64,000 nucleotides of DNA. Source: an uncultured Paracoccaceae bacterium. Lineage in GTDB: Bacteria; Pseudomonadota; Alphaproteobacteria; Rhodobacterales; Rhodobacteraceae. The stretch spans positions 124,001-188,000 of the forward strand of contig CANNFA010000001.1 in NCBI GenBank assembly GCA_947503765.1, in the 5' to 3' direction. The notes under the pieces were generated by a model, which was given only the letters and a program-made list of their open reading frames with translations, was not told where the DNA came from and did no database searches. Positions 1 to 64,000 of the stretch are shown in pieces (position 1 is the first letter of the stretch; every line of letters starts with the position of its first letter). The translations under genes and the position numbers were made by a program.

Positions 1-1743
<1,743 letters not shown>

Positions 1744-1782
1744 GCCGCGTCTGAGCCGCGCCACCCCCGCACCGGGGCCGTC

Positions 1783-3627
1783 CTATCGCTGCATGACGTA
1801 GCTGCCCGGCGCATCGCCGAACGACCGTCCGCCCGCTGCCGATCCCATCGGCGGCGGCGTGGCCTTACCGGTGGAATGCGCGGTCAGCCAGCTGCTGAAT
1901 TCCGGCCACCACGATCCATCCTTGATCGGCGTTTCCGCCTGCCAGTCGTCGGGCGCGACATAGTTCGCTTTTTCCGGGGTGGTCGCGATCTGGAAAGTCC
2001 GCGTCTTGTGGCCCGGCTTGCTGATGATGCCGGCATTGTGCCCGCCCGAGGTCAGCACGAAGGTGATGTCGGTATCCGCCAGCAGGTGCAGCTTGTACAC
2101 CGATTGCCACGGCGCGACATGGTCGCCCGTCGTCGAGACGCAGAACACCGGCGCCGAGATGTCGCCGATCGCCACCGGCTTGTCGCCGATCCGGTATTGC
2201 CCCTGCGCCAACTCGTTGTTCATGAAGAAATGCCGCAGGTATTCGCTGTGCATCCGGTAGGGCATCCGCGTGGCATCGGCATTCCAGGCCATCAGGTCGA
2301 ACATCGGCTGGCGCCGGCCCATCAGGTATTCATGCACATAGCGCGACCAGATCAGGTCGACCGAGCGCAGCAGCTGGAACGCACCTGCCATCTGCTTCGT
2401 GTCCAGATAGCCCTGGTCCCACATCACATGTTCCAGGAACGACACCTGGCTTTCGCTGACGAACAGCTGCAATTCGCCCGGATCCTCGAAATCGGTCTGG
2501 GTGGCGAACAGGCTCAGCGTCTTCAGCCGGTCGTCGCCGTCGCGCGCCATCTGCGCGGCCTTGGCCGACAGCAGCGTGCCGCCCAGGCAGTAGCCGACCC
2601 CGTGCACCTGCCGCTCGGGCAGGATCCGGCCGATCTCGCCCAGCGCCTGCTCAACCGCGTTCAGGTAATCGGCCATGCCGATATCGCGGTCGGCGGTATC
2701 GGGATTGCGCCACGAGACCATGAACACGGTAAAGCCCTGCTCGACCAGGTAGCGCACCAGCGAATTGTCCGGCGACAGATCGAGGATGTAGTATTTCATG
2801 ATCCATGCCGGCACGATCAGCAGCGGCTCTGCCGCCACCTTGTCCGTTTGCGGCGAATACTGGATCAGCTCGAACAGGTGCGAGCGGTAGACGACCTTGC
2901 CCGGCGTCAGCGCCACGTCGCGCCCCGGCAGGTAATCCTCGGCGCCCACCGGCGGCTGCCCGGTCAGCGTGCGGGACATGTCTTCGGCCAGGTTCTGCGC
3001 GCCCGTCACCAGGTTCGCGCCGCCCTGGCGCACCGTTTCCGCGATCACCTCGGGGTTGGTCCAGATGCCGTTCGACGGCGACATCATGTCGAGCATCTGG
3101 CGCACCGCGAAGGACACCGCCTGTTCCTCGCTCCGCGCCATGCCGTCGATGTCGTTGGTGGCATTGTACCACCATTGCTGTGTCATCAGGAACGACTGAT
3201 AGGCGATGTTGTACGGCCATTGCTGCCATTCGGGCGCGTCGAACCGCGAATCGTGCAGCAGCGGCGCGATGCAGGGCTTGGCGTCGCGGCCCATGACCGA
3301 GTTTGACGCGGCCAGCCCCAGCTGCATCGACTTTTGCGCCGCCTTCTCGACCAGTTGAGCCTGTTTGCCGGGCGACGAGGCAAGGTGCAGCCACCAGTTG
3401 AAGAACACCGAGGTCACATAATAGGGCGAAATACCCTGCGTCATGCGTGCCAGCGCCGCCTTGCTTACCCGGTCGAGGCCCACGGCACTGTAGCGGTCGG
3501 GCGTGTTGGCAGCGCAAAGCGGGCCAAGCTCCGGCGGCAGATGGTTGGAGCGGTCCGGCGCGGCCGCCGGTCGGGAAACATCCGCGCTCTTGTCGCGCTC
3601 TGTCTTCGATTGCTTGTTCATCGTCAT
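1783..3627 (-). CDS. phaC: class I poly(3-hydroxyalkanoate) synthase
   Basis: Polymerises 3-hydroxyacyl-CoA into PHA on the granule surface. 614 residues with the ATG at 3627 (AAGGA 5 nt upstream), within class I range. The lipase-like box GVGYCLGG holds the nucleophile Cys347, followed by the catalytic Asp (TTGDHVAPW) and His (TSGGHNAGI); the N-terminal half has the PhaC_N pattern (YYVTSVFFNWWLHLASSPG). Asn- and Trp-rich WRNPDTADRDIG is also typical. It lies 75 bp downstream of cbpM and has its own near-consensus FNR box. A distant in-frame start exists 66 nt upstream but has no good ribosome site. Confidence 0.95.
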   Translation of the reverse strand: MTMNKQSKTERDKSADVSRPAAAPDRSNHLPPELGPLCAANTPDRYSAVGLDRVSKAALARMTQGISPYYVTSVFFNWWLHLASSPGKQAQLVEKAAQKSMQLGLAASNSVMGRDAKPCIAPLLHDSRFDAPEWQQWPYNIAYQSFLMTQQWWYNATNDIDGMARSEEQAVSFAVRQMLDMMSPSNGIWTNPEVIAETVRQGGANLVTGAQNLAEDMSRTLTGQPPVGAEDYLPGRDVALTPGKVVYRSHLFELIQYSPQTDKVAAEPLLIVPAWIMKYYILDLSPDNSLVRYLVEQGFTVFMVSWRNPDTADRDIGMADYLNAVEQALGEIGRILPERQVHGVGYCLGGTLLSAKAAQMARDGDDRLKTLSLFATQTDFEDPGELQLFVSESQVSFLEHVMWDQGYLDTKQMAGAFQLLRSVDLIWSRYVHEYLMGRRQPMFDLMAWNADATRMPYRMHSEYLRHFFMNNELAQGQYRIGDKPVAIGDISAPVFCVSTTGDHVAPWQSVYKLHLLADTDITFVLTSGGHNAGIISKPGHKTRTFQIATTPEKANYVAPDDWQAETPIKDGSWWPEFSSWLTAHSTGKATPPPMGSAAGGRSFGDAPGSYVMQR

Positions 3628-3692
3628 GTCCTTTTTCGGTGGTTCGGCCCGCCCGGATGGTGCGCAGCATAGCGCGCCGCGCCGGGGCCGCA

Positions 3693-3706
3693 TTGATCTG
3701 CGTTAA
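3693..3706 (-). promoter_or_regulatory. near-consensus FNR-type box upstream of phaC
   Basis: TTGATCTGCGTTAA differs from TTGAT-N4-GTCAA at one position. Its centre (3699.5) is 72 bp upstream of the phaC ATG. TATGCT on the minus strand (3672-3667) would be a -10 giving a start near 3660, which places the box at about -41. It overlaps the stop codon of cbpM. Confidence 0.5.
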
Positions 3707-4068
3707 GCGTCGCCGCCGCCCGGCGCCGGCGCGCGGCCCGAATGCGTGCGGTATATCTCGGCGATGCGCCGCCGCGTCTCTTCGGGCTGGGCGTCCACCG
3801 CCTCGGCCAGCCCGCGCAGCTCGCGCCGAAGCCCGTGCACCTGGTCCAGCAGCGACAGCACCACGGGCACCGCGTCGCCGGGCAGCGACATCTCCTTGCG
3901 CAGATCGCAGACCAGCCGGATGCGCGCCACGTCAAGCTCGTCGAAGACCGGGCCGCCCGGTCCCTCGGCGGGCCTGATCCAGCCCTCGCGCACCCACATG
4001 CGCAGCTCGCGCAGCTCCACCCGCCGCACGCGGGCGACGACATCGCGTTCCTTCAGCATTCCGGCCAT
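3703..4068 (-). CDS. cbpM: chaperone modulator CbpM
   Basis: Small MerR-like winged-helix protein that binds the J domain of CbpA and inhibits its stimulation of DnaK. 121 residues from ATG 4068; MLKERDVVARVRRVELRELR followed by WVREGWIRP is the CbpM pattern, and the C-terminal half is a helical coiled segment (VVLSLLDQVHGLRRELRGL). GGGAGG lies 10 nt upstream and the start is 2 nt after the cbpA stop, so the pair is probably translationally coupled, as in the cbpAM operon of E. coli. Confidence 0.85.
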   Translation of the reverse strand: MAGMLKERDVVARVRRVELRELRMWVREGWIRPAEGPGGPVFDELDVARIRLVCDLRKEMSLPGDAVPVVLSLLDQVHGLRRELRGLAEAVDAQPEETRRRIAEIYRTHSGRAPAPGGGDA

Positions 4069-4070
4069 GG

Positions 4071-5015
4071 TCACAACGCCTCCCACAGACTCGCGCGCGG
4101 ATCGGGCGCGCCCAGATCGCGCCATTCCTGCGCGATCCGTTCCATCGCCGCGTCGGGCTTGCCGGGCAGCGCGATGCTCAGCCGCACGTACTGATCGCCC
4201 GCCGGGCCGCGCGCCGGTGCGATGCCGCGCCCCTTGAGCCGCAGCCGCTGGCCCGTGGTCGCGCCCTTCGGGATCGTCATCGACACGCGCCCGGTCAGCG
4301 TCGGCACCTCAATCTTCGCGCCCAGCACCGCCTCGTCGAACGAAATCGGCAGATCCACCTCGATATCGTTGCCGTCACGGGTGAAGACCGGATGCGGGCG
4401 CACGCCGATCTCGACATAGGCATCCCCGGCCGGGGCGCCGCCCAGGCCGAGCTGGCCCTTGCCGCGCAGCCGCAGCGTCTGACCGTCGCGCACGCCCGCC
4501 GGAATGGTCAGGTCGATCGCGCTGCCATCCGGCAGCGGCACCGCCCGCTTCGCCCCGGTCGCCGCATCCATGAAATCCACGTCGAGGTGATAGCGCACAT
4601 CCGCCCCGCGCGCCGCAAAGCCGCGCCCGCCGGCCCCGCCGCCGCCCCCCGCCGCGCGGGCCCGCGCGCCGAACAGGTCCGAGAATATGTCCGACACGTC
4701 CTCGAAATCGCCGTAGCCGCTGGCCGATTCGTAGCGTCCCTGCGGGTCGGCCCCGGCATATTGGCGGTAGAATTGCCGCTCGGGCCGTTCCTGCCCGCTG
4801 GCGTCGATCTCTCCGGCATCGAAGCGGCGGCGCTTTTCCGCATCGCCCAGGATGTCATGGGCCGCGCCGACCTTCTGGAACGCGGCCTCTTTCGACGGGT
4901 CGCCAGGATGCAGGTCGGGATGCAGTTCCTTGGCAAGCTTGCGATACGCCTTCTTGATCTCGGCCTGCGAGGCGCCCTTGCCGACGCCCAGCACCTTGTA
5001 GGGATCGTCACTCAT
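4071..5015 (-). CDS. cbpA: DnaJ-class co-chaperone CbpA
   Basis: J-domain co-chaperone of DnaK, 314 residues. The J domain (about 4-70) carries HPD at 32-34; a Gly-rich linker (GGGGGAGGRG, about 125-135) precedes two substrate-binding C-terminal domains (PAGVRDGQTLRLRGKG and the PKGATTGQRLRLKG repeat). There is no zinc-finger CxxCxGxG region, which separates CbpA from DnaJ. The ATG overlaps the end of ftsH by 8 nt and cbpM follows directly, so the operon links an unfoldase/protease to a chaperone pair. Confidence 0.93.
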   Translation of the reverse strand: MSDDPYKVLGVGKGASQAEIKKAYRKLAKELHPDLHPGDPSKEAAFQKVGAAHDILGDAEKRRRFDAGEIDASGQERPERQFYRQYAGADPQGRYESASGYGDFEDVSDIFSDLFGARARAAGGGGGAGGRGFAARGADVRYHLDVDFMDAATGAKRAVPLPDGSAIDLTIPAGVRDGQTLRLRGKGQLGLGGAPAGDAYVEIGVRPHPVFTRDGNDIEVDLPISFDEAVLGAKIEVPTLTGRVSMTIPKGATTGQRLRLKGRGIAPARGPAGDQYVRLSIALPGKPDAAMERIAQEWRDLGAPDPRASLWEAL

Positions 5016-6891
5016 CCATTTTCACCTTTGCGTCGTCCGCGTGCGGCTGCTCGGGCTCCGCGCCGTTATCCGGGGCCGCCTTGCGCAGACCCTGCGCCAG
5101 ATCCCGCAGCGCGGCCTCGTCCAGCGTTTCCACCTCCAGCAACCGGTTCGCACTCTTGTCCAGGATATCGCGATTGTCGGTCAGGATTTCCAGTGCCCGC
5201 TCGGAAACCTCGCTCAGCACTTCGCGCACGGCGGCATCCATCGCTTCGGCCGTGGCTTCGGAATAGGTGCGCTCGAAATAGCGGGGCTGGCCGTCGCTCA
5301 GGAAACGGCTGCGCTCCGCCTCGTAGCTGACATTGCCCAGATCCGCATCCATGCCGTAGCGCGCGACCATGGACCGCGCGATGTCGGTGGCCTTGGCCAG
5401 ATCGTCGGCGGCCCCGGTGGACAGATGACCGAAAACCAGGCTTTCGGCAGCGCGCCCGCCCATCAGAACGGCGATCTTGTCGCGCAGTTCCGCCTCGGTC
5501 ATCAGGAACCGGTCCTCGGTCGGGCGCTGGATGGTGTAGCCCAGCGCGCCGATGCCGCGCGGGATGATCGACACCTTGTGCACCTCGTCCACGCCCGGCA
5601 GCGCCATCGAGACCAGCGCATGGCCCATCTCGTGAAAGGCCACGATGCGCCGCTCGCGCGGGTTGATCAGGCGGTTGCGCTTTTCCAGCCCGGCCACGAT
5701 CCGCTCGATCGCGCGGGTGAAATCGGACATGGTCACCACGTCGCCGCGCCGCCTTGTGGCCAGCAGCGCCGCCTCGTTCACCAGGTTTGCCAGATCCGCG
5801 CCGGAAAAGCCGGTGGTCAGCGCGGCGATGTCGTCCAGCCCGATATCCGGGGCCAGCACGATCTTGCGCATGTGCACCTTCAGGATCTGCACCCGCCCCG
5901 CCCGGTCGGGCCGGTCCACCAGCACCTGCCGGTCGAACCGCCCGGCCCGCAGCAGCGCGGGATCGAGGATCTCGGGCCGGTTCGTGGCCGACAGCAGCAC
6001 GACGCCCTCGGTGGGGTCGAACCCGTCGAGTTCCGACAGAAGCTGGTTCAGCGTCTGCTCGCGCTCGTCATTGCCGCCCTGGATGTTGCCGGCGCCGCGC
6101 GCGCGGCCCAGCGCGTCCAGCTCGTCGATGAAGATGATCGCGGGCGCGGCCTTGCGGGCCTGCTCGAACAGATCGCGCACCCGCGCGGCGCCGACGCCCA
6201 CGAACATCTCGACGAATTCCGAGCCCGAGATGGAATAGAACGGCACCCCCGCCTCGCCCGCGACGGCGCGCGCCAGCAGCGTCTTGCCGGTGCCCGGCGG
6301 GCCGACCAGCAGGATGCCCTTGGGCATCCGCGCGCCCAGGCTGCCGTATTCCTTGGGGTTCTGCAGAAAGTCGATGACCTCCTGCAATTCGGCCTTCGCC
6401 TCGTCCACGCCGGCCACATCCTCGAACGTGACCTTGGTGTCGGTCTCGACATAGACCTTGGCCTTGCTCTTGCCGACCGACATCATCCCGCCGATGCCGC
6501 CCGACCCGCGCCCCATCCGGCGGATCAGGAACATCCAGATCCCGACAAAGAACAGCGCCGGCAGGATCCACGACAGAAGCGTGCCGAACCAGGTGTTTTC
6601 CACCGCGCCGGTATAGCTTGCGCCCGTGCCCGCCAGCCGGTCCGCGAGATCGGGCGGCACCGGGCGGGTGACAAAGCCGGTCTTGCCCTCCTGCGGTTCG
6701 GTGAAGGTGCCGGTGATGCTGTCGGAACCGATCGTCACCTCGTCCACCGCGCCGTCATCGAGATATTCCTCGAACCGGCTGTAGGGGATCGACTCGATGG
6801 TCTGGCTCTGCACCCACAAATCGCGGATCAGCACCACACCCATGAAGGCGATGAGGACATACCACAGGTTGATCTGGGTTCCGCGGTTCAT
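5008..6891 (-). CDS. ftsH: ATP-dependent zinc metalloprotease FtsH (accessory copy)
   Basis: Membrane-anchored AAA+ protease, 627 residues from the ATG at 6891, whose ATGA overlap with the preceding gene supports this start. TM1 at about 8-24, periplasmic domain, TM2 at about 104-123, Walker A GPPGTGKT 197-204, Walker [13 protein letters not shown], second region of homology, then zinc site HEMGH (420-424; most FtsH proteins have HEAGH) and a downstream Asp in [11 protein letters not shown]. Housekeeping ftsH usually sits with tilS or folP; here it lies between an AhpD-like gene and cbpA, so it is probably a second, stress-related paralogue. Confidence 0.94.
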
Positions 6892-7511
6892 GGTGTGTCT
6901 CCGGTTCTGGTGTTTGTCTTGTCGTTGGTCATGTCGGTCGCTCCGCGCCGCTTCAGCAGCCACTTGGCCGGCAGCATGAACCAGAACGTCGCAAGATAGA
7001 ACAGCGCCTCGAACACCGCGCTGCCGTCCGGCGCCGGACGGCCCGCCAGCCGGCTTGGAAAGGCGTCGAAGGTGTTGCCCAGCAGGTTGCCGAAAAAGAT
7101 CACGCGGATCAGCAGCAGCACGTCGGTCGCGGTTTCCTCGCCGTAGAAGGCGAACAGGCGCTCGGTCATGTCGGCCTCGGGGGTGCGGTTCGTCTCGGCA
7201 AAGTGCTGGGCATAGAGCAGCGCGGGCAATTCATGCGCCGTGGCCCGCGCCTCGAACTGCAAATCGAACATGTCGCGGATTTCCGCCGCGCTCATGCCGC
7301 TGGTCGCCGCCTCGCTGGCATGGAACCAGGTGCAGTAGGTGCAGCCGTTCACCGCCGTGACCACCATCATGATCTTGCCCGTCATGGCGCGGCCGATCTC
7401 GGGGTTCTTCATCGCGCGGCGCAGCGCCGGCACCTTCGAGAGCAGAAAGCCCAGATCCCGAAACAGCAGGCCGGGCGTGAAGATCCGCTTGTCATAGGCG
7501 GTTTCATGCAT
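6888..7511 (-). CDS. AhpD/carboxymuconolactone decarboxylase-like protein with C-terminal membrane segment
   Basis: 207 residues. CTYCTWFHA supplies the CxxC...H pattern of AhpD-type peroxidases (CMD superfamily). Unlike simple AhpD it ends in a hydrophobic stretch (FEALFYLATFWFMLPAKWLL), suggesting membrane association. AAGGA 8 nt before the ATG overlaps the stop of the P-type ATPase gene 12 bp upstream, and its stop overlaps the ftsH start by ATGA. Role unknown; a thiol-redox function alongside a membrane protease and a cation pump is an inference from context. Confidence 0.8.
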   Translation of the reverse strand: MHETAYDKRIFTPGLLFRDLGFLLSKVPALRRAMKNPEIGRAMTGKIMMVVTAVNGCTYCTWFHASEAATSGMSAAEIRDMFDLQFEARATAHELPALLYAQHFAETNRTPEADMTERLFAFYGEETATDVLLLIRVIFFGNLLGNTFDAFPSRLAGRPAPDGSAVFEALFYLATFWFMLPAKWLLKRRGATDMTNDKTNTRTGDTP

Positions 7512-7523
7512 GGCGTCGGTCCT

Positions 7524-10196
7524 TCATCGGGGGCTCGCGGGCGCGGGCCGTTCGGGCGGCAGGAAACGCAGTGCGATCTGCCCCGCCACCAGTTGGAAGG
7601 TGCTGCACAAGGCGGCCAGCAGCAGGCCCGGTGCCCCCGGCGAGGGCAGCCGCAGCACGTCCGACAGGACCGGCACCCACAGCGCCGCTGCCGTCAGCAC
7701 CAGGCACAGCGCCAGCGCGCCCCAGATCCACGGATTGCGCGTCAGCTCGTTCGACAGCATCCCGCTGCCGGGCGCGCGCATGTTGAACACGTTCCACAAT
7801 TGCGCCAGCGCCAGCGTGATGAAGGCCACCGTGACCGCCTGCGCCGGCGGCAGCGCCAGCCAGTAGAGCGCGGCCAGGAACGCGCCCAGCGTCGCCACCG
7901 TGATCAGCGCGCCCAGCCCGGCGATCCAGGCCCAGCGGCGCGCGTCCACGATCGGCTCGGCCGGATCGCGCGGCGGGCGGCACATCACGCTGTCATCGCC
8001 CCGCCCGAGACCCAGCGCAAAGGCGGGAAACACATCCGTCACCAGGTTCAGGAACAGGATCTGCAGCGGCAGCAGCGGTGCCGGCAGCCCCGCGCCCACG
8101 GCGATCCCGACCACCAGCACCTCGGAGACGTTGCACGACATCAGGTAGACCACGAACTTGCGGATATTGGCAAAGATCACCCGCCCCTGCCGCATCGCCG
8201 CGACGATGGTGGAAAAGGCGTCGTCGTTCAGCACCATGTCCGCCGCCTCGCGGGCGACCTGGGTGCCGCGCCGGCCCATGGCGATGCCGATATCGGCCTT
8301 CTTCAGCGCCGGGGCATCGTTCACCCCGTCGCCGGTCATCGCCACCACCTGCCCGGCCTTCTGGTAGAGCGCGACGATCTTCAGCTTGTCCTCGGGGGCG
8401 ACGCGGGCGAAGACATCGGTGCCATGGATGCGCGCGCGCATGTCCGCATCCGCCGCGTCCAGGTCCATCGCCGCCAGGTCGGCCCCCTCGATCACCGACA
8501 GCGCGCCGCCGCCCGCCGCCGGGCGCAGACCGGCCTGCCGCGCGATCTCGGCGGCGGTGGTGGCGTGATCGCCGGTCATCATCACCACGCGCACGCCCGC
8601 CGCGCGGGCCGCGCCGATCGCCTCGGGCACGCCTGAGCGCACCGGGTCGGACAGGCTGACCATCGCCAGCAGCGTCAGCCCCTCATAGGGCGGCGCATCC
8701 GCGTCCGGCACCGTCTTCGCGGCCAGCCCCAGCAGCCGCAGGCCGCGCCCCGCCGCCGCCTCGATCCGCCCGGACCAGTCGGCACGGGCGCGGGCATCCA
8801 GCGGGCGCACGCCGTCCGGGCCGGCCACGCTGCCGCAGGCATCCAGCACCGCCTCGGGGGCGCCCTTGACCGCGACAAGGTACCCGTCCCCGCCTTCATG
8901 AACCGTGGCCATCATCTTGCGCCCCGCCTCGAAGGCATGGCGGGCCGCCTCGGGCCGGGCGGCCAGCAGCGACGCCCGGTCCTGCCCGCGCGCGGCGGCG
9001 ATGTCGAGCAGCGCCAGTTCCATCGGATCGCCGGTACGGGCCTCGTCCGCGCCGAGGCTGGCCGAATTGCACAGCGCGCCGACCTCGACCGCGCGGGTCA
9101 ATGCCGCGCCGTCATCGCCCTCGGCCGCCTGTCGGTCCAGGTCCGCCCCGTCCAGCAGGTAGCCCGCCACGCTCATGCGGTTCTCGGTCAGGGTGCCGGT
9201 CTTGTCGGTCAGGATCACCGTGGTCGCGCCCAGCGTTTCCACCGCCGACAGCCGCGAGACCAGCGCGTTGCGCTGCGCCATGCGCCACATGCCGCGCGCC
9301 AGGCACAGCGTCGCCACCACCGGCAGCCCTTCGGGCACCGCCGCCACGGCCAGCGCGATGGCGGTCTCGATCATCGCCGTCAGCGCATGGCCGCGCAGCA
9401 CGCCCGCCAACACGATCGCCGCCGTCAGGCCCAGCGTCAGCCAGACCAGCTTGTGCCCCAGCCGGTCGAGCCGCCGCTCCAGCGGCGAGGCCTCTGCCTC
9501 GGCCTCCCGGGTCAGGTCGCTGATCCGGCCCAGCTCGGTCGCCATGCCGGTGGCGGTCACGACCGCCTCGGCCGCGCCCTCGGTGATGGCGGTGCCCTTG
9601 AAGGCCATGTTGACGCGGTCCGCCACCGGCACATCCGCGTCCAGCGGGTCCGTCCGCTTGATCACCGGCACGGATTCGCCGGTCAGCACCGATTCGTCGA
9701 CATGCAGGTTCGACGCGGCCAGCAGGCGCATATCCGCCGTCACCACGTCGCCGGCATCCAGCAGCACGATGTCGCCGGGCACCAGCTCATGCGCGTCGAC
9801 CATGCGCGCCGCGCCGCCGCGCCGCACCCGCGTGGCGACCGCGGCGATGCGGTGCAGCGCCTCCATCGAGCGGGCGGCGCGCCATTCCGAGACAAAGCCG
9901 ATGGCCGTGTTGATCACCAGCACCACGGCGATGGCCAGCGCCTCGACCACATCGCCCAGATACAGCGCGAACGCGGCGGCAGCCGTCAGCAGCCAGAAGA
10001 TGATGCCGCCCAGCTGATGCGCCAGGATCGCCGCTGCGCTGCGCCGCGCGGCAACGCGCAGGGCATTGGCCCCGTGCCGCGCGCGCCGCGCCGCGATCTC
10101 GGCGGGCGGCAGGCCCGCCGCGGGATCGACGTTCAACCGTGCGGCGACGGCCGCCGCATCGCTGCGCCACGGGTCGGTTCGGTCAGGGTCGTTCAT
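7524..10196 (-). CDS. P2-type cation-transporting ATPase (Ca2+-pump-like)
   Basis: 890-residue P-type ATPase. N-terminal cation-ATPase domain, actuator loop with LTGESVPV, M4 motif PEGLP (288-292), phosphorylated Asp331 in DKTGTLT, KGAPE nucleotide-binding motif, hinge GDGVNDAPALKKADIG, and M6 NLVTDVFPA. PEGLP plus NxxTD are features of the P2A (SERCA/PMR1-like) group; no N-terminal metal-binding domain and no CPC motif, so not a heavy-metal pump. Substrate (Ca2+, Mn2+ or other) cannot be read from sequence. First gene of the operon with the AhpD-like gene, ftsH, cbpA and cbpM; an FNR-type box lies 65 bp upstream. Confidence 0.92.
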   Translation of the reverse strand: MNDPDRTDPWRSDAAAVAARLNVDPAAGLPPAEIAARRARHGANALRVAARRSAAAILAHQLGGIIFWLLTAAAAFALYLGDVVEALAIAVVLVINTAIGFVSEWRAARSMEALHRIAAVATRVRRGGAARMVDAHELVPGDIVLLDAGDVVTADMRLLAASNLHVDESVLTGESVPVIKRTDPLDADVPVADRVNMAFKGTAITEGAAEAVVTATGMATELGRISDLTREAEAEASPLERRLDRLGHKLVWLTLGLTAAIVLAGVLRGHALTAMIETAIALAVAAVPEGLPVVATLCLARGMWRMAQRNALVSRLSAVETLGATTVILTDKTGTLTENRMSVAGYLLDGADLDRQAAEGDDGAALTRAVEVGALCNSASLGADEARTGDPMELALLDIAAARGQDRASLLAARPEAARHAFEAGRKMMATVHEGGDGYLVAVKGAPEAVLDACGSVAGPDGVRPLDARARADWSGRIEAAAGRGLRLLGLAAKTVPDADAPPYEGLTLLAMVSLSDPVRSGVPEAIGAARAAGVRVVMMTGDHATTAAEIARQAGLRPAAGGGALSVIEGADLAAMDLDAADADMRARIHGTDVFARVAPEDKLKIVALYQKAGQVVAMTGDGVNDAPALKKADIGIAMGRRGTQVAREAADMVLNDDAFSTIVAAMRQGRVIFANIRKFVVYLMSCNVSEVLVVGIAVGAGLPAPLLPLQILFLNLVTDVFPAFALGLGRGDDSVMCRPPRDPAEPIVDARRWAWIAGLGALITVATLGAFLAALYWLALPPAQAVTVAFITLALAQLWNVFNMRAPGSGMLSNELTRNPWIWGALALCLVLTAAALWVPVLSDVLRLPSPGAPGLLLAALCSTFQLVAGQIALRFLPPERPAPASPR

Positions 10197-10254
10197 CGGC
10201 GGCTCCGCAGGGTCATCGGCCCCGCATCCCTAGCGCATCGCGCCGCCCGGCGTA

Positions 10255-10268
10255 TTGACCCCGGTCAA
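10255..10268 (-). promoter_or_regulatory. FNR-type box upstream of the P-type ATPase operon
   Basis: TTGACCCCGGTCAA is a perfect palindrome fitting TTGAC-N4-GTCAA, in the 80-bp gap between the ATPase start (10196) and the stop of the upstream dehydrogenase gene. Centre-to-start distance is 65 bp, suitable for a -41.5 activator site and a leader of about 24 nt. Confidence 0.6.
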
Positions 10269-10276
10269 TCCGGCGA

Positions 10277-11281
10277 TCAGCCCAGGATTTCGGCCACCTT
10301 CACCACCCGCCCCTCGCGGACCGAGCGCAGCGCCGCCTCGGCCAGCACCAGCGCGCGCAACCCGTCCTCGCCGGTCGCGGGCATCGCGGTGCCCTCCGCC
10401 ACGGCGGCGGCAAAGGCGGCGATCTCGGCGGCATAGGCGGCGACATAGCGCGTCATGAAGAAGTTCTGGAGCGGCGGCGTGGCGATTCCGGCGGCATCGG
10501 CCACCAGCACGTTCGCCTCCAGCATGTTGTTCGCCGCGGTCATCCCCTTCGATCCCAGAACCTCGATCCGCTGGTCGTAGCCATAGGCGGCGCGGCGCGA
10601 ATTGGTGATGACGGCCTGCCGGCCGCCGGCGGTGCGCAGGATGACGTTGGCGCTGTCGTAATCGCCCAGCCGCCCGATCTCGGGGTCGACCAGCACCGAG
10701 GCCTGCGCCACCACGCTCTCCACCTCTTCGCCCAGCAGCCAGCGGGCGATGTCGAAATCGTGGATCGTCATGTCACGGAAGATGCCGCCCGAGCGGGCGA
10801 TATACTCGGCTGGCGGCGGGCCGGGATCGCGGCTGGTGATCGTCACCATCTCGACCTCGCCGATGCGGCCGGCGTCGATTGCCGCCTTCACGGCCCTGAA
10901 ATCGGGATCGAAGCGCCGGTTGAACCCGACCATCAGCGGCGTGCCGGTCTCATCCACCACCTTCAGGCATTCGCGCACCCGCGCCACGTCCAGATCGATG
11001 GGCTTTTCGCAGAACACGGCCTTTCCGGCGCGGGCGAATTGCTCGATCAGGTCCGCATGGGTGTCGGTCGGGGTGCAGATCGCCACCGCATCCACATCGT
11101 CGCTGGCGGCGATCTGGTCGATCTCGCGGATCTCGCAGCCATGGGTGCCGGCCAGCGCGCGCGCGGACGCCTCCAGCGCGTCGGCCACGGCCACCAGCCG
11201 CACACCGGGGGTGGCGCTTGCGGCGTTGGCATGGGTCTGGCCGATGCGTCCGGCGCCGAGAATGGCGATGCCGAGGGTCAT
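10277..11281 (-). CDS. iolG: inositol 2-dehydrogenase-like Gfo/Idh/MocA oxidoreductase
   Basis: NAD-dependent sugar/polyol dehydrogenase, 334 residues. N-terminal Rossmann motif GAGRIG, the family motif EKPIDLD (Lys of the catalytic EKP), and IHDFDIARWLLGEE with the conserved D-x-x-x-H catalytic arrangement; MVGFNRRFDPDFRAV is shared by inositol dehydrogenases. AAGGAG is 7 nt before the ATG. It follows a GntR regulator on the same strand with a 187-bp gap; no other iol genes are in the window, so the exact polyol is uncertain. Confidence 0.8.
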   Translation of the reverse strand: MTLGIAILGAGRIGQTHANAASATPGVRLVAVADALEASARALAGTHGCEIREIDQIAASDDVDAVAICTPTDTHADLIEQFARAGKAVFCEKPIDLDVARVRECLKVVDETGTPLMVGFNRRFDPDFRAVKAAIDAGRIGEVEMVTITSRDPGPPPAEYIARSGGIFRDMTIHDFDIARWLLGEEVESVVAQASVLVDPEIGRLGDYDSANVILRTAGGRQAVITNSRRAAYGYDQRIEVLGSKGMTAANNMLEANVLVADAAGIATPPLQNFFMTRYVAAYAAEIAAFAAAVAEGTAMPATGEDGLRALVLAEAALRSVREGRVVKVAEILG

Positions 11282-11468
11282 GGGGGATCTCCTTTGAACC
11301 GGCGCGCCGGGGCGGTTGCCGGCGCGCAGCCCCGGAAAAACCCCAAGCGCCGGGGCGGGTCAAGCCCCGCCCGCATCCGCGCGCCGCTTTGCCCCGATCC
11401 GCCGGCACCCCGCCGGCACGGATCTGCCCGGCGTGCGGGGGTATTGCGCCGGTGATACGGCCGGGCGC

Positions 11469-12221
11469 CTACCGGCCGGCGAGGAACCGCTGTTCCATCT
11501 CGGCCTCCTGGCGCACCATGAAGTCGCGCGCGCCTTCCATGTGGGCCGTCATCACGCTGCGCGCCGCGCCGGCGTCGCCGCGCCGCAGCGCGTCGATCAG
11601 GGCGGCCTGATGTTCGCGGCCGGTGCGCCACAGCGCGTAGTTGCGCGGCTCGTAAAGCCGCCGGTACACCGTCAGGTCAGACAGCATCTGCGCCATGAAC
11701 CCGATCAGGAAGCCCAGCAGCGGATTGTCCGCATGCCCCGCCAGCATCGCATGAAAATCCAGCGAGGCGACATGCTGCGCACGCTCTTCCTCGGCATTGG
11801 CGGGGGGCGCCTCGTAGCGCGACAGGTTCGCCTCCAGCGCCGCCAGATCCGCCTCGGACAGATTGCCGGCCAGCCCGGCGGCCATTTCCGGCTCCAGCAG
11901 GATGCGAAGCTGGTAGATGTCGGCCACCGTCATGTCCTTGAAGTAGAAGTAGTTTCCCAGCAGCGCCCGGGCCCGTGCCGCGCTGACCTCGTGCACGAAC
12001 GGCCCGCCGCCCGGCCCGGTGCGCGTCTTGACCAGACCCTGCGCCTCGAGAATGCGCATCGCCTCGCGGATGGTGCCCTTGGACATGCCGAACCGCGCGA
12101 TCAGGTCGGCCTCGCCGGGCAGCCGGTCGCCGGGGGCCAGGTTCGCCGCGACGACCCAGGACTTGATCGCCTCGGCGACGCGCGCCGGGCGGCTCAGGCG
12201 TTCGGGCTCAGGTTTCGGCAT
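11469..12221 (-). CDS. GntR-family transcriptional regulator, FadR/FCD type
   Basis: 250 residues from the ATG at 12221. N-terminal wHTH (RVAEAIKSWVVAANLAPGDRLPGE, then FGMSKGTIREAMRILEAQGL) and C-terminal helical FCD ligand domain with metal-binding residues in DFHAMLAG and a late H (EHQAALIDALRRGD). The start overlaps the end of the peptide-transporter ATPase gene by 14 nt, so the regulator is the last gene of the transporter operon and probably controls it; the TCATGA palindromes at 17741-17781 are candidate operators. Confidence 0.88.
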   Translation of the reverse strand: MPKPEPERLSRPARVAEAIKSWVVAANLAPGDRLPGEADLIARFGMSKGTIREAMRILEAQGLVKTRTGPGGGPFVHEVSAARARALLGNYFYFKDMTVADIYQLRILLEPEMAAGLAGNLSEADLAALEANLSRYEAPPANAEEERAQHVASLDFHAMLAGHADNPLLGFLIGFMAQMLSDLTVYRRLYEPRNYALWRTGREHQAALIDALRRGDAGAARSVMTAHMEGARDFMVRQEAEMEQRFLAGR

Positions 12222-13173
12222 CGAGCGGGTGGTGGCAGGCGGCAAACTGGTCGTCTCCCATCTTTTCGAGCGCCGGATCCTCGGCGCGGCAGATGTTGGT
12301 CGCCTTCGGGCAGCGGGGCGCGAACGGGCAGCCCGGCGGCGGGTTCAGCGGATCGGGCAACTCCGTGTCCTTTCCTTCGGGCGCGGTCAAGGGGCGGCCG
12401 ACCACGGGCGCGCTGTCGGCCAGCAGTTTCGTGTAGGGATGGCGCGGGGCGGCAAAGATCGTCTCGGCGCGTCCGACCTCGACCACGGCGCCGAAATACA
12501 TCACCGCCACCCGGTCGCTGACCGCCTCGACCACCGCCAGATCGTGGCTGATGAACAGGTAGGTCAGCCCGAACTTGCGCTTCAGCGCCGCCAGCAGGTT
12601 CAGAACCTGCGCCTGCACGCTGACATCCAGCGCCGAGACCGGCTCGTCCAGCACCAGGATCCGCGCATTCGCCGCCAGCGCCCGCGCGATACCGATCCGC
12701 TGCGCCTGACCGCCGGAGAATTCATGCGGGAACCGGTCCAGGAATTCCTCGCGCAGGTTCACGCTGGCCAGGATCTCGCGGATCCGGTCGGCCCGCTCGT
12801 CGGCGTCCATGCCGTGCAGCCGCTTCAGCGGCACCTCCAGGATGGACCGGATCGACTTGCGCGGGTTCAGGCTACTGATCGGGTCCTGGAACACGTACTG
12901 GATCAGCCGCCCGAACGCCGCCGGATCGGCGTTGTCCAGCGCCTTTCCCCCGATCTCGACACGTCCCGCGCTTGGCGGCTCCAGCCCGACCAGCAGCCGG
13001 GCCAGCGTGGTCTTGCCGCAGCCCGATTCGCCGACGATGCCCAGCGTCTCGCCCTCCGCCACGTCCAGCGTGACGGGGCGGACGGCGCGGACATGCCCGC
13101 GTGCCGCGCCGATCAGCTTCTTGCCGACCGGAAACGTCTTGGACAGACCGTCGAGGCGCAGCGCGGGGGTCAT
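12208..13173 (-). CDS. dppF: dipeptide/oligopeptide ABC transporter ATP-binding protein (DppF-like)
   Basis: 321-residue cytoplasmic ATPase energising the peptide permease. Walker A GESGCGKT, Q-loop FQDP, signature FSGGQAQR, Walker B ILVLDEPVSALD and H-loop ISHDLAVV, then the oligo_HPY tail with Cys-rich CPFAPRCPKATNIC. The ATG at 13173 overlaps the previous stop (ATGA); the reading frame extends upstream but that part is antisense-like in composition. Symbol by analogy; substrate not proven. Confidence 0.88.
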   Translation of the reverse strand: MTPALRLDGLSKTFPVGKKLIGAARGHVRAVRPVTLDVAEGETLGIVGESGCGKTTLARLLVGLEPPSAGRVEIGGKALDNADPAAFGRLIQYVFQDPISSLNPRKSIRSILEVPLKRLHGMDADERADRIREILASVNLREEFLDRFPHEFSGGQAQRIGIARALAANARILVLDEPVSALDVSVQAQVLNLLAALKRKFGLTYLFISHDLAVVEAVSDRVAVMYFGAVVEVGRAETIFAAPRHPYTKLLADSAPVVGRPLTAPEGKDTELPDPLNPPPGCPFAPRCPKATNICRAEDPALEKMGDDQFAACHHPLDAET

Positions 13174-15050
13174 GCCGGATCCTTCGCGATGTCGGTTTCG
13201 GGGTACAGGCAGCGCACGGCGCGCCCGCCGGCCCGTGTCATCGCCACCGGCGCGGCGCGGCACGCCTCGCGCACCTTGTCGCAGCGCGGCGCAAAGGCGC
13301 AGCCCGGCGGCAGCTTGTCCACCGCCGGCGGCAGGCCGGGGATCGCGTCGAGCTTGCGGCGCCCGCCGCCCAGTTCGGGCACGCAATCCATCAGCCGTTT
13401 GGTATAGGGATGCGCCGGCGCGTTCAGGATATCCGCCGTCGCCGCCTCTTCGACGATGCGGCCGCCATACATCACCGCCACCCGGTCGCACATCTGCGCC
13501 ACCACCCCGAAATCATGGGTGATGAACAGGATCGCCACGCCCCGCTCGCGCCGCAGATCGTCCAGCAGCGACAGCACCTGCGCCTGCACGGTCACGTCCA
13601 GCGCGGTGGTCGGCTCGTCGGCGATGATCACCTCGGGCTCGTTGGCCAGCGCCATGGCGATGGCGACGCGCTGGCGCATCCCGCCCGACATCTCGTGCGG
13701 ATAGCTGTCCACGCGGCTTTCGGCATTGGGGATGCGCACGGCGCCCAGCAGCTCGACGGCGCGCCGGCGCAATTCGGCGCGCGGCACCTTGTGATGCACG
13801 CGAATCGCCTCTGCCAGTTGCTCGCCCACGCGGATCAGCGGATGCAGCGTCGAGAGAGGATCCTGGAAGATATAGGCCACCCGGTCGCCGCGCAGCCGCC
13901 GCAGATCGCGGTAGGGCGCGCCGATCAGGTCGCGCCCCTCGTGGAACGCGGCGCCGCCGGTGATCACGCCGGGCGGCGAGGCGACCAGCCCCATCACCGA
14001 CAGCGCCGTGACCGATTTGCCCGACCCGCTTTCGCCGATCAGGCCAAGGCACTCGCCGGGCGCGATGGTCAGGCTGACGCGGTTGACGGCGCGGTATATC
14101 CGCTTGCCGACATGGAACTGCGTCTCCAACTCGCGGATGTCCAGCACCCCCTCGCCCGGCCCCTGCGGAACGCTTTCGCGGCGCACGTTGGTGGCGGGGC
14201 GCGGCCGGCTCAGCGCGCCCGAGCGCAGGCGCGGATCCAGCGCGTCGCGCACCCCGTCGCCCAAGAGGTTGATCGAAATCACGATGACGAAGATCATCAC
14301 GCCCGGCACCACCGAGGTATGCGGATTGGTGATCAGCGCCGCCCGCGCCTCGCCCAGCATCGAGCCCAGATCGGCCTGTGGCGGCTGGCTGCCGAGCCCC
14401 AGGAAGGACAGGCCCGCGGTTTCCAGGATCATCCAGCCGATGGTGGTGGACATGGCGATGACGATGACCGGGATCACGTTGGGCAGGATCTCGGTGGTCA
14501 GGATCGCCAGGTGTCCCTTGCCCGCCAGCCGCGCCGCATCGACGAATTCCTTGTGCGCGATGCCGACAGTGATGCCGCGGATGTTGCGCGCGAAGAACGG
14601 GATGTTGACCGCCGCCACAGCGATCAGCGCGTTCAGCAGGCCGGGGCCCAGCGCGGCCACGATCGCCAGCGCCAGCAGGATGTAGGGAAAGGCCATCAGC
14701 ATGTCGACGCCGCGCATGATGATGTTGTCGGTCCGCCCGCCGAAATAGCCCGCCACGATGCCGATGGCAGACCCGAGCGTCGCCGCCGCAATCGCGGCGA
14801 CGAAGCCGACGGCGAGGCTCAGCCTTGTGCCCCAAAGCAGCCGCGACAGCAGATCGCGGCCCAGATGATCGGTGCCCAGCAGGTGCCCGTCGCTGAACGG
14901 TGCAAGGAAGCGGTCGGCGGTGTTGGTCACGTCGGGCGGGCGCAGCGGCAGCACCGGCACCAGCACGCAGACCAGCACCACCAGCACCAGCACGATCCCG
15001 CCCATCAGCGCCAGCTGGTTGCGCGCCAGAAGCCACAGGAACCGCGTCAC
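13170..15050 (-). CDS. peptide ABC transporter permease fused to its ATP-binding protein (DppC-DppD fusion)
   Basis: 626 residues from a GTG at 15050 that overlaps the dppB stop (GTGA). Residues 1 to about 285 form a DppC-type permease (TM helices from about 13; EAA loop VDAARLAGKGHLAILTTEIL, about 170-190; LDPRLR end). After a short linker the DppD-type ATPase begins at about 303: Walker A GESGSGKS 339-346, FQDP about 396, signature MSGGMRQR 454-461, Walker B IIADEP 475-480, and a Cys-containing oligo_HPY tail (CAFAPRCDKVREAC). Normally these are two proteins. No stop or frameshift was seen between them. Confidence 0.87.
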   Translation of the reverse strand: MTRFLWLLARNQLALMGGIVLVLVVLVCVLVPVLPLRPPDVTNTADRFLAPFSDGHLLGTDHLGRDLLSRLLWGTRLSLAVGFVAAIAAATLGSAIGIVAGYFGGRTDNIIMRGVDMLMAFPYILLALAIVAALGPGLLNALIAVAAVNIPFFARNIRGITVGIAHKEFVDAARLAGKGHLAILTTEILPNVIPVIVIAMSTTIGWMILETAGLSFLGLGSQPPQADLGSMLGEARAALITNPHTSVVPGVMIFVIVISINLLGDGVRDALDPRLRSGALSRPRPATNVRRESVPQGPGEGVLDIRELETQFHVGKRIYRAVNRVSLTIAPGECLGLIGESGSGKSVTALSVMGLVASPPGVITGGAAFHEGRDLIGAPYRDLRRLRGDRVAYIFQDPLSTLHPLIRVGEQLAEAIRVHHKVPRAELRRRAVELLGAVRIPNAESRVDSYPHEMSGGMRQRVAIAMALANEPEVIIADEPTTALDVTVQAQVLSLLDDLRRERGVAILFITHDFGVVAQMCDRVAVMYGGRIVEEAATADILNAPAHPYTKRLMDCVPELGGGRRKLDAIPGLPPAVDKLPPGCAFAPRCDKVREACRAAPVAMTRAGGRAVRCLYPETDIAKDPA

Positions 15051-15994
15051 GTCTTGATCCTCGGATCCAGCAGGCTTTGCACCACGTCGACCGCGATGTT
15101 GAACAGCACGTAGCAGGCGGCGACGAACACGACGCCGCCCTGCACCAGCAGGATGTCGCGCTGCAATATCGCCGTGACCAGCATCCGCCCGATGCCGGGC
15201 CACTGGAACACGATCTCGATATAGACCGCACCCGACAGCACGAACCCGGCCTGGATGCCCAGCACCGGGATGATCGACACCATCGCCGCCTTCAGCGCAT
15301 GGTGCCAGATCACCCGGCGCTCGGGCACGCCCTTGGCGCGGGCGGTGCGGATGAAATCCAGCCGCAGCACCTCCAGCATGGCCGACCGCGCCAGCCGCGC
15401 GATCACGCCGGTGGCCACCACCGCCAGCGCGACCGCCGGCATCGCCAGGTGCCGCGCCAGGTCGGGCAGGTCGCCGCCGCCATAGATCGCGTACATGCCC
15501 GAAACCGGAAACCAGCGCCGCTCCACCGCGAAGGCGAGGATCATCATCATCCCCAGAAAGAAGGACGGGATCGAGATGCCGATCAGCACCGCGAATGTGA
15601 TCGCCTTGTCGGCCAGCCCGTATTGCCGCGCCGCCGACACCGCGCCCGCCACGATCCCCAGGACCGAGCAGATGACAAAGGACGTACCGGCCAGCACCAG
15701 CGTCGCGCCGAACCGTTCCAGCACCTCGTCCAGAACCGGCCGGTTCAGCGAGAACGACCGCCCGAAATCGCCGGTCAGCATGTTGCCCAGCCAGATGAAA
15801 TACCGCGCCACCGCCGGCTTGTCCAAGCCGAGATCGCGGTTGATCTTCTCGACATTTTCCGGCGTGGCATAGCTGCCCAGGATCGCCGTGGCCGGATCGC
15901 CGGGGATCAGCGCCATGATCAGGAACACGATCACGGTGATGCCCAGCAGCACCGGCACCGCCGATACCAGCCGCTTCAGAATGTATCCGCCCAT
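15047..15994 (-). CDS. dppB: peptide ABC transporter permease (DppB-like)
   Basis: 315-residue inner-membrane permease with an N-terminal helix (LVSAVPVLLGITVIVFLIM), the DppB hallmark LIPGDPA and the EAA loop RTARAKGVPERRVIWHHALK that contacts the ATPase. Pairs with the permease half of the downstream fusion protein to form the channel. It is separated from the binding-protein gene by two strong stem-loops. Confidence 0.9.
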   Translation of the reverse strand: MGGYILKRLVSAVPVLLGITVIVFLIMALIPGDPATAILGSYATPENVEKINRDLGLDKPAVARYFIWLGNMLTGDFGRSFSLNRPVLDEVLERFGATLVLAGTSFVICSVLGIVAGAVSAARQYGLADKAITFAVLIGISIPSFFLGMMMILAFAVERRWFPVSGMYAIYGGGDLPDLARHLAMPAVALAVVATGVIARLARSAMLEVLRLDFIRTARAKGVPERRVIWHHALKAAMVSIIPVLGIQAGFVLSGAVYIEIVFQWPGIGRMLVTAILQRDILLVQGGVVFVAACYVLFNIAVDVVQSLLDPRIKT

Positions 15995-16057
15995 CGGCGT
16001 CCCCCTGCCGCGCCGCCCTGCCGGCTTCTTCTCGTCAACAATACGCCCGCCGGAGGC

Positions 16058-16084
16058 GCGCGCCGCCCGGAACGGGCGGCGCGC
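16058..16084 (-). terminator. strong stem-loop between binding protein and permease genes (distal)
   Basis: A perfect 12-bp GC stem (16058-16069 with 16073-16084) closed by a GAA loop. No T-run follows, so attenuation or 3'-end mRNA protection is more likely than full termination. Confidence 0.6.
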
Positions 16085-16087
16085 CGG

Positions 16088-16112
16088 TCGGGCCGGGCAC
16101 CGCCCGGCCCGA
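16088..16112 (-). terminator. strong stem-loop just after the binding-protein stop codon (proximal)
   Basis: A perfect 11-bp stem (16088-16098 with 16102-16112), loop ACC, beginning 3 nt after the stop of the substrate-binding protein gene. In tandem with 16058-16084 it is placed where SBP operons commonly carry stabilising or attenuating hairpins. Confidence 0.6.
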
Positions 16113-16115
16113 TCC

Positions 16116-17696
16116 CTAGTTCTTTACCACATCGTCCAGAAGCAGGAAAAAGGACGGCTCAAGCTGGAAATTCTCCACCGCGTCCGAGGTCACGGCGTTC
16201 TGCTTCCAGTTGGCGACGAACACCCAGGGCGCGTCGTCCTGCACGATCACCTGCATCTTCTTGTACAGATCCGCGCGCTCCTCCTGCGAGGTGGCGACGC
16301 GCGCCTTCTCCAGCAATGCGTCCACTTCGGGGTTGGAATAATAGCCCGAATTGAACCCGCCCTTGTCCGGCCAGGCATCGGTGCGCAGCGTCAGGTAGGG
16401 CAGCGTGTCGGGATCGTTGGTCATCCACGCCATCTCCGCCATGTCGGCCTTGCCTTCCAGACCGGGGTTCACCTCGCCCAGGAAGGTGTTCCATTCATAG
16501 GTCTCGATGCTCACGTCGAAACCCACTTCCTGAAGATCGGCCTGGATGGCGGTGCCCATGGCGACCGGGTCCAGCATCCCCGATCCGCCTTCGGTCACGT
16601 AGAAGGTCACTTCGGGGCTCTCCACCCCGGCCTCTGCCAGCAGGGCGCGGGCCTTGCCCGGATCGTGCGGATAGGGCTCCAGCGCGTCGTTATAGGCCCA
16701 GGCAAAGGCCGGCGGCGTCGGCCCGGCGGCCACCGCGGCGGTGCCTTCCAGCACGTCGTTCACCAGCGCCGCCTTGTCGACCGCGTAATTGGCCGCCTGG
16801 CGCACCAGCTTGTCGGCGAACGGGCCTTCCTTGGCGTTCAGGATCAGGAACCACACATGCGGGCCGGCCTGTTCGACCACGTTGTACGCATCGCTCTGGA
16901 ATTCCGACAGCGCCACCGGGGGCACCTCGACCATCAGGTCGATACCGCCGGCCAGCATCTCGGCGACGCGGGTATTGGCGTCGGTGATCGGGCGGAAGAT
17001 CACCGCCTCCAGCGCGGGGGCGCCGTCCCAGTAATCGGCGTTCTTCTCGACCACGACCGCCTCGTTCGAGCGCCATTCGACGAAATGGAACGGGCCGGTC
17101 CCGACCGGGTTGCGCCCGAAATCGGCGCCGTGCTGCGCGACCGCATCCGGCGACACGATCAGCCCCGTGGGATAGGCGAGGTTCGACAGGAACGGCGCGT
17201 AGGGCTCGTTCAGCGTGAATTTCACCGTCTGCGCGTCCACCGCCTCGACGCTGTCCACCGCCGAGAAGAAGAAGGCCAGCGGGAACGGGCCGGTGTCGTG
17301 GAACGGGTGATCCTCGTTCAGCATCCGCTCGAAGTTGAACACCACGGCGTCGGCGTCGAAATCGCTGCCGTCGTGGAATTTCACGCCGTCTCGCAGATCG
17401 AAGGTATATACGGTGCCGTCCTCGCTGATCTCCCAGCCGGTGGCCAGCGCCGGCTCGACCTCCAGCGTGCCCGACTTGTAGCGCACCAGCCCGTCATAGA
17501 CGTTCATCAGGATGCGAAAATCGTTGACGGCGGTCACGGCGGCCGGATCCAGCGCCTTCGGCTCGGCGATCTGGCCGACGACCAGAACACCCGGCGGCGT
17601 CTGCGCTTCGGCCGGGGCGCTGCCAAGCTGGCCAAGGGCCAGCACCGCGCCGGTGGCGGCAAAGACAGCCCGGCGCGTCCAGTATTTCAAGTGCAT
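16116..17696 (-). CDS. peptide ABC transporter substrate-binding protein (SBP family 5)
   Basis: 526-residue periplasmic binding protein. Sec-type signal peptide: Arg-rich start (KYWTRRAVFAATGAVLALGQ) with probable cleavage after AEA-Q. SBP_bac_5 features include YDGLVRY, GWEISEDGTVYTFDLRDGVKFHDG and the NPVGTGPF motif. GGAGG is 7 nt before the ATG at 17696. First gene of the transporter operon; divergent from the DUF1028 gene. Ligand could be peptides or another small solute taken by this family. Confidence 0.9.
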   Translation of the reverse strand: MHLKYWTRRAVFAATGAVLALGQLGSAPAEAQTPPGVLVVGQIAEPKALDPAAVTAVNDFRILMNVYDGLVRYKSGTLEVEPALATGWEISEDGTVYTFDLRDGVKFHDGSDFDADAVVFNFERMLNEDHPFHDTGPFPLAFFFSAVDSVEAVDAQTVKFTLNEPYAPFLSNLAYPTGLIVSPDAVAQHGADFGRNPVGTGPFHFVEWRSNEAVVVEKNADYWDGAPALEAVIFRPITDANTRVAEMLAGGIDLMVEVPPVALSEFQSDAYNVVEQAGPHVWFLILNAKEGPFADKLVRQAANYAVDKAALVNDVLEGTAAVAAGPTPPAFAWAYNDALEPYPHDPGKARALLAEAGVESPEVTFYVTEGGSGMLDPVAMGTAIQADLQEVGFDVSIETYEWNTFLGEVNPGLEGKADMAEMAWMTNDPDTLPYLTLRTDAWPDKGGFNSGYYSNPEVDALLEKARVATSQEERADLYKKMQVIVQDDAPWVFVANWKQNAVTSDAVENFQLEPSFFLLLDDVVKN

Positions 17697-17740
17697 TGGG
17701 GGTTCCTCCCGTGGAATTTGCCTTTCAGCCTTCCGATAAT

Positions 17741-17752
17741 TTATCATGATAA
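17741..17752. promoter_or_regulatory. candidate operator palindrome 1
   Basis: TTATCATGATAA is a perfect 12-bp palindrome in an AT-rich patch of the 106-bp divergent region between the binding protein and DUF1028 genes. A second TCATGA-centred copy lies at 17769-17782, centres 28 bp apart. The GntR regulator encoded at the end of the operon is the obvious candidate binder; this is inference. Confidence 0.5.
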
Positions 17753-17768
17753 TTCGCCGGAATCAAAA

Positions 17769-17782
17769 TTTTCATGATAAAT
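17769..17782. promoter_or_regulatory. candidate operator palindrome 2
   Basis: TTTTCATGATAAAT is an imperfect palindrome around TCATGA (17772-17777), matching palindrome 1 at its core. It lies 21 bp before the DUF1028 start codon and could also overlap that gene's promoter. Confidence 0.45.
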
Positions 17783-17802
17783 AGCGGGCGAAGGGAGACG
17801 GC

Positions 17803-18459
17803 ATGACATTCTCGATCCTCGCACGGGATGACCGGACGGGCCATATGGGCGGCGCGGCGGCGACCGGCAGCCTGTGCGTTGGCGGCTGGGTGCTGCGCGG
17901 CGATCCGCGCGCCGGGATGTCGGCCTCGCAGGGCGCGGCGCCAAGCACGCTCTGGGGCGAGGACGTCCTGGACCGGATGCGCGGCGGCGCGGCCGCTCCC
18001 GATGCCGTCGCCGGGGCCGTGGCGCCCGATCCGAACCGCGCGGCGCGGCAACTGGCGGCGCTGGACCCGTCCGGGCAGGCCGGCGTCCATACCGGCGCGG
18101 ACAACACCGATGTCAAGGGCAGCCGCAGCGGCGGAGGCGTGGTGGTATCGGGCAACCTGCTGGTCTCGGACACCGTGCTCGACGCGATCCTGGACGGGTT
18201 CGTGCAGGCGCAGGGGCCGCTGGCCGACCGCCTGCTGGCCGCGCTTCGCGCCGGCGAGGCGGAAGGCGGCGACAGCCGGGGCCTGCAATCGGCGGCGCTG
18301 CTGGTGGTCGGGCGGGACATCCCGCCGCTGAGCCTGCGGATCGACGACAGCGAGGCCCCGATCGCCGATCTGGGACGGCTGCTCGCGCGGGCGACGGGCG
18401 GCGATTACGCCGCCTGGACCCGCACTGTGCCGGTGCCGGACGATCCGTTCCGGCGCTGA
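17803..18459 (+). CDS. DUF1028 family protein (putative Ntn-hydrolase fold)
   Basis: 218 residues beginning MTFSILARD, the conserved start of DUF1028/COG3342 proteins, which are assigned to the Ntn-hydrolase superfamily; exposure of Thr2 by Met removal would supply a nucleophile, which is unproven. NTDVKGSRSGGGVVVSGNLL is the second conserved block. GGGAG lies 6 nt before the ATG. Divergent from the peptide transporter across paired palindromes, so it may process or salvage the imported compound. Confidence 0.82.
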   Translation: MTFSILARDDRTGHMGGAAATGSLCVGGWVLRGDPRAGMSASQGAAPSTLWGEDVLDRMRGGAAAPDAVAGAVAPDPNRAARQLAALDPSGQAGVHTGADNTDVKGSRSGGGVVVSGNLLVSDTVLDAILDGFVQAQGPLADRLLAALRAGEAEGGDSRGLQSAALLVVGRDIPPLSLRIDDSEAPIADLGRLLARATGGDYAAWTRTVPVPDDPFRR

Positions 18460-18478
18460 CCAAGTCACCCCGAGACAG

Positions 18479-18504
18479 CGGGCGGTGCGCGCGGGCACCG
18501 CCCG
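18479..18504. terminator. stem-loop between convergent genes
   Basis: Ten-bp perfect stem (18479-18488 with 18495-18504), 6-nt loop, between the ends of the DUF1028 gene and the convergent thioesterase gene; probably a bidirectional terminator. Confidence 0.6.
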
Positions 18505-18509
18505 AGGGT

Positions 18510-18932
18510 TTACCCCCCGCCCTTGCGGTAGCGGAACACGCCGGTCCCGGTCGCCAGCCGTTCGCCGGTTTCGTCGCGCACCTCCGCCTCGCCGAAGAAG
18601 GTCGAGCGGCCGCCGCCGATGCGCCGCCCCTCGACGATCAGGCGCGTGCCCCTGGGCTGCGACAGGAAATTCGTGGTCAGCGACAGCGTCATCGCCATCA
18701 TGGGCCGGTCCGGATCGCCCGTATAGACCCCGGCAAAGCCGATCGCCGAATCCAGCAGCATCGCGTATAGCCCGCCATGCGGCAGCCCGTGGCGGTTGGC
18801 GACCTGCGGCGAGATCGGCATCTCCAGCCGCGCATAATCGGTGTCCCAGCCGGTTACGCGAAAGCCGACCAGATCGTGCATCGGGTTGGACTCGGCGGCC
18901 ATAAGCCGCTCCACATGCGCATTCCCGCTCAT
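18510..18932 (-). CDS. PaaI-family acyl-CoA thioesterase
   Basis: 140-residue hotdog-fold thioesterase. NRHGLPHGGLYAMLLDSAIGF contains the HGG-(x)-D catalytic motif of the PaaI/YdiI group, followed by the LSLTTNFLSQPRG strand. ATG at 18932 overlaps the acetate kinase stop (ATGA), so it is co-translated with the ack/pta pair and likely hydrolyses a CoA ester produced near that pathway; substrate unknown. Confidence 0.85.
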   Translation of the reverse strand: MSGNAHVERLMAAESNPMHDLVGFRVTGWDTDYARLEMPISPQVANRHGLPHGGLYAMLLDSAIGFAGVYTGDPDRPMMAMTLSLTTNFLSQPRGTRLIVEGRRIGGGRSTFFGEAEVRDETGERLATGTGVFRYRKGGG

Positions 18933-20005
18933 CGCGCGTCCTCCGCGGCCAGCAGCGCGAAGGTGTCGCGCGCGATCTGGCGTTCCTCGTCGGCAGGCAC
19001 GACATGCACCGCCACATCCCCCAGCCAGCGCAGCCCGTCCATCACCCGGCCCCGGATCTCGGCTGAATTCTCGCCGATCCCGCCGGTAAAGGCGATGGCG
19101 TCGACCCCGCCCATCACCGCGATCAGCCCGCCGGCCTGCTGCACCAGCGAGCGCACGAAATGCGCCACCGCGAACCGCGCGGCCTCGCTGCCGCTTTCCA
19201 GCAGCGTCTTCATGTCGGCGGATCCGGCCAGCCCGCGCAGACCGGATTCGGTGTTCAGAACGCGCCCGGCCTCGGCGATGCCCAGCTCTTCGGCCAGCCG
19301 CAGAACGGCCATGCCGTCGATGTCGCCCGACCGCGTGGCCATGGTCGGCCCCGAAAGCGGCGAATAGCCCATCGAGGTGGCAAAGGACCGCCCGCCCCGG
19401 ATCGCGCAAAGCGACACGCCGGCCCCGAGATGCAGCGCCAGCAGCCGCTCGGGCAGCTCCGCGCCGAACTGCGCCACCATGCCCGCATAGCTCAGCCCGT
19501 GAAAGCCGTAGCGCCTTATGCCCGCCGCGCGAAACCGCTCCGGGATCGCATAGGCGGTCGCCAGCTCGGACTGGCCGGCATGAAAGGCGGTGTCGAAACA
19601 GCCGTATTGCGGCAGGTCGGGCCGCGCGGCCGCCAGCGCATGGATCCCGGCCAGCCCCGGCGGATTGTGCAGCGGCGCCAGCGTCACGTTGTCCTCGATC
19701 ACCGCGATGGCCGCCTCGGTCAGGCGCATCGGCCGGGTCAGATCGGCACCGCCATGCACGATGCGGTGCGACGCGGCGGTGATGTCGGCATCGGCGACGC
19801 CCGCGCCGCGCAGCGCGGCCAGCATCGCGTCCATGCCGCGGCCGTGATCGGGCGCATCCACCGCCTGCCGCGCACCGCCGAGTGTCAGCTCGGCCCCCTG
19901 TCGCTGGCCGATCCCGGAGATGCGGCCGCGCGCCGCCTCGGTCAGGTCGGCCCGAAGCAGCGCCGCCCGGATCGAGGACGAGCCGGTATTGACCACCAGC
20001 AGCAT
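18929..20005 (-). CDS. ackA: acetate/propionate kinase family protein
   Basis: 358 residues (E. coli AckA is 400). N-terminal LVVNTGSSSIRAALL binds phosphate/ATP; SHRIVHGG, CFDTAFHAG, RRYGFHGLSYA and FTGGIGENSAEIRGR are the acetokinase family signatures. The ATG overlaps the phosphotransacetylase stop as TGATG; a GTG one codon upstream is also possible. Converts acyl phosphate and ADP to acid and ATP. The shorter length and GADLTRPMRL region leave butyrate/propionate specificity open. Confidence 0.88.
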   Translation of the reverse strand: MLLVVNTGSSSIRAALLRADLTEAARGRISGIGQRQGAELTLGGARQAVDAPDHGRGMDAMLAALRGAGVADADITAASHRIVHGGADLTRPMRLTEAAIAVIEDNVTLAPLHNPPGLAGIHALAAARPDLPQYGCFDTAFHAGQSELATAYAIPERFRAAGIRRYGFHGLSYAGMVAQFGAELPERLLALHLGAGVSLCAIRGGRSFATSMGYSPLSGPTMATRSGDIDGMAVLRLAEELGIAEAGRVLNTESGLRGLAGSADMKTLLESGSEAARFAVAHFVRSLVQQAGGLIAVMGGVDAIAFTGGIGENSAEIRGRVMDGLRWLGDVAVHVVPADEERQIARDTFALLAAEDAR

Positions 20006-20940
20006 CACATCGCCCCCGCGGCGATCACGCCCAGCGCCGCCGAGGCCAGCCGCGCCGCCGCCTTCTGGCTGCGCGAGGTCAGCAGGATCGGCACCTTCGC
20101 GCCCAGCACCAGCCCGCCGGCGCAGCAGCCCATCCCCAGCACCATCAGCTTGAACACCGCGTTGCCGGTGGTGATGTTGGGGGTCACGACGATGTCGGCA
20201 TTGCCGGCCACGGGGCTGACATAGTTCTTCATCCGCGCGGCTTCGGCCGACAGGATGAGGTCCATCGCGATCGGGCCGGCCACGTCGGCCTCGGGCAGAT
20301 GGGTCCGGGCCCAGGCCGCGATCTCGGCGCTTTCGACGGTGTTGACGACAGAGGCGATCGGGTCTTCGGTCGGGGCCAGCAGCGCGGCGCGCGGCCGCTC
20401 GACACCCAGCACCTGCGCCAGCCGCACGGCATGGGTCAGGCAGGCCTGCCGCGTCTCGATCGACGGGTCGACATTGAGCGCGGCATCGGTCAGCAGCATC
20501 GGCCGGTCGGCGCCCGGCGCTGTGATGTGGAACACATGGCCGCAGCGCGCCCCCGGCTCGCGCAGCCCGGCGCGGGTGGGCAGCAGCCCGCGCAGGAAGG
20601 TTGTGGTGTGCAGCTGGCCCTTCATGATCGCGTCCGCCTCGCCGGTGCGGGCCAGTTCGGCGGCCTTCGACGCCGCCTCGGCATGGGGCGCGTGGACCAG
20701 CCGCAATTGCGAGATGTCATAGCCGATTTCCGCCGCGGCATCGCGGATCTTGTCCACGTCGCCGATCAGGATCGGCTCTGCCATGCCCGCGCCGGCCGCC
20801 TCGCGGATACCCTCGAGCGGGGCGGCGGCACCGGCATTGACCAGCGCGACGCGCGGCACGCCGTGGCGGCGGGCCTGGTCAAGCAGGCGCTGCGGCACCG
20901 TGGGCGGGGTCTTGCAGAGGAAGGGATAGGGATCGGACAT
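20005..20940 (-). CDS. phosphate acetyl/butyryltransferase
   Basis: 311-residue PTA/PTB family protein: VALVNAGAAAPLEGIREAA, ADAIMKGQLHTTTFLRG, and the C-terminal ADIVVTPNITTGNAVFKL substrate-binding block. It forms acyl phosphate from acyl-CoA and feeds the kinase encoded directly after it. Many alphaproteobacterial homologues are the C-terminal part of a MaoC-PTA fusion; here only the transferase domain is present with its own ATG at 20940. Confidence 0.87.
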   Translation of the reverse strand: MSDPYPFLCKTPPTVPQRLLDQARRHGVPRVALVNAGAAAPLEGIREAAGAGMAEPILIGDVDKIRDAAAEIGYDISQLRLVHAPHAEAASKAAELARTGEADAIMKGQLHTTTFLRGLLPTRAGLREPGARCGHVFHITAPGADRPMLLTDAALNVDPSIETRQACLTHAVRLAQVLGVERPRAALLAPTEDPIASVVNTVESAEIAAWARTHLPEADVAGPIAMDLILSAEAARMKNYVSPVAGNADIVVTPNITTGNAVFKLMVLGMGCCAGGLVLGAKVPILLTSRSQKAAARLASAALGVIAAGAM

Positions 20941-21074
20941 GCGGCGGCTCCGGTGGCGGTTGCGGTCTTGGCGCGCGGTAGAGCATGATCGGCGCCGCTG
21001 CGCCAGTTGCGCAAGGCGGGATTTGCGTATTTGCAACGAGAAGAAGCAGCAAGGCGCGCCCGAAAAGGCAGAGG

Positions 21075-21875
21075 TCAGCCGTCCAGCAGCGCCCGGCACA
21101 GCGGCGACGCCGGATCGGCCAGCCCGTCGATCACGTCGAAATGGTGCCGGCCCGGCGCGACATGCAGCGTGCAGTCCGGCCACGCCTCGGCCAGCAGCCG
21201 CGCCTGGCGCAGGAATTCCGGCCGCTCGTCGCCGCCGACCCAGGCGGTCGCCGGCACGCCCGGCAGCGGCGCCAGGAGCGCGGGGCTTTCGGCCGCGATC
21301 TCGGCGGCGTCGAGGTGCAGACCGGCATTCATCGCGGTGCGCGCCAGCGGGCCGAGGTCGTGCAGGCCGCTGATCGACACCACCCGCGCGAGGCGGGCTT
21401 GCAGGTCCGGTGCCAGCGGCGATCCGGCGCAGGCCATGCGCGCGGCAAGGTGGCCGCCGGCGGAATGGCCGGTCAGCCGGATCGGCCCCGGCACCCGCGC
21501 CGCCGCCGCGCCGATCGCGGCCGCGATCTCGGCGCCGATCCGGGCGATGCGCGCCTCGGGGGCCAAGGTGTAGCCGGGCATCGCCACGGCCCAGCCGGCC
21601 CGCAGCGGCCCCGCCGCCAGATGCGACCAGAAGGACGGGGCGAATTTCATCCAGTAGCCGCCATGCACGAAGACCGCGAGGCCGGCGGGCGGCGCATCGG
21701 GCAGGAACAGATCGAAGCGGTTTCGCGCGCCCGGCCCGTAGGCGAGATCCTGCAATGCCGGATCCTGCCCGGCCCGGAAGGCTGCCGCGGCCTTTTCCCA
21801 GCGGCCCGGATAGGCCGCCGCATCCGCGATGTGGGCGCCGTTCGCATAGGCGTCGTCCCAGTCGAAATCCTGCAC
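21075..21875 (-). CDS. alpha/beta hydrolase, arylformamidase-like
   Basis: 266 residues from a GTG with AAGGAG 8 nt upstream. Oxyanion motif HGGYW, nucleophile elbow GHSAGGH, late Asp (VGGDERPEF) and His (GRHHFDV) give a complete triad. HGGYW and the overall length match kynurenine formamidase/esterase relatives. It lies 68 bp downstream of the papain-like gene on the same strand, so it may belong to that operon instead of to tryptophan breakdown; no other kyn genes are present. Confidence 0.78.
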   Translation of the reverse strand: MQDFDWDDAYANGAHIADAAAYPGRWEKAAAAFRAGQDPALQDLAYGPGARNRFDLFLPDAPPAGLAVFVHGGYWMKFAPSFWSHLAAGPLRAGWAVAMPGYTLAPEARIARIGAEIAAAIGAAAARVPGPIRLTGHSAGGHLAARMACAGSPLAPDLQARLARVVSISGLHDLGPLARTAMNAGLHLDAAEIAAESPALLAPLPGVPATAWVGGDERPEFLRQARLLAEAWPDCTLHVAPGRHHFDVIDGLADPASPLCRALLDG

Positions 21876-21943
21876 CCTGCCGCTCCTTCGCTGTTTCCTG
21901 CGCCTGCCCTAGCACATTCCGCGTGCCGGGCGGAAACGCGCCA

Positions 21944-23962
21944 TCATTCCAGCGTAGTGCCCGCTTGCCAAGCCGCCGCCGGCAGGGCGGCATCGAGCAT
22001 CCTGTCCGATGCCCAGCTTTCCTGCGCCATGCGGCGGACCCTGTCATGCGCGGCGGCCGGAACCTCGGCGACGTCCGAGCGGCGCTGGGGCTGGTCGTGG
22101 AACAGGTAGAGCCGCGACAGGAACTGCTCGAACTCCAGCGATGCCTCGCCGTGCCGCTCGCCGTTCCCGGCGGTGGAGACGGCGACACCGCATCCCCAAT
22201 CCTGGCCGCTGTCGTTGTTCGGGTTGTAGAAATACACCCGCATCTCGCCGCTGCGGCCCGGCGCGACACGCAGGATCGTGATCGCGTGCCAGCCGACGAA
22301 GGTTCCCGTGGTGTCGGTGAAGGCGATGCCGGCCGGCTGCGGGTGGATCAGGGGGCGGTTTCCGTTGTGCTCGGGGTGGTAGCTTTGGTGAAAGCGCGCG
22401 ATGAAGCCATCGTAATCGACAAGGCGTCCGGTCGCGACATCCACCGCCACCACGCAATCGCGCCGGACCCACCAGCCATGGAATTCGGGGTTGATCCAGC
22501 GATGCGGATCGCCCTCGCGGCCGGCGCAAAGCCGCCCCATCTCGGCATAGATCCGGTCGAGATGCGGCACCAGCAGGACCGAAAGCGGATCGGCGTCGAT
22601 CGGGCCGGCGCCGCCAAGGCCGGCCGGCAGGGTCGCGGATTCGATCGGCGTGCCTTCGAAATGCATCTGGATGGTGTCAAGCTCCGCCGCCTCCAGCACC
22701 AGGTGCAGCAGGTAGTCGGGATCGTTCAGCGCCCACATGGAAATGGCACGCGCCGACTGGCAGGTCGGGTTGGCGCCCTGGCCGACGCCAAGCGGCAGCC
22801 CGATCACCTCGAGCGCGCCGGCCAGCAGGATCGTCGCTGCCGGCGTTTCGTGCCCGAAGCCCAGCGCGATGCGCGCGCGCACGGCGGCGCACAGGTCGAT
22901 GCGCAGCACCCGCTTCAGCGCCGGAGCGATCGGCGCGTAATGCAGCACGCCGCGATCCAGCAGGGCCGACAGGCCGTAGACCGCCTGCGGCGTGTAGAGG
23001 CTGACGGCCGCGCGGATCAGATCCTCGATCAGGCTGCCGTAGTGGCGCCAGCAATCCAGCCCGGTTGACCCCAGGCCCAGCGCCTCGGGCACCAGGTCGC
23101 GGTCGGCATTGTCCAGCGTCCAGAGCAGAAAGGCGACGTGGTAGTCCGAGACCAGCCCGGTATCGTGCATCGACCGCGCAAAGCCCATCGCCTCGCGCGA
23201 CAGGCCGGGATCGTCCATGGCGCCCAGCCGGTCCAGATAGGCATCGAGCCCCGGATCGGCGCGCGTCTCGGCCGTGGGGCCGAACAGCGCGCCGACCAGG
23301 CGTTCGGCGCCAAGGCGTTCCGCCCCCGGCTCGCTGCCCTGCCGGTTCAGCGCGACGGCGATCTGCGCGATCATGTCCTTGACCGCGCCGACCTGCACCG
23401 GGCGCTGTTCCAGGATGCGCCAGATCTCGTCGACCAGAACGCCCAGCACGTCGCGCAGCCCCACGCGGTCCGAGATGAACCGCAGCAGGCGGGCATTGAC
23501 CTCTTCGCGGCCGTCCAGCGCGCGGCTCGCCTCGTCCGAGAAGCGGAAGAACCGCTTGAGGTTCAGCGCCAGCACCTGGGTCAGGAAGTTGCGCGCGTGA
23601 TCGCGCCCCAGCGCGGGATGGCTGCCGGTGCCGTTCGCGATGTTCAGCAACCGCAGCAGGCTTGCGGTTTCGAGCGCGGCAAGGCGCGCGTCGTCGCTGT
23701 CCAGCGTGGTGCCCACGAGCTGCGGCAGCAGCGCGGAGGGATAGTCCCAGTCGGACCCGGCGAACAGCCCCGCCGCATCCATCCGGCCCGCACGCTCAAG
23801 GATCGGCTCGAACCCACCCGCCTTGCGGACCAGCCGGCTCAGAACGTCCAGAACCGGCCCGCGGTGCCGCTGCTTGGCGAACGGGCGCGCCTGTTCCAGA
23901 CGGTCCAGCGCGACATCAAGCGTGCCGGCCAGCCGGGCCGTGTCGTCTGTGGCTTCGGTCAT
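21944..23962 (-). CDS. large protein of unknown function with papain-like catalytic pattern
   Basis: 672 residues, no signal peptide or membrane helix. Residues 1 to about 385 look mainly helical and unlike any domain I recognise. Residues about 390-590 show the spacing of a clan-CA cysteine peptidase: Gln395 and Cys401 (GQGANPTCQSARAISMW, six residues apart as Gln19/Cys25 in papain), His559 (VGWHAITI) and Asn580 (YFYNPNNDSGQDWG). The start lies 20 bp after the ATP-grasp gene, so the two are co-transcribed. Peptidase, amidase or transglutaminase-like chemistry are all possible; the fold assignment is mine and needs a profile search. Confidence 0.6.
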   Translation of the reverse strand: MTEATDDTARLAGTLDVALDRLEQARPFAKQRHRGPVLDVLSRLVRKAGGFEPILERAGRMDAAGLFAGSDWDYPSALLPQLVGTTLDSDDARLAALETASLLRLLNIANGTGSHPALGRDHARNFLTQVLALNLKRFFRFSDEASRALDGREEVNARLLRFISDRVGLRDVLGVLVDEIWRILEQRPVQVGAVKDMIAQIAVALNRQGSEPGAERLGAERLVGALFGPTAETRADPGLDAYLDRLGAMDDPGLSREAMGFARSMHDTGLVSDYHVAFLLWTLDNADRDLVPEALGLGSTGLDCWRHYGSLIEDLIRAAVSLYTPQAVYGLSALLDRGVLHYAPIAPALKRVLRIDLCAAVRARIALGFGHETPAATILLAGALEVIGLPLGVGQGANPTCQSARAISMWALNDPDYLLHLVLEAAELDTIQMHFEGTPIESATLPAGLGGAGPIDADPLSVLLVPHLDRIYAEMGRLCAGREGDPHRWINPEFHGWWVRRDCVVAVDVATGRLVDYDGFIARFHQSYHPEHNGNRPLIHPQPAGIAFTDTTGTFVGWHAITILRVAPGRSGEMRVYFYNPNNDSGQDWGCGVAVSTAGNGERHGEASLEFEQFLSRLYLFHDQPQRRSDVAEVPAAAHDRVRRMAQESWASDRMLDAALPAAAWQAGTTLE

Positions 23963-23982
23963 GTAAAGCTGCGCCTCTCGTT

Positions 23983-25209
23983 TCAGACATAAAAGTCCAG
24001 ATCCTCCTGGTGTTTCAAGAGATCGCGCAGCTTATGCGCATCCTCGCCGAAGAAATAGGCCAGACCCCAATGGGTGCCGAAGGCGCTGCGCTTGGCGACC
24101 TTCTGTTCCATCGGATCGGACAATTCGTGGAACTCGAAATAGGGGTGATTGGCGGTTTCCTCGGGGATGGCGAGCTGGCTGACCACCCGGCGGCGCGGAT
24201 AGACCCCGAAACAGCCGGCATGGCCCTTCGCATCCTCGACGGCCCTGGGAAAGAAGGCGTCGATCTCGTCCTGGGTAGTCTTGGGGTCGAACATCAGCAC
24301 CAGCCCCTGATAGCCGTTGAAGCCATAGGCGCGCTCGATCAGCTCCAGCGCGTTGAAGCCGGGCGGGCGATAGGCGACCTCTCCGAAATACAGCTTGTTG
24401 TCGCTGGTCAGGAAATATTCCGGGTGGATGAAGCCGAAATCTATGTCGAAGGTCTCGATCAGTTTCTCGATCTCTTCGGTGATGCGCGCGCGGTGCGCCT
24501 CCAGCTCGGGCGTGGCGGGGACAAAGACCGAATAGCCCAGCGTCACGTATTCCGAGATGTTCAGGAACTGGACCTTGCGATCCTTGATCCAGGCCTCGAC
24601 GGCGAATTCCCACCCGTCCAGGTGCGATTCCAGCAGCGCGGGGAATTCCTCGTCGGGGATGTTGTCGACATCTTCGGGGGTGCGGATGACGCGGTGCCCG
24701 GCCGTGCCCGACTTGTCGAAAGCCTTGAAGTGGATCGGATCGTTCGGGTCGCCCTCCAGCTTGAGCAGGGTCTGGTTCACGCGCTTGAGAAACCGGATCA
24801 CGTCGCCCCGGTCATGCGCCTCTTCGAACACGCCCACGCGGATCCCGCCCAGCTGCGCACGGCGCTTCATCAGCGACTTGTCGCGGAACAGCATCGACTG
24901 GCCCAGAAGCCGCGGGTTGCCCAGCAGGACCGAGTTGATCGCGCCGGCCCATTCCACCGTTTCCTCGAACAGCGGGATGGCGACGTCGACGCCTTCGTCC
25001 TTCAGGCGGTGCGCCAGTTCGTGCGAACGCTCGTTCAGCCGGTCGAAATCCCACGGGATGAACGGGATGTCGTTCTGTGTGCAGTACTCCTCTGCCCAGG
25101 GCGGGGCGACCACCACGTAACGGCGGTCGAACCGGTCGACCGCGTCGATGGCGTTCAGGCTCCAGCCCAGCAAGGCGATGTAGCCTTTCTCGGGGTTTTT
25201 GGTCGTCAT
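23983..25209 (-). CDS. ATP-grasp family ligase of unknown substrate
   Basis: 408 residues from the ATG at 25209 (GGGAGA 6 nt upstream). ATP-grasp features in order: RDKSLMKRRAQLGGIRV (about 109-125), FKAFDKSGTAGHRV with Lys162, the hinge Glu region WEFAVEAW (about 200-207), HPEYFLTSDNKLYF and the Mg-binding GEVAYRPPG (276-284). Such enzymes join a carboxylate to an amine via acyl phosphate. N-terminal NAD-like/pre-ATP-grasp segment GYIALLGWSLNAIDAVDRF. First gene of an operon with the papain-like protein; substrate cannot be inferred. Confidence 0.8.
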   Translation of the reverse strand: MTTKNPEKGYIALLGWSLNAIDAVDRFDRRYVVVAPPWAEEYCTQNDIPFIPWDFDRLNERSHELAHRLKDEGVDVAIPLFEETVEWAGAINSVLLGNPRLLGQSMLFRDKSLMKRRAQLGGIRVGVFEEAHDRGDVIRFLKRVNQTLLKLEGDPNDPIHFKAFDKSGTAGHRVIRTPEDVDNIPDEEFPALLESHLDGWEFAVEAWIKDRKVQFLNISEYVTLGYSVFVPATPELEAHRARITEEIEKLIETFDIDFGFIHPEYFLTSDNKLYFGEVAYRPPGFNALELIERAYGFNGYQGLVLMFDPKTTQDEIDAFFPRAVEDAKGHAGCFGVYPRRRVVSQLAIPEETANHPYFEFHELSDPMEQKVAKRSAFGTHWGLAYFFGEDAHKLRDLLKHQEDLDFYV

Positions 25210-25474
25210 GTTTTCTCCCACTTTGCGAACCGGGACTGCCCGGTGACAAGACGGCCGCCCTGCAAAGCGCAGGCCCATAGGCGAAGGTCTCGAAGGGAAA
25301 ACGAAACCGGCGACCGTGTCGTCTGGTTAGGTTGTGGGCATGACCTATGGCGCGCCCGGCGGAAGGCAAGCGCGGGGCGAAACCCGCCGCGACCGGCGCC
25401 GCCCGGTGTCGACAATTCCGCGGCATGGGTCTACGGGACAGAACGAAATGGCACGAACAGGACGGGAAGACGAC

Positions 25475-26119
25475 ATGATCACTCCGAAAGAGGCAAGCGC
25501 GCGAACGCTGGACATATGCCGCATGGCGCCGATGATCCCGGTGCTGGTGATCGAGAATGCCGCCGTCGCCGAGCCGCTCGCGCGGGCGCTGATCGCCGGC
25601 GGGCTGCCGGTGCTGGAGGTGACGCTGCGCACCCCGGCCGCGTTGAACGCGATTCGCGCCATGGCAGGCGTCGAGGGCGGCGTCGTGGGCGCGGGCACCG
25701 TCCTGACCGAGGCGGACGCGGCCGCCGCGAAGGAGGCCGGCGCGCAATTCGCCGTATCGCCGGGCGCGACCGACGCGCTGTGCGCCGCCTGCGAGAAGCT
25801 GGACCTGCCGCTGCTGCCCGGCGCGGTCACCGCGACCGAGATCATGCGCCTGATCGAGCGCGGCTATACCACGGCCAAGTTCTTTCCGGCCGAGACGTCG
25901 GGCGGCACCGCCGCGCTCAAGGCGCTGGGGGCGCCGCTGCCGCAGGTCACGTTCTGCCCGACCGGCGGGCTGAACCAGAACAACGCGGCCGCCTACCTGG
26001 CGCTCAGCAACACCGTCTGCGTCGGCGGCGGCTGGGTCACCCCGGCGGACATGATCGCGGCCGGCGACTGGGACGGGATCGAGGCGCTGGCGCGCAAGGC
26101 GGCCGCCCTGCCCCGCTGA
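25475..26119 (+). CDS. eda: 2-dehydro-3-deoxy-6-phosphogluconate aldolase (KDPG aldolase)
   Basis: Cleaves KDPG to pyruvate and glyceraldehyde 3-phosphate, last step of the Entner-Doudoroff pathway. 214 residues: PVLVIENAAVAEPLARAL, catalytic Glu in LEVTLRT, GAGTVL, and Schiff-base Lys in YTTAKFFPAE, then CPTGGLN. ATG at 25475 preceded by GGGAAG. Divergent from the ATP-grasp gene with a 265-bp spacer in which I see no clear operator. zwf and pgl lie 6 kb away; edd is not in the window. Confidence 0.94.
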   Translation: MITPKEASARTLDICRMAPMIPVLVIENAAVAEPLARALIAGGLPVLEVTLRTPAALNAIRAMAGVEGGVVGAGTVLTEADAAAAKEAGAQFAVSPGATDALCAACEKLDLPLLPGAVTATEIMRLIERGYTTAKFFPAETSGGTAALKALGAPLPQVTFCPTGGLNQNNAAAYLALSNTVCVGGGWVTPADMIAAGDWDGIEALARKAAALPR

Positions 26120-26131
26120 CGCCGCGCGCCG

Positions 26132-26392
26132 TCAGGACCGGCGCGTCCCCGCCCCGCCGCGCCGCCGGGGGGCATGCGCCGGGGCCAGCCCCGCGCGCAG
26201 CACCTCGGTCATCGGATGTTCCGGCGCGCCGTAGCGCGCCAGAAGCGCCCGGATCGCGGGCTGGGGCGGGGCGTCCACGGGACGTTGCAGCGCCCAATCC
26301 ATGAAGATCGAGCGGCATTCCTCGGGGCGAATCCCCTCGATCCGGTAGGCTTCGCGGATCACGCCGGTCGGGTCGTTCGGGTCTTTTTCCAC
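26132..26392 (-). CDS. small conserved hypothetical protein downstream of glnE
   Basis: 86 residues from a GTG start with AGGAGA 8 nt upstream, 11 bp after the glnE stop. Acidic N-terminus (EKDPNDPTGVIREAYRIEGI), ECRSIFMDWAL in the middle and a basic Arg-rich tail. No recognised domain; position suggests co-transcription with glnE. It converges with eda. Confidence 0.65.
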   Translation of the reverse strand: MEKDPNDPTGVIREAYRIEGIRPEECRSIFMDWALQRPVDAPPQPAIRALLARYGAPEHPMTEVLRAGLAPAHAPRRRGGAGTRRS

Positions 26393-26403
26393 GGCACTCT
26401 CTC

Positions 26404-29187
26404 CTATTCGTCGGGCATGGGGCGGTCCAGCGCGGCGGTGACGATTGTCCCCGCCTCGTCCGCGAGATCGCCCAGTTCTGCGGCCAGCGCCTCGATGCTT
26501 TCCGCGCCGGTCTGGCGAAGCAGGAAATCGCGCCCGCCCTCGCCCAGATCCTCGATGCGCAGGGCCTCGCCGGTCAAAAGCCGGGCCGCGGCCTGAAGCT
26601 GCCAGAACCGCTCATGCGCGGCGGTCAGGCGTTCCACCTCCGGGGCGCGCAGCCAGCCGACCGCTTGCCCCGCCGCTAGCTGGCCGGCCGTTCCGCGCGC
26701 CGCGTCGCCGGACAGCAGCGCCGCGGCCTGCGCGATCAGCTCGACATCGCGAAGCCGGCCGGAGCCGCGCTTGGCCTCCCACGGGGTCGCGGCCGGTTTC
26801 GCGGCTGCCAGCCGGGCGCGCATGTCGGCCACGTCCGCCAGCACCTTGGCCGCGTCGCGCGGCGCCGCGATCACCTGTTCGCGGAACGCCTCTATGTCGG
26901 CCGCCAGCGCCGCCGATCCGGCGACGACGCGCGCGCGGGTCAGCGCCAGATGCTCCCAGGTCCAGGCCTCTTCGGTCTGGTAGCTGCGGAACGCGGGCCA
27001 GGACGTGGCGACCGGCCCCTGCCGCCCCGACGGGCGCAGCCGCATGTCCACCTCGTACAGCGTACCCTCGGCCATCGGCGCGGTCAGCGCGGTGATCAGC
27101 GCCTGGGTCAGGCGGGCGTAGTAGATGCGCGCGGCCAGCGGGCGGCGGCCCTCGGACGCCTCGGCCCCGCCTGCGTCGTAGATCACGATCATGTCCAGAT
27201 CCGAGCCCTGCGTCAGCCGCGCCGCGCCCAGCGATCCCATGCCCAGCAAAGCCGCGCCGCGCCCCGGCGGCGGGCCGTGCCGCGCGGCAAAGGCGTCCTC
27301 GACCACCGGCCAGAGCGCGGCCAGAACCGCCTCGGCCAGCGCCGCATATTCGCGCCCGGCCTCGCGCGGGTCGATCAGCCCGCGCAGGAAATGCACGCCG
27401 ATGCGGAACCGCCATTCCTTCTGCCAGCGGCGGGCGGCGTCCAGCTTGCGCTCGTAATCCTCCTCTGCCGCCATCGCGGCGGCCAGCGCGGCGCACAGAT
27501 CGTCCTGCTCGGGCCAGGGGGCAAAGAACGACCCGCCGATCACCGCGTCGAAGACCTGCGCGTTGCGGCCCAGATATTGCGACAGCGCCGGCGCGGTGGC
27601 GGCGATGTCCACGATCAGGTCGATCAGCTGCGGGTTCGCCTCGAACAGCGAGAACAGCTGCACCCCGGCAGGCAGCCCGCGCAGGAAGGCGTCGAACTGC
27701 TCCAGCGCCTCGGCGGGGCGCGCGGCCTTGTCCAGCCGGCCCAGAAGGTCGGGTTTCAGCCGCTTGAAGACCTCCTTGGCACGGGTGGACCGCAGCGCGG
27801 GGTAGGAATACCAGCGATCGACGACGGCGCGGGTTTCCTCGGTGATCGCGGGCGCGGCGGCGGTCTCGTGCGGGGCAAAGAAGCCCTCGATCCGCGTGTG
27901 AACCTCCGACAGCCGGTCCAGCAATTCGGCGCGCAGATCCGGCTCGTCCCGGTCCATGAAGGCGGCGAGCCGCGCGAAGCCCTCGGCATCGGCGGGCAGC
28001 AGATGGGTCTGCGCGTCGGCGATCATCTGCACCCGATGCTCGACCTCGCGGTGAAAGCGGTAGGCGTCGGTCAGCGTGCCTTGCAGATCGCCCGGCACCC
28101 AGCCCTTGGCGGTCAGCCGCGCCAGCCCCTCGACCGTGCCGCGCACCCGCAACGACGGATCGCGCCCGCCGGCGATGATCTGCCGGGTCTGGGTGAAGAA
28201 CTCGATCTCGCGGATGCCGCCGCGGCCCAGCTTCATGTCGTGCCCGTCCAGCGTGATCGGCCCGCCCAGCCCCTTGTGCGCGCGGATCCGCAGCCGCATG
28301 TCATGCGCATCCTGGATCGCTGCGAAATCGAGATGCTTGCGCCAGACGAACGGCGTCAGGATCTCCAGGAACCGCCCCCCCGCCGCCAGATCGCCCGCGC
28401 AGGGCCGCGCCTTGACATAGGCGGCGCGCTCCCAGGTGCGCCCGACGCTTTCGTAATAGCTCTCCGCCGCCTCCATCGACAGGCAGACCGGGGTGACCGC
28501 CGCATCGGGGCGCAGCCGCAGGTCGGTGCGGAACACGTAGCCCTCGGCGGTGATTTCCGACAGCAGCGCCATGGCATTGCGGGTGGCGCGCACCAGCGAC
28601 GCGCGCGCCTCGTGGTAATCGTCGCGGTACCGCTCGCCGTCGAACAGCACGATCAGGTCGATGTCGGACGAATAGTTCAGCTCGTGCGCGCCCATCTTGC
28701 CCATCGCCAGCGCGAACAGGCCCGCCGCATCCGCGATGTCGTCCTCGGTGGCGCCGGGTAGCTTGCGACGCGCGATCTCGCGCGCGACGGTGGATTTCAG
28801 CGCGCGGCCCACCGCCAGATCGGCGAAATCGGTCAGCGCGGCCGTCACCTCCTCCAGCCGCCAGACGCCGCCCAGATCGGCCAGCGCGACCAGCAGCGCG
28901 ACGCGGCGCTTGGCCTGCCGCAGCCCGGATTTCAGCGCCCCGTTCTCGAGCACGCGCACCGCGTCCAGCACCTCCTGCAGCGCGGCCTCGGGCGTGCCCG
29001 CCAGCGCGCCGCCCAGCCAGCCGGCCTCCTGCGCGGTCAGCGCGCCGAGATGGGGGCTGCACCCGGCGGCGCCAGCGACCAGCGCGGCCAGTTCGGGCGG
29101 CAGATCGGGCAGTTGCGCCGCCGCCTCGCGGCCCCGGTCGGGGTCGAAAGGGCGCGGGCAGCGGGTGAGGCGGGCGGCGAACGACAT
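26404..29187 (-). CDS. glnE: bifunctional glutamine synthetase adenylyltransferase/deadenylylase
   Basis: Controls glutamine synthetase by adding or removing AMP at the conserved Tyr, in response to PII and glutamine. 927 residues with two nucleotidyltransferase domains: N-terminal deadenylylase with YSSDIDLIVLFD and C-terminal adenylylase with QGSDLDMIVIYD; each is followed by a helical GlnD-UR_UTase domain. ATG at 29187 chosen because composition upstream changes. Its targets glnA (Tyr397 present) and effector glnB are 6.5-8.3 kb downstream in this window. Confidence 0.95.
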   Translation of the reverse strand: MSFAARLTRCPRPFDPDRGREAAAQLPDLPPELAALVAGAAGCSPHLGALTAQEAGWLGGALAGTPEAALQEVLDAVRVLENGALKSGLRQAKRRVALLVALADLGGVWRLEEVTAALTDFADLAVGRALKSTVAREIARRKLPGATEDDIADAAGLFALAMGKMGAHELNYSSDIDLIVLFDGERYRDDYHEARASLVRATRNAMALLSEITAEGYVFRTDLRLRPDAAVTPVCLSMEAAESYYESVGRTWERAAYVKARPCAGDLAAGGRFLEILTPFVWRKHLDFAAIQDAHDMRLRIRAHKGLGGPITLDGHDMKLGRGGIREIEFFTQTRQIIAGGRDPSLRVRGTVEGLARLTAKGWVPGDLQGTLTDAYRFHREVEHRVQMIADAQTHLLPADAEGFARLAAFMDRDEPDLRAELLDRLSEVHTRIEGFFAPHETAAAPAITEETRAVVDRWYSYPALRSTRAKEVFKRLKPDLLGRLDKAARPAEALEQFDAFLRGLPAGVQLFSLFEANPQLIDLIVDIAATAPALSQYLGRNAQVFDAVIGGSFFAPWPEQDDLCAALAAAMAAEEDYERKLDAARRWQKEWRFRIGVHFLRGLIDPREAGREYAALAEAVLAALWPVVEDAFAARHGPPPGRGAALLGMGSLGAARLTQGSDLDMIVIYDAGGAEASEGRRPLAARIYYARLTQALITALTAPMAEGTLYEVDMRLRPSGRQGPVATSWPAFRSYQTEEAWTWEHLALTRARVVAGSAALAADIEAFREQVIAAPRDAAKVLADVADMRARLAAAKPAATPWEAKRGSGRLRDVELIAQAAALLSGDAARGTAGQLAAGQAVGWLRAPEVERLTAAHERFWQLQAAARLLTGEALRIEDLGEGGRDFLLRQTGAESIEALAAELGDLADEAGTIVTAALDRPMPDE

Positions 29188-29285
29188 GGTGCGTTTCTGC
29201 GGCGCAGGCCCCCGCCGGTCAAGGCCGTCCCGCCCTTGCGCCCGCGCGCGCCGCCGGTAAAGTCCCGCCAACGGAGGATACCGGC

Positions 29286-29756
29286 ATGAGCAAGAGCCTG
29301 AAACGTGTGCGCGCGGCGCTGGAGGATGCGGGGCTGACCCCCGACATCCGCGAGGTCGGCCAGTCGCGCACCGCCGCCGAGGCGGCCGAGGCCGCCGCCT
29401 GCCATATCGACCAGATCGTGAAATCCATCGTGTTTCGCGGCGAGGACAGCGGCGCGGCGGTTCTGTTCCTGACCGCCGGCGGCAACCGGGTGGACGCGGC
29501 GCGCGCCGGCGCCGTGGCGGGCGAGCCGCTGGGCAAGGCCGACGCGGCGCTGATCCGCGCGCAGACCGGCTTTGCCATCGGCGGGGTCGCCCCGGTCGGC
29601 CATCTGAACCCGATCCGCACCTGGCTTGATCCGCGCCTGCCCGATTTCGATCTGCTCTGGGCCGCCGCCGGAACGCCGCGCCACATCTTCGCCGTGACGC
29701 CCGCGGATCTGGCGCGCCTGACGGGCGCGCACGCCGCGGAATTCACCGCGCCATAG
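29286..29756 (+). CDS. YbaK/EbsC family protein (Cys-tRNA(Pro)-deacylase-like)
   Basis: 156-residue trans-editing domain. QIVKSIVFRG carries the conserved Lys of YbaK proteins; GEPLGKADAALIRAQTGFAIGGVAPVGH is the characteristic second half. GGAGG is 7 nt before the ATG. Hydrolyses mischarged aminoacyl-tRNA in characterised homologues; specificity within the group (Cys-tRNA-Pro versus Ala-tRNA-Pro) cannot be decided here. Divergent from glnE. Confidence 0.88.
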   Translation: MSKSLKRVRAALEDAGLTPDIREVGQSRTAAEAAEAAACHIDQIVKSIVFRGEDSGAAVLFLTAGGNRVDAARAGAVAGEPLGKADAALIRAQTGFAIGGVAPVGHLNPIRTWLDPRLPDFDLLWAAAGTPRHIFAVTPADLARLTGAHAAEFTAP

Positions 29757-29940
29757 CGCCGTCCGCCGGTTTTCCCGCTGGCCAGGCGAAAGGGTCGAAG
29801 GCGCACCGGGAACCCGGCGCGGATGCGGCCGAGAAGCACGAAGCACCGCGATCCGGCAGTCCAGAATGACACGTTATTACAAGGCCTTGACGCCGCCCGG
29901 TACACCTCCGCACCGGCTCTTCCGGCCATCCGATCCCATC

Positions 29941-29969
29941 TTGACGCCCGCCCCGCGCGCCCGTATCTA
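29941..29969 (+). promoter_or_regulatory. sigma-70-type promoter of the tRNA gene
   Basis: TTGACG (29941-29946) and TATCTA (29964-29969) are 17 bp apart and 11 bp before the tRNA, an unusually clear consensus promoter for this GC-rich sequence. Confidence 0.6.
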
Positions 29970-29980
29970 GGATGCCTGAC

Positions 29981-30054
29981 GCGGGTGTAGCTCAATGGTA
30001 GAGCAGGAGCTTCCCAAGCTTAAGACGAGGGTTCGATTCCCTTCACCCGCTCCA
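29981..30054 (+). tRNA. tRNA-Gly, anticodon CCC
   Basis: Complete cloverleaf with encoded CCA: acceptor GCGGGTG paired with CACCCGC, D arm GCTC/GAGC, anticodon loop TTCCCAA (anticodon CCC reading GGG), T arm GAGGG-TTCGATT-CCCTT, discriminator T then CCA. The anticodon stem has a G-A mismatch at its top pair and a G-T pair. It ends 9 bp before the convergent pgi stop. Confidence 0.95.
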
Positions 30055-30063
30055 GCCCTCCGC

Positions 30064-31668
30064 CTACCCCGCGCCGTGCACGTATTCCACAAGCTGCCGG
30101 GTCGAGCCGTCCTTGCCATCGGCGCCTTGCTCGCCCGCGACGACGGGGCCGAGGGCGGTGGCGAGTTCCTTGCCAAGCTCCACCCCCCATTGATCGAACG
30201 AGTTGATCCCCAGGATCACCCCCTCGACAAACACCCGGTGTTCATAAAGCGCGACGATGCGGCCCAGCATGCGCGGCGTCAGCAGCGGGTAGATCAGCGT
30301 TGTGGACGGGCGGTTCCCCGGAAAGACGCGGTGGCGCGCCTGCCGGTCAAGCTCCGCGCCGTCGAACCTGTCCGCGACGGTGGCGCGCGCCGCGTCCAGA
30401 TCGCGCCCGCGCATCAGCGCCTCGGACTGCGCCAGGCAATTGGCCACCAGCAGCCGGTGCTGATGCGCCAGATCCGGCTCGTGGCCGCGCGCGGCGACCA
30501 TGAATTCGCACGGGATCACCCGCGTGCCCTGGTGGATCAGCTGGTAGAAGGCGTGCTGCCCGTTGGTTCCCGGCTCGCCCCAGACCACGGGGCCTGACGG
30601 GTATGGCAGGGGCGCGCCGTCCATCGACACCGACTTGCCGTTGCTCTCCATCTCCAGCTGTTGCAGGTAGGCGGGCAGCCGTTCGAGCCGCTGGTCATAG
30701 GGCAGCACCGCGCGGGTCGCATGGCCGCAGACCTGGTTGTGCCAGATGCCCACCAGCGCCAGCATCAGCGGCATGTTCGCCGCGCCTTCGGCGGTTCGGA
30801 AATGCGTGTCCATCTCGGCGCCGCCGGCCAGGAATTCGCGGAAGTCTTCGGGGCCGATGGCCAGCATCAGCGACAGCCCGATCGGCCCCCAGACGGAATA
30901 GCGCCCGCCGACCCAATCCTCGAAGCCGAACACGCGCGCCTCGTCGATGCCGAATTCCGCCGTCCGGTCGAGGTTCGAGGACAGGGCCGCGAAATGCCCC
31001 GCCGCCATGTCCCGCCCGCAGGAGGCCGCGATCCAGTCGCGCACGGTATGCGCGTTGGTCATCGTCTCGATCGTGGTGAAGGTCTTGGAGGCGACGATGA
31101 CAAGCGTGGTGGCCGGGTTCAGCCCCGCCAGCACGTCATGCACATGCGCGCCGTCCACGTTCGACACGAAATGACAGCGCGGCCCGTCCGCACAGGGCGA
31201 CAGCGCCCGTACCGCCATGGCCGGGCCAAGATCGGACCCGCCGATGCCGATATTGACCACGTCGGTATAGGCCCGCCCGCCGGGTGCGGTGATCTCGCCC
31301 GACCGGATGCCGGCGGCGAACGCCTCCATCCGGGCCAGGGTGCCGCGCACGCCCGGCATCACGTCCTCGCCGTCCACGATCACCGTGCCGTCAAGATTGC
31401 GCAAAGCGGTGTGCAGAACCGCCCTGCCCTCGGTCTCGTTGATCTTCTCGCCCGCGAACATGGCCGCGCGCCGTTCGGCCACGCCGCGCGCATCCGCGAG
31501 CGCCAGCAGCGCGTCGCGCGCCGCGTCGTCCAGCGCGGTCTTGGAATAGTCCAGCAGCATGTCGCCCTGGCGCACGGAAAACGCCTCGGCCCGGCCGGGC
31601 GCGTCGAACAGCGACAGGATCGGGCGATCCGCAAGCCGCGCGTGATGGGATTTCAGGTCGTCGAACAT
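30064..31668 (-). CDS. pgi: glucose-6-phosphate isomerase
   Basis: Interconverts glucose 6-phosphate and fructose 6-phosphate. 534 residues with [11 protein letters not shown], the SIS-domain SKTFTTIET phosphate-binding loop, [12 protein letters not shown] and the C-terminal [17 protein letters not shown] signature ([18 protein letters not shown]). Last gene of zwf-pgl-pgi; the ATG is 4 nt after the pgl stop. Confidence 0.96.
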
Positions 31669-31672
31669 GGCA

Positions 31673-32347
31673 TTACTCCGCCCAGTGGACCGCCGCGTCG
31701 CGCAGCACCGCGCAGATCGGGGCCTGCGCCGGATCGTTCAGCTTCCGCGCCCGGTCCAGCGCGGCGCGCTTGTCGGGACCGGTGATCAGGACATGCGTGC
31801 TCAGCGCCGTCTTCAGGGCAGGCGCCGTCAGGGTGACGCGCGGCTCGGGCTGGCCGCCGGGCCGCATCGCGGCGGCAGGCGGCGCGTCCGCGGCCAGTGC
31901 CTGCGCCAGCCCCTCGGCGCCGGGAAACAGCGACGCGGTGTGCATGTCGTCGCCCATGCCCAACACCAGCACGGTGATCGGCAGCGCGTCCGATACCGCG
32001 GCGGCGATCTCGTCCAGCCGGTCCTCGGGCGCGTCGCCCGGCATGTAGAGCGGCACGAAGCGCGCCGCCGCCGCGGAGCCGGTCAACAGCCGCTCGCGGA
32101 TCAGCCGCGCGTTGGAGCGGTCCGAGGTTTCGGGCACCCACCGCTCGTCGGTCGGCAGCACGGTGACATTCGCCCAGTCGAGCCGCGCGGCCGCCAGCAC
32201 ATCGAAGATCGGCCCCGGCGTCGTGCCCCCCGGCACTGCCAGCGTGGCCGACCCGTGGCGCGCGATATGGCCCTTGAGGTCGCTCGTGATCCGGTCGGCC
32301 AGCGCCATGAACATCAGATCGCGGTCAGGGTATTCGGTCAGGTTCAT
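31673..32347 (-). CDS. pgl: 6-phosphogluconolactonase
   Basis: DevB-type lactonase, 224 residues: [23 protein letters not shown] (catalytic DER) and [17 protein letters not shown]. The usual family wording in the last block is GxGxDGHTAS; here DDMHTAS keeps the His. ATG overlaps the zwf stop (ATGA), so the two are translationally coupled. Confidence 0.95.
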
Positions 32348-33801
32348 TCTTCTATATCCCGCCAGCGGCGTCCTTCGCGGTACATCAGCATCAACGATTC
32401 CTCCGGTCCCGCGGTTCCCGGCTGGTACAGCTGCGGCCGGTCGCCGTCCTCTTCCCATCTGGCGACGATCGGATCGACCCAGCCCCAGGCCGCCTCGACC
32501 TCGTCGCCGCGCATGAACAGGGTCTGGTCGCCGCGGATCACGTCCATGATCAGCCGCTCGTAGGCGTCGGGCACCTCGGCGGCCTCTTCGCCCAGCGCCT
32601 CGGCGAAGGACATGTCCAGCGGCACCTCGATCAGCCGCATCCCGCCCGGCCCCGGCTCCTTTATGGTGACCCGCAGGTTCATCCCCTCGTTGGGTTGCAG
32701 GCGGATCACCAGCACGTTGCCGCGCCGCTCGTTCGCCTTGTGCCCGAAGATCGAATGCGGCGGATGCTTGAACACCACCGCGATCTCGCTGGCCCGCGCC
32801 TTGAGCCGCTTGCCGGTGCGCACGTAGATCGGCGTGCCCTTCCAGCGCCAGTTGGAGATGTGCAGCTTCATCGCGATGAAGCTTTCGGTGGTGGACTTCT
32901 CGTCGCCGACATCGACCGCATAGCTGTCGATCCCTTCGGCGCCGGTATACTGGCCGCGCACGATGTCCTCGGGCTGCGCCGGGTCCAGCGCGCGGATCAC
33001 CTTGAGCTTCTCGTCGCGCACCGCGTCCGGCTCGAAATGGTGCGGCGGCTCCATCGCCATCAGGCACAGAAGCTGCATCAGGTGGTTCTGCATCATGTCG
33101 CGCATCGCGCCGGCACGGTCGTAATAGGTGCCGCGCCCGGCGACGCCGACGGTTTCGGCCACGGTGACCTGGATGTGGTCGATGTAAAGCGCGTTCCACA
33201 GCGGCTCGAACAGGATGTTGCCGAACCGGACGGCCATCAGGTTCTGCACGGTTTCCTTGCCGAGGTAATGGTCGATCCGGTAAATCTGTTTCTCGGCGAA
33301 GTAGCGGCGCAGCGTCGCGTTCAGATCCTGCGCGCTGCCCAGATCGTGGCCGAACGGCTTTTCCACCACGATGCGGGTGTCGTCGCCGGCCATCTTGTGG
33401 CCATGCAGACGCTCCGCCAGATCGCCGAACAGGCGCGGCGCGACGGAAAAGTAATAGGCGTGGATCACGCCGTCGCGGATCTTGCCGGCCAGTTCGGGCC
33501 AGCCGCGCTCGCCCGTCGCATCGACCGCCACGAAGCTCAGAAGCTTGAGGAACCCCTCGATCTTCTCGGCATCGTCGCCGCCCTCGATCGCGAATTCCTC
33601 GATCGCCTCGCGGATGGTGGCGCGATATTCCTCGTCGGGCATGTCATGGCGCGACGCGCCGACGATGCGCGCCTCCTCGGGCAGCTGGCCGGCCCAGTAA
33701 CGCCGGTAGAGGCCGGGCAGGATCTTGCGCATGGCAAGATCGCCGGTGCCGCCGAAGATCACCAGATCGAACGGTTCCACCGGAATGACTCGCGATACCA
33801 T
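32344..33801 (-). CDS. zwf: glucose-6-phosphate 1-dehydrogenase
   Basis: First enzyme of the oxidative pentose phosphate and Entner-Doudoroff routes, 485 residues. N-terminal FGGTGDLAMRKILPGLY nucleotide fold, catalytic RIDHYLGKETVQNLMA (His/Lys) and VEKPFGHDL. AAAGGA is 6 nt before the ATG. A perfect palindrome GTTAGCGCTAAC lies 34 bp upstream, suggesting LacI-type control of the whole zwf-pgl-pgi operon. Confidence 0.97.
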   Translation of the reverse strand: MVSRVIPVEPFDLVIFGGTGDLAMRKILPGLYRRYWAGQLPEEARIVGASRHDMPDEEYRATIREAIEEFAIEGGDDAEKIEGFLKLLSFVAVDATGERGWPELAGKIRDGVIHAYYFSVAPRLFGDLAERLHGHKMAGDDTRIVVEKPFGHDLGSAQDLNATLRRYFAEKQIYRIDHYLGKETVQNLMAVRFGNILFEPLWNALYIDHIQVTVAETVGVAGRGTYYDRAGAMRDMMQNHLMQLLCLMAMEPPHHFEPDAVRDEKLKVIRALDPAQPEDIVRGQYTGAEGIDSYAVDVGDEKSTTESFIAMKLHISNWRWKGTPIYVRTGKRLKARASEIAVVFKHPPHSIFGHKANERRGNVLVIRLQPNEGMNLRVTIKEPGPGGMRLIEVPLDMSFAEALGEEAAEVPDAYERLIMDVIRGDQTLFMRGDEVEAAWGWVDPIVARWEEDGDRPQLYQPGTAGPEESLMLMYREGRRWRDIEE

Positions 33802-33834
33802 GGGGGTCCTTTCGGTTCGGGCTTGCCCGGATCA

Positions 33835-33846
33835 GTTAGCGCTAAC
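33835..33846. promoter_or_regulatory. LacI-type operator-like palindrome upstream of zwf
   Basis: GTTAGCGCTAAC is a perfect 12-bp palindrome with the central CG typical of LacI/GalR-family operators. It is 34 bp before the zwf start codon, where a repressor would block the promoter. No LacI-family gene is in the window. Confidence 0.55.
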
Positions 33847-33990
33847 GGGGGTCGATTTACCACATACCCACCGGAAGTCTAGCGCACAACGCGCGCATCA
33901 CAACACCGCCGCGCCCGGCAGCGCGGGTTTTCATGCACCGCCCCCGCACGCAGCGCCCAGCGGCAAGGGGCGCGGCCCGCCCCGCGCCCG

Positions 33991-34848
33991 CTATACCCCC
34001 ATCGCCCGGAACACCCCCGGCAGCATGTCCGGCAGGTCTTCGGCGATCAGGCCGGGGCCGAAGGCGCGCGCCGCGTCGGCATGCAGGCAGATCGCGGTCT
34101 CGGACGCCCGCATCGGGGCAAAGCCGCGCGCAACCAGCCCCGCGATGAGGCCAGCCAGCACATCGCCCGCCCCGGCCGTGGCCAGCCAGGGCGCGGCACG
34201 CGTGCCGGTGGCGCTATGGATCGCGGCGGCGCCGGACGGATCGGCAAGGACCGTCTCCGGCCCCTTGAGCAGAACGGTACAGCCGGCACGGGCGGCGGCG
34301 GCGCGCACGGCATCCGCCCGGCCACCCGTGTCCAGCCTGTCCGCCAGATCGCCGAAAAGCCGCGCGAATTCACCGCCATGCGGCGTCAGTACACAGCCAT
34401 CGTGCAACCGCGCGAACAGGCCCGGATCCGTGCCCAGCAGCGTCAGCGCGTCGGCGTCCAGCACCGCGCCGCGCCGTGCGTCCAGCGCCGCCGCCACCAG
34501 CGCGCCCTCGCGCGGGCCAAGGCCCAGCCCCGGCCCGAGGCACAGCGCGTTCAGGCGCGCATCCTCCAGCATCGCGGCCAGCGCATCCGCGTCCTTGACG
34601 GCGCGCAGCATCACCGCGTCCAGCCGCGCCGCGTTTTCCTGAAGCGCCGCTGGCGGGCAGCCCAGCGTCACCAGCCCGGCCCCGACCCGCAACGCGCCCC
34701 GCGCCGCCATCCGCGCCGCCCCGCCGCGCCCGCAGCCCCCCGCGAGGATCAGCGCATGGCCGTGGCCGTATTTGTGCGCCTGAACGGGTTTGCGCAGGCT
34801 TTCCGCCATGGCGGGGGTGGCGGCGATCTGGCGCGGTGTCGCTTGCAT
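33991..34848 (-). CDS. nnrD: ADP-dependent NAD(P)H-hydrate dehydratase
   Basis: Repairs hydrated NAD(P)H. 285 residues, ribokinase-like fold: HALILAGGCGRGGAARMAARGALRVGAGL, LTPHGGEFARLF and WLATAGAGDVLAGLIAGLVA. It has its own GGAGG 5 nt before the ATG and lies 38 bp after nnrE in a different frame; in many bacteria the two are one protein. Confidence 0.92.
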   Translation of the reverse strand: MQATPRQIAATPAMAESLRKPVQAHKYGHGHALILAGGCGRGGAARMAARGALRVGAGLVTLGCPPAALQENAARLDAVMLRAVKDADALAAMLEDARLNALCLGPGLGLGPREGALVAAALDARRGAVLDADALTLLGTDPGLFARLHDGCVLTPHGGEFARLFGDLADRLDTGGRADAVRAAAARAGCTVLLKGPETVLADPSGAAAIHSATGTRAAPWLATAGAGDVLAGLIAGLVARGFAPMRASETAICLHADAARAFGPGLIAEDLPDMLPGVFRAMGV

Positions 34849-34886
34849 TCAGACCTCCGGCGGGCGCATCTGGAACGGAAAGGCGG

Positions 34887-35522
34887 TCACAGGCCGATAT
34901 CCACCACGGCCACCTTGCCGCAGACATCCGGCCCCTGCCCTTCGCCGTGGCCGATCTTGCGGGCGTGGAAGGTGGCCGTCAGATCGGCCCTGAGCGCGGC
35001 GGGGTAAAGCCGGCCGTCATCGCTGCCCAGCCCGGTCGGGATGTCGACCGCCAGCACCCGCGCAGGCTGTGCGTCCAGCAGCGGGACGATCTCGGCGGGC
35101 AGGTCGCGGGCAAGGCCGGTGCCGAACAGCGCATCGACGACAAGGTCGGTTGGCGCGCGCAGCGCGGCCTGCACCGCGGCGGCGTCCCAGCTTTCGACCG
35201 GCACGCGCCCCTCTAGCGCGGCGTGGTTGGCCGCGGCATCGGGCGGCAGGCGGCCCGCGTCGCCGTAAAGGAAGACGCGCAGATCCCAGCCGCGCTCCAA
35301 CAGCAGGCGGGCGATCACGAAACCGTCGCCGCCGTTATTGCCCGGCCCGCACAGCACCGCCGCGCGGTGCGCCCCCGCCGCGAGTTCCGGCCATTCGGCC
35401 AGCGCGGCGTCCAGCGCGCCCCGGCCCGCACGCTCCATCAACGTGCGGCCGGTGACCGTGCCGGCGCCGATCGCCGCCTGTTCGATCGCGCGCATCCGCC
35501 CCGCCGTCAAAGCCTCGGTCAT
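34887..35522 (-). CDS. nnrE: NAD(P)H-hydrate epimerase
   Basis: YjeF N-terminal domain as a separate 211-residue protein: RTLMERAGRGALDA, CGPGNNGGDGFVIARLL, VDALFGTGLARDL and the DIPTGLGSDDG block, ending VAVVDIGL. Interconverts R and S NADHX so that NnrD can dehydrate all of it. ATG at 35522. Divergent from glnB (175 bp between starts). Confidence 0.92.
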   Translation of the reverse strand: MTEALTAGRMRAIEQAAIGAGTVTGRTLMERAGRGALDAALAEWPELAAGAHRAAVLCGPGNNGGDGFVIARLLLERGWDLRVFLYGDAGRLPPDAAANHAALEGRVPVESWDAAAVQAALRAPTDLVVDALFGTGLARDLPAEIVPLLDAQPARVLAVDIPTGLGSDDGRLYPAALRADLTATFHARKIGHGEGQGPDVCGKVAVVDIGL

Positions 35523-35622
35523 GCCGTCCGCCTTTCGCCGTTCACAAACCGCCCATGTTTCGGGCATCATGCCCAAAAAACAGGCATCCGCCCCGAAATC
35601 GGCGGTATCGCCCCCACTCTAG

Positions 35623-36036
<414 letters not shown>

Positions 36037-36085
36037 CCCGAACCGCGCGCATCGGCCGGCACCATACAAGAAGGACAGACCCCCA

Positions 36086-37492
36086 ATGAGCAAGACCGAC
36101 TTTCTGACCACCCTGCGCGAGGAGGAGGTCGAATATGTCGACATCCGCTTCACCGATCCGCGCGGCACGTTGCAGCACATCACCGTCACCGCCGACCTGG
36201 TGGACGAGGATTTCCTTGACGAGGGGCTGCTCTTCGACGGCTCCTCCATCGCCGGGTGGAAGTCGATCGACCAATCCGACATGAAGCTGATGCCGGATGT
36301 CGGCACCGCCTATCTGGACCCGTTCTTTGCCGAAAAGACGATGTGCGTGCATTGCACCGTGCTGGAGCCCGACACGAACGAGCCCTACAACCGCGACCCG
36401 CGCGGCACCGCGCAGCTGGCCGAGGCGTATCTGCGATCGACGGGCATCGGCGACACCTCGTACTGGGGGCCGGAGGCCGAGTTCTTCCTGTTCGACGATG
36501 TCCGCTACTCGGTGGCGATGAACAAGGTCAGCTACGAGGTCGACGCGCGCGACGGCGCCTGGAACACCGATACCGAATACGAGATGGGCAATTCCGGCCA
36601 TCGCCCCGGCATCAAGGGCGGCTACTTTCCGGTGCCCCCGGTCGATGACGGCCAGGACATCCGCGGCGAGATGCTGTCGACCATGAAGCGCATCGGCCTG
36701 AAGGTGGACAAGCACCACCACGAGGTCGCGTCCTGCCAGCACGAGTTGGGGCTGATCTTCGGCACCCTGACCGAGCAGGCCGACCATTTGCAGAAATACA
36801 AGTACGTCATCCGAAACGTCGCCCATGCCTACGGAAAATCGGCAACATTCATGCCGAAACCCATCGCCGGAGACAACGGCACGGGCATGCACGTCAACAT
36901 GTCGATCTGGACGGACGGCAAGCCGCTATTCGCCGGCGACAAGTACGCCGATCTTTCGGACGAGGCGCTGTGGTTCATCGGCGGGATCCTCAAACACGCC
37001 AAGGCGCTGAACGCCTTCACCAACCCGTCCACCAACAGCTACAAGCGGCTGATCCCCGGCTTCGAGGCGCCGGTGCTGCGGGCCTATTCGGCGCGCAACC
37101 GGTCGGGCTGCGTGCGCATCCCGTGGTCGGAATCGCCCAAGGGCAAGCGGGTCGAGGCGCGCTTTCCCGACCCCGCGGCCAACCCCTATCTGTGCTTCGC
37201 CGCGCTGCTGATGGCCGGGATCGACGGGATTCGCGGCAAGATCGACCCCGGCCCGGCGATGGACAAGGATCTTTACGACCTGCCCGCCGAGGAATTGGCC
37301 GATGTGCCCACGGTCTGCGCCAGCCTGCGCGAGGCGATGGACGAGCTGGAAAAGGACATGGATTTCCTGCTGGCCGGCGACGTGTTCACCCGCGACCAGA
37401 TCGAGGGGTACATGGCGTTGAAATGGGAAGAGATCTACGCCTTCGAGCACACCCCGCACCCGGTGGAGTTCAAGATGTACTACAGCTGCTGA
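36086..37492 (+). CDS. glnA: glutamine synthetase type I
   Basis: Makes glutamine from glutamate, ammonia and ATP. 468 residues: DGSSIAGW, EAEFFLFDD (Glu of metal site), KHHHEVASCQHELG, MPKPIAGDNGTGMHVNMS, NPSTNSYKRLIPGFEAP and adenylylation site Tyr397 (DKDLYDLPAEE), so it is the GlnE-regulated I-beta type. AAGGA lies 12 nt before the ATG. Partner genes glnB and glnE are in the same window. Confidence 0.97.
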   Translation: MSKTDFLTTLREEEVEYVDIRFTDPRGTLQHITVTADLVDEDFLDEGLLFDGSSIAGWKSIDQSDMKLMPDVGTAYLDPFFAEKTMCVHCTVLEPDTNEPYNRDPRGTAQLAEAYLRSTGIGDTSYWGPEAEFFLFDDVRYSVAMNKVSYEVDARDGAWNTDTEYEMGNSGHRPGIKGGYFPVPPVDDGQDIRGEMLSTMKRIGLKVDKHHHEVASCQHELGLIFGTLTEQADHLQKYKYVIRNVAHAYGKSATFMPKPIAGDNGTGMHVNMSIWTDGKPLFAGDKYADLSDEALWFIGGILKHAKALNAFTNPSTNSYKRLIPGFEAPVLRAYSARNRSGCVRIPWSESPKGKRVEARFPDPAANPYLCFAALLMAGIDGIRGKIDPGPAMDKDLYDLPAEELADVPTVCASLREAMDELEKDMDFLLAGDVFTRDQIEGYMALKWEEIYAFEHTPHPVEFKMYYSC

Positions 37493-37696
37493 GGGCATGT
37501 TCGGGCGGGGAGATGCGCGGCGCGCTTCCTGCCCGTCGTCTCGCCCGATCTCGCGGCGCTAGCATCGGGCGCAAAGGCGGCGGCAACGGCAAGCGGCATA
37601 TTTCGCCGCCAAGCCGGGCCGCGCAATGCGGGCCACGAACGCCTCTCGGGCGCCCGGGCGGATAGGTGACCGGCCGCTCGGTGCAACCGGCCCGTG

Positions 37697-38080
37697 CTAC
37701 CCTGCGGCGGAGGCGAACACCACCAGCAGGTCAAGTTCCAGGAACAGCAGGACCATGATCGCGTTCAGCGCCCAAGCCACTGTCAGGAACCGCGCCAGGA
37801 TCTGCCAGAGCGTTTCCGCCGGCTCCGAACAGCGCCAGATCGACACCACGATCCAGACGGTGAACAGCGCGAAGGCGACCAGCAGGATCTGCTCGGCCAG
37901 GGTCTGCCCGGAATAGACCGCCATCCCGAACAGCGCGATCAGGATCAGGCTGGGCAGCACGCCGCCAAGCCAGAACACCGGCGCCAGTCGCGCCTCGCCG
38001 TGCCATGCCCGGATGATCGGCCCGAAATACTGCGCCACCCAGGCGGGCGTGGCGTTTCCGGATTGAAGCTGTTGGTTCAT
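37697..38080 (-). CDS. small integral membrane protein of unknown function
   Basis: 127 residues with three predicted membrane helices (FWLGGVLPSLILIALFGMAVY; EQILLVAFALFTVWIVVSI; LTVAWALNAIMVLLFLEL). WRCSEPAETLWQILARF lies in the second loop. It follows the TDT transporter gene on the same strand after 61 bp and may be an accessory subunit; no functional motif seen. Confidence 0.65.
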   Translation of the reverse strand: MNQQLQSGNATPAWVAQYFGPIIRAWHGEARLAPVFWLGGVLPSLILIALFGMAVYSGQTLAEQILLVAFALFTVWIVVSIWRCSEPAETLWQILARFLTVAWALNAIMVLLFLELDLLVVFASAAG

Positions 38081-38141
38081 GAAGACACATCCTTCCTTTT
38101 AAGGAACGCCGGCCCCGCCGGACTTGTTCCAGGCACCGCCC

Positions 38142-39230
38142 TCATGCCGCCCTCTCGGGCCGAAGCAGCGACACCAGGTAGCCCAGGAACGCCACCGCCC
38201 ACGCGGCCAGCGCAATCCAGGCAAACGCCCCCGGCAGGGCATCGAGAAAGTCGAAATCCAGCGCTCTGGCCATCTGGAACGTGCAGACCGCGTACATGCC
38301 AAGCGGAAAGACGGCTCCCCAATACAGGGGATCGTAGGCCAGCGGGAACCTTTTGTAAACGTGCCGCCAGACGCCCAGGATCAACAGCATCGGGATCCAC
38401 CAGGTGCCGGTCGCCCAGTAGAACACCGTGAATCCCTTCATGAAGGGCACGATCGAATGCAGGAACGGCGCGTCTTCCGAGTTGATGATCAGCAGCGATC
38501 CGGCCAGCGTCGAGATCGCCATCGCCCCCATGTTGATCCAGTAGGGCGGCGACAGATCCCCCGGGGAGAAGCGGAAGAACGTGTAGCGGTAGAAGATCAG
38601 CGACATCATCCAGATGTACAGCATCCCGCCCCACAGCCACATCGACAGCGCGAGGAAGTTCAGATCCAGCCGGTAGGGCTGGTCGATGCGGACCGCCAGC
38701 AGCGCGGCGAGCACGGCGATGGACTGCGTGGCGACCACCGCCAGCAGCCAGGCACCGCTGATGCCGCGGTCGAGGGATGGCTTGTCCTCCTTGACGGTAA
38801 GCGCAGTGAAGATCGTGTAGGTCAGCCCGACCCACAGGATCAGGGCGACGAACCACAGCACGAACCCGACGATGTCGATCCGCGCGATGATCACGAATTC
38901 GCTGCCCAGGATGCTGGACGCGGCCACCATGGTGAAAAAGCCGGGGCCGCGCATGTGGTCGATCAGGTCGGCGAAGACCCGGCGGGGGTGGCGCACGATG
39001 CGCAGGATCGTCAGCCCCCACAGGATCGCATAGGCGGCGCCGGCAATGGCGAACAGCCCCCAGGCGATCAGCGGCAGGCCGATCTGGTTGGCGGCCAGCG
39101 ACACGATGCCGGTGGCCATCACCATGCCGAAATAGGCCGGCGACAGCATTTCGAGATCGGGACGCAGCAGCCGGGCGGCCGTGGACGCGGCAAGCGATCT
39201 TTCTGGTGCGTTGTCTTCTGCGGCGGGCAT
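38142..39230 (-). CDS. TDT family (TehA/Mae1-like) transporter
   Basis: 362-residue membrane protein with about ten helices; LSPAYFGMVMATGIVSL at the start of helix 1 and LWGGMLYIWMMSLIFYRY later are typical of the tellurite-resistance/dicarboxylate transporter family, which also includes sulfite exporters and SLAC1-type anion channels. ATG at 39230 is a context choice; the upstream frame continues without a good ribosome site. Substrate not decidable. Confidence 0.82.
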   Translation of the reverse strand: MPAAEDNAPERSLAASTAARLLRPDLEMLSPAYFGMVMATGIVSLAANQIGLPLIAWGLFAIAGAAYAILWGLTILRIVRHPRRVFADLIDHMRGPGFFTMVAASSILGSEFVIIARIDIVGFVLWFVALILWVGLTYTIFTALTVKEDKPSLDRGISGAWLLAVVATQSIAVLAALLAVRIDQPYRLDLNFLALSMWLWGGMLYIWMMSLIFYRYTFFRFSPGDLSPPYWINMGAMAISTLAGSLLIINSEDAPFLHSIVPFMKGFTVFYWATGTWWIPMLLILGVWRHVYKRFPLAYDPLYWGAVFPLGMYAVCTFQMARALDFDFLDALPGAFAWIALAAWAVAFLGYLVSLLRPERAA

Positions 39231-39579
39231 GGGCCATCCCGGAGGTTTCGGGCCAAGTATTCGCCCGCCCCGAAGACGGTGCAAGGGGTGCGATGGGCGG
39301 GTGCCGGGAATCGGCGCATTCGCCGCACCGGCCGGCCCCGATGAACAATGAGGCGGCGCAATTCGGTTTGTCGCGGGCATTTTCCGCCACAATTCAACCG
39401 GAACGAGAGCTTTCTGCCCGATTTCTGCCGCAATTCTGCGCGGTTTCGGCCTGAAACCAATGATTTACAGCGAAACTCAGCCGAATGCGGGCGTTAACGA
39501 TAATTTATCCCCCGTCATGTTCACTGGAAGGGCATAAGAATCATCACTAGGCTACGGCCTCGGAGAAGGGGCAAATGAC
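39231..39579. other. 349-bp intergenic region, locally AT-rich towards its right end
   Basis: Divergent region between the TDT transporter gene and the small membrane-peptide gene. The right half contains AT-rich patches (ACGATAATTTATCC near 39497-39510) that could hold promoters; I find no palindromic operator or conserved coding frame. Confidence 0.4.
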
Positions 39580-39687
39580 ATGATCGACACAACTCTGCCG
39601 AACAATCGCCGCATTGGCATCAACGCACCATTGGTCGAACTCGGCTTTTTCGCACTGATGGTAATCGTGGCCTGCGCCGGGTTCTGA
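39580..39687 (+). CDS. 35-residue predicted membrane peptide
   Basis: ATG at 39580 with AAGGGG 8 nt upstream, ending TGA at 39687. Polar N-terminus (MIDTTLPNNRRIGINAP) followed by a single hydrophobic helix (LVELGFFALMVIVACAGF) running to the C-terminus, with a Cys near the end. It is in an otherwise gene-free region with lower GC than the surroundings. The ribosome site, clean helix and isolated position support a real gene; function unknown. Confidence 0.55.
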   Translation: MIDTTLPNNRRIGINAPLVELGFFALMVIVACAGF

Positions 39688-39693
39688 TCCGAC

Positions 39694-40221
39694 CTATCGG
39701 GCCGCCTCGTCCAGCGCGGGACGAATCCGCTCTGCAATGACGCGCTGGGTGATCGGCCCGGCAAAGCGCAGCACGACGCGCCCCTCGCCGTCCAGCACAT
39801 AGGTCTCCGGCACCCCGTAAACGCCCCAGTCCAGCGCCGTGCGCCCGCGCGTATCGGCCGCGACGGCGGTGTAGGGGTCGCCCAGTTCCGTCAGGAAGGC
39901 CAGCGCCTTGTCCGGGTCGTCCTTGTAGTTGATCCCGTAGATCGCCACCCCTTCCTCGGCCAGCGCCTGAAGGTTGGGATGCTCGACCCGGCAGGGCGCA
40001 CACCAGCTGGCCCAGTAATTCACCAGCTTGACGCCGGGGGCGCGCAGCTCGGCATCGCCGAACGGGATCTTGGCGCCCAGCGGCTCCAGCTCCAGCGGCG
40101 GCGCGATGCGCCCGGAAATCGCGGTGGGCAGGCCGTCGGGATCGTTGCGGTTCATCCCGAACAGGAACAGCGCGGCCAGGGCGGCGAAGATCAGCGGCGG
40201 CAGCAGGATCAGCGGGCGCAT
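39694..40221 (-). CDS. ccmG: thiol:disulfide interchange protein CcmG (DsbE/HelX)
   Basis: Membrane-anchored periplasmic thioredoxin that reduces apocytochrome c or CcmH for haem attachment. 175 residues: N-terminal anchor (LILLPPLIFAALAALFLFG), then the thioredoxin fold with active site NYWASWCAPCRVEHP and GVYGVPETYVLD (cis-Pro). ATG overlaps the ccmD stop as TGATG. Confidence 0.93.
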   Translation of the reverse strand: MRPLILLPPLIFAALAALFLFGMNRNDPDGLPTAISGRIAPPLELEPLGAKIPFGDAELRAPGVKLVNYWASWCAPCRVEHPNLQALAEEGVAIYGINYKDDPDKALAFLTELGDPYTAVAADTRGRTALDWGVYGVPETYVLDGEGRVVLRFAGPITQRVIAERIRPALDEAAR

Positions 40222-40394
40222 CAGGCCGCCCCCCCGGTCCGGGCCGCCCTGCGCCGCGTCTCTGCCGCGGCCAGCCGGCGCTTCGCGCGCCGCGCCTGAA
40301 CCACGCTCAACCCGACGATCCCCGCCAGCAGCGCCAGGCTGATCCCGTAGGCCGACAGCACCGTGCCCGCGTATTTGCCCAACTCGACCATCAT
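40221..40394 (-). CDS. ccmD: haem exporter protein CcmD
   Basis: 57-residue single-helix protein: MMVELGKYAGTVLSAYGISLALLAGIVG followed by the basic stretch QARRAKRRLAA, the CcmD pattern. Needed with CcmABC to release holo-CcmE. The first ATG (40394) overlaps the ccmC stop as ATGA. (Quoted in two parts: MMVELGKYAGTVLSAYGISL, then ALLAGIVG.). Confidence 0.88.
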   Translation of the reverse strand: MMVELGKYAGTVLSAYGISLALLAGIVGLSVVQARRAKRRLAAAETRRRAARTGGAA

Positions 40395-41122
40395 CCCATC
40401 CTCTCGCGCATTTCCAGCGCGTGCAGCCTGCGGCGGCGGATTTCCGTCTGCGTGCGCAGCAGCACCAGCGCCACGAACAGCAGCACGAACCCGGCGATGC
40501 AGACCAGCGCCGGGTACCAGAACACGTCGGCCACGTTTTCCTTGGCGTCCAGCGACAGCGACGCGCCCTGATGCAGCCCCTGGTTCCAGAAGTTCACCGC
40601 ATAGCGCGACAGCACCGCAAAGACCGACCCGACAAGGCACAGCACGCTGGTCAGGTCCGCGGCCGTGTCCGGGTTGTCGATCGCCGCCCACAGCGCCATG
40701 TATCCCAGGTAGAACAGGAACAGGATCAGGAACGAGGTCAGCCGCGGATCCCAGGCCCACCATGTGCCCCACATCGGCTGACCCCAGATCGCCCCCGTGA
40801 CCAACGCGATCAGCGTGAACACGATGCCCACCGGCGCCGCCGCCCTCGCCGCCAGCGCCGAGACGTGGTGCCGCCGCACGATCCAGACCAGCGAGGCGAC
40901 CAGCATCATCGCCCACGCGTTGATCGCCATCATCGCGGAGGGAACATGCAGGTAGAAGATCTTGACGGTCGATCCCTGCCGGAAATCGTCCGGCGTGAAG
41001 AAGAACCCCCATATCAGCCCGACCCCCAGCGCCAGCGCCGCACCCGCCGCCACCCACGGCAACAGCCGGTCCGCCGTTGCGATGAACCGCGTGGGGTTCG
41101 CATATTCCCAGACAGACGCCAT
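40391..41122 (-). CDS. ccmC: haem exporter/haem-handling protein CcmC
   Basis: 243 residues, six membrane helices, with the haem-interacting tryptophan motif WGTWWAWDPRLTS flanked by conserved His (YLHVPSAMM and the later loop). Loads haem onto CcmE. First gene of a ccmCDG operon; ccmA and ccmB, usually immediately upstream, are absent here, being replaced by a Bcr/CflA pump gene. Start at 41122 because the upstream frame has no ribosome site. Confidence 0.93.
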   Translation of the reverse strand: MASVWEYANPTRFIATADRLLPWVAAGAALALGVGLIWGFFFTPDDFRQGSTVKIFYLHVPSAMMAINAWAMMLVASLVWIVRRHHVSALAARAAAPVGIVFTLIALVTGAIWGQPMWGTWWAWDPRLTSFLILFLFYLGYMALWAAIDNPDTAADLTSVLCLVGSVFAVLSRYAVNFWNQGLHQGASLSLDAKENVADVFWYPALVCIAGFVLLFVALVLLRTQTEIRRRRLHALEMRERMG

Positions 41123-41257
41123 GGCGCCGTGATTAAAGCCGCCGGGCGCGCGCAACAAGCCCGCTTGTGCCGCCCCGTCGCGGCAGACGGTCACATTCGC
41201 GCGGGGACTTACGCGCCGGCGCGCGCTCGGTTCAGGCAGAGGCGCACGCGGGCGCGC

Positions 41258-42442
41258 TCAATACGCCACCCGCCTTGCCAGCCGCGGCAGCACCAAGGCG
41301 GCCAGCACCGCGCAGGTCGCCGCGCAGGACAGGATCACCCCCAGCATCGGCAGCGCGGTGCCGTCGAAGAACAGCCCCGACACGATGATCATCACGCCGC
41401 CCGTGACCATCTGCAACGTGCCGCCCAGCGACGCGGCCAGCCCCGCGATCGCCCCGTGGGCATCCAGCGCCATGACCGAGGTGGTCGGCACCACCAGCCC
41501 CAGCCCGGCATTGCCCAGCAGCAGCCCCGCGATGATCACCGGCAGGCTGCCCTGCCCCATCGACACCAGCGCGGTGGTGATGCTCGCGCAGGTCAGGAAC
41601 ACCGCGACGCCCAGCGTGATCACGCGGTAGATCCCGATCCGCTCGGCCAGCGGGCCGGCGATCTGCGAGGCGCTGAAAAAGCCGACCGCGTTCAGCGCGA
41701 AGGCCAGGCTGAACCCGGTGGGCGACAGGCCGAACTGTTCGACATAGACGAAGGACGCGCTGGCGATGAACACGAAGAAGCTGGCCATGCCGAACCCGCC
41801 GATAAATGTCAGGCCCATGAACCCCGGATCGCCCAGCAGCCGGCGCAGCCCGCGCCCCAGGCTCGCAAGGTTCATCGGCACGCGGCGCGCTTCGGGCAGC
41901 GTCTCGGGCAGCGCCCGCGCGGCCAGCGCCAGCCCCAGCACCGCGACCCCGGCGAGGATCGCGAAGATGCCGCGCCAGCCGGTGACCTGCATCGCCAGAC
42001 TGCCGGCCAGCGGCGCCAGCATCGGCGAGACCGAGATCACCAGCATCACCGCTGCCATCATCCGCGTGGCGCGCGGGCCGGTATGCAGATCGCGCACCAC
42101 GGCGCGCGGGATCACCATCACCACCGCGCCGCCCATGCCCTGCGCCATCCGGCAGGCCACCAGCACCGGCAGCGACGGCGCCAGCGCACAGCCCAGCGAG
42201 GCCAGCGCGAAGACGCTCAGCCCCAGGTAAAGCGGCCGCTTGCGCCCGGCCTGGTCGGCCCACGGCCCGTAGAACAGCTGCGTGATCCCGAAGGCGAGGA
42301 AGAAGGCGGTCAGGGTGAATTGCGTGCCGCTGGCCGTCGCGTCCAGATCGTCGGCGATGCCGGGCATGGCCGGCAGGTACATGTCGATCGCGAACGGGCC
42401 GATCGCGGCCAGCAGGCCGAGGACGAGGGCAAGGCGGAACAT
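41258..42442 (-). CDS. Bcr/CflA family drug-resistance MFS transporter
   Basis: 394 residues, 12 helices. N-terminal FAIDMYLPAMPGIADDL is diagnostic of the Bcr/CflA group; motif A-like GPWADQAGRKRPLYLG between helices 2 and 3 and the antiporter motif region VSPMLAPLAGSLA. AAGGA is 8 nt before the ATG. Exports drugs such as bicyclomycin or chloramphenicol, or cysteine, in studied relatives. Confidence 0.9.
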   Translation of the reverse strand: MFRLALVLGLLAAIGPFAIDMYLPAMPGIADDLDATASGTQFTLTAFFLAFGITQLFYGPWADQAGRKRPLYLGLSVFALASLGCALAPSLPVLVACRMAQGMGGAVVMVIPRAVVRDLHTGPRATRMMAAVMLVISVSPMLAPLAGSLAMQVTGWRGIFAILAGVAVLGLALAARALPETLPEARRVPMNLASLGRGLRRLLGDPGFMGLTFIGGFGMASFFVFIASASFVYVEQFGLSPTGFSLAFALNAVGFFSASQIAGPLAERIGIYRVITLGVAVFLTCASITTALVSMGQGSLPVIIAGLLLGNAGLGLVVPTTSVMALDAHGAIAGLAASLGGTLQMVTGGVMIIVSGLFFDGTALPMLGVILSCAATCAVLAALVLPRLARRVAY

Positions 42443-42587
42443 CGGGCAATCCTTCGGGGGCCGGGCGCCCCGTTTGCGTGGTCCCCGGCCTGTAGGGCAA
42501 CGCAAAATGCATGTCAAACGCATGTTTCGGGGCCGCCATGCCGGCACCCGCCCCGCCGCGCCATGCCAGCCGGCGGCGGGCGGCAGG

Positions 42588-44417
42588 CTACGCCGCCTCT
42601 TCCTCTTCTTCCGCCGCCTGCCGCATCCACAGCGCCGCATAGCGCCCGTCCCGCGCCAGCAAAGCGGCGTGGGTGCCCTCCTCGACCACTTCGCCGGCCT
42701 CCAGCACCACGATCCGGTCGGCATCGGCGATGGTCGACAGCCGGTGCGCGATGGTCAGCACCGTGCGTCCCTCGCCCATCGCCTTCAGCTCGGACTGGAT
42801 CTCGCGCTCCGTCTCGGTGTCAAGCGCGCTGGTCGCCTCGTCCAGCAGCAGGATCGGCGGGTTCTTCAGCAGGGTGCGCGCGATGCCGACGCGCTGTTTC
42901 TCGCCCCCCGACAGCTTCAGCCCACGCTCGCCCACCTGGGTGTCGTAGCCGTCAGGCAGGCTGGCGATGAAATCGTGGATCTTCGCCGCGCGCGCCGCCG
43001 CCTCGATCTCGGCGCGGCCGGCATCGGGACGGCCATAGGCGATGTTGTAAAGGACGGTGTCGTTGAACAGCACCGTGTCCTGCGGCACCACGCCGATCTG
43101 GGCGTGCAGGCTGTCCTGCGTCACGTCGCGCAGATCCTGCCCGTCGATCCTGAGCGCGCCGCCGCCGACATCGTAGAACCGGAACAGCAGCCGTCCGATG
43201 GTCGACTTGCCCGACCCCGAGGGGCCGACGATGGCCACCGTTTCGCCCGCGCCCACCCGCAGGCTGACGCCGCGCAGCACCTCGCGCGCCTCGTCATAGC
43301 CGAAGCGCACGTTGTCCAGCACCACCTCGCCGCCGGTCACCTGCAACTCGGCCGCGCCGGGCTTGTCGGTCACTTCGGCGGGCTGCTCCAGCAGGTCGAA
43401 CATTTCCGCCATGTCGACCAGCGCCTGCCGGATCTCGCGGTAAACGGTGCCGAGAAAGTTCAGCGGCATGGTGATCTGGATCATGTAGGCGTTGACCATC
43501 ACGAAATCGCCCACCGTCAGGCTGCCGTTCTGCACGCCGAACGCGGCCATCACCATCACGCCCACCAGCCCCGAGGTGATCAGCAGCGACTGGCCGAAAT
43601 TCAGCAGCGACAGCGAATAGGCGGTGCGCACCGCGGCGCTTTCATAGCCGGCCATCGCCGCGTCGTAGCGCGCGGCCTCGCGCCCCTCGGCGCCGAAATA
43701 CTTCACCGTCTCGTAGTTCAGCAGGCTGTCGATGGCCTTCTGGTTGGCGTCGGTATCCTGCTCGTTCATCTCGCGGCGGATGCGCACCCGCCATTCGGTG
43801 ACCTTGAAGGTGAACCAGATGTAGAGGCCGATGGTCACGCCCACGACCACCAGATACCAGATGTCGAAAACCACGGCGAGCACCACCGCGATCATCAGCA
43901 GCTCCAGGATCAGCGGCCCGATCGAGAACAGCAGGAAGCGCAGCAGGAACTCGACGCCCTTGACGCCGCGCTCGATGATCCGGCTCAGCCCGCCGGTCTT
44001 GCGCGTCAGGTGATAGCGCAGGCTGAGCGCGTGGATATGGCGGAACGTCTCGCGCGCAAGCTGGCGCAGGGCGCGCTGGCCGACGCGGGCAAAGATCGCG
44101 TCGCGCAGCTGCTGAAAGCCGACGTTCATCAGCCGCGCCATGCCGTAGGCCACCGTCAGCCCGACCGCACCGAACCCCAGCATGAGCGCGGCGCTTTCAC
44201 CCTCGCCCGACAGGGCATCGACCGCGCCCTTGTAGAAGAACGGCGTGGCCACCGCGATCAGCTTGGCAAGGAACAGCATGACCAGCGCCCAGACGACGCG
44301 CCGCTTGACCCAGGGCTGGCCGTCCGGCCACAGGTAGGGCGCGACCTTGCGGACCACGTTCACGCCGCTGCTGCGCGCGTTTTCCTGGTTCCAGTCTGTC
44401 ATGACGCTGGGGGCCAT
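42588..44417 (-). CDS. Atm1/HMT1-type ABC transporter (ATPase-permease)
   Basis: 609-residue half-transporter. The permease domain carries the Atm1 hallmark NEQDTDANQKAIDSLLNYE followed by TVKYFG; the ATPase domain has Walker A GPSGSGKS, signature LSGGEKQR, Walker B ILLLDEATSALD. Bacterial Atm1 homologues export glutathione-linked compounds and give heavy-metal tolerance or support Fe-S handling. Ends in an acidic run (AAEEEEEAA). Confidence 0.91.
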   Translation of the reverse strand: MAPSVMTDWNQENARSSGVNVVRKVAPYLWPDGQPWVKRRVVWALVMLFLAKLIAVATPFFYKGAVDALSGEGESAALMLGFGAVGLTVAYGMARLMNVGFQQLRDAIFARVGQRALRQLARETFRHIHALSLRYHLTRKTGGLSRIIERGVKGVEFLLRFLLFSIGPLILELLMIAVVLAVVFDIWYLVVVGVTIGLYIWFTFKVTEWRVRIRREMNEQDTDANQKAIDSLLNYETVKYFGAEGREAARYDAAMAGYESAAVRTAYSLSLLNFGQSLLITSGLVGVMVMAAFGVQNGSLTVGDFVMVNAYMIQITMPLNFLGTVYREIRQALVDMAEMFDLLEQPAEVTDKPGAAELQVTGGEVVLDNVRFGYDEAREVLRGVSLRVGAGETVAIVGPSGSGKSTIGRLLFRFYDVGGGALRIDGQDLRDVTQDSLHAQIGVVPQDTVLFNDTVLYNIAYGRPDAGRAEIEAAARAAKIHDFIASLPDGYDTQVGERGLKLSGGEKQRVGIARTLLKNPPILLLDEATSALDTETEREIQSELKAMGEGRTVLTIAHRLSTIADADRIVVLEAGEVVEEGTHAALLARDGRYAALWMRQAAEEEEEAA

Positions 44418-44505
44418 TTCCGTCCTTCCCGGGGGTGAAGGCAGAACCTATGCCCGAGGCACACGGAATACCAGAGCGGCCCGGCCATCCCGCGCCGCAA
44501 AGCCC

Positions 44506-46452
44506 CTATTGCGGCAGCGCGAAGACCTGGCCGGGATAGATCCAGTGCGGATCGCGGATCCGCGCGCGGTTCGCGTCGAACACCCGCACATACATCAGCC
44601 CGTCGCCATAGCGGTCGTCGGCGATGCCCCACAGCGTGTTGCCCGGCTGCACCGTCAGCAGTTCGGTGCGCGCGCCGGTGCCCTCGGGGTCGGTGCCGCC
44701 GCTTGCGCCTTCCAGGGCAGCCAGAACCTCGGGCTCTTCGCGCTTGAACGGGGTTTCCATGCGCGACACGACGCTGCCGTCATCGCCGATCTCGTCGACC
44801 CGCAGCGTGTAGATGCCGGTATCGACCTCGGGCAGCGGGGTGCGCCACTGGCCGTCAACGCCGATTTCGGTGGTCTTGACCGGCTTGTTGTCCAGGTAGA
44901 CCCGCACAAAGCCCTTGCCCGCCGCGCGCCCGCCTAGCGCCACCTCGCCCTCGGGGTCGTAGCTGATCGTGTCGATGATCACCGATTGCACGGGCGCGGG
45001 ACGGGTGCCGCCCGATTGCAGCACGCGGATCCCGCCGGCATCGGCCAGCAGGACCGTCGGCGCGGCTTGTGCCGGTGCGGGGGCGGTCTCTGTCCCCGGC
45101 AGGCTGGCCGCGCCGCCGGCGCCTGCGGGCGCGGCAAGACTGGGCGCATCGGGGCCGGCGAGGCCGGGGGAAGTCATGTCCGCGGCGGCCGTGTCGGGGC
45201 TGTCCGGCGGGGTCGGCCCGCTCTCTTCCGCCGTCGCCGCCACGGCCTCGGGCGCGTCGGTGCCGGGCGCTGCCGTGTCCGGCATAGCGGCACCGGGCGT
45301 AGCCGTGTCAACCGCCACCGCATCGGGCGCGGCCATGTCGGGCGCAGCCGTATCAGGCACAGTCGTGTCAGGCGACACGGTCCCCGCCACGTCGGCGGTG
45401 CCGGTATCCGGCGCGATGTCCGGGCTTTTGGTCGAGGTCGTGCCCGGTATCTCTTCCGCCTCTGCCTCGGCAGAATTGTCGGCCGCGGCCATGTCCGGCG
45501 CGGGGCCGGCCCCCGGCAGGTCCACCGGCTGCGGCGGCTGCGCGGCCAGCGCCGGGTCCGTGCCGGGCCGGGGTGCATCCGGCTCGCCGGGCAGCGCCAG
45601 CACGTCGGGCTTGTCGATCGGCGCGGGCTGTCCGGGCGGATCCCCGGCCTCCGGCAGCCCCGGCTCGGCCAGCGCGAGGTCCACGGCGCCCGGCGCCGCG
45701 CCGCCGCCGTCCGTTTCGCCCGTCCCTGCCGCAGCGATGTCCGCGCCTTCGGGCGGCGCGACGATATCGCCCGCCGGAACGCCCTGCCCCGGCGGGTCCG
45801 CCGGATCCAACAGCGCCAGATCTGGCCCGGCGGGCGGGCCGGCCAGCCCCGGCACCGGCCCTGCATCGCCGCCTTCCGGCGCGGGTGCGTCCAGACCCCC
45901 GGCCGCGGCCGTCACGGCAGGCGCGGGTTGCAGGATCACCGTCTCGCCCGACGCGACCGGATCGCCGCCATCTTCCATCGACAGGCTGACCACCCGCGGC
46001 ACGCCGGCGGGCGGCAGATCGAACATCGCCACGAAACCGCCGCTGCCATCGGCGGCAACGGCCGACACCTTGTCGCCATCGACCAGCACCGTCACGTCCG
46101 ATCCGGGCGCGGCCTTGCCGGCGATCAGCGCGTTGCCCGCCGCATCGACGCGCACGACATCGAAACTGGGCGGCACCGGCGTGTCGGGCGTGCGCGGCGG
46201 TGCAGGGGTTTCGGGAATTGCGGGTTCGCCGCCTCCGGCCGGGACGTCCCCGGCCTCGGGCCGGTCCGATGCGGCAACGGCGCTTTCCGCGTCCGGCACG
46301 CGCTCCGATACGGGGCCGGGTTTTGGTGCGGGCGCCTCTGCGGGATCCAGCCACACCCAGCCGCCGGCCCCGATCAGCACGGCCAGCACGGCCGCCGCCA
46401 CGGCGCCGCTGACCGGGCCTCCGCCGAATACCGCCCCGATCCTTGCGAACAT
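44506..46452 (-). CDS. LysM peptidoglycan-binding protein with long Pro/Ala/Asp-rich region
   Basis: 648 residues from ATG 46452 (AAGGGAAG upstream). One membrane helix (about 11-30), an Ig-like segment (about 95-150: GNALIAGKAAPGSDVTVLVD), a low-complexity stretch of about 300 residues with degenerate PDTAAPD/PDMAAPD units, a second Ig-like segment (GGRAAGKGFVRVYLDN) and a C-terminal LysM (LLTVQPGNTLWGIADDRYGD...YPGQVFALP). Probably an inner-membrane anchored cell-wall spanning protein, found as a conserved LysM protein in this group. Divergent from the LOG gene. Confidence 0.8.
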   Translation of the reverse strand: MFARIGAVFGGGPVSGAVAAAVLAVLIGAGGWVWLDPAEAPAPKPGPVSERVPDAESAVAASDRPEAGDVPAGGGEPAIPETPAPPRTPDTPVPPSFDVVRVDAAGNALIAGKAAPGSDVTVLVDGDKVSAVAADGSGGFVAMFDLPPAGVPRVVSLSMEDGGDPVASGETVILQPAPAVTAAAGGLDAPAPEGGDAGPVPGLAGPPAGPDLALLDPADPPGQGVPAGDIVAPPEGADIAAAGTGETDGGGAAPGAVDLALAEPGLPEAGDPPGQPAPIDKPDVLALPGEPDAPRPGTDPALAAQPPQPVDLPGAGPAPDMAAADNSAEAEAEEIPGTTSTKSPDIAPDTGTADVAGTVSPDTTVPDTAAPDMAAPDAVAVDTATPGAAMPDTAAPGTDAPEAVAATAEESGPTPPDSPDTAAADMTSPGLAGPDAPSLAAPAGAGGAASLPGTETAPAPAQAAPTVLLADAGGIRVLQSGGTRPAPVQSVIIDTISYDPEGEVALGGRAAGKGFVRVYLDNKPVKTTEIGVDGQWRTPLPEVDTGIYTLRVDEIGDDGSVVSRMETPFKREEPEVLAALEGASGGTDPEGTGARTELLTVQPGNTLWGIADDRYGDGLMYVRVFDANRARIRDPHWIYPGQVFALPQ

Positions 46453-46662
46453 TTTATCTTCCCTTTTCCGCCGCGCACCCCTGACCGGCGGTTGAGCGAT
46501 CATACCAACCCGGCTATCCATGGTCAAAACCCATCGGCGTGAGGGCCAGAGCGTGCCGCATCCAACGAAATCCGTCCACCGGCCGGAACGCAGTTTCGGC
46601 GAAATCGCCACGGACCGGCGGGGGGCCGGCCTGCCCGCGACCCGCCGGCGCAAGGTCTAGCG

Positions 46663-47220
46663 ATGGTGTCCACGCCCCCGTCCGTCTGCGTGTTCTGCGG
46701 CTCGCGCGATGGCGCCGATCCCGGCTATGCCAGCGCTGCCGCGCAGCTGGGCACCCAGATGGCGCAGGCCGGCTGGCGGCTGGTCTACGGCGCCGGCGAT
46801 GTCGGGCTGATGGGGGCGGTGTCGCGCGCGGCGCAGGCGGCGGGCGGCAACACGCTGGGCGTGATCCCGGTGCACCTGATGGCGCGCGAGGCGGCGCGGC
46901 GCGACCGCGGCTCGATGATCGTCACCGAGAACATGCACGAGCGCAAGAAGGTCATGTACATGAATTCCGACGCGCTGGTCGTGCTGCCCGGCGGCGCCGG
47001 ATCGCTGGACGAATTCTTCGAGGTGCTCACCTGGCGGCAATTGTCGCTGCACGCCAAGCCGATCTACCTGCTGGATATCGGCGGCTTCTGGGGGCCGCTG
47101 GTCGCGCTGGTCGACCATTGCATCGCCAACGGCTTTGCCGAGCCGGACCTGCGCGGCTATTTCACCTCGCTGGGCAGCGTCGATGCGCTTCTCGACGCCC
47201 TGCGCGCCGACCTTTCCTGA
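46663..47220 (+). CDS. LOG family (TIGR00730) nucleotide-monophosphate phosphoribohydrolase-like protein
   Basis: 185-residue Rossmann protein: VCVFCGSRDGADPGYASAA, GDVGLMGAVSRAAQ, and the LOG motif PGGAGSLDEFFE, with MHERKK upstream. Characterised relatives release cytokinin-type bases or hydrolyse nucleoside 5'-monophosphates. Its 3' end overlaps the convergent rarD gene by 64 bp. Confidence 0.9.
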   Translation: MVSTPPSVCVFCGSRDGADPGYASAAAQLGTQMAQAGWRLVYGAGDVGLMGAVSRAAQAAGGNTLGVIPVHLMAREAARRDRGSMIVTENMHERKKVMYMNSDALVVLPGGAGSLDEFFEVLTWRQLSLHAKPIYLLDIGGFWGPLVALVDHCIANGFAEPDLRGYFTSLGSVDALLDALRADLS

Positions 47221-48101
47221 GCCAGCGCCCACAGCGAATAGATCGCCAGCGCCACCCAGATCAGCGGGAAGGCCACCGCGTGCCACGGCGTGAACGGCTC
47301 TGCGAAGATCAGCGTGGCGATCAGGAATTGCAGGGTCGGGTTCAGGTACTGCACCAGCCCCACCGTCGCCATCGTCACCCGGCGCGAGGCGTAGGAGAAA
47401 AGGATCAGCGGCAGCCCGGTCAGCGGCCCCGACGCCATCAGCAGCAGCGAATCCGAAAGGCTGGTGCCGAAGGTCGCCAGGTTGCGCCCGACCAGCCCGG
47501 TCCAGCCCAGAACATGCACGCCCCAAAGCCACATCGCCGCCAGCGGCGCCAGCAGCAGCACCTCGGCGGTGACCGACACGACCGGGCCGGCGTCGATGTA
47601 TTTCTTCAGAACCCCGTAGCAGCCGAAGGAAAACGCCAGCACCAGCGAGATCCGCGGCGCCGCGCCCAGCCCCCAGGTCAGCAGCGCCACCGCCAGCGCG
47701 GCCAGCGCCACCGCCACCACCTTGGCCGCGCCCAGCGCCTCGCGGTAGACGATCACGCCCAGCATCACCGAGACCAGCGGAAAGATGTAGTAGCCCAGCG
47801 ATGCCTCGACGGTGCGGCCGGTCTGGATCGCGTAGATGTAGAAGAACCAGTTGATCGAGATCGTCGTTGCCGCCAAGGCCACCAGCCCGGCCCAGGCGGG
47901 CCGCCGCAGCAGGCGCACGATTTCGGCCAGACGCCGCTGCGCGATCAGCACGCCGCCGAAGAAAACCAGCGACCAGAGCGAGCGGTGCGCCAGAACTTCC
48001 AGCGGTGGCACATGGTCCAGCAGCTTGTAGTAGATCGGCCCGAGACCCCAGATCACGCAGGCCCCCACCACCGCCGCCACGCCTTTGCCCGCCTCGGTCA
48101 T
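47157..48101 (-). CDS. rarD: EamA-family transporter RarD
   Basis: 314 residues, ten helices in two EamA repeats; GVAAVVGACVIWGLGPIYYK, PPLEVLAHRSLWSLVF and VEASLGYYIFPLVSVMLG are RarD-specific blocks. Function of RarD is not settled (chloramphenicol sensitivity in Pseudomonas). The last 21 codons overlap the convergent LOG gene. Confidence 0.9.
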   Translation of the reverse strand: MTEAGKGVAAVVGACVIWGLGPIYYKLLDHVPPLEVLAHRSLWSLVFFGGVLIAQRRLAEIVRLLRRPAWAGLVALAATTISINWFFYIYAIQTGRTVEASLGYYIFPLVSVMLGVIVYREALGAAKVVAVALAALAVALLTWGLGAAPRISLVLAFSFGCYGVLKKYIDAGPVVSVTAEVLLLAPLAAMWLWGVHVLGWTGLVGRNLATFGTSLSDSLLLMASGPLTGLPLILFSYASRRVTMATVGLVQYLNPTLQFLIATLIFAEPFTPWHAVAFPLIWVALAIYSLWALAQERSARRASRSASTLPSEVK

Positions 48102-48144
48102 TGCCGCACCGTTTCCTGCCGAACACGGCCGCCCTCAGACGCCT

Positions 48145-48173
48145 CCGGCCCGGCATTGTCAATGCCGGGCCGG
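48145..48173. repeat. perfect 13-bp inverted repeat with 3-nt loop
   Basis: Left arm 48145-48157, loop GTC, right arm 48161-48173; all 13 pairs match. It lies 44 bp before rarD and 146 bp after the end of the preceding minus-strand gene, so it could be a terminator for that gene or a mobile palindromic unit. Together with 48211-48275 it makes three palindromes in 130 bp. Confidence 0.6.
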
Positions 48174-48210
48174 AACACGCATCAACGGCGGGGACGGCCC
48201 CGCGCGACCC

Positions 48211-48275
48211 GTCCCGGGCTTGCCCCGGGACCCCGGGCGGGCGGCGAACGCGGAGACCCCGGATCGGGTCCGGGG
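48211..48275. repeat. two GC-rich palindromes (REP-like)
   Basis: GTCCCGGG/CCCGGGAC (48211-48218 with 48224-48231) and CCCCGGA/TCCGGGG (48257-48263 with 48269-48275), each with a 5-nt loop. Such CCCGGG-based palindromes are common scattered repeats in GC-rich alphaproteobacteria; copy number in this genome cannot be seen here. Confidence 0.5.
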
Positions 48276-48318
48276 CGCGGCTCGGGCATTCGACCGCCGG
48301 CCCGCCGGCCCCGCGCGG

Positions 48319-48768
48319 TCAGCGCATCTCCTGGGCGATCAGCCCCTCGACCTTGTCCAGCGGGTGGTTGGTGAAGGTCTTGGGGATCTCCATGATCACC
48401 CGCTCGGCGACCTCCTTGTGCATCTTCTCGCGCAGCTCGCCCAGCACGCGCGGCGACGCGGTCAGCACGATATGCTCGAAATCGCCGCGATGGGCGCAGC
48501 GGTACAGGATGTCGGCCAGATCGTCGGCAAAGCGTTCCTTGGCCAGCTCGTGCCAGTCGGTATCATCCATCGCCGAGCGTTGCTGCGCCCCGGTATCCGG
48601 CATCCGCCCCGGCCGGTTCGCCGATTGCTCGCGGTCGGGGGGATTGTCCTGTTCCTCGTGGCGGACCACGTTCAGGTCGAAATCCTGCTCGTCGCCGTCA
48701 TTGCGCAGGAAAAGCGCCTTCTCGCCATCGGCAAGCAGCACCCAGGTTCCCGTTTTCATTCCTGTCAT
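48319..48768 (-). CDS. host attachment family protein
   Basis: 149 residues resembling the family annotated as required for attachment to host cells: TWVLLADGEKALFLRNDGDE at the start, HELAKERFADDLADILYRCA and HIVLTASPRVLGELREKMHKEV in the second half. Cytoplasmic, no signal. The family name comes from a mutant phenotype and the biochemical role is unknown; the fold resembles archaeal eRF1-like domains by some annotation. Preceded by a 75-residue gene in the same unit. Confidence 0.75.
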   Translation of the reverse strand: MTGMKTGTWVLLADGEKALFLRNDGDEQDFDLNVVRHEEQDNPPDREQSANRPGRMPDTGAQQRSAMDDTDWHELAKERFADDLADILYRCAHRGDFEHIVLTASPRVLGELREKMHKEVAERVIMEIPKTFTNHPLDKVEGLIAQEMR

Positions 48769-48780
48769 GGCACCGATTCC

Positions 48781-49008
48781 CTAAACCTTTTCCTTGTCGC
48801 CGCTGTCGTTCTTGTCATGCCCGAGCGGCCGGGTGATGCCCGCCGAGGTCTCGTCGTGGCGCTTTTCCTCGTCGCGGGTGCCGACCTTGCGCTGCAACTC
48901 GCCGCCCTTGCGGCCCTGCCCGTCGGGCGTGTCGATGTCCTCGGGTTTCTGGCCGAGGATTTCCTCTGTCTCGCGGTGTCCGTCCTTGGATCGTGCACGT
49001 TCTGCCAT
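48781..49008 (-). CDS. small hydrophilic hypothetical protein
   Basis: 75 residues, very rich in charged residues (AERARSKDGHRETEEILGQK; KRHDETSAGITRPLGHDKN), probably disordered. An excellent AAGGAGG 6 nt before the ATG makes it a real gene. It is 12 bp upstream of the host-attachment-type gene and probably co-transcribed. Stress-related small proteins have similar composition, but no family is recognised. Confidence 0.7.
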   Translation of the reverse strand: MAERARSKDGHRETEEILGQKPEDIDTPDGQGRKGGELQRKVGTRDEEKRHDETSAGITRPLGHDKNDSGDKEKV

Positions 49009-49085
49009 GTCGTCCTCCTTTGCAGGCCCAACGCGGCGGCGGCGCCCCCTGTTCCGCCCGAAACCGCACCGAAGGGCCGCCCGTG

Positions 49086-49116
49086 AAAAAGCCCGCCCGC
49101 ATCGCTGCGGGCGGGC
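49086..49116 (-). terminator. rho-independent terminator of sodB
   Basis: On the minus strand an 11-bp perfect stem (49106-49116 with 49091-49101, loop 4 nt) is followed by five T residues (49090-49086), 35 bp after the sodB stop. Confidence 0.8.
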
Positions 49117-49150
49117 CGGTCAGTGCCACGCGGTGAAGGCGCGCCGGCGC

Positions 49151-49750
49151 CTACATCCGGCTGGCGACGTTTTCCCAGTTCACCAGCTTGTCGAGGAAGT
49201 TGGTCAGGTAGGCCGGGCGCTTGTTGCGGAAGTCGATGTAGTAGGAATGCTCCCACACATCGCAGCCCAGCAGCGCGGTCTGACCGAAGCAAAGCGGGTT
49301 CACGCCGTTCTCGGTCTTGGTGACCTTCAGGCTGCCATCGGCATCCTTGACCAGCCATGCCCAGCCAGAGCCGAACTGGCCCGCGCCGGCGGCGGCGAAG
49401 TCTTCCTTGAACTTGTCCACCGATCCGAACGCCTCTTTCAGCGCGGATTCCAGTTCGCCCGGCATGCCGGTGCCGCCCGGCGCCATCATTTCCCAGAACT
49501 GGCTGTGGTTCCAGTGCTGGCTGGCATTGTTGAAGATGCCCGACTGCGCCACGGCATTCTTGTCATAGGTGCCCTTGACGATGTCCTCGACCGACTTGTT
49601 TTCCCACTCGGTCCCGGCGATCGCCTTGTTGCCGTTGTCGACATAGGCCTTGTGGTGGATGTCGTGGTGATATTCCAGCGTCTCCTTCGACATGCCGCTG
49701 GCTGCAAGCGCGTCGTGGGCATAGGGAAGATCGGGAAGTTCGAAAGCCAT
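49151..49750 (-). CDS. sodB: superoxide dismutase, Fe type
   Basis: 199 residues. FELPDLPYAHDALAASGMSK start, metal ligands His in HHDIHHKAYV and QHWNHSQFW, Asp/His in CDVWEHSYYID. The residue after the Gly-Gln pair (FGQTALLGCDVWEH) and AGAGQFGSGWAW fit Fe-SOD, though Fe versus Mn use cannot be proven. Monocistronic: own terminator and a divergent neighbour-free start. Confidence 0.95.
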   Translation of the reverse strand: MAFELPDLPYAHDALAASGMSKETLEYHHDIHHKAYVDNGNKAIAGTEWENKSVEDIVKGTYDKNAVAQSGIFNNASQHWNHSQFWEMMAPGGTGMPGELESALKEAFGSVDKFKEDFAAAGAGQFGSGWAWLVKDADGSLKVTKTENGVNPLCFGQTALLGCDVWEHSYYIDFRNKRPAYLTNFLDKLVNWENVASRM

Positions 49751-49874
49751 TGGGGGTCCCCCTTGTCGTTGTGAATTCGTCCACTGCACAGAAATGGCAC
49801 GCTGGCGGATAGGTCAAGGGTGCGGGGCCGAAATGACGTCCCTTGCGCCCCTTGCCATCGTGCGCGCCTGCCGG

Positions 49875-50447
49875 CTAGTCCGGCCAGAAGCCGACTTCGC
49901 CGCCCCTGGCAGCCGCTTCGGTCAGCAGATCGAACATGTAGCGCGCGGCAGAGCGGAAGCACAGCACCTCGAACACGGTATCATCGCGCATCCAGATCGC
50001 CGCCGGCACCTGCGCCAGCCGGGTGCGCCGGAACGTGCCGGGGGTGAAGGCGCCGGGCGACAGGTCGGCGGGGGTCAGCTTGGCCAGCGCCTCGCGCGCA
50101 TCCAGGCCGGTGACGCGGAACAGGCTGCGGGCATCGGACATGTCGGCGACAAGGTGGTGTTCGCCGGCCAGGAAATGGCCAAGTTTTCGCGCAATTTCCG
50201 GCGCTTGCGCGTAAGAGCTCATGAGAAGCAGCTCGTCCGGCGCCATCCAGCAGACCGCGGCCTCGCCCGCATCGGTGGCCCGCCAGGTGCCGGGAAGGTC
50301 CAGTGACAGCGCGTCTTTCACCGCCGCTTTCACCGCGCCGGACCCCAGATCGCCGCGCAGCGCGATCATCCCGCGCGGCGGCATCTCCTCGACCCGGGCG
50401 AAGCCCTCGGATACCGCGCCGCCCAGGGCGCTTGCCGGCTCAGACAT
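49875..50447 (-). CDS. soxG: sarcosine oxidase subunit gamma
   Basis: 190 residues, GcvT-like fold of the small gamma subunit: MIALRGDLGSGAVKAAVKD, CWMAPDELLLMSS, ADMSDARSLFRVTG and LAQVPAAIWMRDDTVFEVLCF. Last gene of the operon; its start overlaps the soxA stop by 8 nt. Together with alpha, beta and delta it oxidises sarcosine to glycine, methylene-THF and H2O2. Confidence 0.93.
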   Translation of the reverse strand: MSEPASALGGAVSEGFARVEEMPPRGMIALRGDLGSGAVKAAVKDALSLDLPGTWRATDAGEAAVCWMAPDELLLMSSYAQAPEIARKLGHFLAGEHHLVADMSDARSLFRVTGLDAREALAKLTPADLSPGAFTPGTFRRTRLAQVPAAIWMRDDTVFEVLCFRSAARYMFDLLTEAAARGGEVGFWPD

Positions 50448-53400
50448 TCTGCTTCTCCCCGTCCGGGTCGTAGAACACCGTGGACACGATGCGCGCTTCC
50501 ACCTCGGTGCCGTCCAGCCGGGCGAACCGGATCACCTCGCCCATCCTGTCGGGGCCGCGATGCACCAGCCCCATGGCGATCCCCCGGCCCAGCACCGGCG
50601 AATAATAGGTCGAGGTCACGCGCCCCTGCGTGCGCCGCTGGCCATTGGCGTTCTCGCCCTCGGCCAGCGCCAGCGCGCCATCGGGCAGGACCGAGCCGTC
50701 AAGCGTCTCCAGTCCCACCAGTTTCCAGCGGTCCGGGTCGGTCATATGCGCACGCGCCTGCGCGCGCTTGCCGATATAATCGTCCTTCTTCTTCGAGATC
50801 GCCCAGTTCAGCCCCAGATCCTGCGGAATCACGGTGCCGTCGGTCTCGTCCCCGATCATGATGAAGCCCTTTTCGGCCCGCAGCACATGCAGCGCCTCGG
50901 TCCCGTAAGGCATCGCACCGAATTCGCGCCCGGCGAGGGCCAGCGCATCCCAAAGCGCACGGCCCTGCGCCGCCTTGACCGCGATCTCGAACGACAATTC
51001 GCCGGAAAAGCTGATGCGGAACACCCGCACGTCGAACCCGCCAAGCGTACCGTTCGCCCAGGACATGAACGGCATGGCGTCCTTCGACAGGTCCATCCCG
51101 CCCAGCAGATCCAGCACCTCGCGCGCCCTGGGGCCGACCACGCCGATCTGCGCGTATTGCTCGGTCAGGTTGGCGGTGAAAACCTGCCAGTCCCACCATT
51201 CGGTCTGAAGCCATTCCTCCATGTGGGCATGGATCGCGTCGGCGCCGCCGGTGGTGGTGTGGCACAGCCATTCATCCTCGGACAGACGGGCCACCACGCC
51301 GTCATCGATCAGGAAACCGTTCTCGCTGCACATCAGCCCGTAGCGGCAGCACCCGACCTTCAGGCTCGACATCATGTTCGTATACATCATGTCGAGGAAC
51401 CGGCCCGCATCCGGGCCCTTGACCAGGATCTTGCCCAGCGTGGATGCGTCAAGCAAACCAACGGCTTCGCGGGTGTTCTTTACCTCGCGCATGACCGCGT
51501 CTTCGACGCTTTCGTCGCCTCGCCGGTAGCAATAGGGCCGCCGCCACTGGCCCACCGGTTCCCAATGCGCGCCGTTGATGCTGTGCCAGTCATGCATCGC
51601 CGTGCGGCGCAGCGGCTGGAACAGATCGCCCCGCGCCTCGCCGGCGATGGAGCCGAAGGAAATCGGCGTATAGGGCGGGCGGAAGGTGGTCGTGCCGACC
51701 TCGGGGATGGGTGCATTCAGTGCATTAGAAAGCACCGCCAATCCGTTGATGTTGCTCAGCTTCCCCTGATCTGTCGCCATGCCCAGCGTGGTGTAGCGTT
51801 TCGTGTGCTCGACGCTCTCGTAGCCTTCGCGCGCGGCAAGCTGCACATCGGACACCTTCACGTCGTTCTGGTAATCCAGCCACATCTTGGCGCGCAGCTC
51901 GGGCCCCGCGCCCTGCGGCATGATCCAGACCGGCAGGATCGGCGCGGGGGTCTCGGACTCGGCCGCGGCATCCGCACCGGCATCGGCCAGCACCTCGGCC
52001 GTGCTCATCGCGCCATTCGCCGCCCCCGCCACGCGCACGAAGGCGGCCCCGTCAGCGCCGGTCGGCGCGCGGTCCGGGTCGGGGCGAAAGAACGCCTGCG
52101 CCTCGTCCCAGACCAGCTTGCCGCCGCAATGCGACCACAGGTGCACGGCCGGCGACCAGCCGCCCGACATCGCCACCGCATCGCATCCGATTTCCTCGAG
52201 CACCGCGCCCTCGCCCGCCTGGCCGGTGATCGCCACGCCGGTCACTCGCGCGCGGCCCTTGACCGATGCGATGGCGCGCCCGGTCTCGACCCTTATGCCG
52301 GCATCGCGCACCTGCTGGATCAGCGCGCTTTGCGGCGCGGTACGCGCGTCGATCACGGCGGGCACCTGCAACCCGGCCGAGTGCAGCGCCAGCGCCGTGC
52401 GATAGGCGTCGTCGTTGTTGGTCACGATCACCGTGCGGTCGCCGGGCGACACCGCCCAGTTCACCACGTAATCGCGCACCGCGCCGGCCAGCATCACACC
52501 GGGCAGATCGTTGCCGGCAAAGGACAGCGGCCGCTCGATGGCGCCCGTGGCCACCACGACCTGCCGCGCGCGGATCTTCCACAGCCGGTGGCGCGGGCCG
52601 TCCGCGTCCGGCGCGTGATCGGTCAGCCGCTCATAGGCCAGCACGTAGCCGTGATCGTAGATGCCGGCCCCCATGCAGCGGGTGCGCATCCGCACATTGT
52701 CTTTCACGTCAAGCTCTTGGACGGCGTTCTTCACCCAGCCTTCGGGATCCGCACCGCCGATCCGGCCGCCATCGACCGGGGCACGCCCGCCCCAATGCGC
52801 GGTCTGCTCGATCAGCAGCACCGTGCCGCCCGCATCCGCCGCGCGCCGCGCCGCCGTCAGCCCGGCAAGGCCGCCGCCGATCACCAGCGTGTCGACATGG
52901 GCGTGAAAATGTTCGTAGCGGTCGGCGTCGCGCTCCTTCGGCACCCGCCCCAGCCCGGCGGATTTGCGGATCACCGGCTCGAACAGGTGCTTCCAGGCCG
53001 CGCGCGGCTGCATGAAGGTCTTGTAGTAGAACCCCGCCGGCAGGAACCGCGCGGCGTAATTGTTCACCACGCCCACGTCGAATTCGAGGCTGGGCCAGTG
53101 GTTCTGGCTGTCCGCGCGCAGCCCGTCATACAGCTCCTGCGTGGTGGCGCGCTGGTTCGGCTCGAACCTCGCCCCCTCGCCGACATTCATCAGCGCGTTC
53201 GGCTCTTCCGCGCCCGAGGCCACGACGCCGCGCGGGCGGTGATACTTGAACGAGCGGCCCATCAGCACCTGCCCCTCGCCCAGCAGCGCCGAGGCCAGCG
53301 TGTCGCCCTCGAAGCCGCGCATGTGCCGGCCGTTGAAGATGAAATCCAGCGCCCGGTTCCGGTTCAGAAGCCGCCCGCCCTTTGCCAGCCGTGTACTCAT
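50440..53400 (-). CDS. soxA: sarcosine oxidase subunit alpha
   Basis: 986 residues. N-terminal ferredoxin-like domain (FNGRHMRGFEGDTLASALLG; FKYHRPRGV), central NAD-binding domain (VDTLVIGGGLAGLTAARRA), and C-terminal GcvT/aminomethyltransferase domain (about 600-986) that receives formaldehyde onto tetrahydrofolate. Length and domain order match heterotetrameric enzymes. ATG at 53400 overlaps the soxD stop (ATGA). Confidence 0.96.
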   Translation of the reverse strand: MSTRLAKGGRLLNRNRALDFIFNGRHMRGFEGDTLASALLGEGQVLMGRSFKYHRPRGVVASGAEEPNALMNVGEGARFEPNQRATTQELYDGLRADSQNHWPSLEFDVGVVNNYAARFLPAGFYYKTFMQPRAAWKHLFEPVIRKSAGLGRVPKERDADRYEHFHAHVDTLVIGGGLAGLTAARRAADAGGTVLLIEQTAHWGGRAPVDGGRIGGADPEGWVKNAVQELDVKDNVRMRTRCMGAGIYDHGYVLAYERLTDHAPDADGPRHRLWKIRARQVVVATGAIERPLSFAGNDLPGVMLAGAVRDYVVNWAVSPGDRTVIVTNNDDAYRTALALHSAGLQVPAVIDARTAPQSALIQQVRDAGIRVETGRAIASVKGRARVTGVAITGQAGEGAVLEEIGCDAVAMSGGWSPAVHLWSHCGGKLVWDEAQAFFRPDPDRAPTGADGAAFVRVAGAANGAMSTAEVLADAGADAAAESETPAPILPVWIMPQGAGPELRAKMWLDYQNDVKVSDVQLAAREGYESVEHTKRYTTLGMATDQGKLSNINGLAVLSNALNAPIPEVGTTTFRPPYTPISFGSIAGEARGDLFQPLRRTAMHDWHSINGAHWEPVGQWRRPYCYRRGDESVEDAVMREVKNTREAVGLLDASTLGKILVKGPDAGRFLDMMYTNMMSSLKVGCCRYGLMCSENGFLIDDGVVARLSEDEWLCHTTTGGADAIHAHMEEWLQTEWWDWQVFTANLTEQYAQIGVVGPRAREVLDLLGGMDLSKDAMPFMSWANGTLGGFDVRVFRISFSGELSFEIAVKAAQGRALWDALALAGREFGAMPYGTEALHVLRAEKGFIMIGDETDGTVIPQDLGLNWAISKKKDDYIGKRAQARAHMTDPDRWKLVGLETLDGSVLPDGALALAEGENANGQRRTQGRVTSTYYSPVLGRGIAMGLVHRGPDRMGEVIRFARLDGTEVEARIVSTVFYDPDGEKQNV

Positions 53401-53726
53401 GTGAAATCCCTCCAGCGCCAGCCCGGCCGCTTCGCCGAGATCGCGGCAAGCAGGTCGGCGGGCGGCTCGGTCACCTGCGCGGGATAGGTGCCGAACACCT
53501 CCATCGTGACGGTGCAGCGGGCGGCGTGAAACCACTTGCCGCAGCCGGCCGCGTGACGCCAGCGCTCGAAATGCACGCCGCGCGGGTTCTCGCGGACGAA
53601 CAGATAGTCGTGGAACGCGTCCTCGGACGCCTCCGGCCCGCGGCGCACCAGATGCGCCTCGCCGCCGGGGGCAAGCTCGGTCTCGTCGGCATCCACGCCG
53701 CAATAGGGGCAGTGCAGGATCAGCAT
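53397..53726 (-). CDS. soxD: sarcosine oxidase subunit delta, regenerated copy
   Basis: 109 residues, complete: zinc-ribbon cysteines in CPYCG and CGKWFHAARC, FERWRHAAGC. The first 24 codons are one copy of a 72-bp repeat. Its native leader was separated by the inserted gene, so it now starts behind insert-derived sequence; the best ribosome site is AAAGGA about 13 nt before the ATG, weaker than the original. Delta binds zinc and closes the heterotetramer. Confidence 0.93.
   Translation of the reverse strand: MLILHCPYCGVDADETELAPGGEAHLVRRGPEASEDAFHDYLFVRENPRGVHFERWRHAAGCGKWFHAARCTVTMEVFGTYPAQVTEPPADLLAAISAKRPGWRWRDFT
53655..53726 (-). repeat. 72-bp direct repeat, copy adjoining complete soxD
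   Basis: Identical at all 72 positions to 54185-54256, offset 530 bp. On the minus strand it is exactly soxD codons 1-24 (from the start ATG to the GCG of Ala24). Bases on both sides differ between the copies. Confidence 0.95.
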
Positions 53727-54184
53727 CAGATTATTGCTTTCCTTTCAAAATGTTCATTTGTTCACCTAGCCCCAGAAGCCCTTGGTCAGCAGTATCAGAA
53801 CCCCAAAAACTGTAAGAGAAAAAACATACACCTTTTTTAGGTAGCCACTCAAGAAAACTCGATCTCTTAGAGGCCAGCGAATATTTGGTGACGGCTCATT
53901 GGAGTTATTCAAAAATATTTGATCCAACACATACTCTTCATCAGCTCTGGATGTTGCCGCAAAAGCAGCTACCATTGCGACATAGCCGTATACACCAATA
54001 TGGCCATCCTCAAGAAAACTCGCAATTGTCAACACAATAGGCGCTACACCCGCCAGAAAAACCGCCTCCAAGAAGGCGCCTTTTCGTTCTTTGCGTAGTT
54101 TCCTAATTGCGTCGTGTTGAAAGAACCTATCTCGTTCTTGAATTAGTCTAATACGCTTCGAGATTTCTTCCGCTGCCATCAGAA
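53727..54184 (-). mobile_element. 458-bp AT-rich insert between the soxD repeats (single-gene cassette)
   Basis: Lies between two perfect 72-bp copies of the soxD 5' end. My hand count gives 198 G+C of 458 (about 43%), far below the surrounding sequence, so it is foreign. It holds one gene (53766-54179), a 39-nt tail before the regenerated soxD and no recombinase, terminal inverted repeats or RNA I can identify. Insertion followed by, or coupled to, duplication of the first 24 codons left a functional soxD. The mechanism is unknown: recombination with a circle carrying the soxD start, or a long target duplication, would both give this structure. Confidence 0.8.
53766..54179 (-). CDS. inserted small membrane protein of unknown function
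   Basis: 137 residues: basic amphipathic N-terminus (EEISKRIRLIQERDRFFQHD, about 4-34), helices at about 36-56 (AFLEAVFLAGVAPIVLTIAS), 61-77 and 117-133 (VYVFSLTVFGVLILLT), with a polar loop between the second and third (DEEYVLDQIFLNNSNEPSPN). No known domain recognised. The ATG is at 54179; the preceding stop of the truncated soxD frame shares its A (TGATG), so translation should be coupled to the soxD leader. Codon use is AT-rich, unlike neighbours. Small membrane proteins of conflict systems have a similar shape, but nothing here proves such a role. Confidence 0.82.
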   Translation of the reverse strand: MAAEEISKRIRLIQERDRFFQHDAIRKLRKERKGAFLEAVFLAGVAPIVLTIASFLEDGHIGVYGYVAMVAAFAATSRADEEYVLDQIFLNNSNEPSPNIRWPLRDRVFLSGYLKKVYVFSLTVFGVLILLTKGFWG

Positions 54185-54256
54185 CGCCTCGCCGCCGGGG
54201 GCAAGCTCGGTCTCGTCGGCATCCACGCCGCAATAGGGGCAGTGCAGGATCAGCAT
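54179..54256 (-). pseudogene. truncated soxD 5' end acting as leader peptide
   Basis: Codons 1-24 of soxD plus one new Phe codon and TGA: a 25-residue frame (MLILHCPYCGVDADETELAP...) that keeps CPYCG but lacks the rest. It retains what must be the original ribosome site, CAGGAG 7 nt upstream. Its stop overlaps the ATG of the inserted gene. Whether the peptide has a role is unknown; it at least delivers ribosomes to the insert gene. Confidence 0.85.
54185..54256 (-). repeat. 72-bp direct repeat, upstream copy
   Basis: Second copy of soxD codons 1-24, identical to 53655-53726, attached to the native soxB-side upstream sequence. Confidence 0.95.
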
Positions 54257-54298
54257 GGCAAGGCTCCTGTCGGGCAAGAGGCGGGGCTGGCCGCGCGG

Positions 54299-54565
54299 TC
54301 AGTCGGCCGCCTCCGGCACGCCGGCGACCGGGGCGTCGGGGCCTGCGCCGCTGGCCGGGCCGGTATGGGGCTGTGCCGAAATCTCGGCCTCGATCGCGGC
54401 TTCGGGGCCGGTATCGGCCGGCGCGCCGCCCGGATGGGTATCGGCCGTGCCATCGCCGCCGGCCGGCCCGAAAAACACCAGTGCCAGCAGCATGAGCGCC
54501 GCGACCCCGACGAGCCAGAACCAGACGTCGCGTTTCCTGCGGGCGGATTTTCCGGGCTCGAACAT
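54299..54565 (-). CDS. small membrane-anchored acidic protein between soxB and soxD
   Basis: 88 residues from the ATG at 54565 with AAGGAG 9 nt upstream. Basic start (MFEPGKSARRKRDVW), one helix (FWLVGVAALMLLALVFFG), then a Gly/Ala/Pro/Asp-rich acidic tail outside the membrane. It sits between soxB and the soxD repeat, not part of the standard soxBDAG set. Function unknown. Confidence 0.7.
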   Translation of the reverse strand: MFEPGKSARRKRDVWFWLVGVAALMLLALVFFGPAGGDGTADTHPGGAPADTGPEAAIEAEISAQPHTGPASGAGPDAPVAGVPEAAD

Positions 54566-54692
54566 GGCGGAGGCTCCTTTCGCCCCGCACCACCTAGGCC
54601 GTGCGCCCCTGCCCGGCCAGTCGCCGGCCCCGCGCCTGAGCAAGACCCCGCCGGAACCGGCCCGCCCGCGTGCGTGCCGCAGCCGTACCCGG

Positions 54693-55937
54693 TCAATGCG
54701 CCACCCCGGCGGCAACGCTTTCATCGACGAAGCGCCCCTCGCGGAACCGGTCCAGCCCGAACGCCGCGGCCAGCGGCGAGGCGCCCTTTGCCATCAGTTC
54801 CGCCATCGCCCAGCCCGATCCGGGGATCGCCTTGAACCCGCCGGTGCCCCAGCCGGCATTGATGAAACACCCCTCGACCGGCGTTTTCGACAGGATCGGC
54901 GAGCGGTCGCCGGTCATGTCCACGATCCCGCCCCATTGGCGCAGCATCTTCAGCCGGCTGATGATCGGGAAGGTTTCCACCAGCGCGCGCACGGTTTCCT
55001 CGATATGGTGAAAGCTGCCGCGCTGGGTGTAGTTGTTGTAGCCGTCCGCGCCGCCGCCGATCACCATCTCGCCCTTGTCGGACTGGCTCATGTAGCCGTG
55101 CACGGTGTTGGCCATCACCACCACGTCCATGCAGGGCTTGATCGGCTCGGACACCAGCGCCTGCAAGGCCACGCTCTCGATCGGCAGCCGAAAGCCGAGC
55201 ATGTCGGCCAGCACGCCCGAATGACCCGCCACCACGATGCCCAGCTTGCCGCAGCCGATATCGCCGCGGGTGGTGGTCACGCCCCGCACGCGGCCGCCCT
55301 CGGTGCGGATGCCCGTCACCTCGGTGCGTTGCAGGATGTGCATCCCCATGTCGGAACAGGCCCGCGCATAGCCCCAGGCCACCGCGTCGTGCCGCGCCGT
55401 GCCGCCGCGCGCCTGCCACAGCGCGCCGAGAACGGGATAGCGCGGCCCGCCCACATGGATGATCGGGCACAGTTCCTTGACCCGCTCGGGGGTGATGAAT
55501 TCGGTCGTCACCCCCTGAAGCGCGTTGGCATGGGCCGTGCGCTTCCAGCCGCGCACCTCGGCCTCCGTCTGGGCCAGCATCATCACGCCGCGCGGGCTGA
55601 ACATCAGGTTGTAGTTCAGGTCCTGGCTGAGCGTCTCGTAGAGGCTGCGGGACTTCTCGAAGATCGCGGCGGACGGATCCTGAAGGTAGTTGGAACGGAT
55701 GATCGTGGTGTTGCGCCCGGTATTGCCGCCGCCAAGCCACCCCTTCTCGATCACCGCGACATTGGTGATGCCGAAATTCCGCCCCAGGTAATAGGCCGTC
55801 GCCAGCCCGTGCCCGCCGGCACCGACGATCACCACGTCATAGCGCGATTTCGGCTCGGGCGCGGCCCAGGCGCGGGGCCAGCCGCGATGCTGGCGCAGCG
55901 CCTCGCGCGCGATGGCGAAGGCCGAATAGCGTTTCAT
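54693..55937 (-). CDS. soxB: sarcosine oxidase subunit beta
   Basis: 414-residue flavoprotein (DAO fold). N-terminal VVIVGAGGHGLATAYYLG binds FAD; GGGNTGRNTTIIRSNY includes the region for covalent FMN attachment; C-terminal NAGWGTGGFKAIPGSGWAMA closes the FAD site. Oxidises sarcosine; first gene of the operon. Divergent from ccmI with a 225-bp gap. Confidence 0.95.
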   Translation of the reverse strand: MKRYSAFAIAREALRQHRGWPRAWAAPEPKSRYDVVIVGAGGHGLATAYYLGRNFGITNVAVIEKGWLGGGNTGRNTTIIRSNYLQDPSAAIFEKSRSLYETLSQDLNYNLMFSPRGVMMLAQTEAEVRGWKRTAHANALQGVTTEFITPERVKELCPIIHVGGPRYPVLGALWQARGGTARHDAVAWGYARACSDMGMHILQRTEVTGIRTEGGRVRGVTTTRGDIGCGKLGIVVAGHSGVLADMLGFRLPIESVALQALVSEPIKPCMDVVVMANTVHGYMSQSDKGEMVIGGGADGYNNYTQRGSFHHIEETVRALVETFPIISRLKMLRQWGGIVDMTGDRSPILSKTPVEGCFINAGWGTGGFKAIPGSGWAMAELMAKGASPLAAAFGLDRFREGRFVDESVAAGVAH

Positions 55938-56162
55938 GGGCGAATCCCCCCGAGGCTAGGCATTTCCTTTTGCAGCGGGCAAAGCGCCCTGCCAAGGCGT
56001 TGCGCGGCATTTGCCCCCGTTTTTGCGACATCCGCTCCGGGGCGTGTCGCCGCAGACCGCTCAAGAACCCGTGGGGGGCCGCGAATGGGGGTTTTGCGCG
56101 CGGGCCGCAATGGCTAGATGGTCGCCGGGGGCAAGGATCGCCCCCGAAGACGCGGGGGACGC

Positions 56163-57389
56163 ATGGAAAGCTGGGCATTCTGGGCCGTTGCGGGGCTGAT
56201 GACGCTGGCGGTTGCCGCGCTGCTGCTGCTGGCGATGCTGCGCGGCCGCACCGGGCCGGCCGCCGCCGCCACCTACGACATGCGCGTCTACCGCGACCAG
56301 CTGCGCGAGGTGGACCGCGACCTTGCCCGCGGCACCGTGTCCGAAGCCGAGGCCGAGCGTCTGCGCACCGAGATCTCGCGCCGCCTGCTCGAGGCCGACC
56401 GCGCCGCGCAGGGCAAAGCCGCCGGGGCGCGCGCGCCGCGCGGGCTGTCGCTGGTCTTTGCCGGGCTGACGGCGGCGGTCCTGGCGGGCGCCTTCGGGCT
56501 CTACTGGGTGCTCGGCGCGCCGGGCTATCCCGACCTGCCGCTGGCCGCGCGCATCGCCTCGGCCGAACAGGCGCGCGCCGCCCGCCCCGGCCAGGACGCG
56601 GCAGAGACGGCAGCAGAAGCGAGCCGCCCCGCCCCGCCCGAGATCGACCCCGAATTCGCGGATCTGATGGCGCGGCTGCGCGAAGCGGTGGCCGAGCGGC
56701 CGGGCGATCTGCGCGGCCTTGCGCTGCTGGCGATGAACGAGGCGCGGCTGGGCAATTTCCGCGCCGCCTACGAGGCGCAGGAGGCGCTGATCGCGGCGCG
56801 CGGCGACGCGGCCACGGCCGACGATTACACCGATCTTGCCGACCTGCTGATCGGTGCCGCGGGCGGCTATGTCTCGCCCCGCGCCGAGGCGGCGCTGGAA
56901 ACCGCGCTGGATCTGGACCCGAAACACACCGCGGCGCGCTACTATTACGGGCTGACCTTCGCGCAGACCGGCCGGCCCGACCTCGCGTTCCGGCTGTGGC
57001 GCGCGCTGCTGGCGGAGTCGCCCCCCGATGCCCCCTGGGTGCCGGTGATCGAGGCCGAGATGCCCGCGCTGGCCGCCGCCGCCGGCGAACGCTGGAGCGC
57101 GGACGAGGCGCGCGGCCCCACCGCCGCCGATATCGACGCCGCCGCCGATATGGCACCCGAGGACCGCGCGGCGATGATCCGCGCCATGGTCGACGGCCTG
57201 TCGGACCGGCTGGCGATCGAGGGCGGCCCGCCCGAGGACTGGGCGCGCCTGATCTCGGCGCTGGGCGTGCTGGGCGAGACGGCCGACGCCTCCGCCATCT
57301 GGACCGAGGCGCAGACGATCTTCGCCGATGCGCCCGGCGCGCTCGAGACGGTGCGCGCGGCCGCGATCGCGGCGGGGGTGGCCGAGTGA
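56163..57389 (+). CDS. ccmI: c-type cytochrome biogenesis protein CcmI
   Basis: 408 residues. Helix 1 (WAVAGLMTLAVAALLLLAML), cytoplasmic loop YDMRVYRDQLREVDRDLARG typical of CcmI, helix 2 (LVFAGLTAAVLAGAFGLYWV), then periplasmic TPR-like region (about 165-330) that binds apocytochrome c. GGGGGAC is just before the ATG. Separate from ccmCDG 16 kb away. Confidence 0.9.
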   Translation: MESWAFWAVAGLMTLAVAALLLLAMLRGRTGPAAAATYDMRVYRDQLREVDRDLARGTVSEAEAERLRTEISRRLLEADRAAQGKAAGARAPRGLSLVFAGLTAAVLAGAFGLYWVLGAPGYPDLPLAARIASAEQARAARPGQDAAETAAEASRPAPPEIDPEFADLMARLREAVAERPGDLRGLALLAMNEARLGNFRAAYEAQEALIAARGDAATADDYTDLADLLIGAAGGYVSPRAEAALETALDLDPKHTAARYYYGLTFAQTGRPDLAFRLWRALLAESPPDAPWVPVIEAEMPALAAAAGERWSADEARGPTAADIDAAADMAPEDRAAMIRAMVDGLSDRLAIEGGPPEDWARLISALGVLGETADASAIWTEAQTIFADAPGALETVRAAAIAAGVAE

Positions 57390-57862
57390 TCCACGAGGAT
57401 ATCGCCGATTTCGCCGCCGCCCTGCCCCCGATGCGCGCCGTCGCGGGGCTCGACCTCGGCACCCGGACCATCGGCGTCGCCGTCTCCGACCGGCTGCTGT
57501 CGGCGGCCACGCCGCTCCGGACGATCCGGCGGGTCAGGTTCGGCCAGGACGCGGCACAGCTTCTGGACATCGCGGCCGAGCGCGAGCTTGGCGGCCTGGT
57601 GCTGGGCCTGCCGGTCAACATGGACGGCACCGAGGGCCCGCGCGCCCAGTCCACCCGCGCCTTCGCGCGCAACCTCGCCCGGCTGACCGACCTGCCGATC
57701 GCCTTCTGGGACGAACGGCTGTCCACAATTGCCGCCGAGCGCGCCCTGCTCGAGGCCGACACGTCGCGCCGCCGCCGCGCCGAGGTGATCGACCACGTCG
57801 CCGCCGGCTTCATCCTGCAAGGCGCGCTCGACCGGATCCGGCATCTGGGGCAGGCCCGATGA
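57386..57862 (+). CDS. ruvX: Holliday junction resolvase-like YqgF/RuvX
   Basis: 158 residues from a GTG overlapping the ccmI stop (GTGA). RNase H-like fold: GLDLGTRTIGVAVSD, LGLPVNMDGTEGPRAQ, FWDERLSTIAAERAL and the final DHVAAGFILQGALD with the last catalytic Asp. In E. coli it processes 16S rRNA 5' ends. Confidence 0.93.
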   Translation: MIHEDIADFAAALPPMRAVAGLDLGTRTIGVAVSDRLLSAATPLRTIRRVRFGQDAAQLLDIAAERELGGLVLGLPVNMDGTEGPRAQSTRAFARNLARLTDLPIAFWDERLSTIAAERALLEADTSRRRRAEVIDHVAAGFILQGALDRIRHLGQAR

Positions 57863-58104
57863 CGGATGGCCGCCCCCCGCCGCACGCGCCGGCCTCGCCC
57901 TGCGTGAATATCTGCGTGATCCACCCCGAGACGCGGATCTGCACCGGCTGCCTGCGCAGCATCGAGGAAATCTCCGCCTGGCCGAAACTCGCGGCAGAAG
58001 ACCGCCGCGCCATCCTCGACGCCCTGCCCGCCCGCGCCCCGCTGCTGCAGCAGCGCCGGGGCGGGCGCGCCGGGCGCATCAAGCGCGGCAGGGCAGCGGA
58101 CTGA
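57859..58104 (+). CDS. DUF1289 family protein
   Basis: 81 residues. Four-Cys cluster in SPCVNICVIHPETRICTGC followed by LRSIEEISAW, the DUF1289 consensus, likely a small metal-binding (Fe-S or zinc) protein; role unknown. ATG overlaps the ruvX stop (ATGA). Basic Arg-rich C-terminus. Confidence 0.9.
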   Translation: MTDGRPPPHAPASPCVNICVIHPETRICTGCLRSIEEISAWPKLAAEDRRAILDALPARAPLLQQRRGGRAGRIKRGRAAD

Positions 58105-58158
58105 CCCGCGGGTTCACGCCGCCCTGTTCCTCATCTTGCCCAAAATACCTCGGGGAGC

Positions 58159-58179
58159 GCGAGGGGCAGCGCCCCTCGC
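58159..58179. terminator. stem-loop after the DUF1289 gene
   Basis: GCGAGGGGC/GCCCCTCGC, 9-bp perfect stem with a 3-nt loop, 55 bp after the DUF1289 stop and 47 bp after the end of the convergent permease gene. Preceded by CTTGCCCAAAATACC, a gene-end sequence often seen in Rhodobacterales. Confidence 0.6.
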
Positions 58180-58225
58180 CCGGTCGGATCGCCCCCGGCG
58201 ATCCGAACCCACGGGCGCGCGGTGC

Positions 58226-59047
58226 TCAGAAGAACGCGGTCCGCAGCATGTTCAGCGCAACCAGCAGCAGGAACCCCGCGAACACCCGCCGCAGCGGCGC
58301 GGGATCCAGCCGGTGCGCCAGCCGCGCGCCCAGCGGCGCGGTCATCAGCGTCATGCTGATCACCACGGCAAAGGCCGGCAGGTTGATCGCCCCCACATTC
58401 CCCGGCGGGCGAAACGCCGGGTCGATGGTCACGAACAGGAACCCGATCACCGACGGCACCGCGATCAGCAGCCCGAACCCCGCCGCCGTCGCCACCGCCT
58501 TGTGGATCGGCTTGCCGTAAAGGGTCATCAGCGGCACGCCGAAAGAGCCGCCGCCGATCCCCATCAGCACCGACAGGAACCCCACCGCCGGCGACAAGGC
58601 CGCGCGCGCCGCGCCGGTCGGCATCGTCTCGCCCAGCCGCCAGTGGCGCCGGCCGAACGCCATGTAGAGCGCGACCGCGATGGCCAGCCCGGCAAAGATC
58701 GCCTGCAATGCGGCGGTGCGCAGGCTGGCGGCGACCAGCACGCCCAGCACCGCGCCCACCGCGATCCCCGGCGCCCAGGTCTTCAGCACCTGCCAGTCCA
58801 CCGCGCCCCGGCGGTCATGTGCGCGCACCGACCGGGCCGAGGTCACGATGATGGTCGCCAGCGACGTGGCCAGGCAGATCTGCATCAGCTGCGGGCCATC
58901 ATAGCCCAGCGCCTGGAAGGAATAGAAGAACGCCGCCACCAGCACGATCCCGCCGCCCACGCCCAGAAGCCCGGCCAGGATCCCGGCAAAGGCGCCGATC
59001 GCCATCAGGATCAGCACAAGCTGGATCAGCAATCCGGTCTCTTGCAT
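58226..59047 (-). CDS. TauE/SafE family sulfite/organosulfonate exporter-like permease
   Basis: 273 residues, about eight helices. The two TauE repeats are visible: GILAGLLGVGGGIVLVAAFF and the second GGSFGVPLMTLYG preceded by FLSVLMGIG. Substrates in the family include sulfite, sulfoacetate and others. ATG at 59047 with GGAGCCGCCCC region upstream; converges with the DUF1289 gene. Confidence 0.85.
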   Translation of the reverse strand: MQETGLLIQLVLILMAIGAFAGILAGLLGVGGGIVLVAAFFYSFQALGYDGPQLMQICLATSLATIIVTSARSVRAHDRRGAVDWQVLKTWAPGIAVGAVLGVLVAASLRTAALQAIFAGLAIAVALYMAFGRRHWRLGETMPTGAARAALSPAVGFLSVLMGIGGGSFGVPLMTLYGKPIHKAVATAAGFGLLIAVPSVIGFLFVTIDPAFRPPGNVGAINLPAFAVVISMTLMTAPLGARLAHRLDPAPLRRVFAGFLLLVALNMLRTAFF

Positions 59048-59254
59048 GGGGCGGCTCCTTTTCGCCGCGGCCGGCCAGGGCGTGCCGCGATCATTCGGCT
59101 TCAGGCGTTCAGCCGCCGGGCGAGGCAGCGTTTTCGCAGAACAACGCCTTCGCACCGGTGGGTGAATTCGATTGAACGCGACATGCTCTAAAGCCGATAC
59201 CGCCCGGAAGGTCCATCCGAAAACATGCCCGGATACGCGCCGCGCGCCCGGCGC

Positions 59255-60286
59255 TCAGGCCGCGATCCGCGCCGCCTCTCCCGTCACCTCGGCCAGGGCG
59301 GCGCGCAGCAGGTCCAGCCCTGCGCCGGGCCGGTGCGCGCCTTCGCTGAGCATCCGCCGCCAGCCGCGCGCGCCGGGCCGGCCGTGGAACAGCCCCAGCA
59401 TGTGCCGCGTCACCTGCGCCAGCCGCCCGCCCGCCGCCAGATGCGCCGCGATATAGGGCTCCATCGCCAGAACCGCCTCTTCCGCCGATCCCAGCGGCGG
59501 GGTGTCGCCCCAGATCGCGCGGTCTGCCTCCAGCAGGATGCCCGCCGGCCGGTGATAGGCCGCGCGCCCGACCATCACGCCGTCAAGGCCCGCCTCCAGA
59601 TGTGCCGTTGCCGCCTCCAGCGTGTCGATGCCGCCATTGACCGAGATGTGCAGCCCCGGAAAGGCCTGCTTCATCTGCCGCACCAGCGCGTAATCCAGCG
59701 GCGGCACGTCGCGGTTCTCCTTCGGGCTCAGCCCCTGAAGCCAAGCCTTGCGCGCATGGATTGTCACGCGCCGCACCCCGGCGCTCTGCACCGTCTCCAG
59801 AAAGGCCGGCAGCACTTCCTCGGGCACCTGTTCGTCGACCCCGATGCGGCACTTCACCGTCACCTCGGCCCGCTGCGCCGCGATCATCGCCGCCGCGCAG
59901 TCGCCCACCAGCGCCGGGCGCAGCATCAGCGCCGCGCCGAAACAGCCCGACTGCACCCGGTCCGACGGGCAGCCGACATTGAGGTTGATCTCACCGTAGC
60001 CTTCCTCGGCCCCCATCCGCGCCGCCTGCGCAAGCTCATCCGGCTCCGACCCGCCCAGTTGCAACGCCACCGGATGTTCGGCCGGATCGAAGCCCAGCAG
60101 ATGCCGCGCCCCGCCCCGCACCAGCGCCGGCGCCGTCACCATCTCGGTATAAAGCAGCGCCCGGCGGCTGAGCACCCGGTGGAAAAAGCGGCAATGCCGG
60201 TCGGTCCAGTCCATCATGGGTGCCACGGAAAGCCGCGCGGCGCTGTGGATGTCCGAAACCCCTTGTTTTCCTGGCTCTGTGCTCAT
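59255..60286 (-). CDS. dusA: tRNA-dihydrouridine(20/20a) synthase DusA
   Basis: 343-residue flavoprotein reducing U20/U20a in tRNA. RLSVAPMMDWTDRHCRFFHR, LGGSEPDELAQAARMG, NLNVGCPSDRVQSGCFGAAL with the catalytic Cys, VKCRIGVDE, and GGIDTLEAATAHL fit DusA. Intact reading frame from ATG 60286. The dusA 5' end is a known integration site for mobile elements; the neighbouring genes upstream are metal-resistance cargo. Confidence 0.94.
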   Translation of the reverse strand: MSTEPGKQGVSDIHSAARLSVAPMMDWTDRHCRFFHRVLSRRALLYTEMVTAPALVRGGARHLLGFDPAEHPVALQLGGSEPDELAQAARMGAEEGYGEINLNVGCPSDRVQSGCFGAALMLRPALVGDCAAAMIAAQRAEVTVKCRIGVDEQVPEEVLPAFLETVQSAGVRRVTIHARKAWLQGLSPKENRDVPPLDYALVRQMKQAFPGLHISVNGGIDTLEAATAHLEAGLDGVMVGRAAYHRPAGILLEADRAIWGDTPPLGSAEEAVLAMEPYIAAHLAAGGRLAQVTRHMLGLFHGRPGARGWRRMLSEGAHRPGAGLDLLRAALAEVTGEAARIAA

Positions 60287-60342
60287 GGCCACCTGACCGG
60301 TTCCCCTCGGCTTCCGGGCCTTGTGCCCCCGTTTTCGGAACG

Positions 60343-60363
60343 GGTGCAACACAATGTTGCACC
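60343..60363. promoter_or_regulatory. 21-bp inverted repeat upstream of dusA
   Basis: GGTGCAAC (60343-60350) and GTTGCACC (60356-60363) are perfect inverted arms around ACAAT, 57 bp before the dusA start. It is the only AT-containing dyad in the 187-bp gap to the next gene; operator or RNA hairpin are both possible. Confidence 0.5.
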
Positions 60364-60473
60364 ACCCCCGAATTGTTACACCACTTTCCGCGCCTCTCGC
60401 ACCTTCGTCCCTTCGCCGCGAAAGCGAAGGCTCATACGGGTGCGCGGGCGAGAGAGGTCGAACCGGGGGATCT

Positions 60474-60941
60474 TCAGGCGGCCTCGTAGCTCGCAAAAAC
60501 CTCGGTGCTGCCGTCCTTCCGGATCAGGAAGACATCATAGGCTTCGCGCCGGTCCTCGGGCCCCATGCCGGGCGATCCGTAGGGCATGCCGGGCACGGCG
60601 AGACCGACGGCATCGGGCCGCTCTGCAAGGAGCCTTCGGATGTCGGCCGCGGGCACGTGCCCTTCGATCATGTAGCCCTCGATCTCGCCGGTATGGCAGG
60701 AGGTCATTTTCTGCGGAATGCCGTTATCCAGCTTGTGGCGGATCAGCAATGTCCCATAGCTACGCTCGGTAGTGACGGTGAAGCCATCGTCGCGCAGGAT
60801 CCCGATCCAGGCGGTGCAGCATCCGCAATTCGGGTCCTTCAGGACATGGATCGCGGGTCCGCCCTGTGCCGTTCCCATGACGGGAACGGACGCGGCGAAG
60901 CTCGCGGTGCAGGCCATCATGGCGCGGCGGGTGAGGGTCAT
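60474..60941 (-). CDS. DUF411 family periplasmic metal-binding protein
   Basis: 155 residues. Tat/Sec-like signal (TLTRRAMMACTASFAASVPV, cleavage near GTAQ-G), then the DUF411 block HVLKDPNCGCCTAWIGILR with CGCC as the likely metal site, TSCHTGEIEGYMIEGHVPA and GLAVPGMPYGSPGM. AAGGAG is 7 nt before the ATG. Family members accompany copper/heavy-metal resistance genes; it follows the P1B ATPase gene on the same strand by 13 bp. Confidence 0.87.
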   Translation of the reverse strand: MTLTRRAMMACTASFAASVPVMGTAQGGPAIHVLKDPNCGCCTAWIGILRDDGFTVTTERSYGTLLIRHKLDNGIPQKMTSCHTGEIEGYMIEGHVPAADIRRLLAERPDAVGLAVPGMPYGSPGMGPEDRREAYDVFLIRKDGSTEVFASYEAA

Positions 60942-60954
60942 CGGTGTCTCCTTT

Positions 60955-63237
<2,283 letters not shown>

Positions 63238-63271
63238 GAGGATGCTCCATTGTGATTCCCGGTCGGATTTC

Positions 63272-63302
63272 GATATACGATCTACAGCTACTGTAGGTTC
63301 AA
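63272..63302 (-). promoter_or_regulatory. MerR-type promoter of the P1B ATPase gene
   Basis: On the minus strand TTGAAC (63302-63297) and TATATC (63277-63272) are separated by 19 bp, the over-long spacer of MerR-activated promoters. The spacer contains the dyad CTACAG-TAG-CTGTAG (63296-63282). Expected transcript start is about 63265, giving a 28-nt leader. Confidence 0.75.
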
Positions 63303-63382
63303 GCCCTGTCGGGCGGTTTTCCGTATTGCCGCCCCCGGTGGGAGCACGCGGCCGCAGCGCTCGACCCATGAGGAGACCACCC

Positions 63383-63796
63383 ATGCTTTCGATCGGCACC
63401 CTGGGAAAGCGGACCGGCACCAAGGTGCAGACGATCCGCTACTACGAACAGATCGGGCTGATGCCCGAACCCGGCCGGACCGAAGGCGGCCAGCGCCGCT
63501 ACGAGGACGCGGAGCTTGACCGCCTGGCCTTCATCCGCCACTCCCGCGAGCTCGGGTTTTCCCTGGAGGCGATCCGGGAGCTGCTGGATCTCTCGGACAA
63601 CCCGGAACGCTCCTGCGCCCAGATCGACGCGGTCGCCCAGAAACAGCTCCACAAGGTCGAGGCCCGGATCGCCCGGCTCGAGGCTCTCCGCATCGAACTG
63701 CGCCGCATGATCGGCGAGTGCCACGCCGACCGGGTCGCCGATTGCCGCATCCTGGAAGTGCTGCGCGACCACGAGGAATGCCTGTCCGAGCACTGA
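63383..63796 (+). CDS. MerR-family metal-responsive regulator (ZntR/CadR/PbrR group)
   Basis: 137 residues. N-terminal HTH (SIGTLGKRTGTKVQTIRYYE, then GLMPEPGRTEGGQRRY), dimerisation helix about 80-118, and Cys78, Cys113, Cys121 and Cys133; Cys78/113/121 match the three-thiol Cd/Pb/Zn site of CadR-type sensors. Start at 63383 preceded by GGAG; an upstream in-frame ATG at 63368 has none. Divergent from the ATPase gene and its probable activator. Some of the family respond to Hg or Cu, so the metal is not certain. Confidence 0.9.
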   Translation: MLSIGTLGKRTGTKVQTIRYYEQIGLMPEPGRTEGGQRRYEDAELDRLAFIRHSRELGFSLEAIRELLDLSDNPERSCAQIDAVAQKQLHKVEARIARLEALRIELRRMIGECHADRVADCRILEVLRDHEECLSEH

Positions 63797-63896
63797 ACGC
63801 CGGACATATCATGCCCGGAAGTCGCACGGGCAGAGCCGGGGAGCCGCCGGGCGCAGGTTCACAAAGGGCAACGGGCCCGCCGGCGCCGTTTTCCTG

Positions 63897-64000
63897 TCAG
63901 GTCGCGGCCGGGGCTGTCACATCGTACCCGGCATTCCGAATGGCATCGGACAGGGCTTGCTCGCTCAGCGCGCTTTCGACCTCGACGACATGGGTGCCAA
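63897..64000 (-). CDS. C-terminal part of an HMA-domain metal chaperone or transporter (partial)
   Basis: The last 34 codons before the right edge encode THVVEVESALSEQALSDAIR and NAGYDVTAPAAT-stop, the second half of a heavy-metal-associated (ferredoxin-like) domain. The end directly after the domain suggests a CopZ-like single-domain chaperone, but the CxxC motif and start lie outside the window. Confidence 0.7.
   Translation of the reverse strand, partial: GTHVVEVESALSEQALSDAIRNAGYDVTAPAAT

Follow-up and report, generated by a model that had tools for sequence, protein, structure and literature searches.

A low-GC single-gene insert bracketed by a duplicated soxD start in the sarcosine oxidase operon of an uncultured Paracoccaceae bacterium

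Introduction

How can a single foreign gene come to lie within an operon, with no mobility gene beside it, and leave the gene into which it was placed unbroken? The question is raised by the sarcosine oxidase locus of an uncultured Paracoccaceae bacterium, studied here within a window of 64,000 nucleotides, the whole stretch of DNA that was analysed. A first-pass annotation, made from the letters of the sequence, described a one-gene cassette inside soxD flanked by a perfect duplication that regenerates the host gene, and proposed that it could belong to a kind of minimal mobile or hitchhiking gene not described before. We examined the anatomy of the locus, its likely expression, the cargo protein, the corresponding site in relatives and the recurrence of the arrangement elsewhere, and weighed the explanations of its origin against one another. 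The features of the locus are listed below in order of transcription; the flanking genes are those that we take to be soxB and soxA.

54693-55937, minus strand: soxB (sarcosine oxidase beta subunit), the upstream gene, with a match to PF01266
54299-54565, minus strand: small 88-aa ORF between soxB and soxD, without a Pfam family
54185-54256, minus strand: proximal 72-bp copy (soxD codons 1-24), an exact repeat adjoining the native upstream sequence
54179-54256, minus strand: truncated soxD frame of 24 soxD codons, Phe and TGA, the TGA overlapping the cargo ATG
54177-54183, minus strand: TCTGATG, the first insert-edge heptamer
53727-54184, minus strand: low-GC insert of 458 bp (GC 0.432), single copy in the genome
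53766-54179, minus strand: cargo ORF P0001, 137 aa, an orphan and probable helical membrane protein
53724-53730, minus strand: TCTGATG, the second insert-edge heptamer, made of 4 insert bases and the soxD ATG
53655-53726, minus strand: distal 72-bp copy (soxD codons 1-24), the start of the complete soxD
53397-53726, minus strand: complete regenerated soxD, 109 aa (sarcosine oxidase delta subunit)
50440-53400, minus strand: soxA (sarcosine oxidase alpha subunit), the downstream gene, with matches to GCV_T, SO_alpha_A3 and Fer2_4

The 88-aa ORF shows a hydrophobic segment by eye, and the insert holds two further, overlapping frames on the plus strand (51 and 59 aa).

Results

Structure of the insert and its flanks

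The structure is indeed present in the assembly. As first described, an exact 72-nt direct repeat (53655-53726 and 54185-54256) recurs with a period of 530 bp, and both copies, counted on the minus strand from the A of the ATG, are soxD codons 1-24. The two copies show 0 differences over 72 positions, which places the 95% upper limit of their divergence at approximately 4%, and nowhere else in the window are 24 nt or more repeated directly and exactly within 8 kb. The GC content of the intervening 458 bp agrees with the earlier hand count (198/458) and is clearly low relative to the 0.693 of the window. By codon position, GC is 0.54/0.37/0.42 in the cargo ORF versus 0.69/0.53/0.88 in soxD, and when the insert was resampled with a first-order Markov model, 18 of 2000 samples contained a stop-free stretch as long as that of the cargo.

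The distal copy does restore a full soxD, a complete frame whose product matches PF04267 over residues 4-82 (7.2e-29), and the proximal copy keeps the native ribosome site, with GGAG shortly before the ATG as in congeners. The operon was also described as otherwise intact, and SoxB, SoxA and SoxD all show their expected domains. From the proximal copy, translation reads MLILHCPYCGVDADETELAPGGEAF-stop, a frame of 25 residues, and the TGA of this truncated soxD overlaps the cargo ATG as TGATG. Upstream of that ATG the cargo frame contains no stop as far as the insert edge, so that the cargo may be a 5'-truncated form of a longer donor gene. The heptamer TCTGATG, noticed after the fact, stands once at each insert edge at a distance of 453 bp, and an edge match of at least 7 was obtained in 37 of 5000 shuffled inserts. 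These heptamers may reflect a repeated or circular 453-bp donor unit, two similar gene leaders, or chance; in so far as they suggest a unit with defined ends, they count against a one-off capture.

Predicted expression of the cargo and of the regenerated soxD

Stop/start overlaps such as TGATG are a usual layout for coupled translation, and coupling is plausible for the cargo on the strength of this arrangement. The cargo would be transcribed along with the sox operon. Ribosomes loaded at the native soxD site would translate the 25 residues, terminate at TGATG and reinitiate at the cargo ATG, aided by the GAGG in soxD codons 23-24, and SoxD would then be translated from a site inside the insert. 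Duplex energies, computed with an assumed ribosomal tail sequence and counted as weak evidence, were -6.5 for the 20 nt upstream of the cargo ATG (as strong in 10.8% of 964 minus-strand ATGs), -6.6 for the native soxD site (9.2% of the same ATGs), and -4.9 for the regenerated soxD site, where the pairing comes from AAGGA inside the insert (31.7%). The regenerated soxD may thus be somewhat weaker than the gene was before insertion.

A promoter scan of 53400-54800 returned 0 sites, which fits expression from the operon. The terminator scan returned 3 sites on both strands, compared with 1.7 (sd 1.4) by chance. Two terminator-like sites lie inside the cargo on the minus (gene) strand, at 54078-54063 and 54051-54039, and, if real, would hinder transcription through the operon and so speak against it.

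The cargo protein

P0001 has no match above cut-off in Pfam or NCBIfam, the best Pfam candidate being DUF2975 at 16.6 bits against a cut-off of 27; its best PHROG match has an E value of 0.14, and PADLOC returned none. The protein had been described as a three-helix membrane protein. Its membrane nature is probable, whereas the count of three helices comes from a single-sequence fold model of low confidence (pLDDT 62.4, pTM 0.30) and hydropathy gives two strong segments; P0001 is therefore best described as probably helical and membrane-bound. A role in immunity or exclusion, as a small membrane protein, would be a guess.

In whole-genome searches, with its own genome counted, P0001 was tallied in 1 of 195, 2 of 394, 3 of 390, 1 of 385 and 1 of 398 genomes, in sets drawn from relatives and from the family, order, class and phylum; these sets overlap, and the E limit was 0.01 for the sets of 394 and 390 genomes and 0.001 for the other three. 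A match in genome G048 (E 0.0046) forms part of a 403-aa multi-helix protein and was rejected by eye, and a weak match in G664 (E 0.0018) spans 52 residues of a 365-aa frame. Pattern scans of bacterial and archaeal contigs and of viral contigs, which demand eight identical residues and hence reach close relatives only, produced no relative. Among plasmids and phages there was no relative of the protein by tblastn and no match to the insert DNA by distant blastn, and PDB sequences contained no credible relative. Comparison with a viral fold library gave 395 matches up to E 10, the best of which (E 0.57) is not meaningful.

Mobility functions at the site

The first-pass annotation excluded a tRNA, a transposase and inverted repeats, and in each respect we concur: the sole tRNA of the window lies at 29981-30054, the cargo matches no transposase or integrase family in Pfam, NCBIfam or PHROGs, and no inverted repeat of at least 12 nt spans the insert with one arm at each end. 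An Rfam search of 50000-58000 likewise returned no family. With neither a transposase nor such inverted repeats, and with a duplication of 72 bp that is not short, the insert does not resemble a classical transposon or insertion sequence; nor, at 458 bp and with a main ORF (137 aa) that matches no family, does it resemble an integrase-borne island. The genome yielded 0 matches to Ku (PF02735) in a search whose controls detected the family in 1 of 14 genomes, Bacillus subtilis. This result disfavours classical end joining, and Ku-dependent capture of the insert would be disfavoured with it.

The site in relatives and the age of the insertion

soxD is present in all five genomes searched in the genus (the present one included), and its start is uninterrupted in the four congeners. 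For a wider comparison, the best 80 of 129 loci from a pattern scan were combined with those of the congeners into 84 rows, two of which are duplicates (L036 = L004 and L042 = L005). A second soxD 5' copy was found at 0 of these 82 distinct loci by a search that, as a positive control, recovers the second copy in the window. The relatives examined thus have the empty site, and soxD is rejected as an insertion hotspot among these loci. Relatives sharing the structure with diverged repeats would have refuted a recent event, and this test did not refute it. Additional soxD hits in L050, L072, L087 and L101 cover residues 60-100, 55-103, 22-63 and 10-75, respectively; they are weak and do not represent the soxD start.

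The congeners differ from the 72-bp copies at 10, 13, 16 and 13 of 72 positions, and locus L034 differs at 6 of 72. From these comparisons the insertion is apparently lineage-specific and recent. Either it took place well after these relatives had branched off, or recombination has kept the copies alike, in which case their identity could reflect recombination rather than youth.

Recurrence of the insert or of its anatomy

The insert occurs once in its own genome, which implies that its template would be foreign or lost. No copies were present at several sites or in several of the genomes searched, as would characterize a self-mobile single-gene cassette. A scan of 2.824 Mb from five genomes, comprising 1.224 Mb of the insert-bearing genome (31% of it, window included) and 400 kb each of G004, G003, G007 and G059, was restricted to exact repeats of at least 24 nt, so that old, diverged cases would escape it; it returned three isolated direct-repeat pairs with unlike flanks, the soxD pair among them. 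The other two, in G004 and of 31-34 nt, are palindromic or of low complexity and are not second cases. A candidate in G003 (L153, 2278-3533) was rejected as a tandem gene duplication; this low-GC stretch contains two neighbouring 165-aa genes whose DNA is 76-89% alike.

Contig 1 of G000 also carries 381-bp repeated units (L028, 2601-3361 and 3730-4501), more than 95% alike in parts, which may belong to a gene for a repetitive protein. The same contig has further islands of low GC (0.46-0.47) at L014 401-1300, L015 6901-8050 and 8151-8550, L024 551-1200, and L027 16001-16300; none of those in L014, L015, L024 and L027 has an exact direct repeat of at least 26 nt.

Discussion

Origin of the insert

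We consider that foreign DNA was captured here once and recently, in an event of the kind termed insertion with long target duplication, and assign this explanation a probability of roughly 0.7. On the best reading, a one-off illegitimate joining or template switching event spared soxD and placed the cargo in the sox operon. At the start of soxD, approximately 458 bp of foreign DNA would have been joined to DNA ends or to a stalled fork, and rejoining would have been offset by 72 bp, such that host DNA resumed 72 bp upstream and soxD codons 1-24 were doubled. Two routes could produce this outcome: a staggered break around the foreign DNA followed by fill-in, or a template switch that led into foreign DNA and returned 72 nt upstream of the point of departure. 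The cargo could, in turn, be excised scarlessly if the two 72-bp copies recombined.

Direct repeats at both ends are also the exact anatomy of a single crossover, and Campbell-type integration, in which a small circle bearing the cargo together with 72 bp of soxD underwent a crossover with the chromosomal gene, would account for the identity of the copies too. Such a circle would, however, require a prior event that attached soxD sequence from this very strain to the cargo; moreover, 72 bp is short for efficient recombination, and the plasmid and phage collections contain no match to the protein or to the insert DNA, all of which leaves this explanation unlikely. We regard as very unlikely the proposal that a larger site-specific element once integrated at the soxD start and has since lost its integrase and other genes, with the insert as what is left of it. 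Long, identical, target-restoring repeats are typical of integrase elements and count in its favour; against it stand the absence of a second soxD 5' copy from all 82 relative loci, a cargo without an integrase family match, and the lack of an Rfam family in 50000-58000 or of a nearby tRNA. An assembly or contamination artefact might be suspected in a genome assembled in 30 contigs, given that the insert is found nowhere else. Yet the contig that bears it is 833,813 bp long, a chimera would need to duplicate the soxD start exactly and still leave the host gene clean, and a 72-bp repeat is shorter than usual reads, so that, judged from the assembly alone, an artefact is quite unlikely.

There remains the first-pass proposal of a new class, that is, of a minimal mobile gene that enters gene starts and spares the host gene. 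A one-gene unit, exact regeneration of the host gene, the TGATG overlap and the edge heptamers would all suit such an element. The insert is nevertheless a single copy without a mobility function, its protein is an orphan, and no second exact-repeat example appeared in the 2.824 Mb scanned, 1.224 Mb of which is its own genome. Beyond the anatomy itself the proposal finds no positive support, and we do not uphold it; a new class is highly improbable. Equally improbable is its more specific form, in which orphan membrane genes would spread as bare one-gene units that duplicate the starts of operon genes and are translated by coupling, with TCTGATG marking the ends of a 453-bp repeat or circle.

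Relation to known systems

Capture with a long target duplication, our preferred explanation, has precedents. Insertion with long target duplication is reportedly to be credited to Nobusato et al. 2000 and Furuta et al. 2010. In the passages cited, long target duplications of variable length, of the order of 100 bp, accompany the insertion of some restriction-modification systems (PMC3874152), a long target duplication around restriction-modification units is described again in a passage of a second paper (PMC1643837), and the same statement is repeated in excerpts of three others (PMC3031569, PMC4978471, PMC2749054). The soxD locus shares with such insertions a cargo of lower GC, direct repeats copied from the target and of the order of 100 bp (here 72), a target that is unduplicated in relatives (all four congeners), ends unlike those of a transposase-borne element, and no link to a known mobile element. 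It differs in that its cargo is one orphan gene rather than a restriction-modification system, although such cargo, usual in the cases known to us through passages of citing papers, is perhaps not defining, and P0001 matches no family. It differs further in that the 5' end of a host gene is duplicated here, such that the gene remains whole, and in that the truncated copy ends in a stop codon with which the cargo ATG overlaps.

Homology-facilitated illegitimate recombination, proposed in the cited passage as a way in which immunity genes pile up (PMC5361080), resembles the present case, so far as the excerpts describe it, in joining foreign DNA without homology on at least one side (PMC5361080, PMC3240628). 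As described there, it needs anchor homology on one side, and for the soxD insert no donor was found in its own genome, relatives, plasmids or phages. Transformation-induced merodiploidy in pneumococcus, in which duplications form during transformation, is similar in that, according to the passage cited, host sequence is doubled during DNA uptake and an intact copy is kept (PMC3784515); the duplications described in that passage are, unlike the one at soxD, much larger (PMC3784515). Literature on single-gene insertions or template switching contained no matching case among the matches listed. The locus is accordingly best filed as an insertion with long target duplication whose cargo is an orphan and whose translational layout is tidy.

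The soxD locus is a clean case, apparently a young one, of a lone foreign gene entering a bacterial operon without mobility genes, leaving the host gene unbroken and arriving with a start site ready for translation. A structure that the cited passages describe around restriction-modification genes would hereby be extended to an orphan gene. The locus gives a testable picture of orphan gene arrival, in which the duplication makes an otherwise disruptive insertion tolerated.
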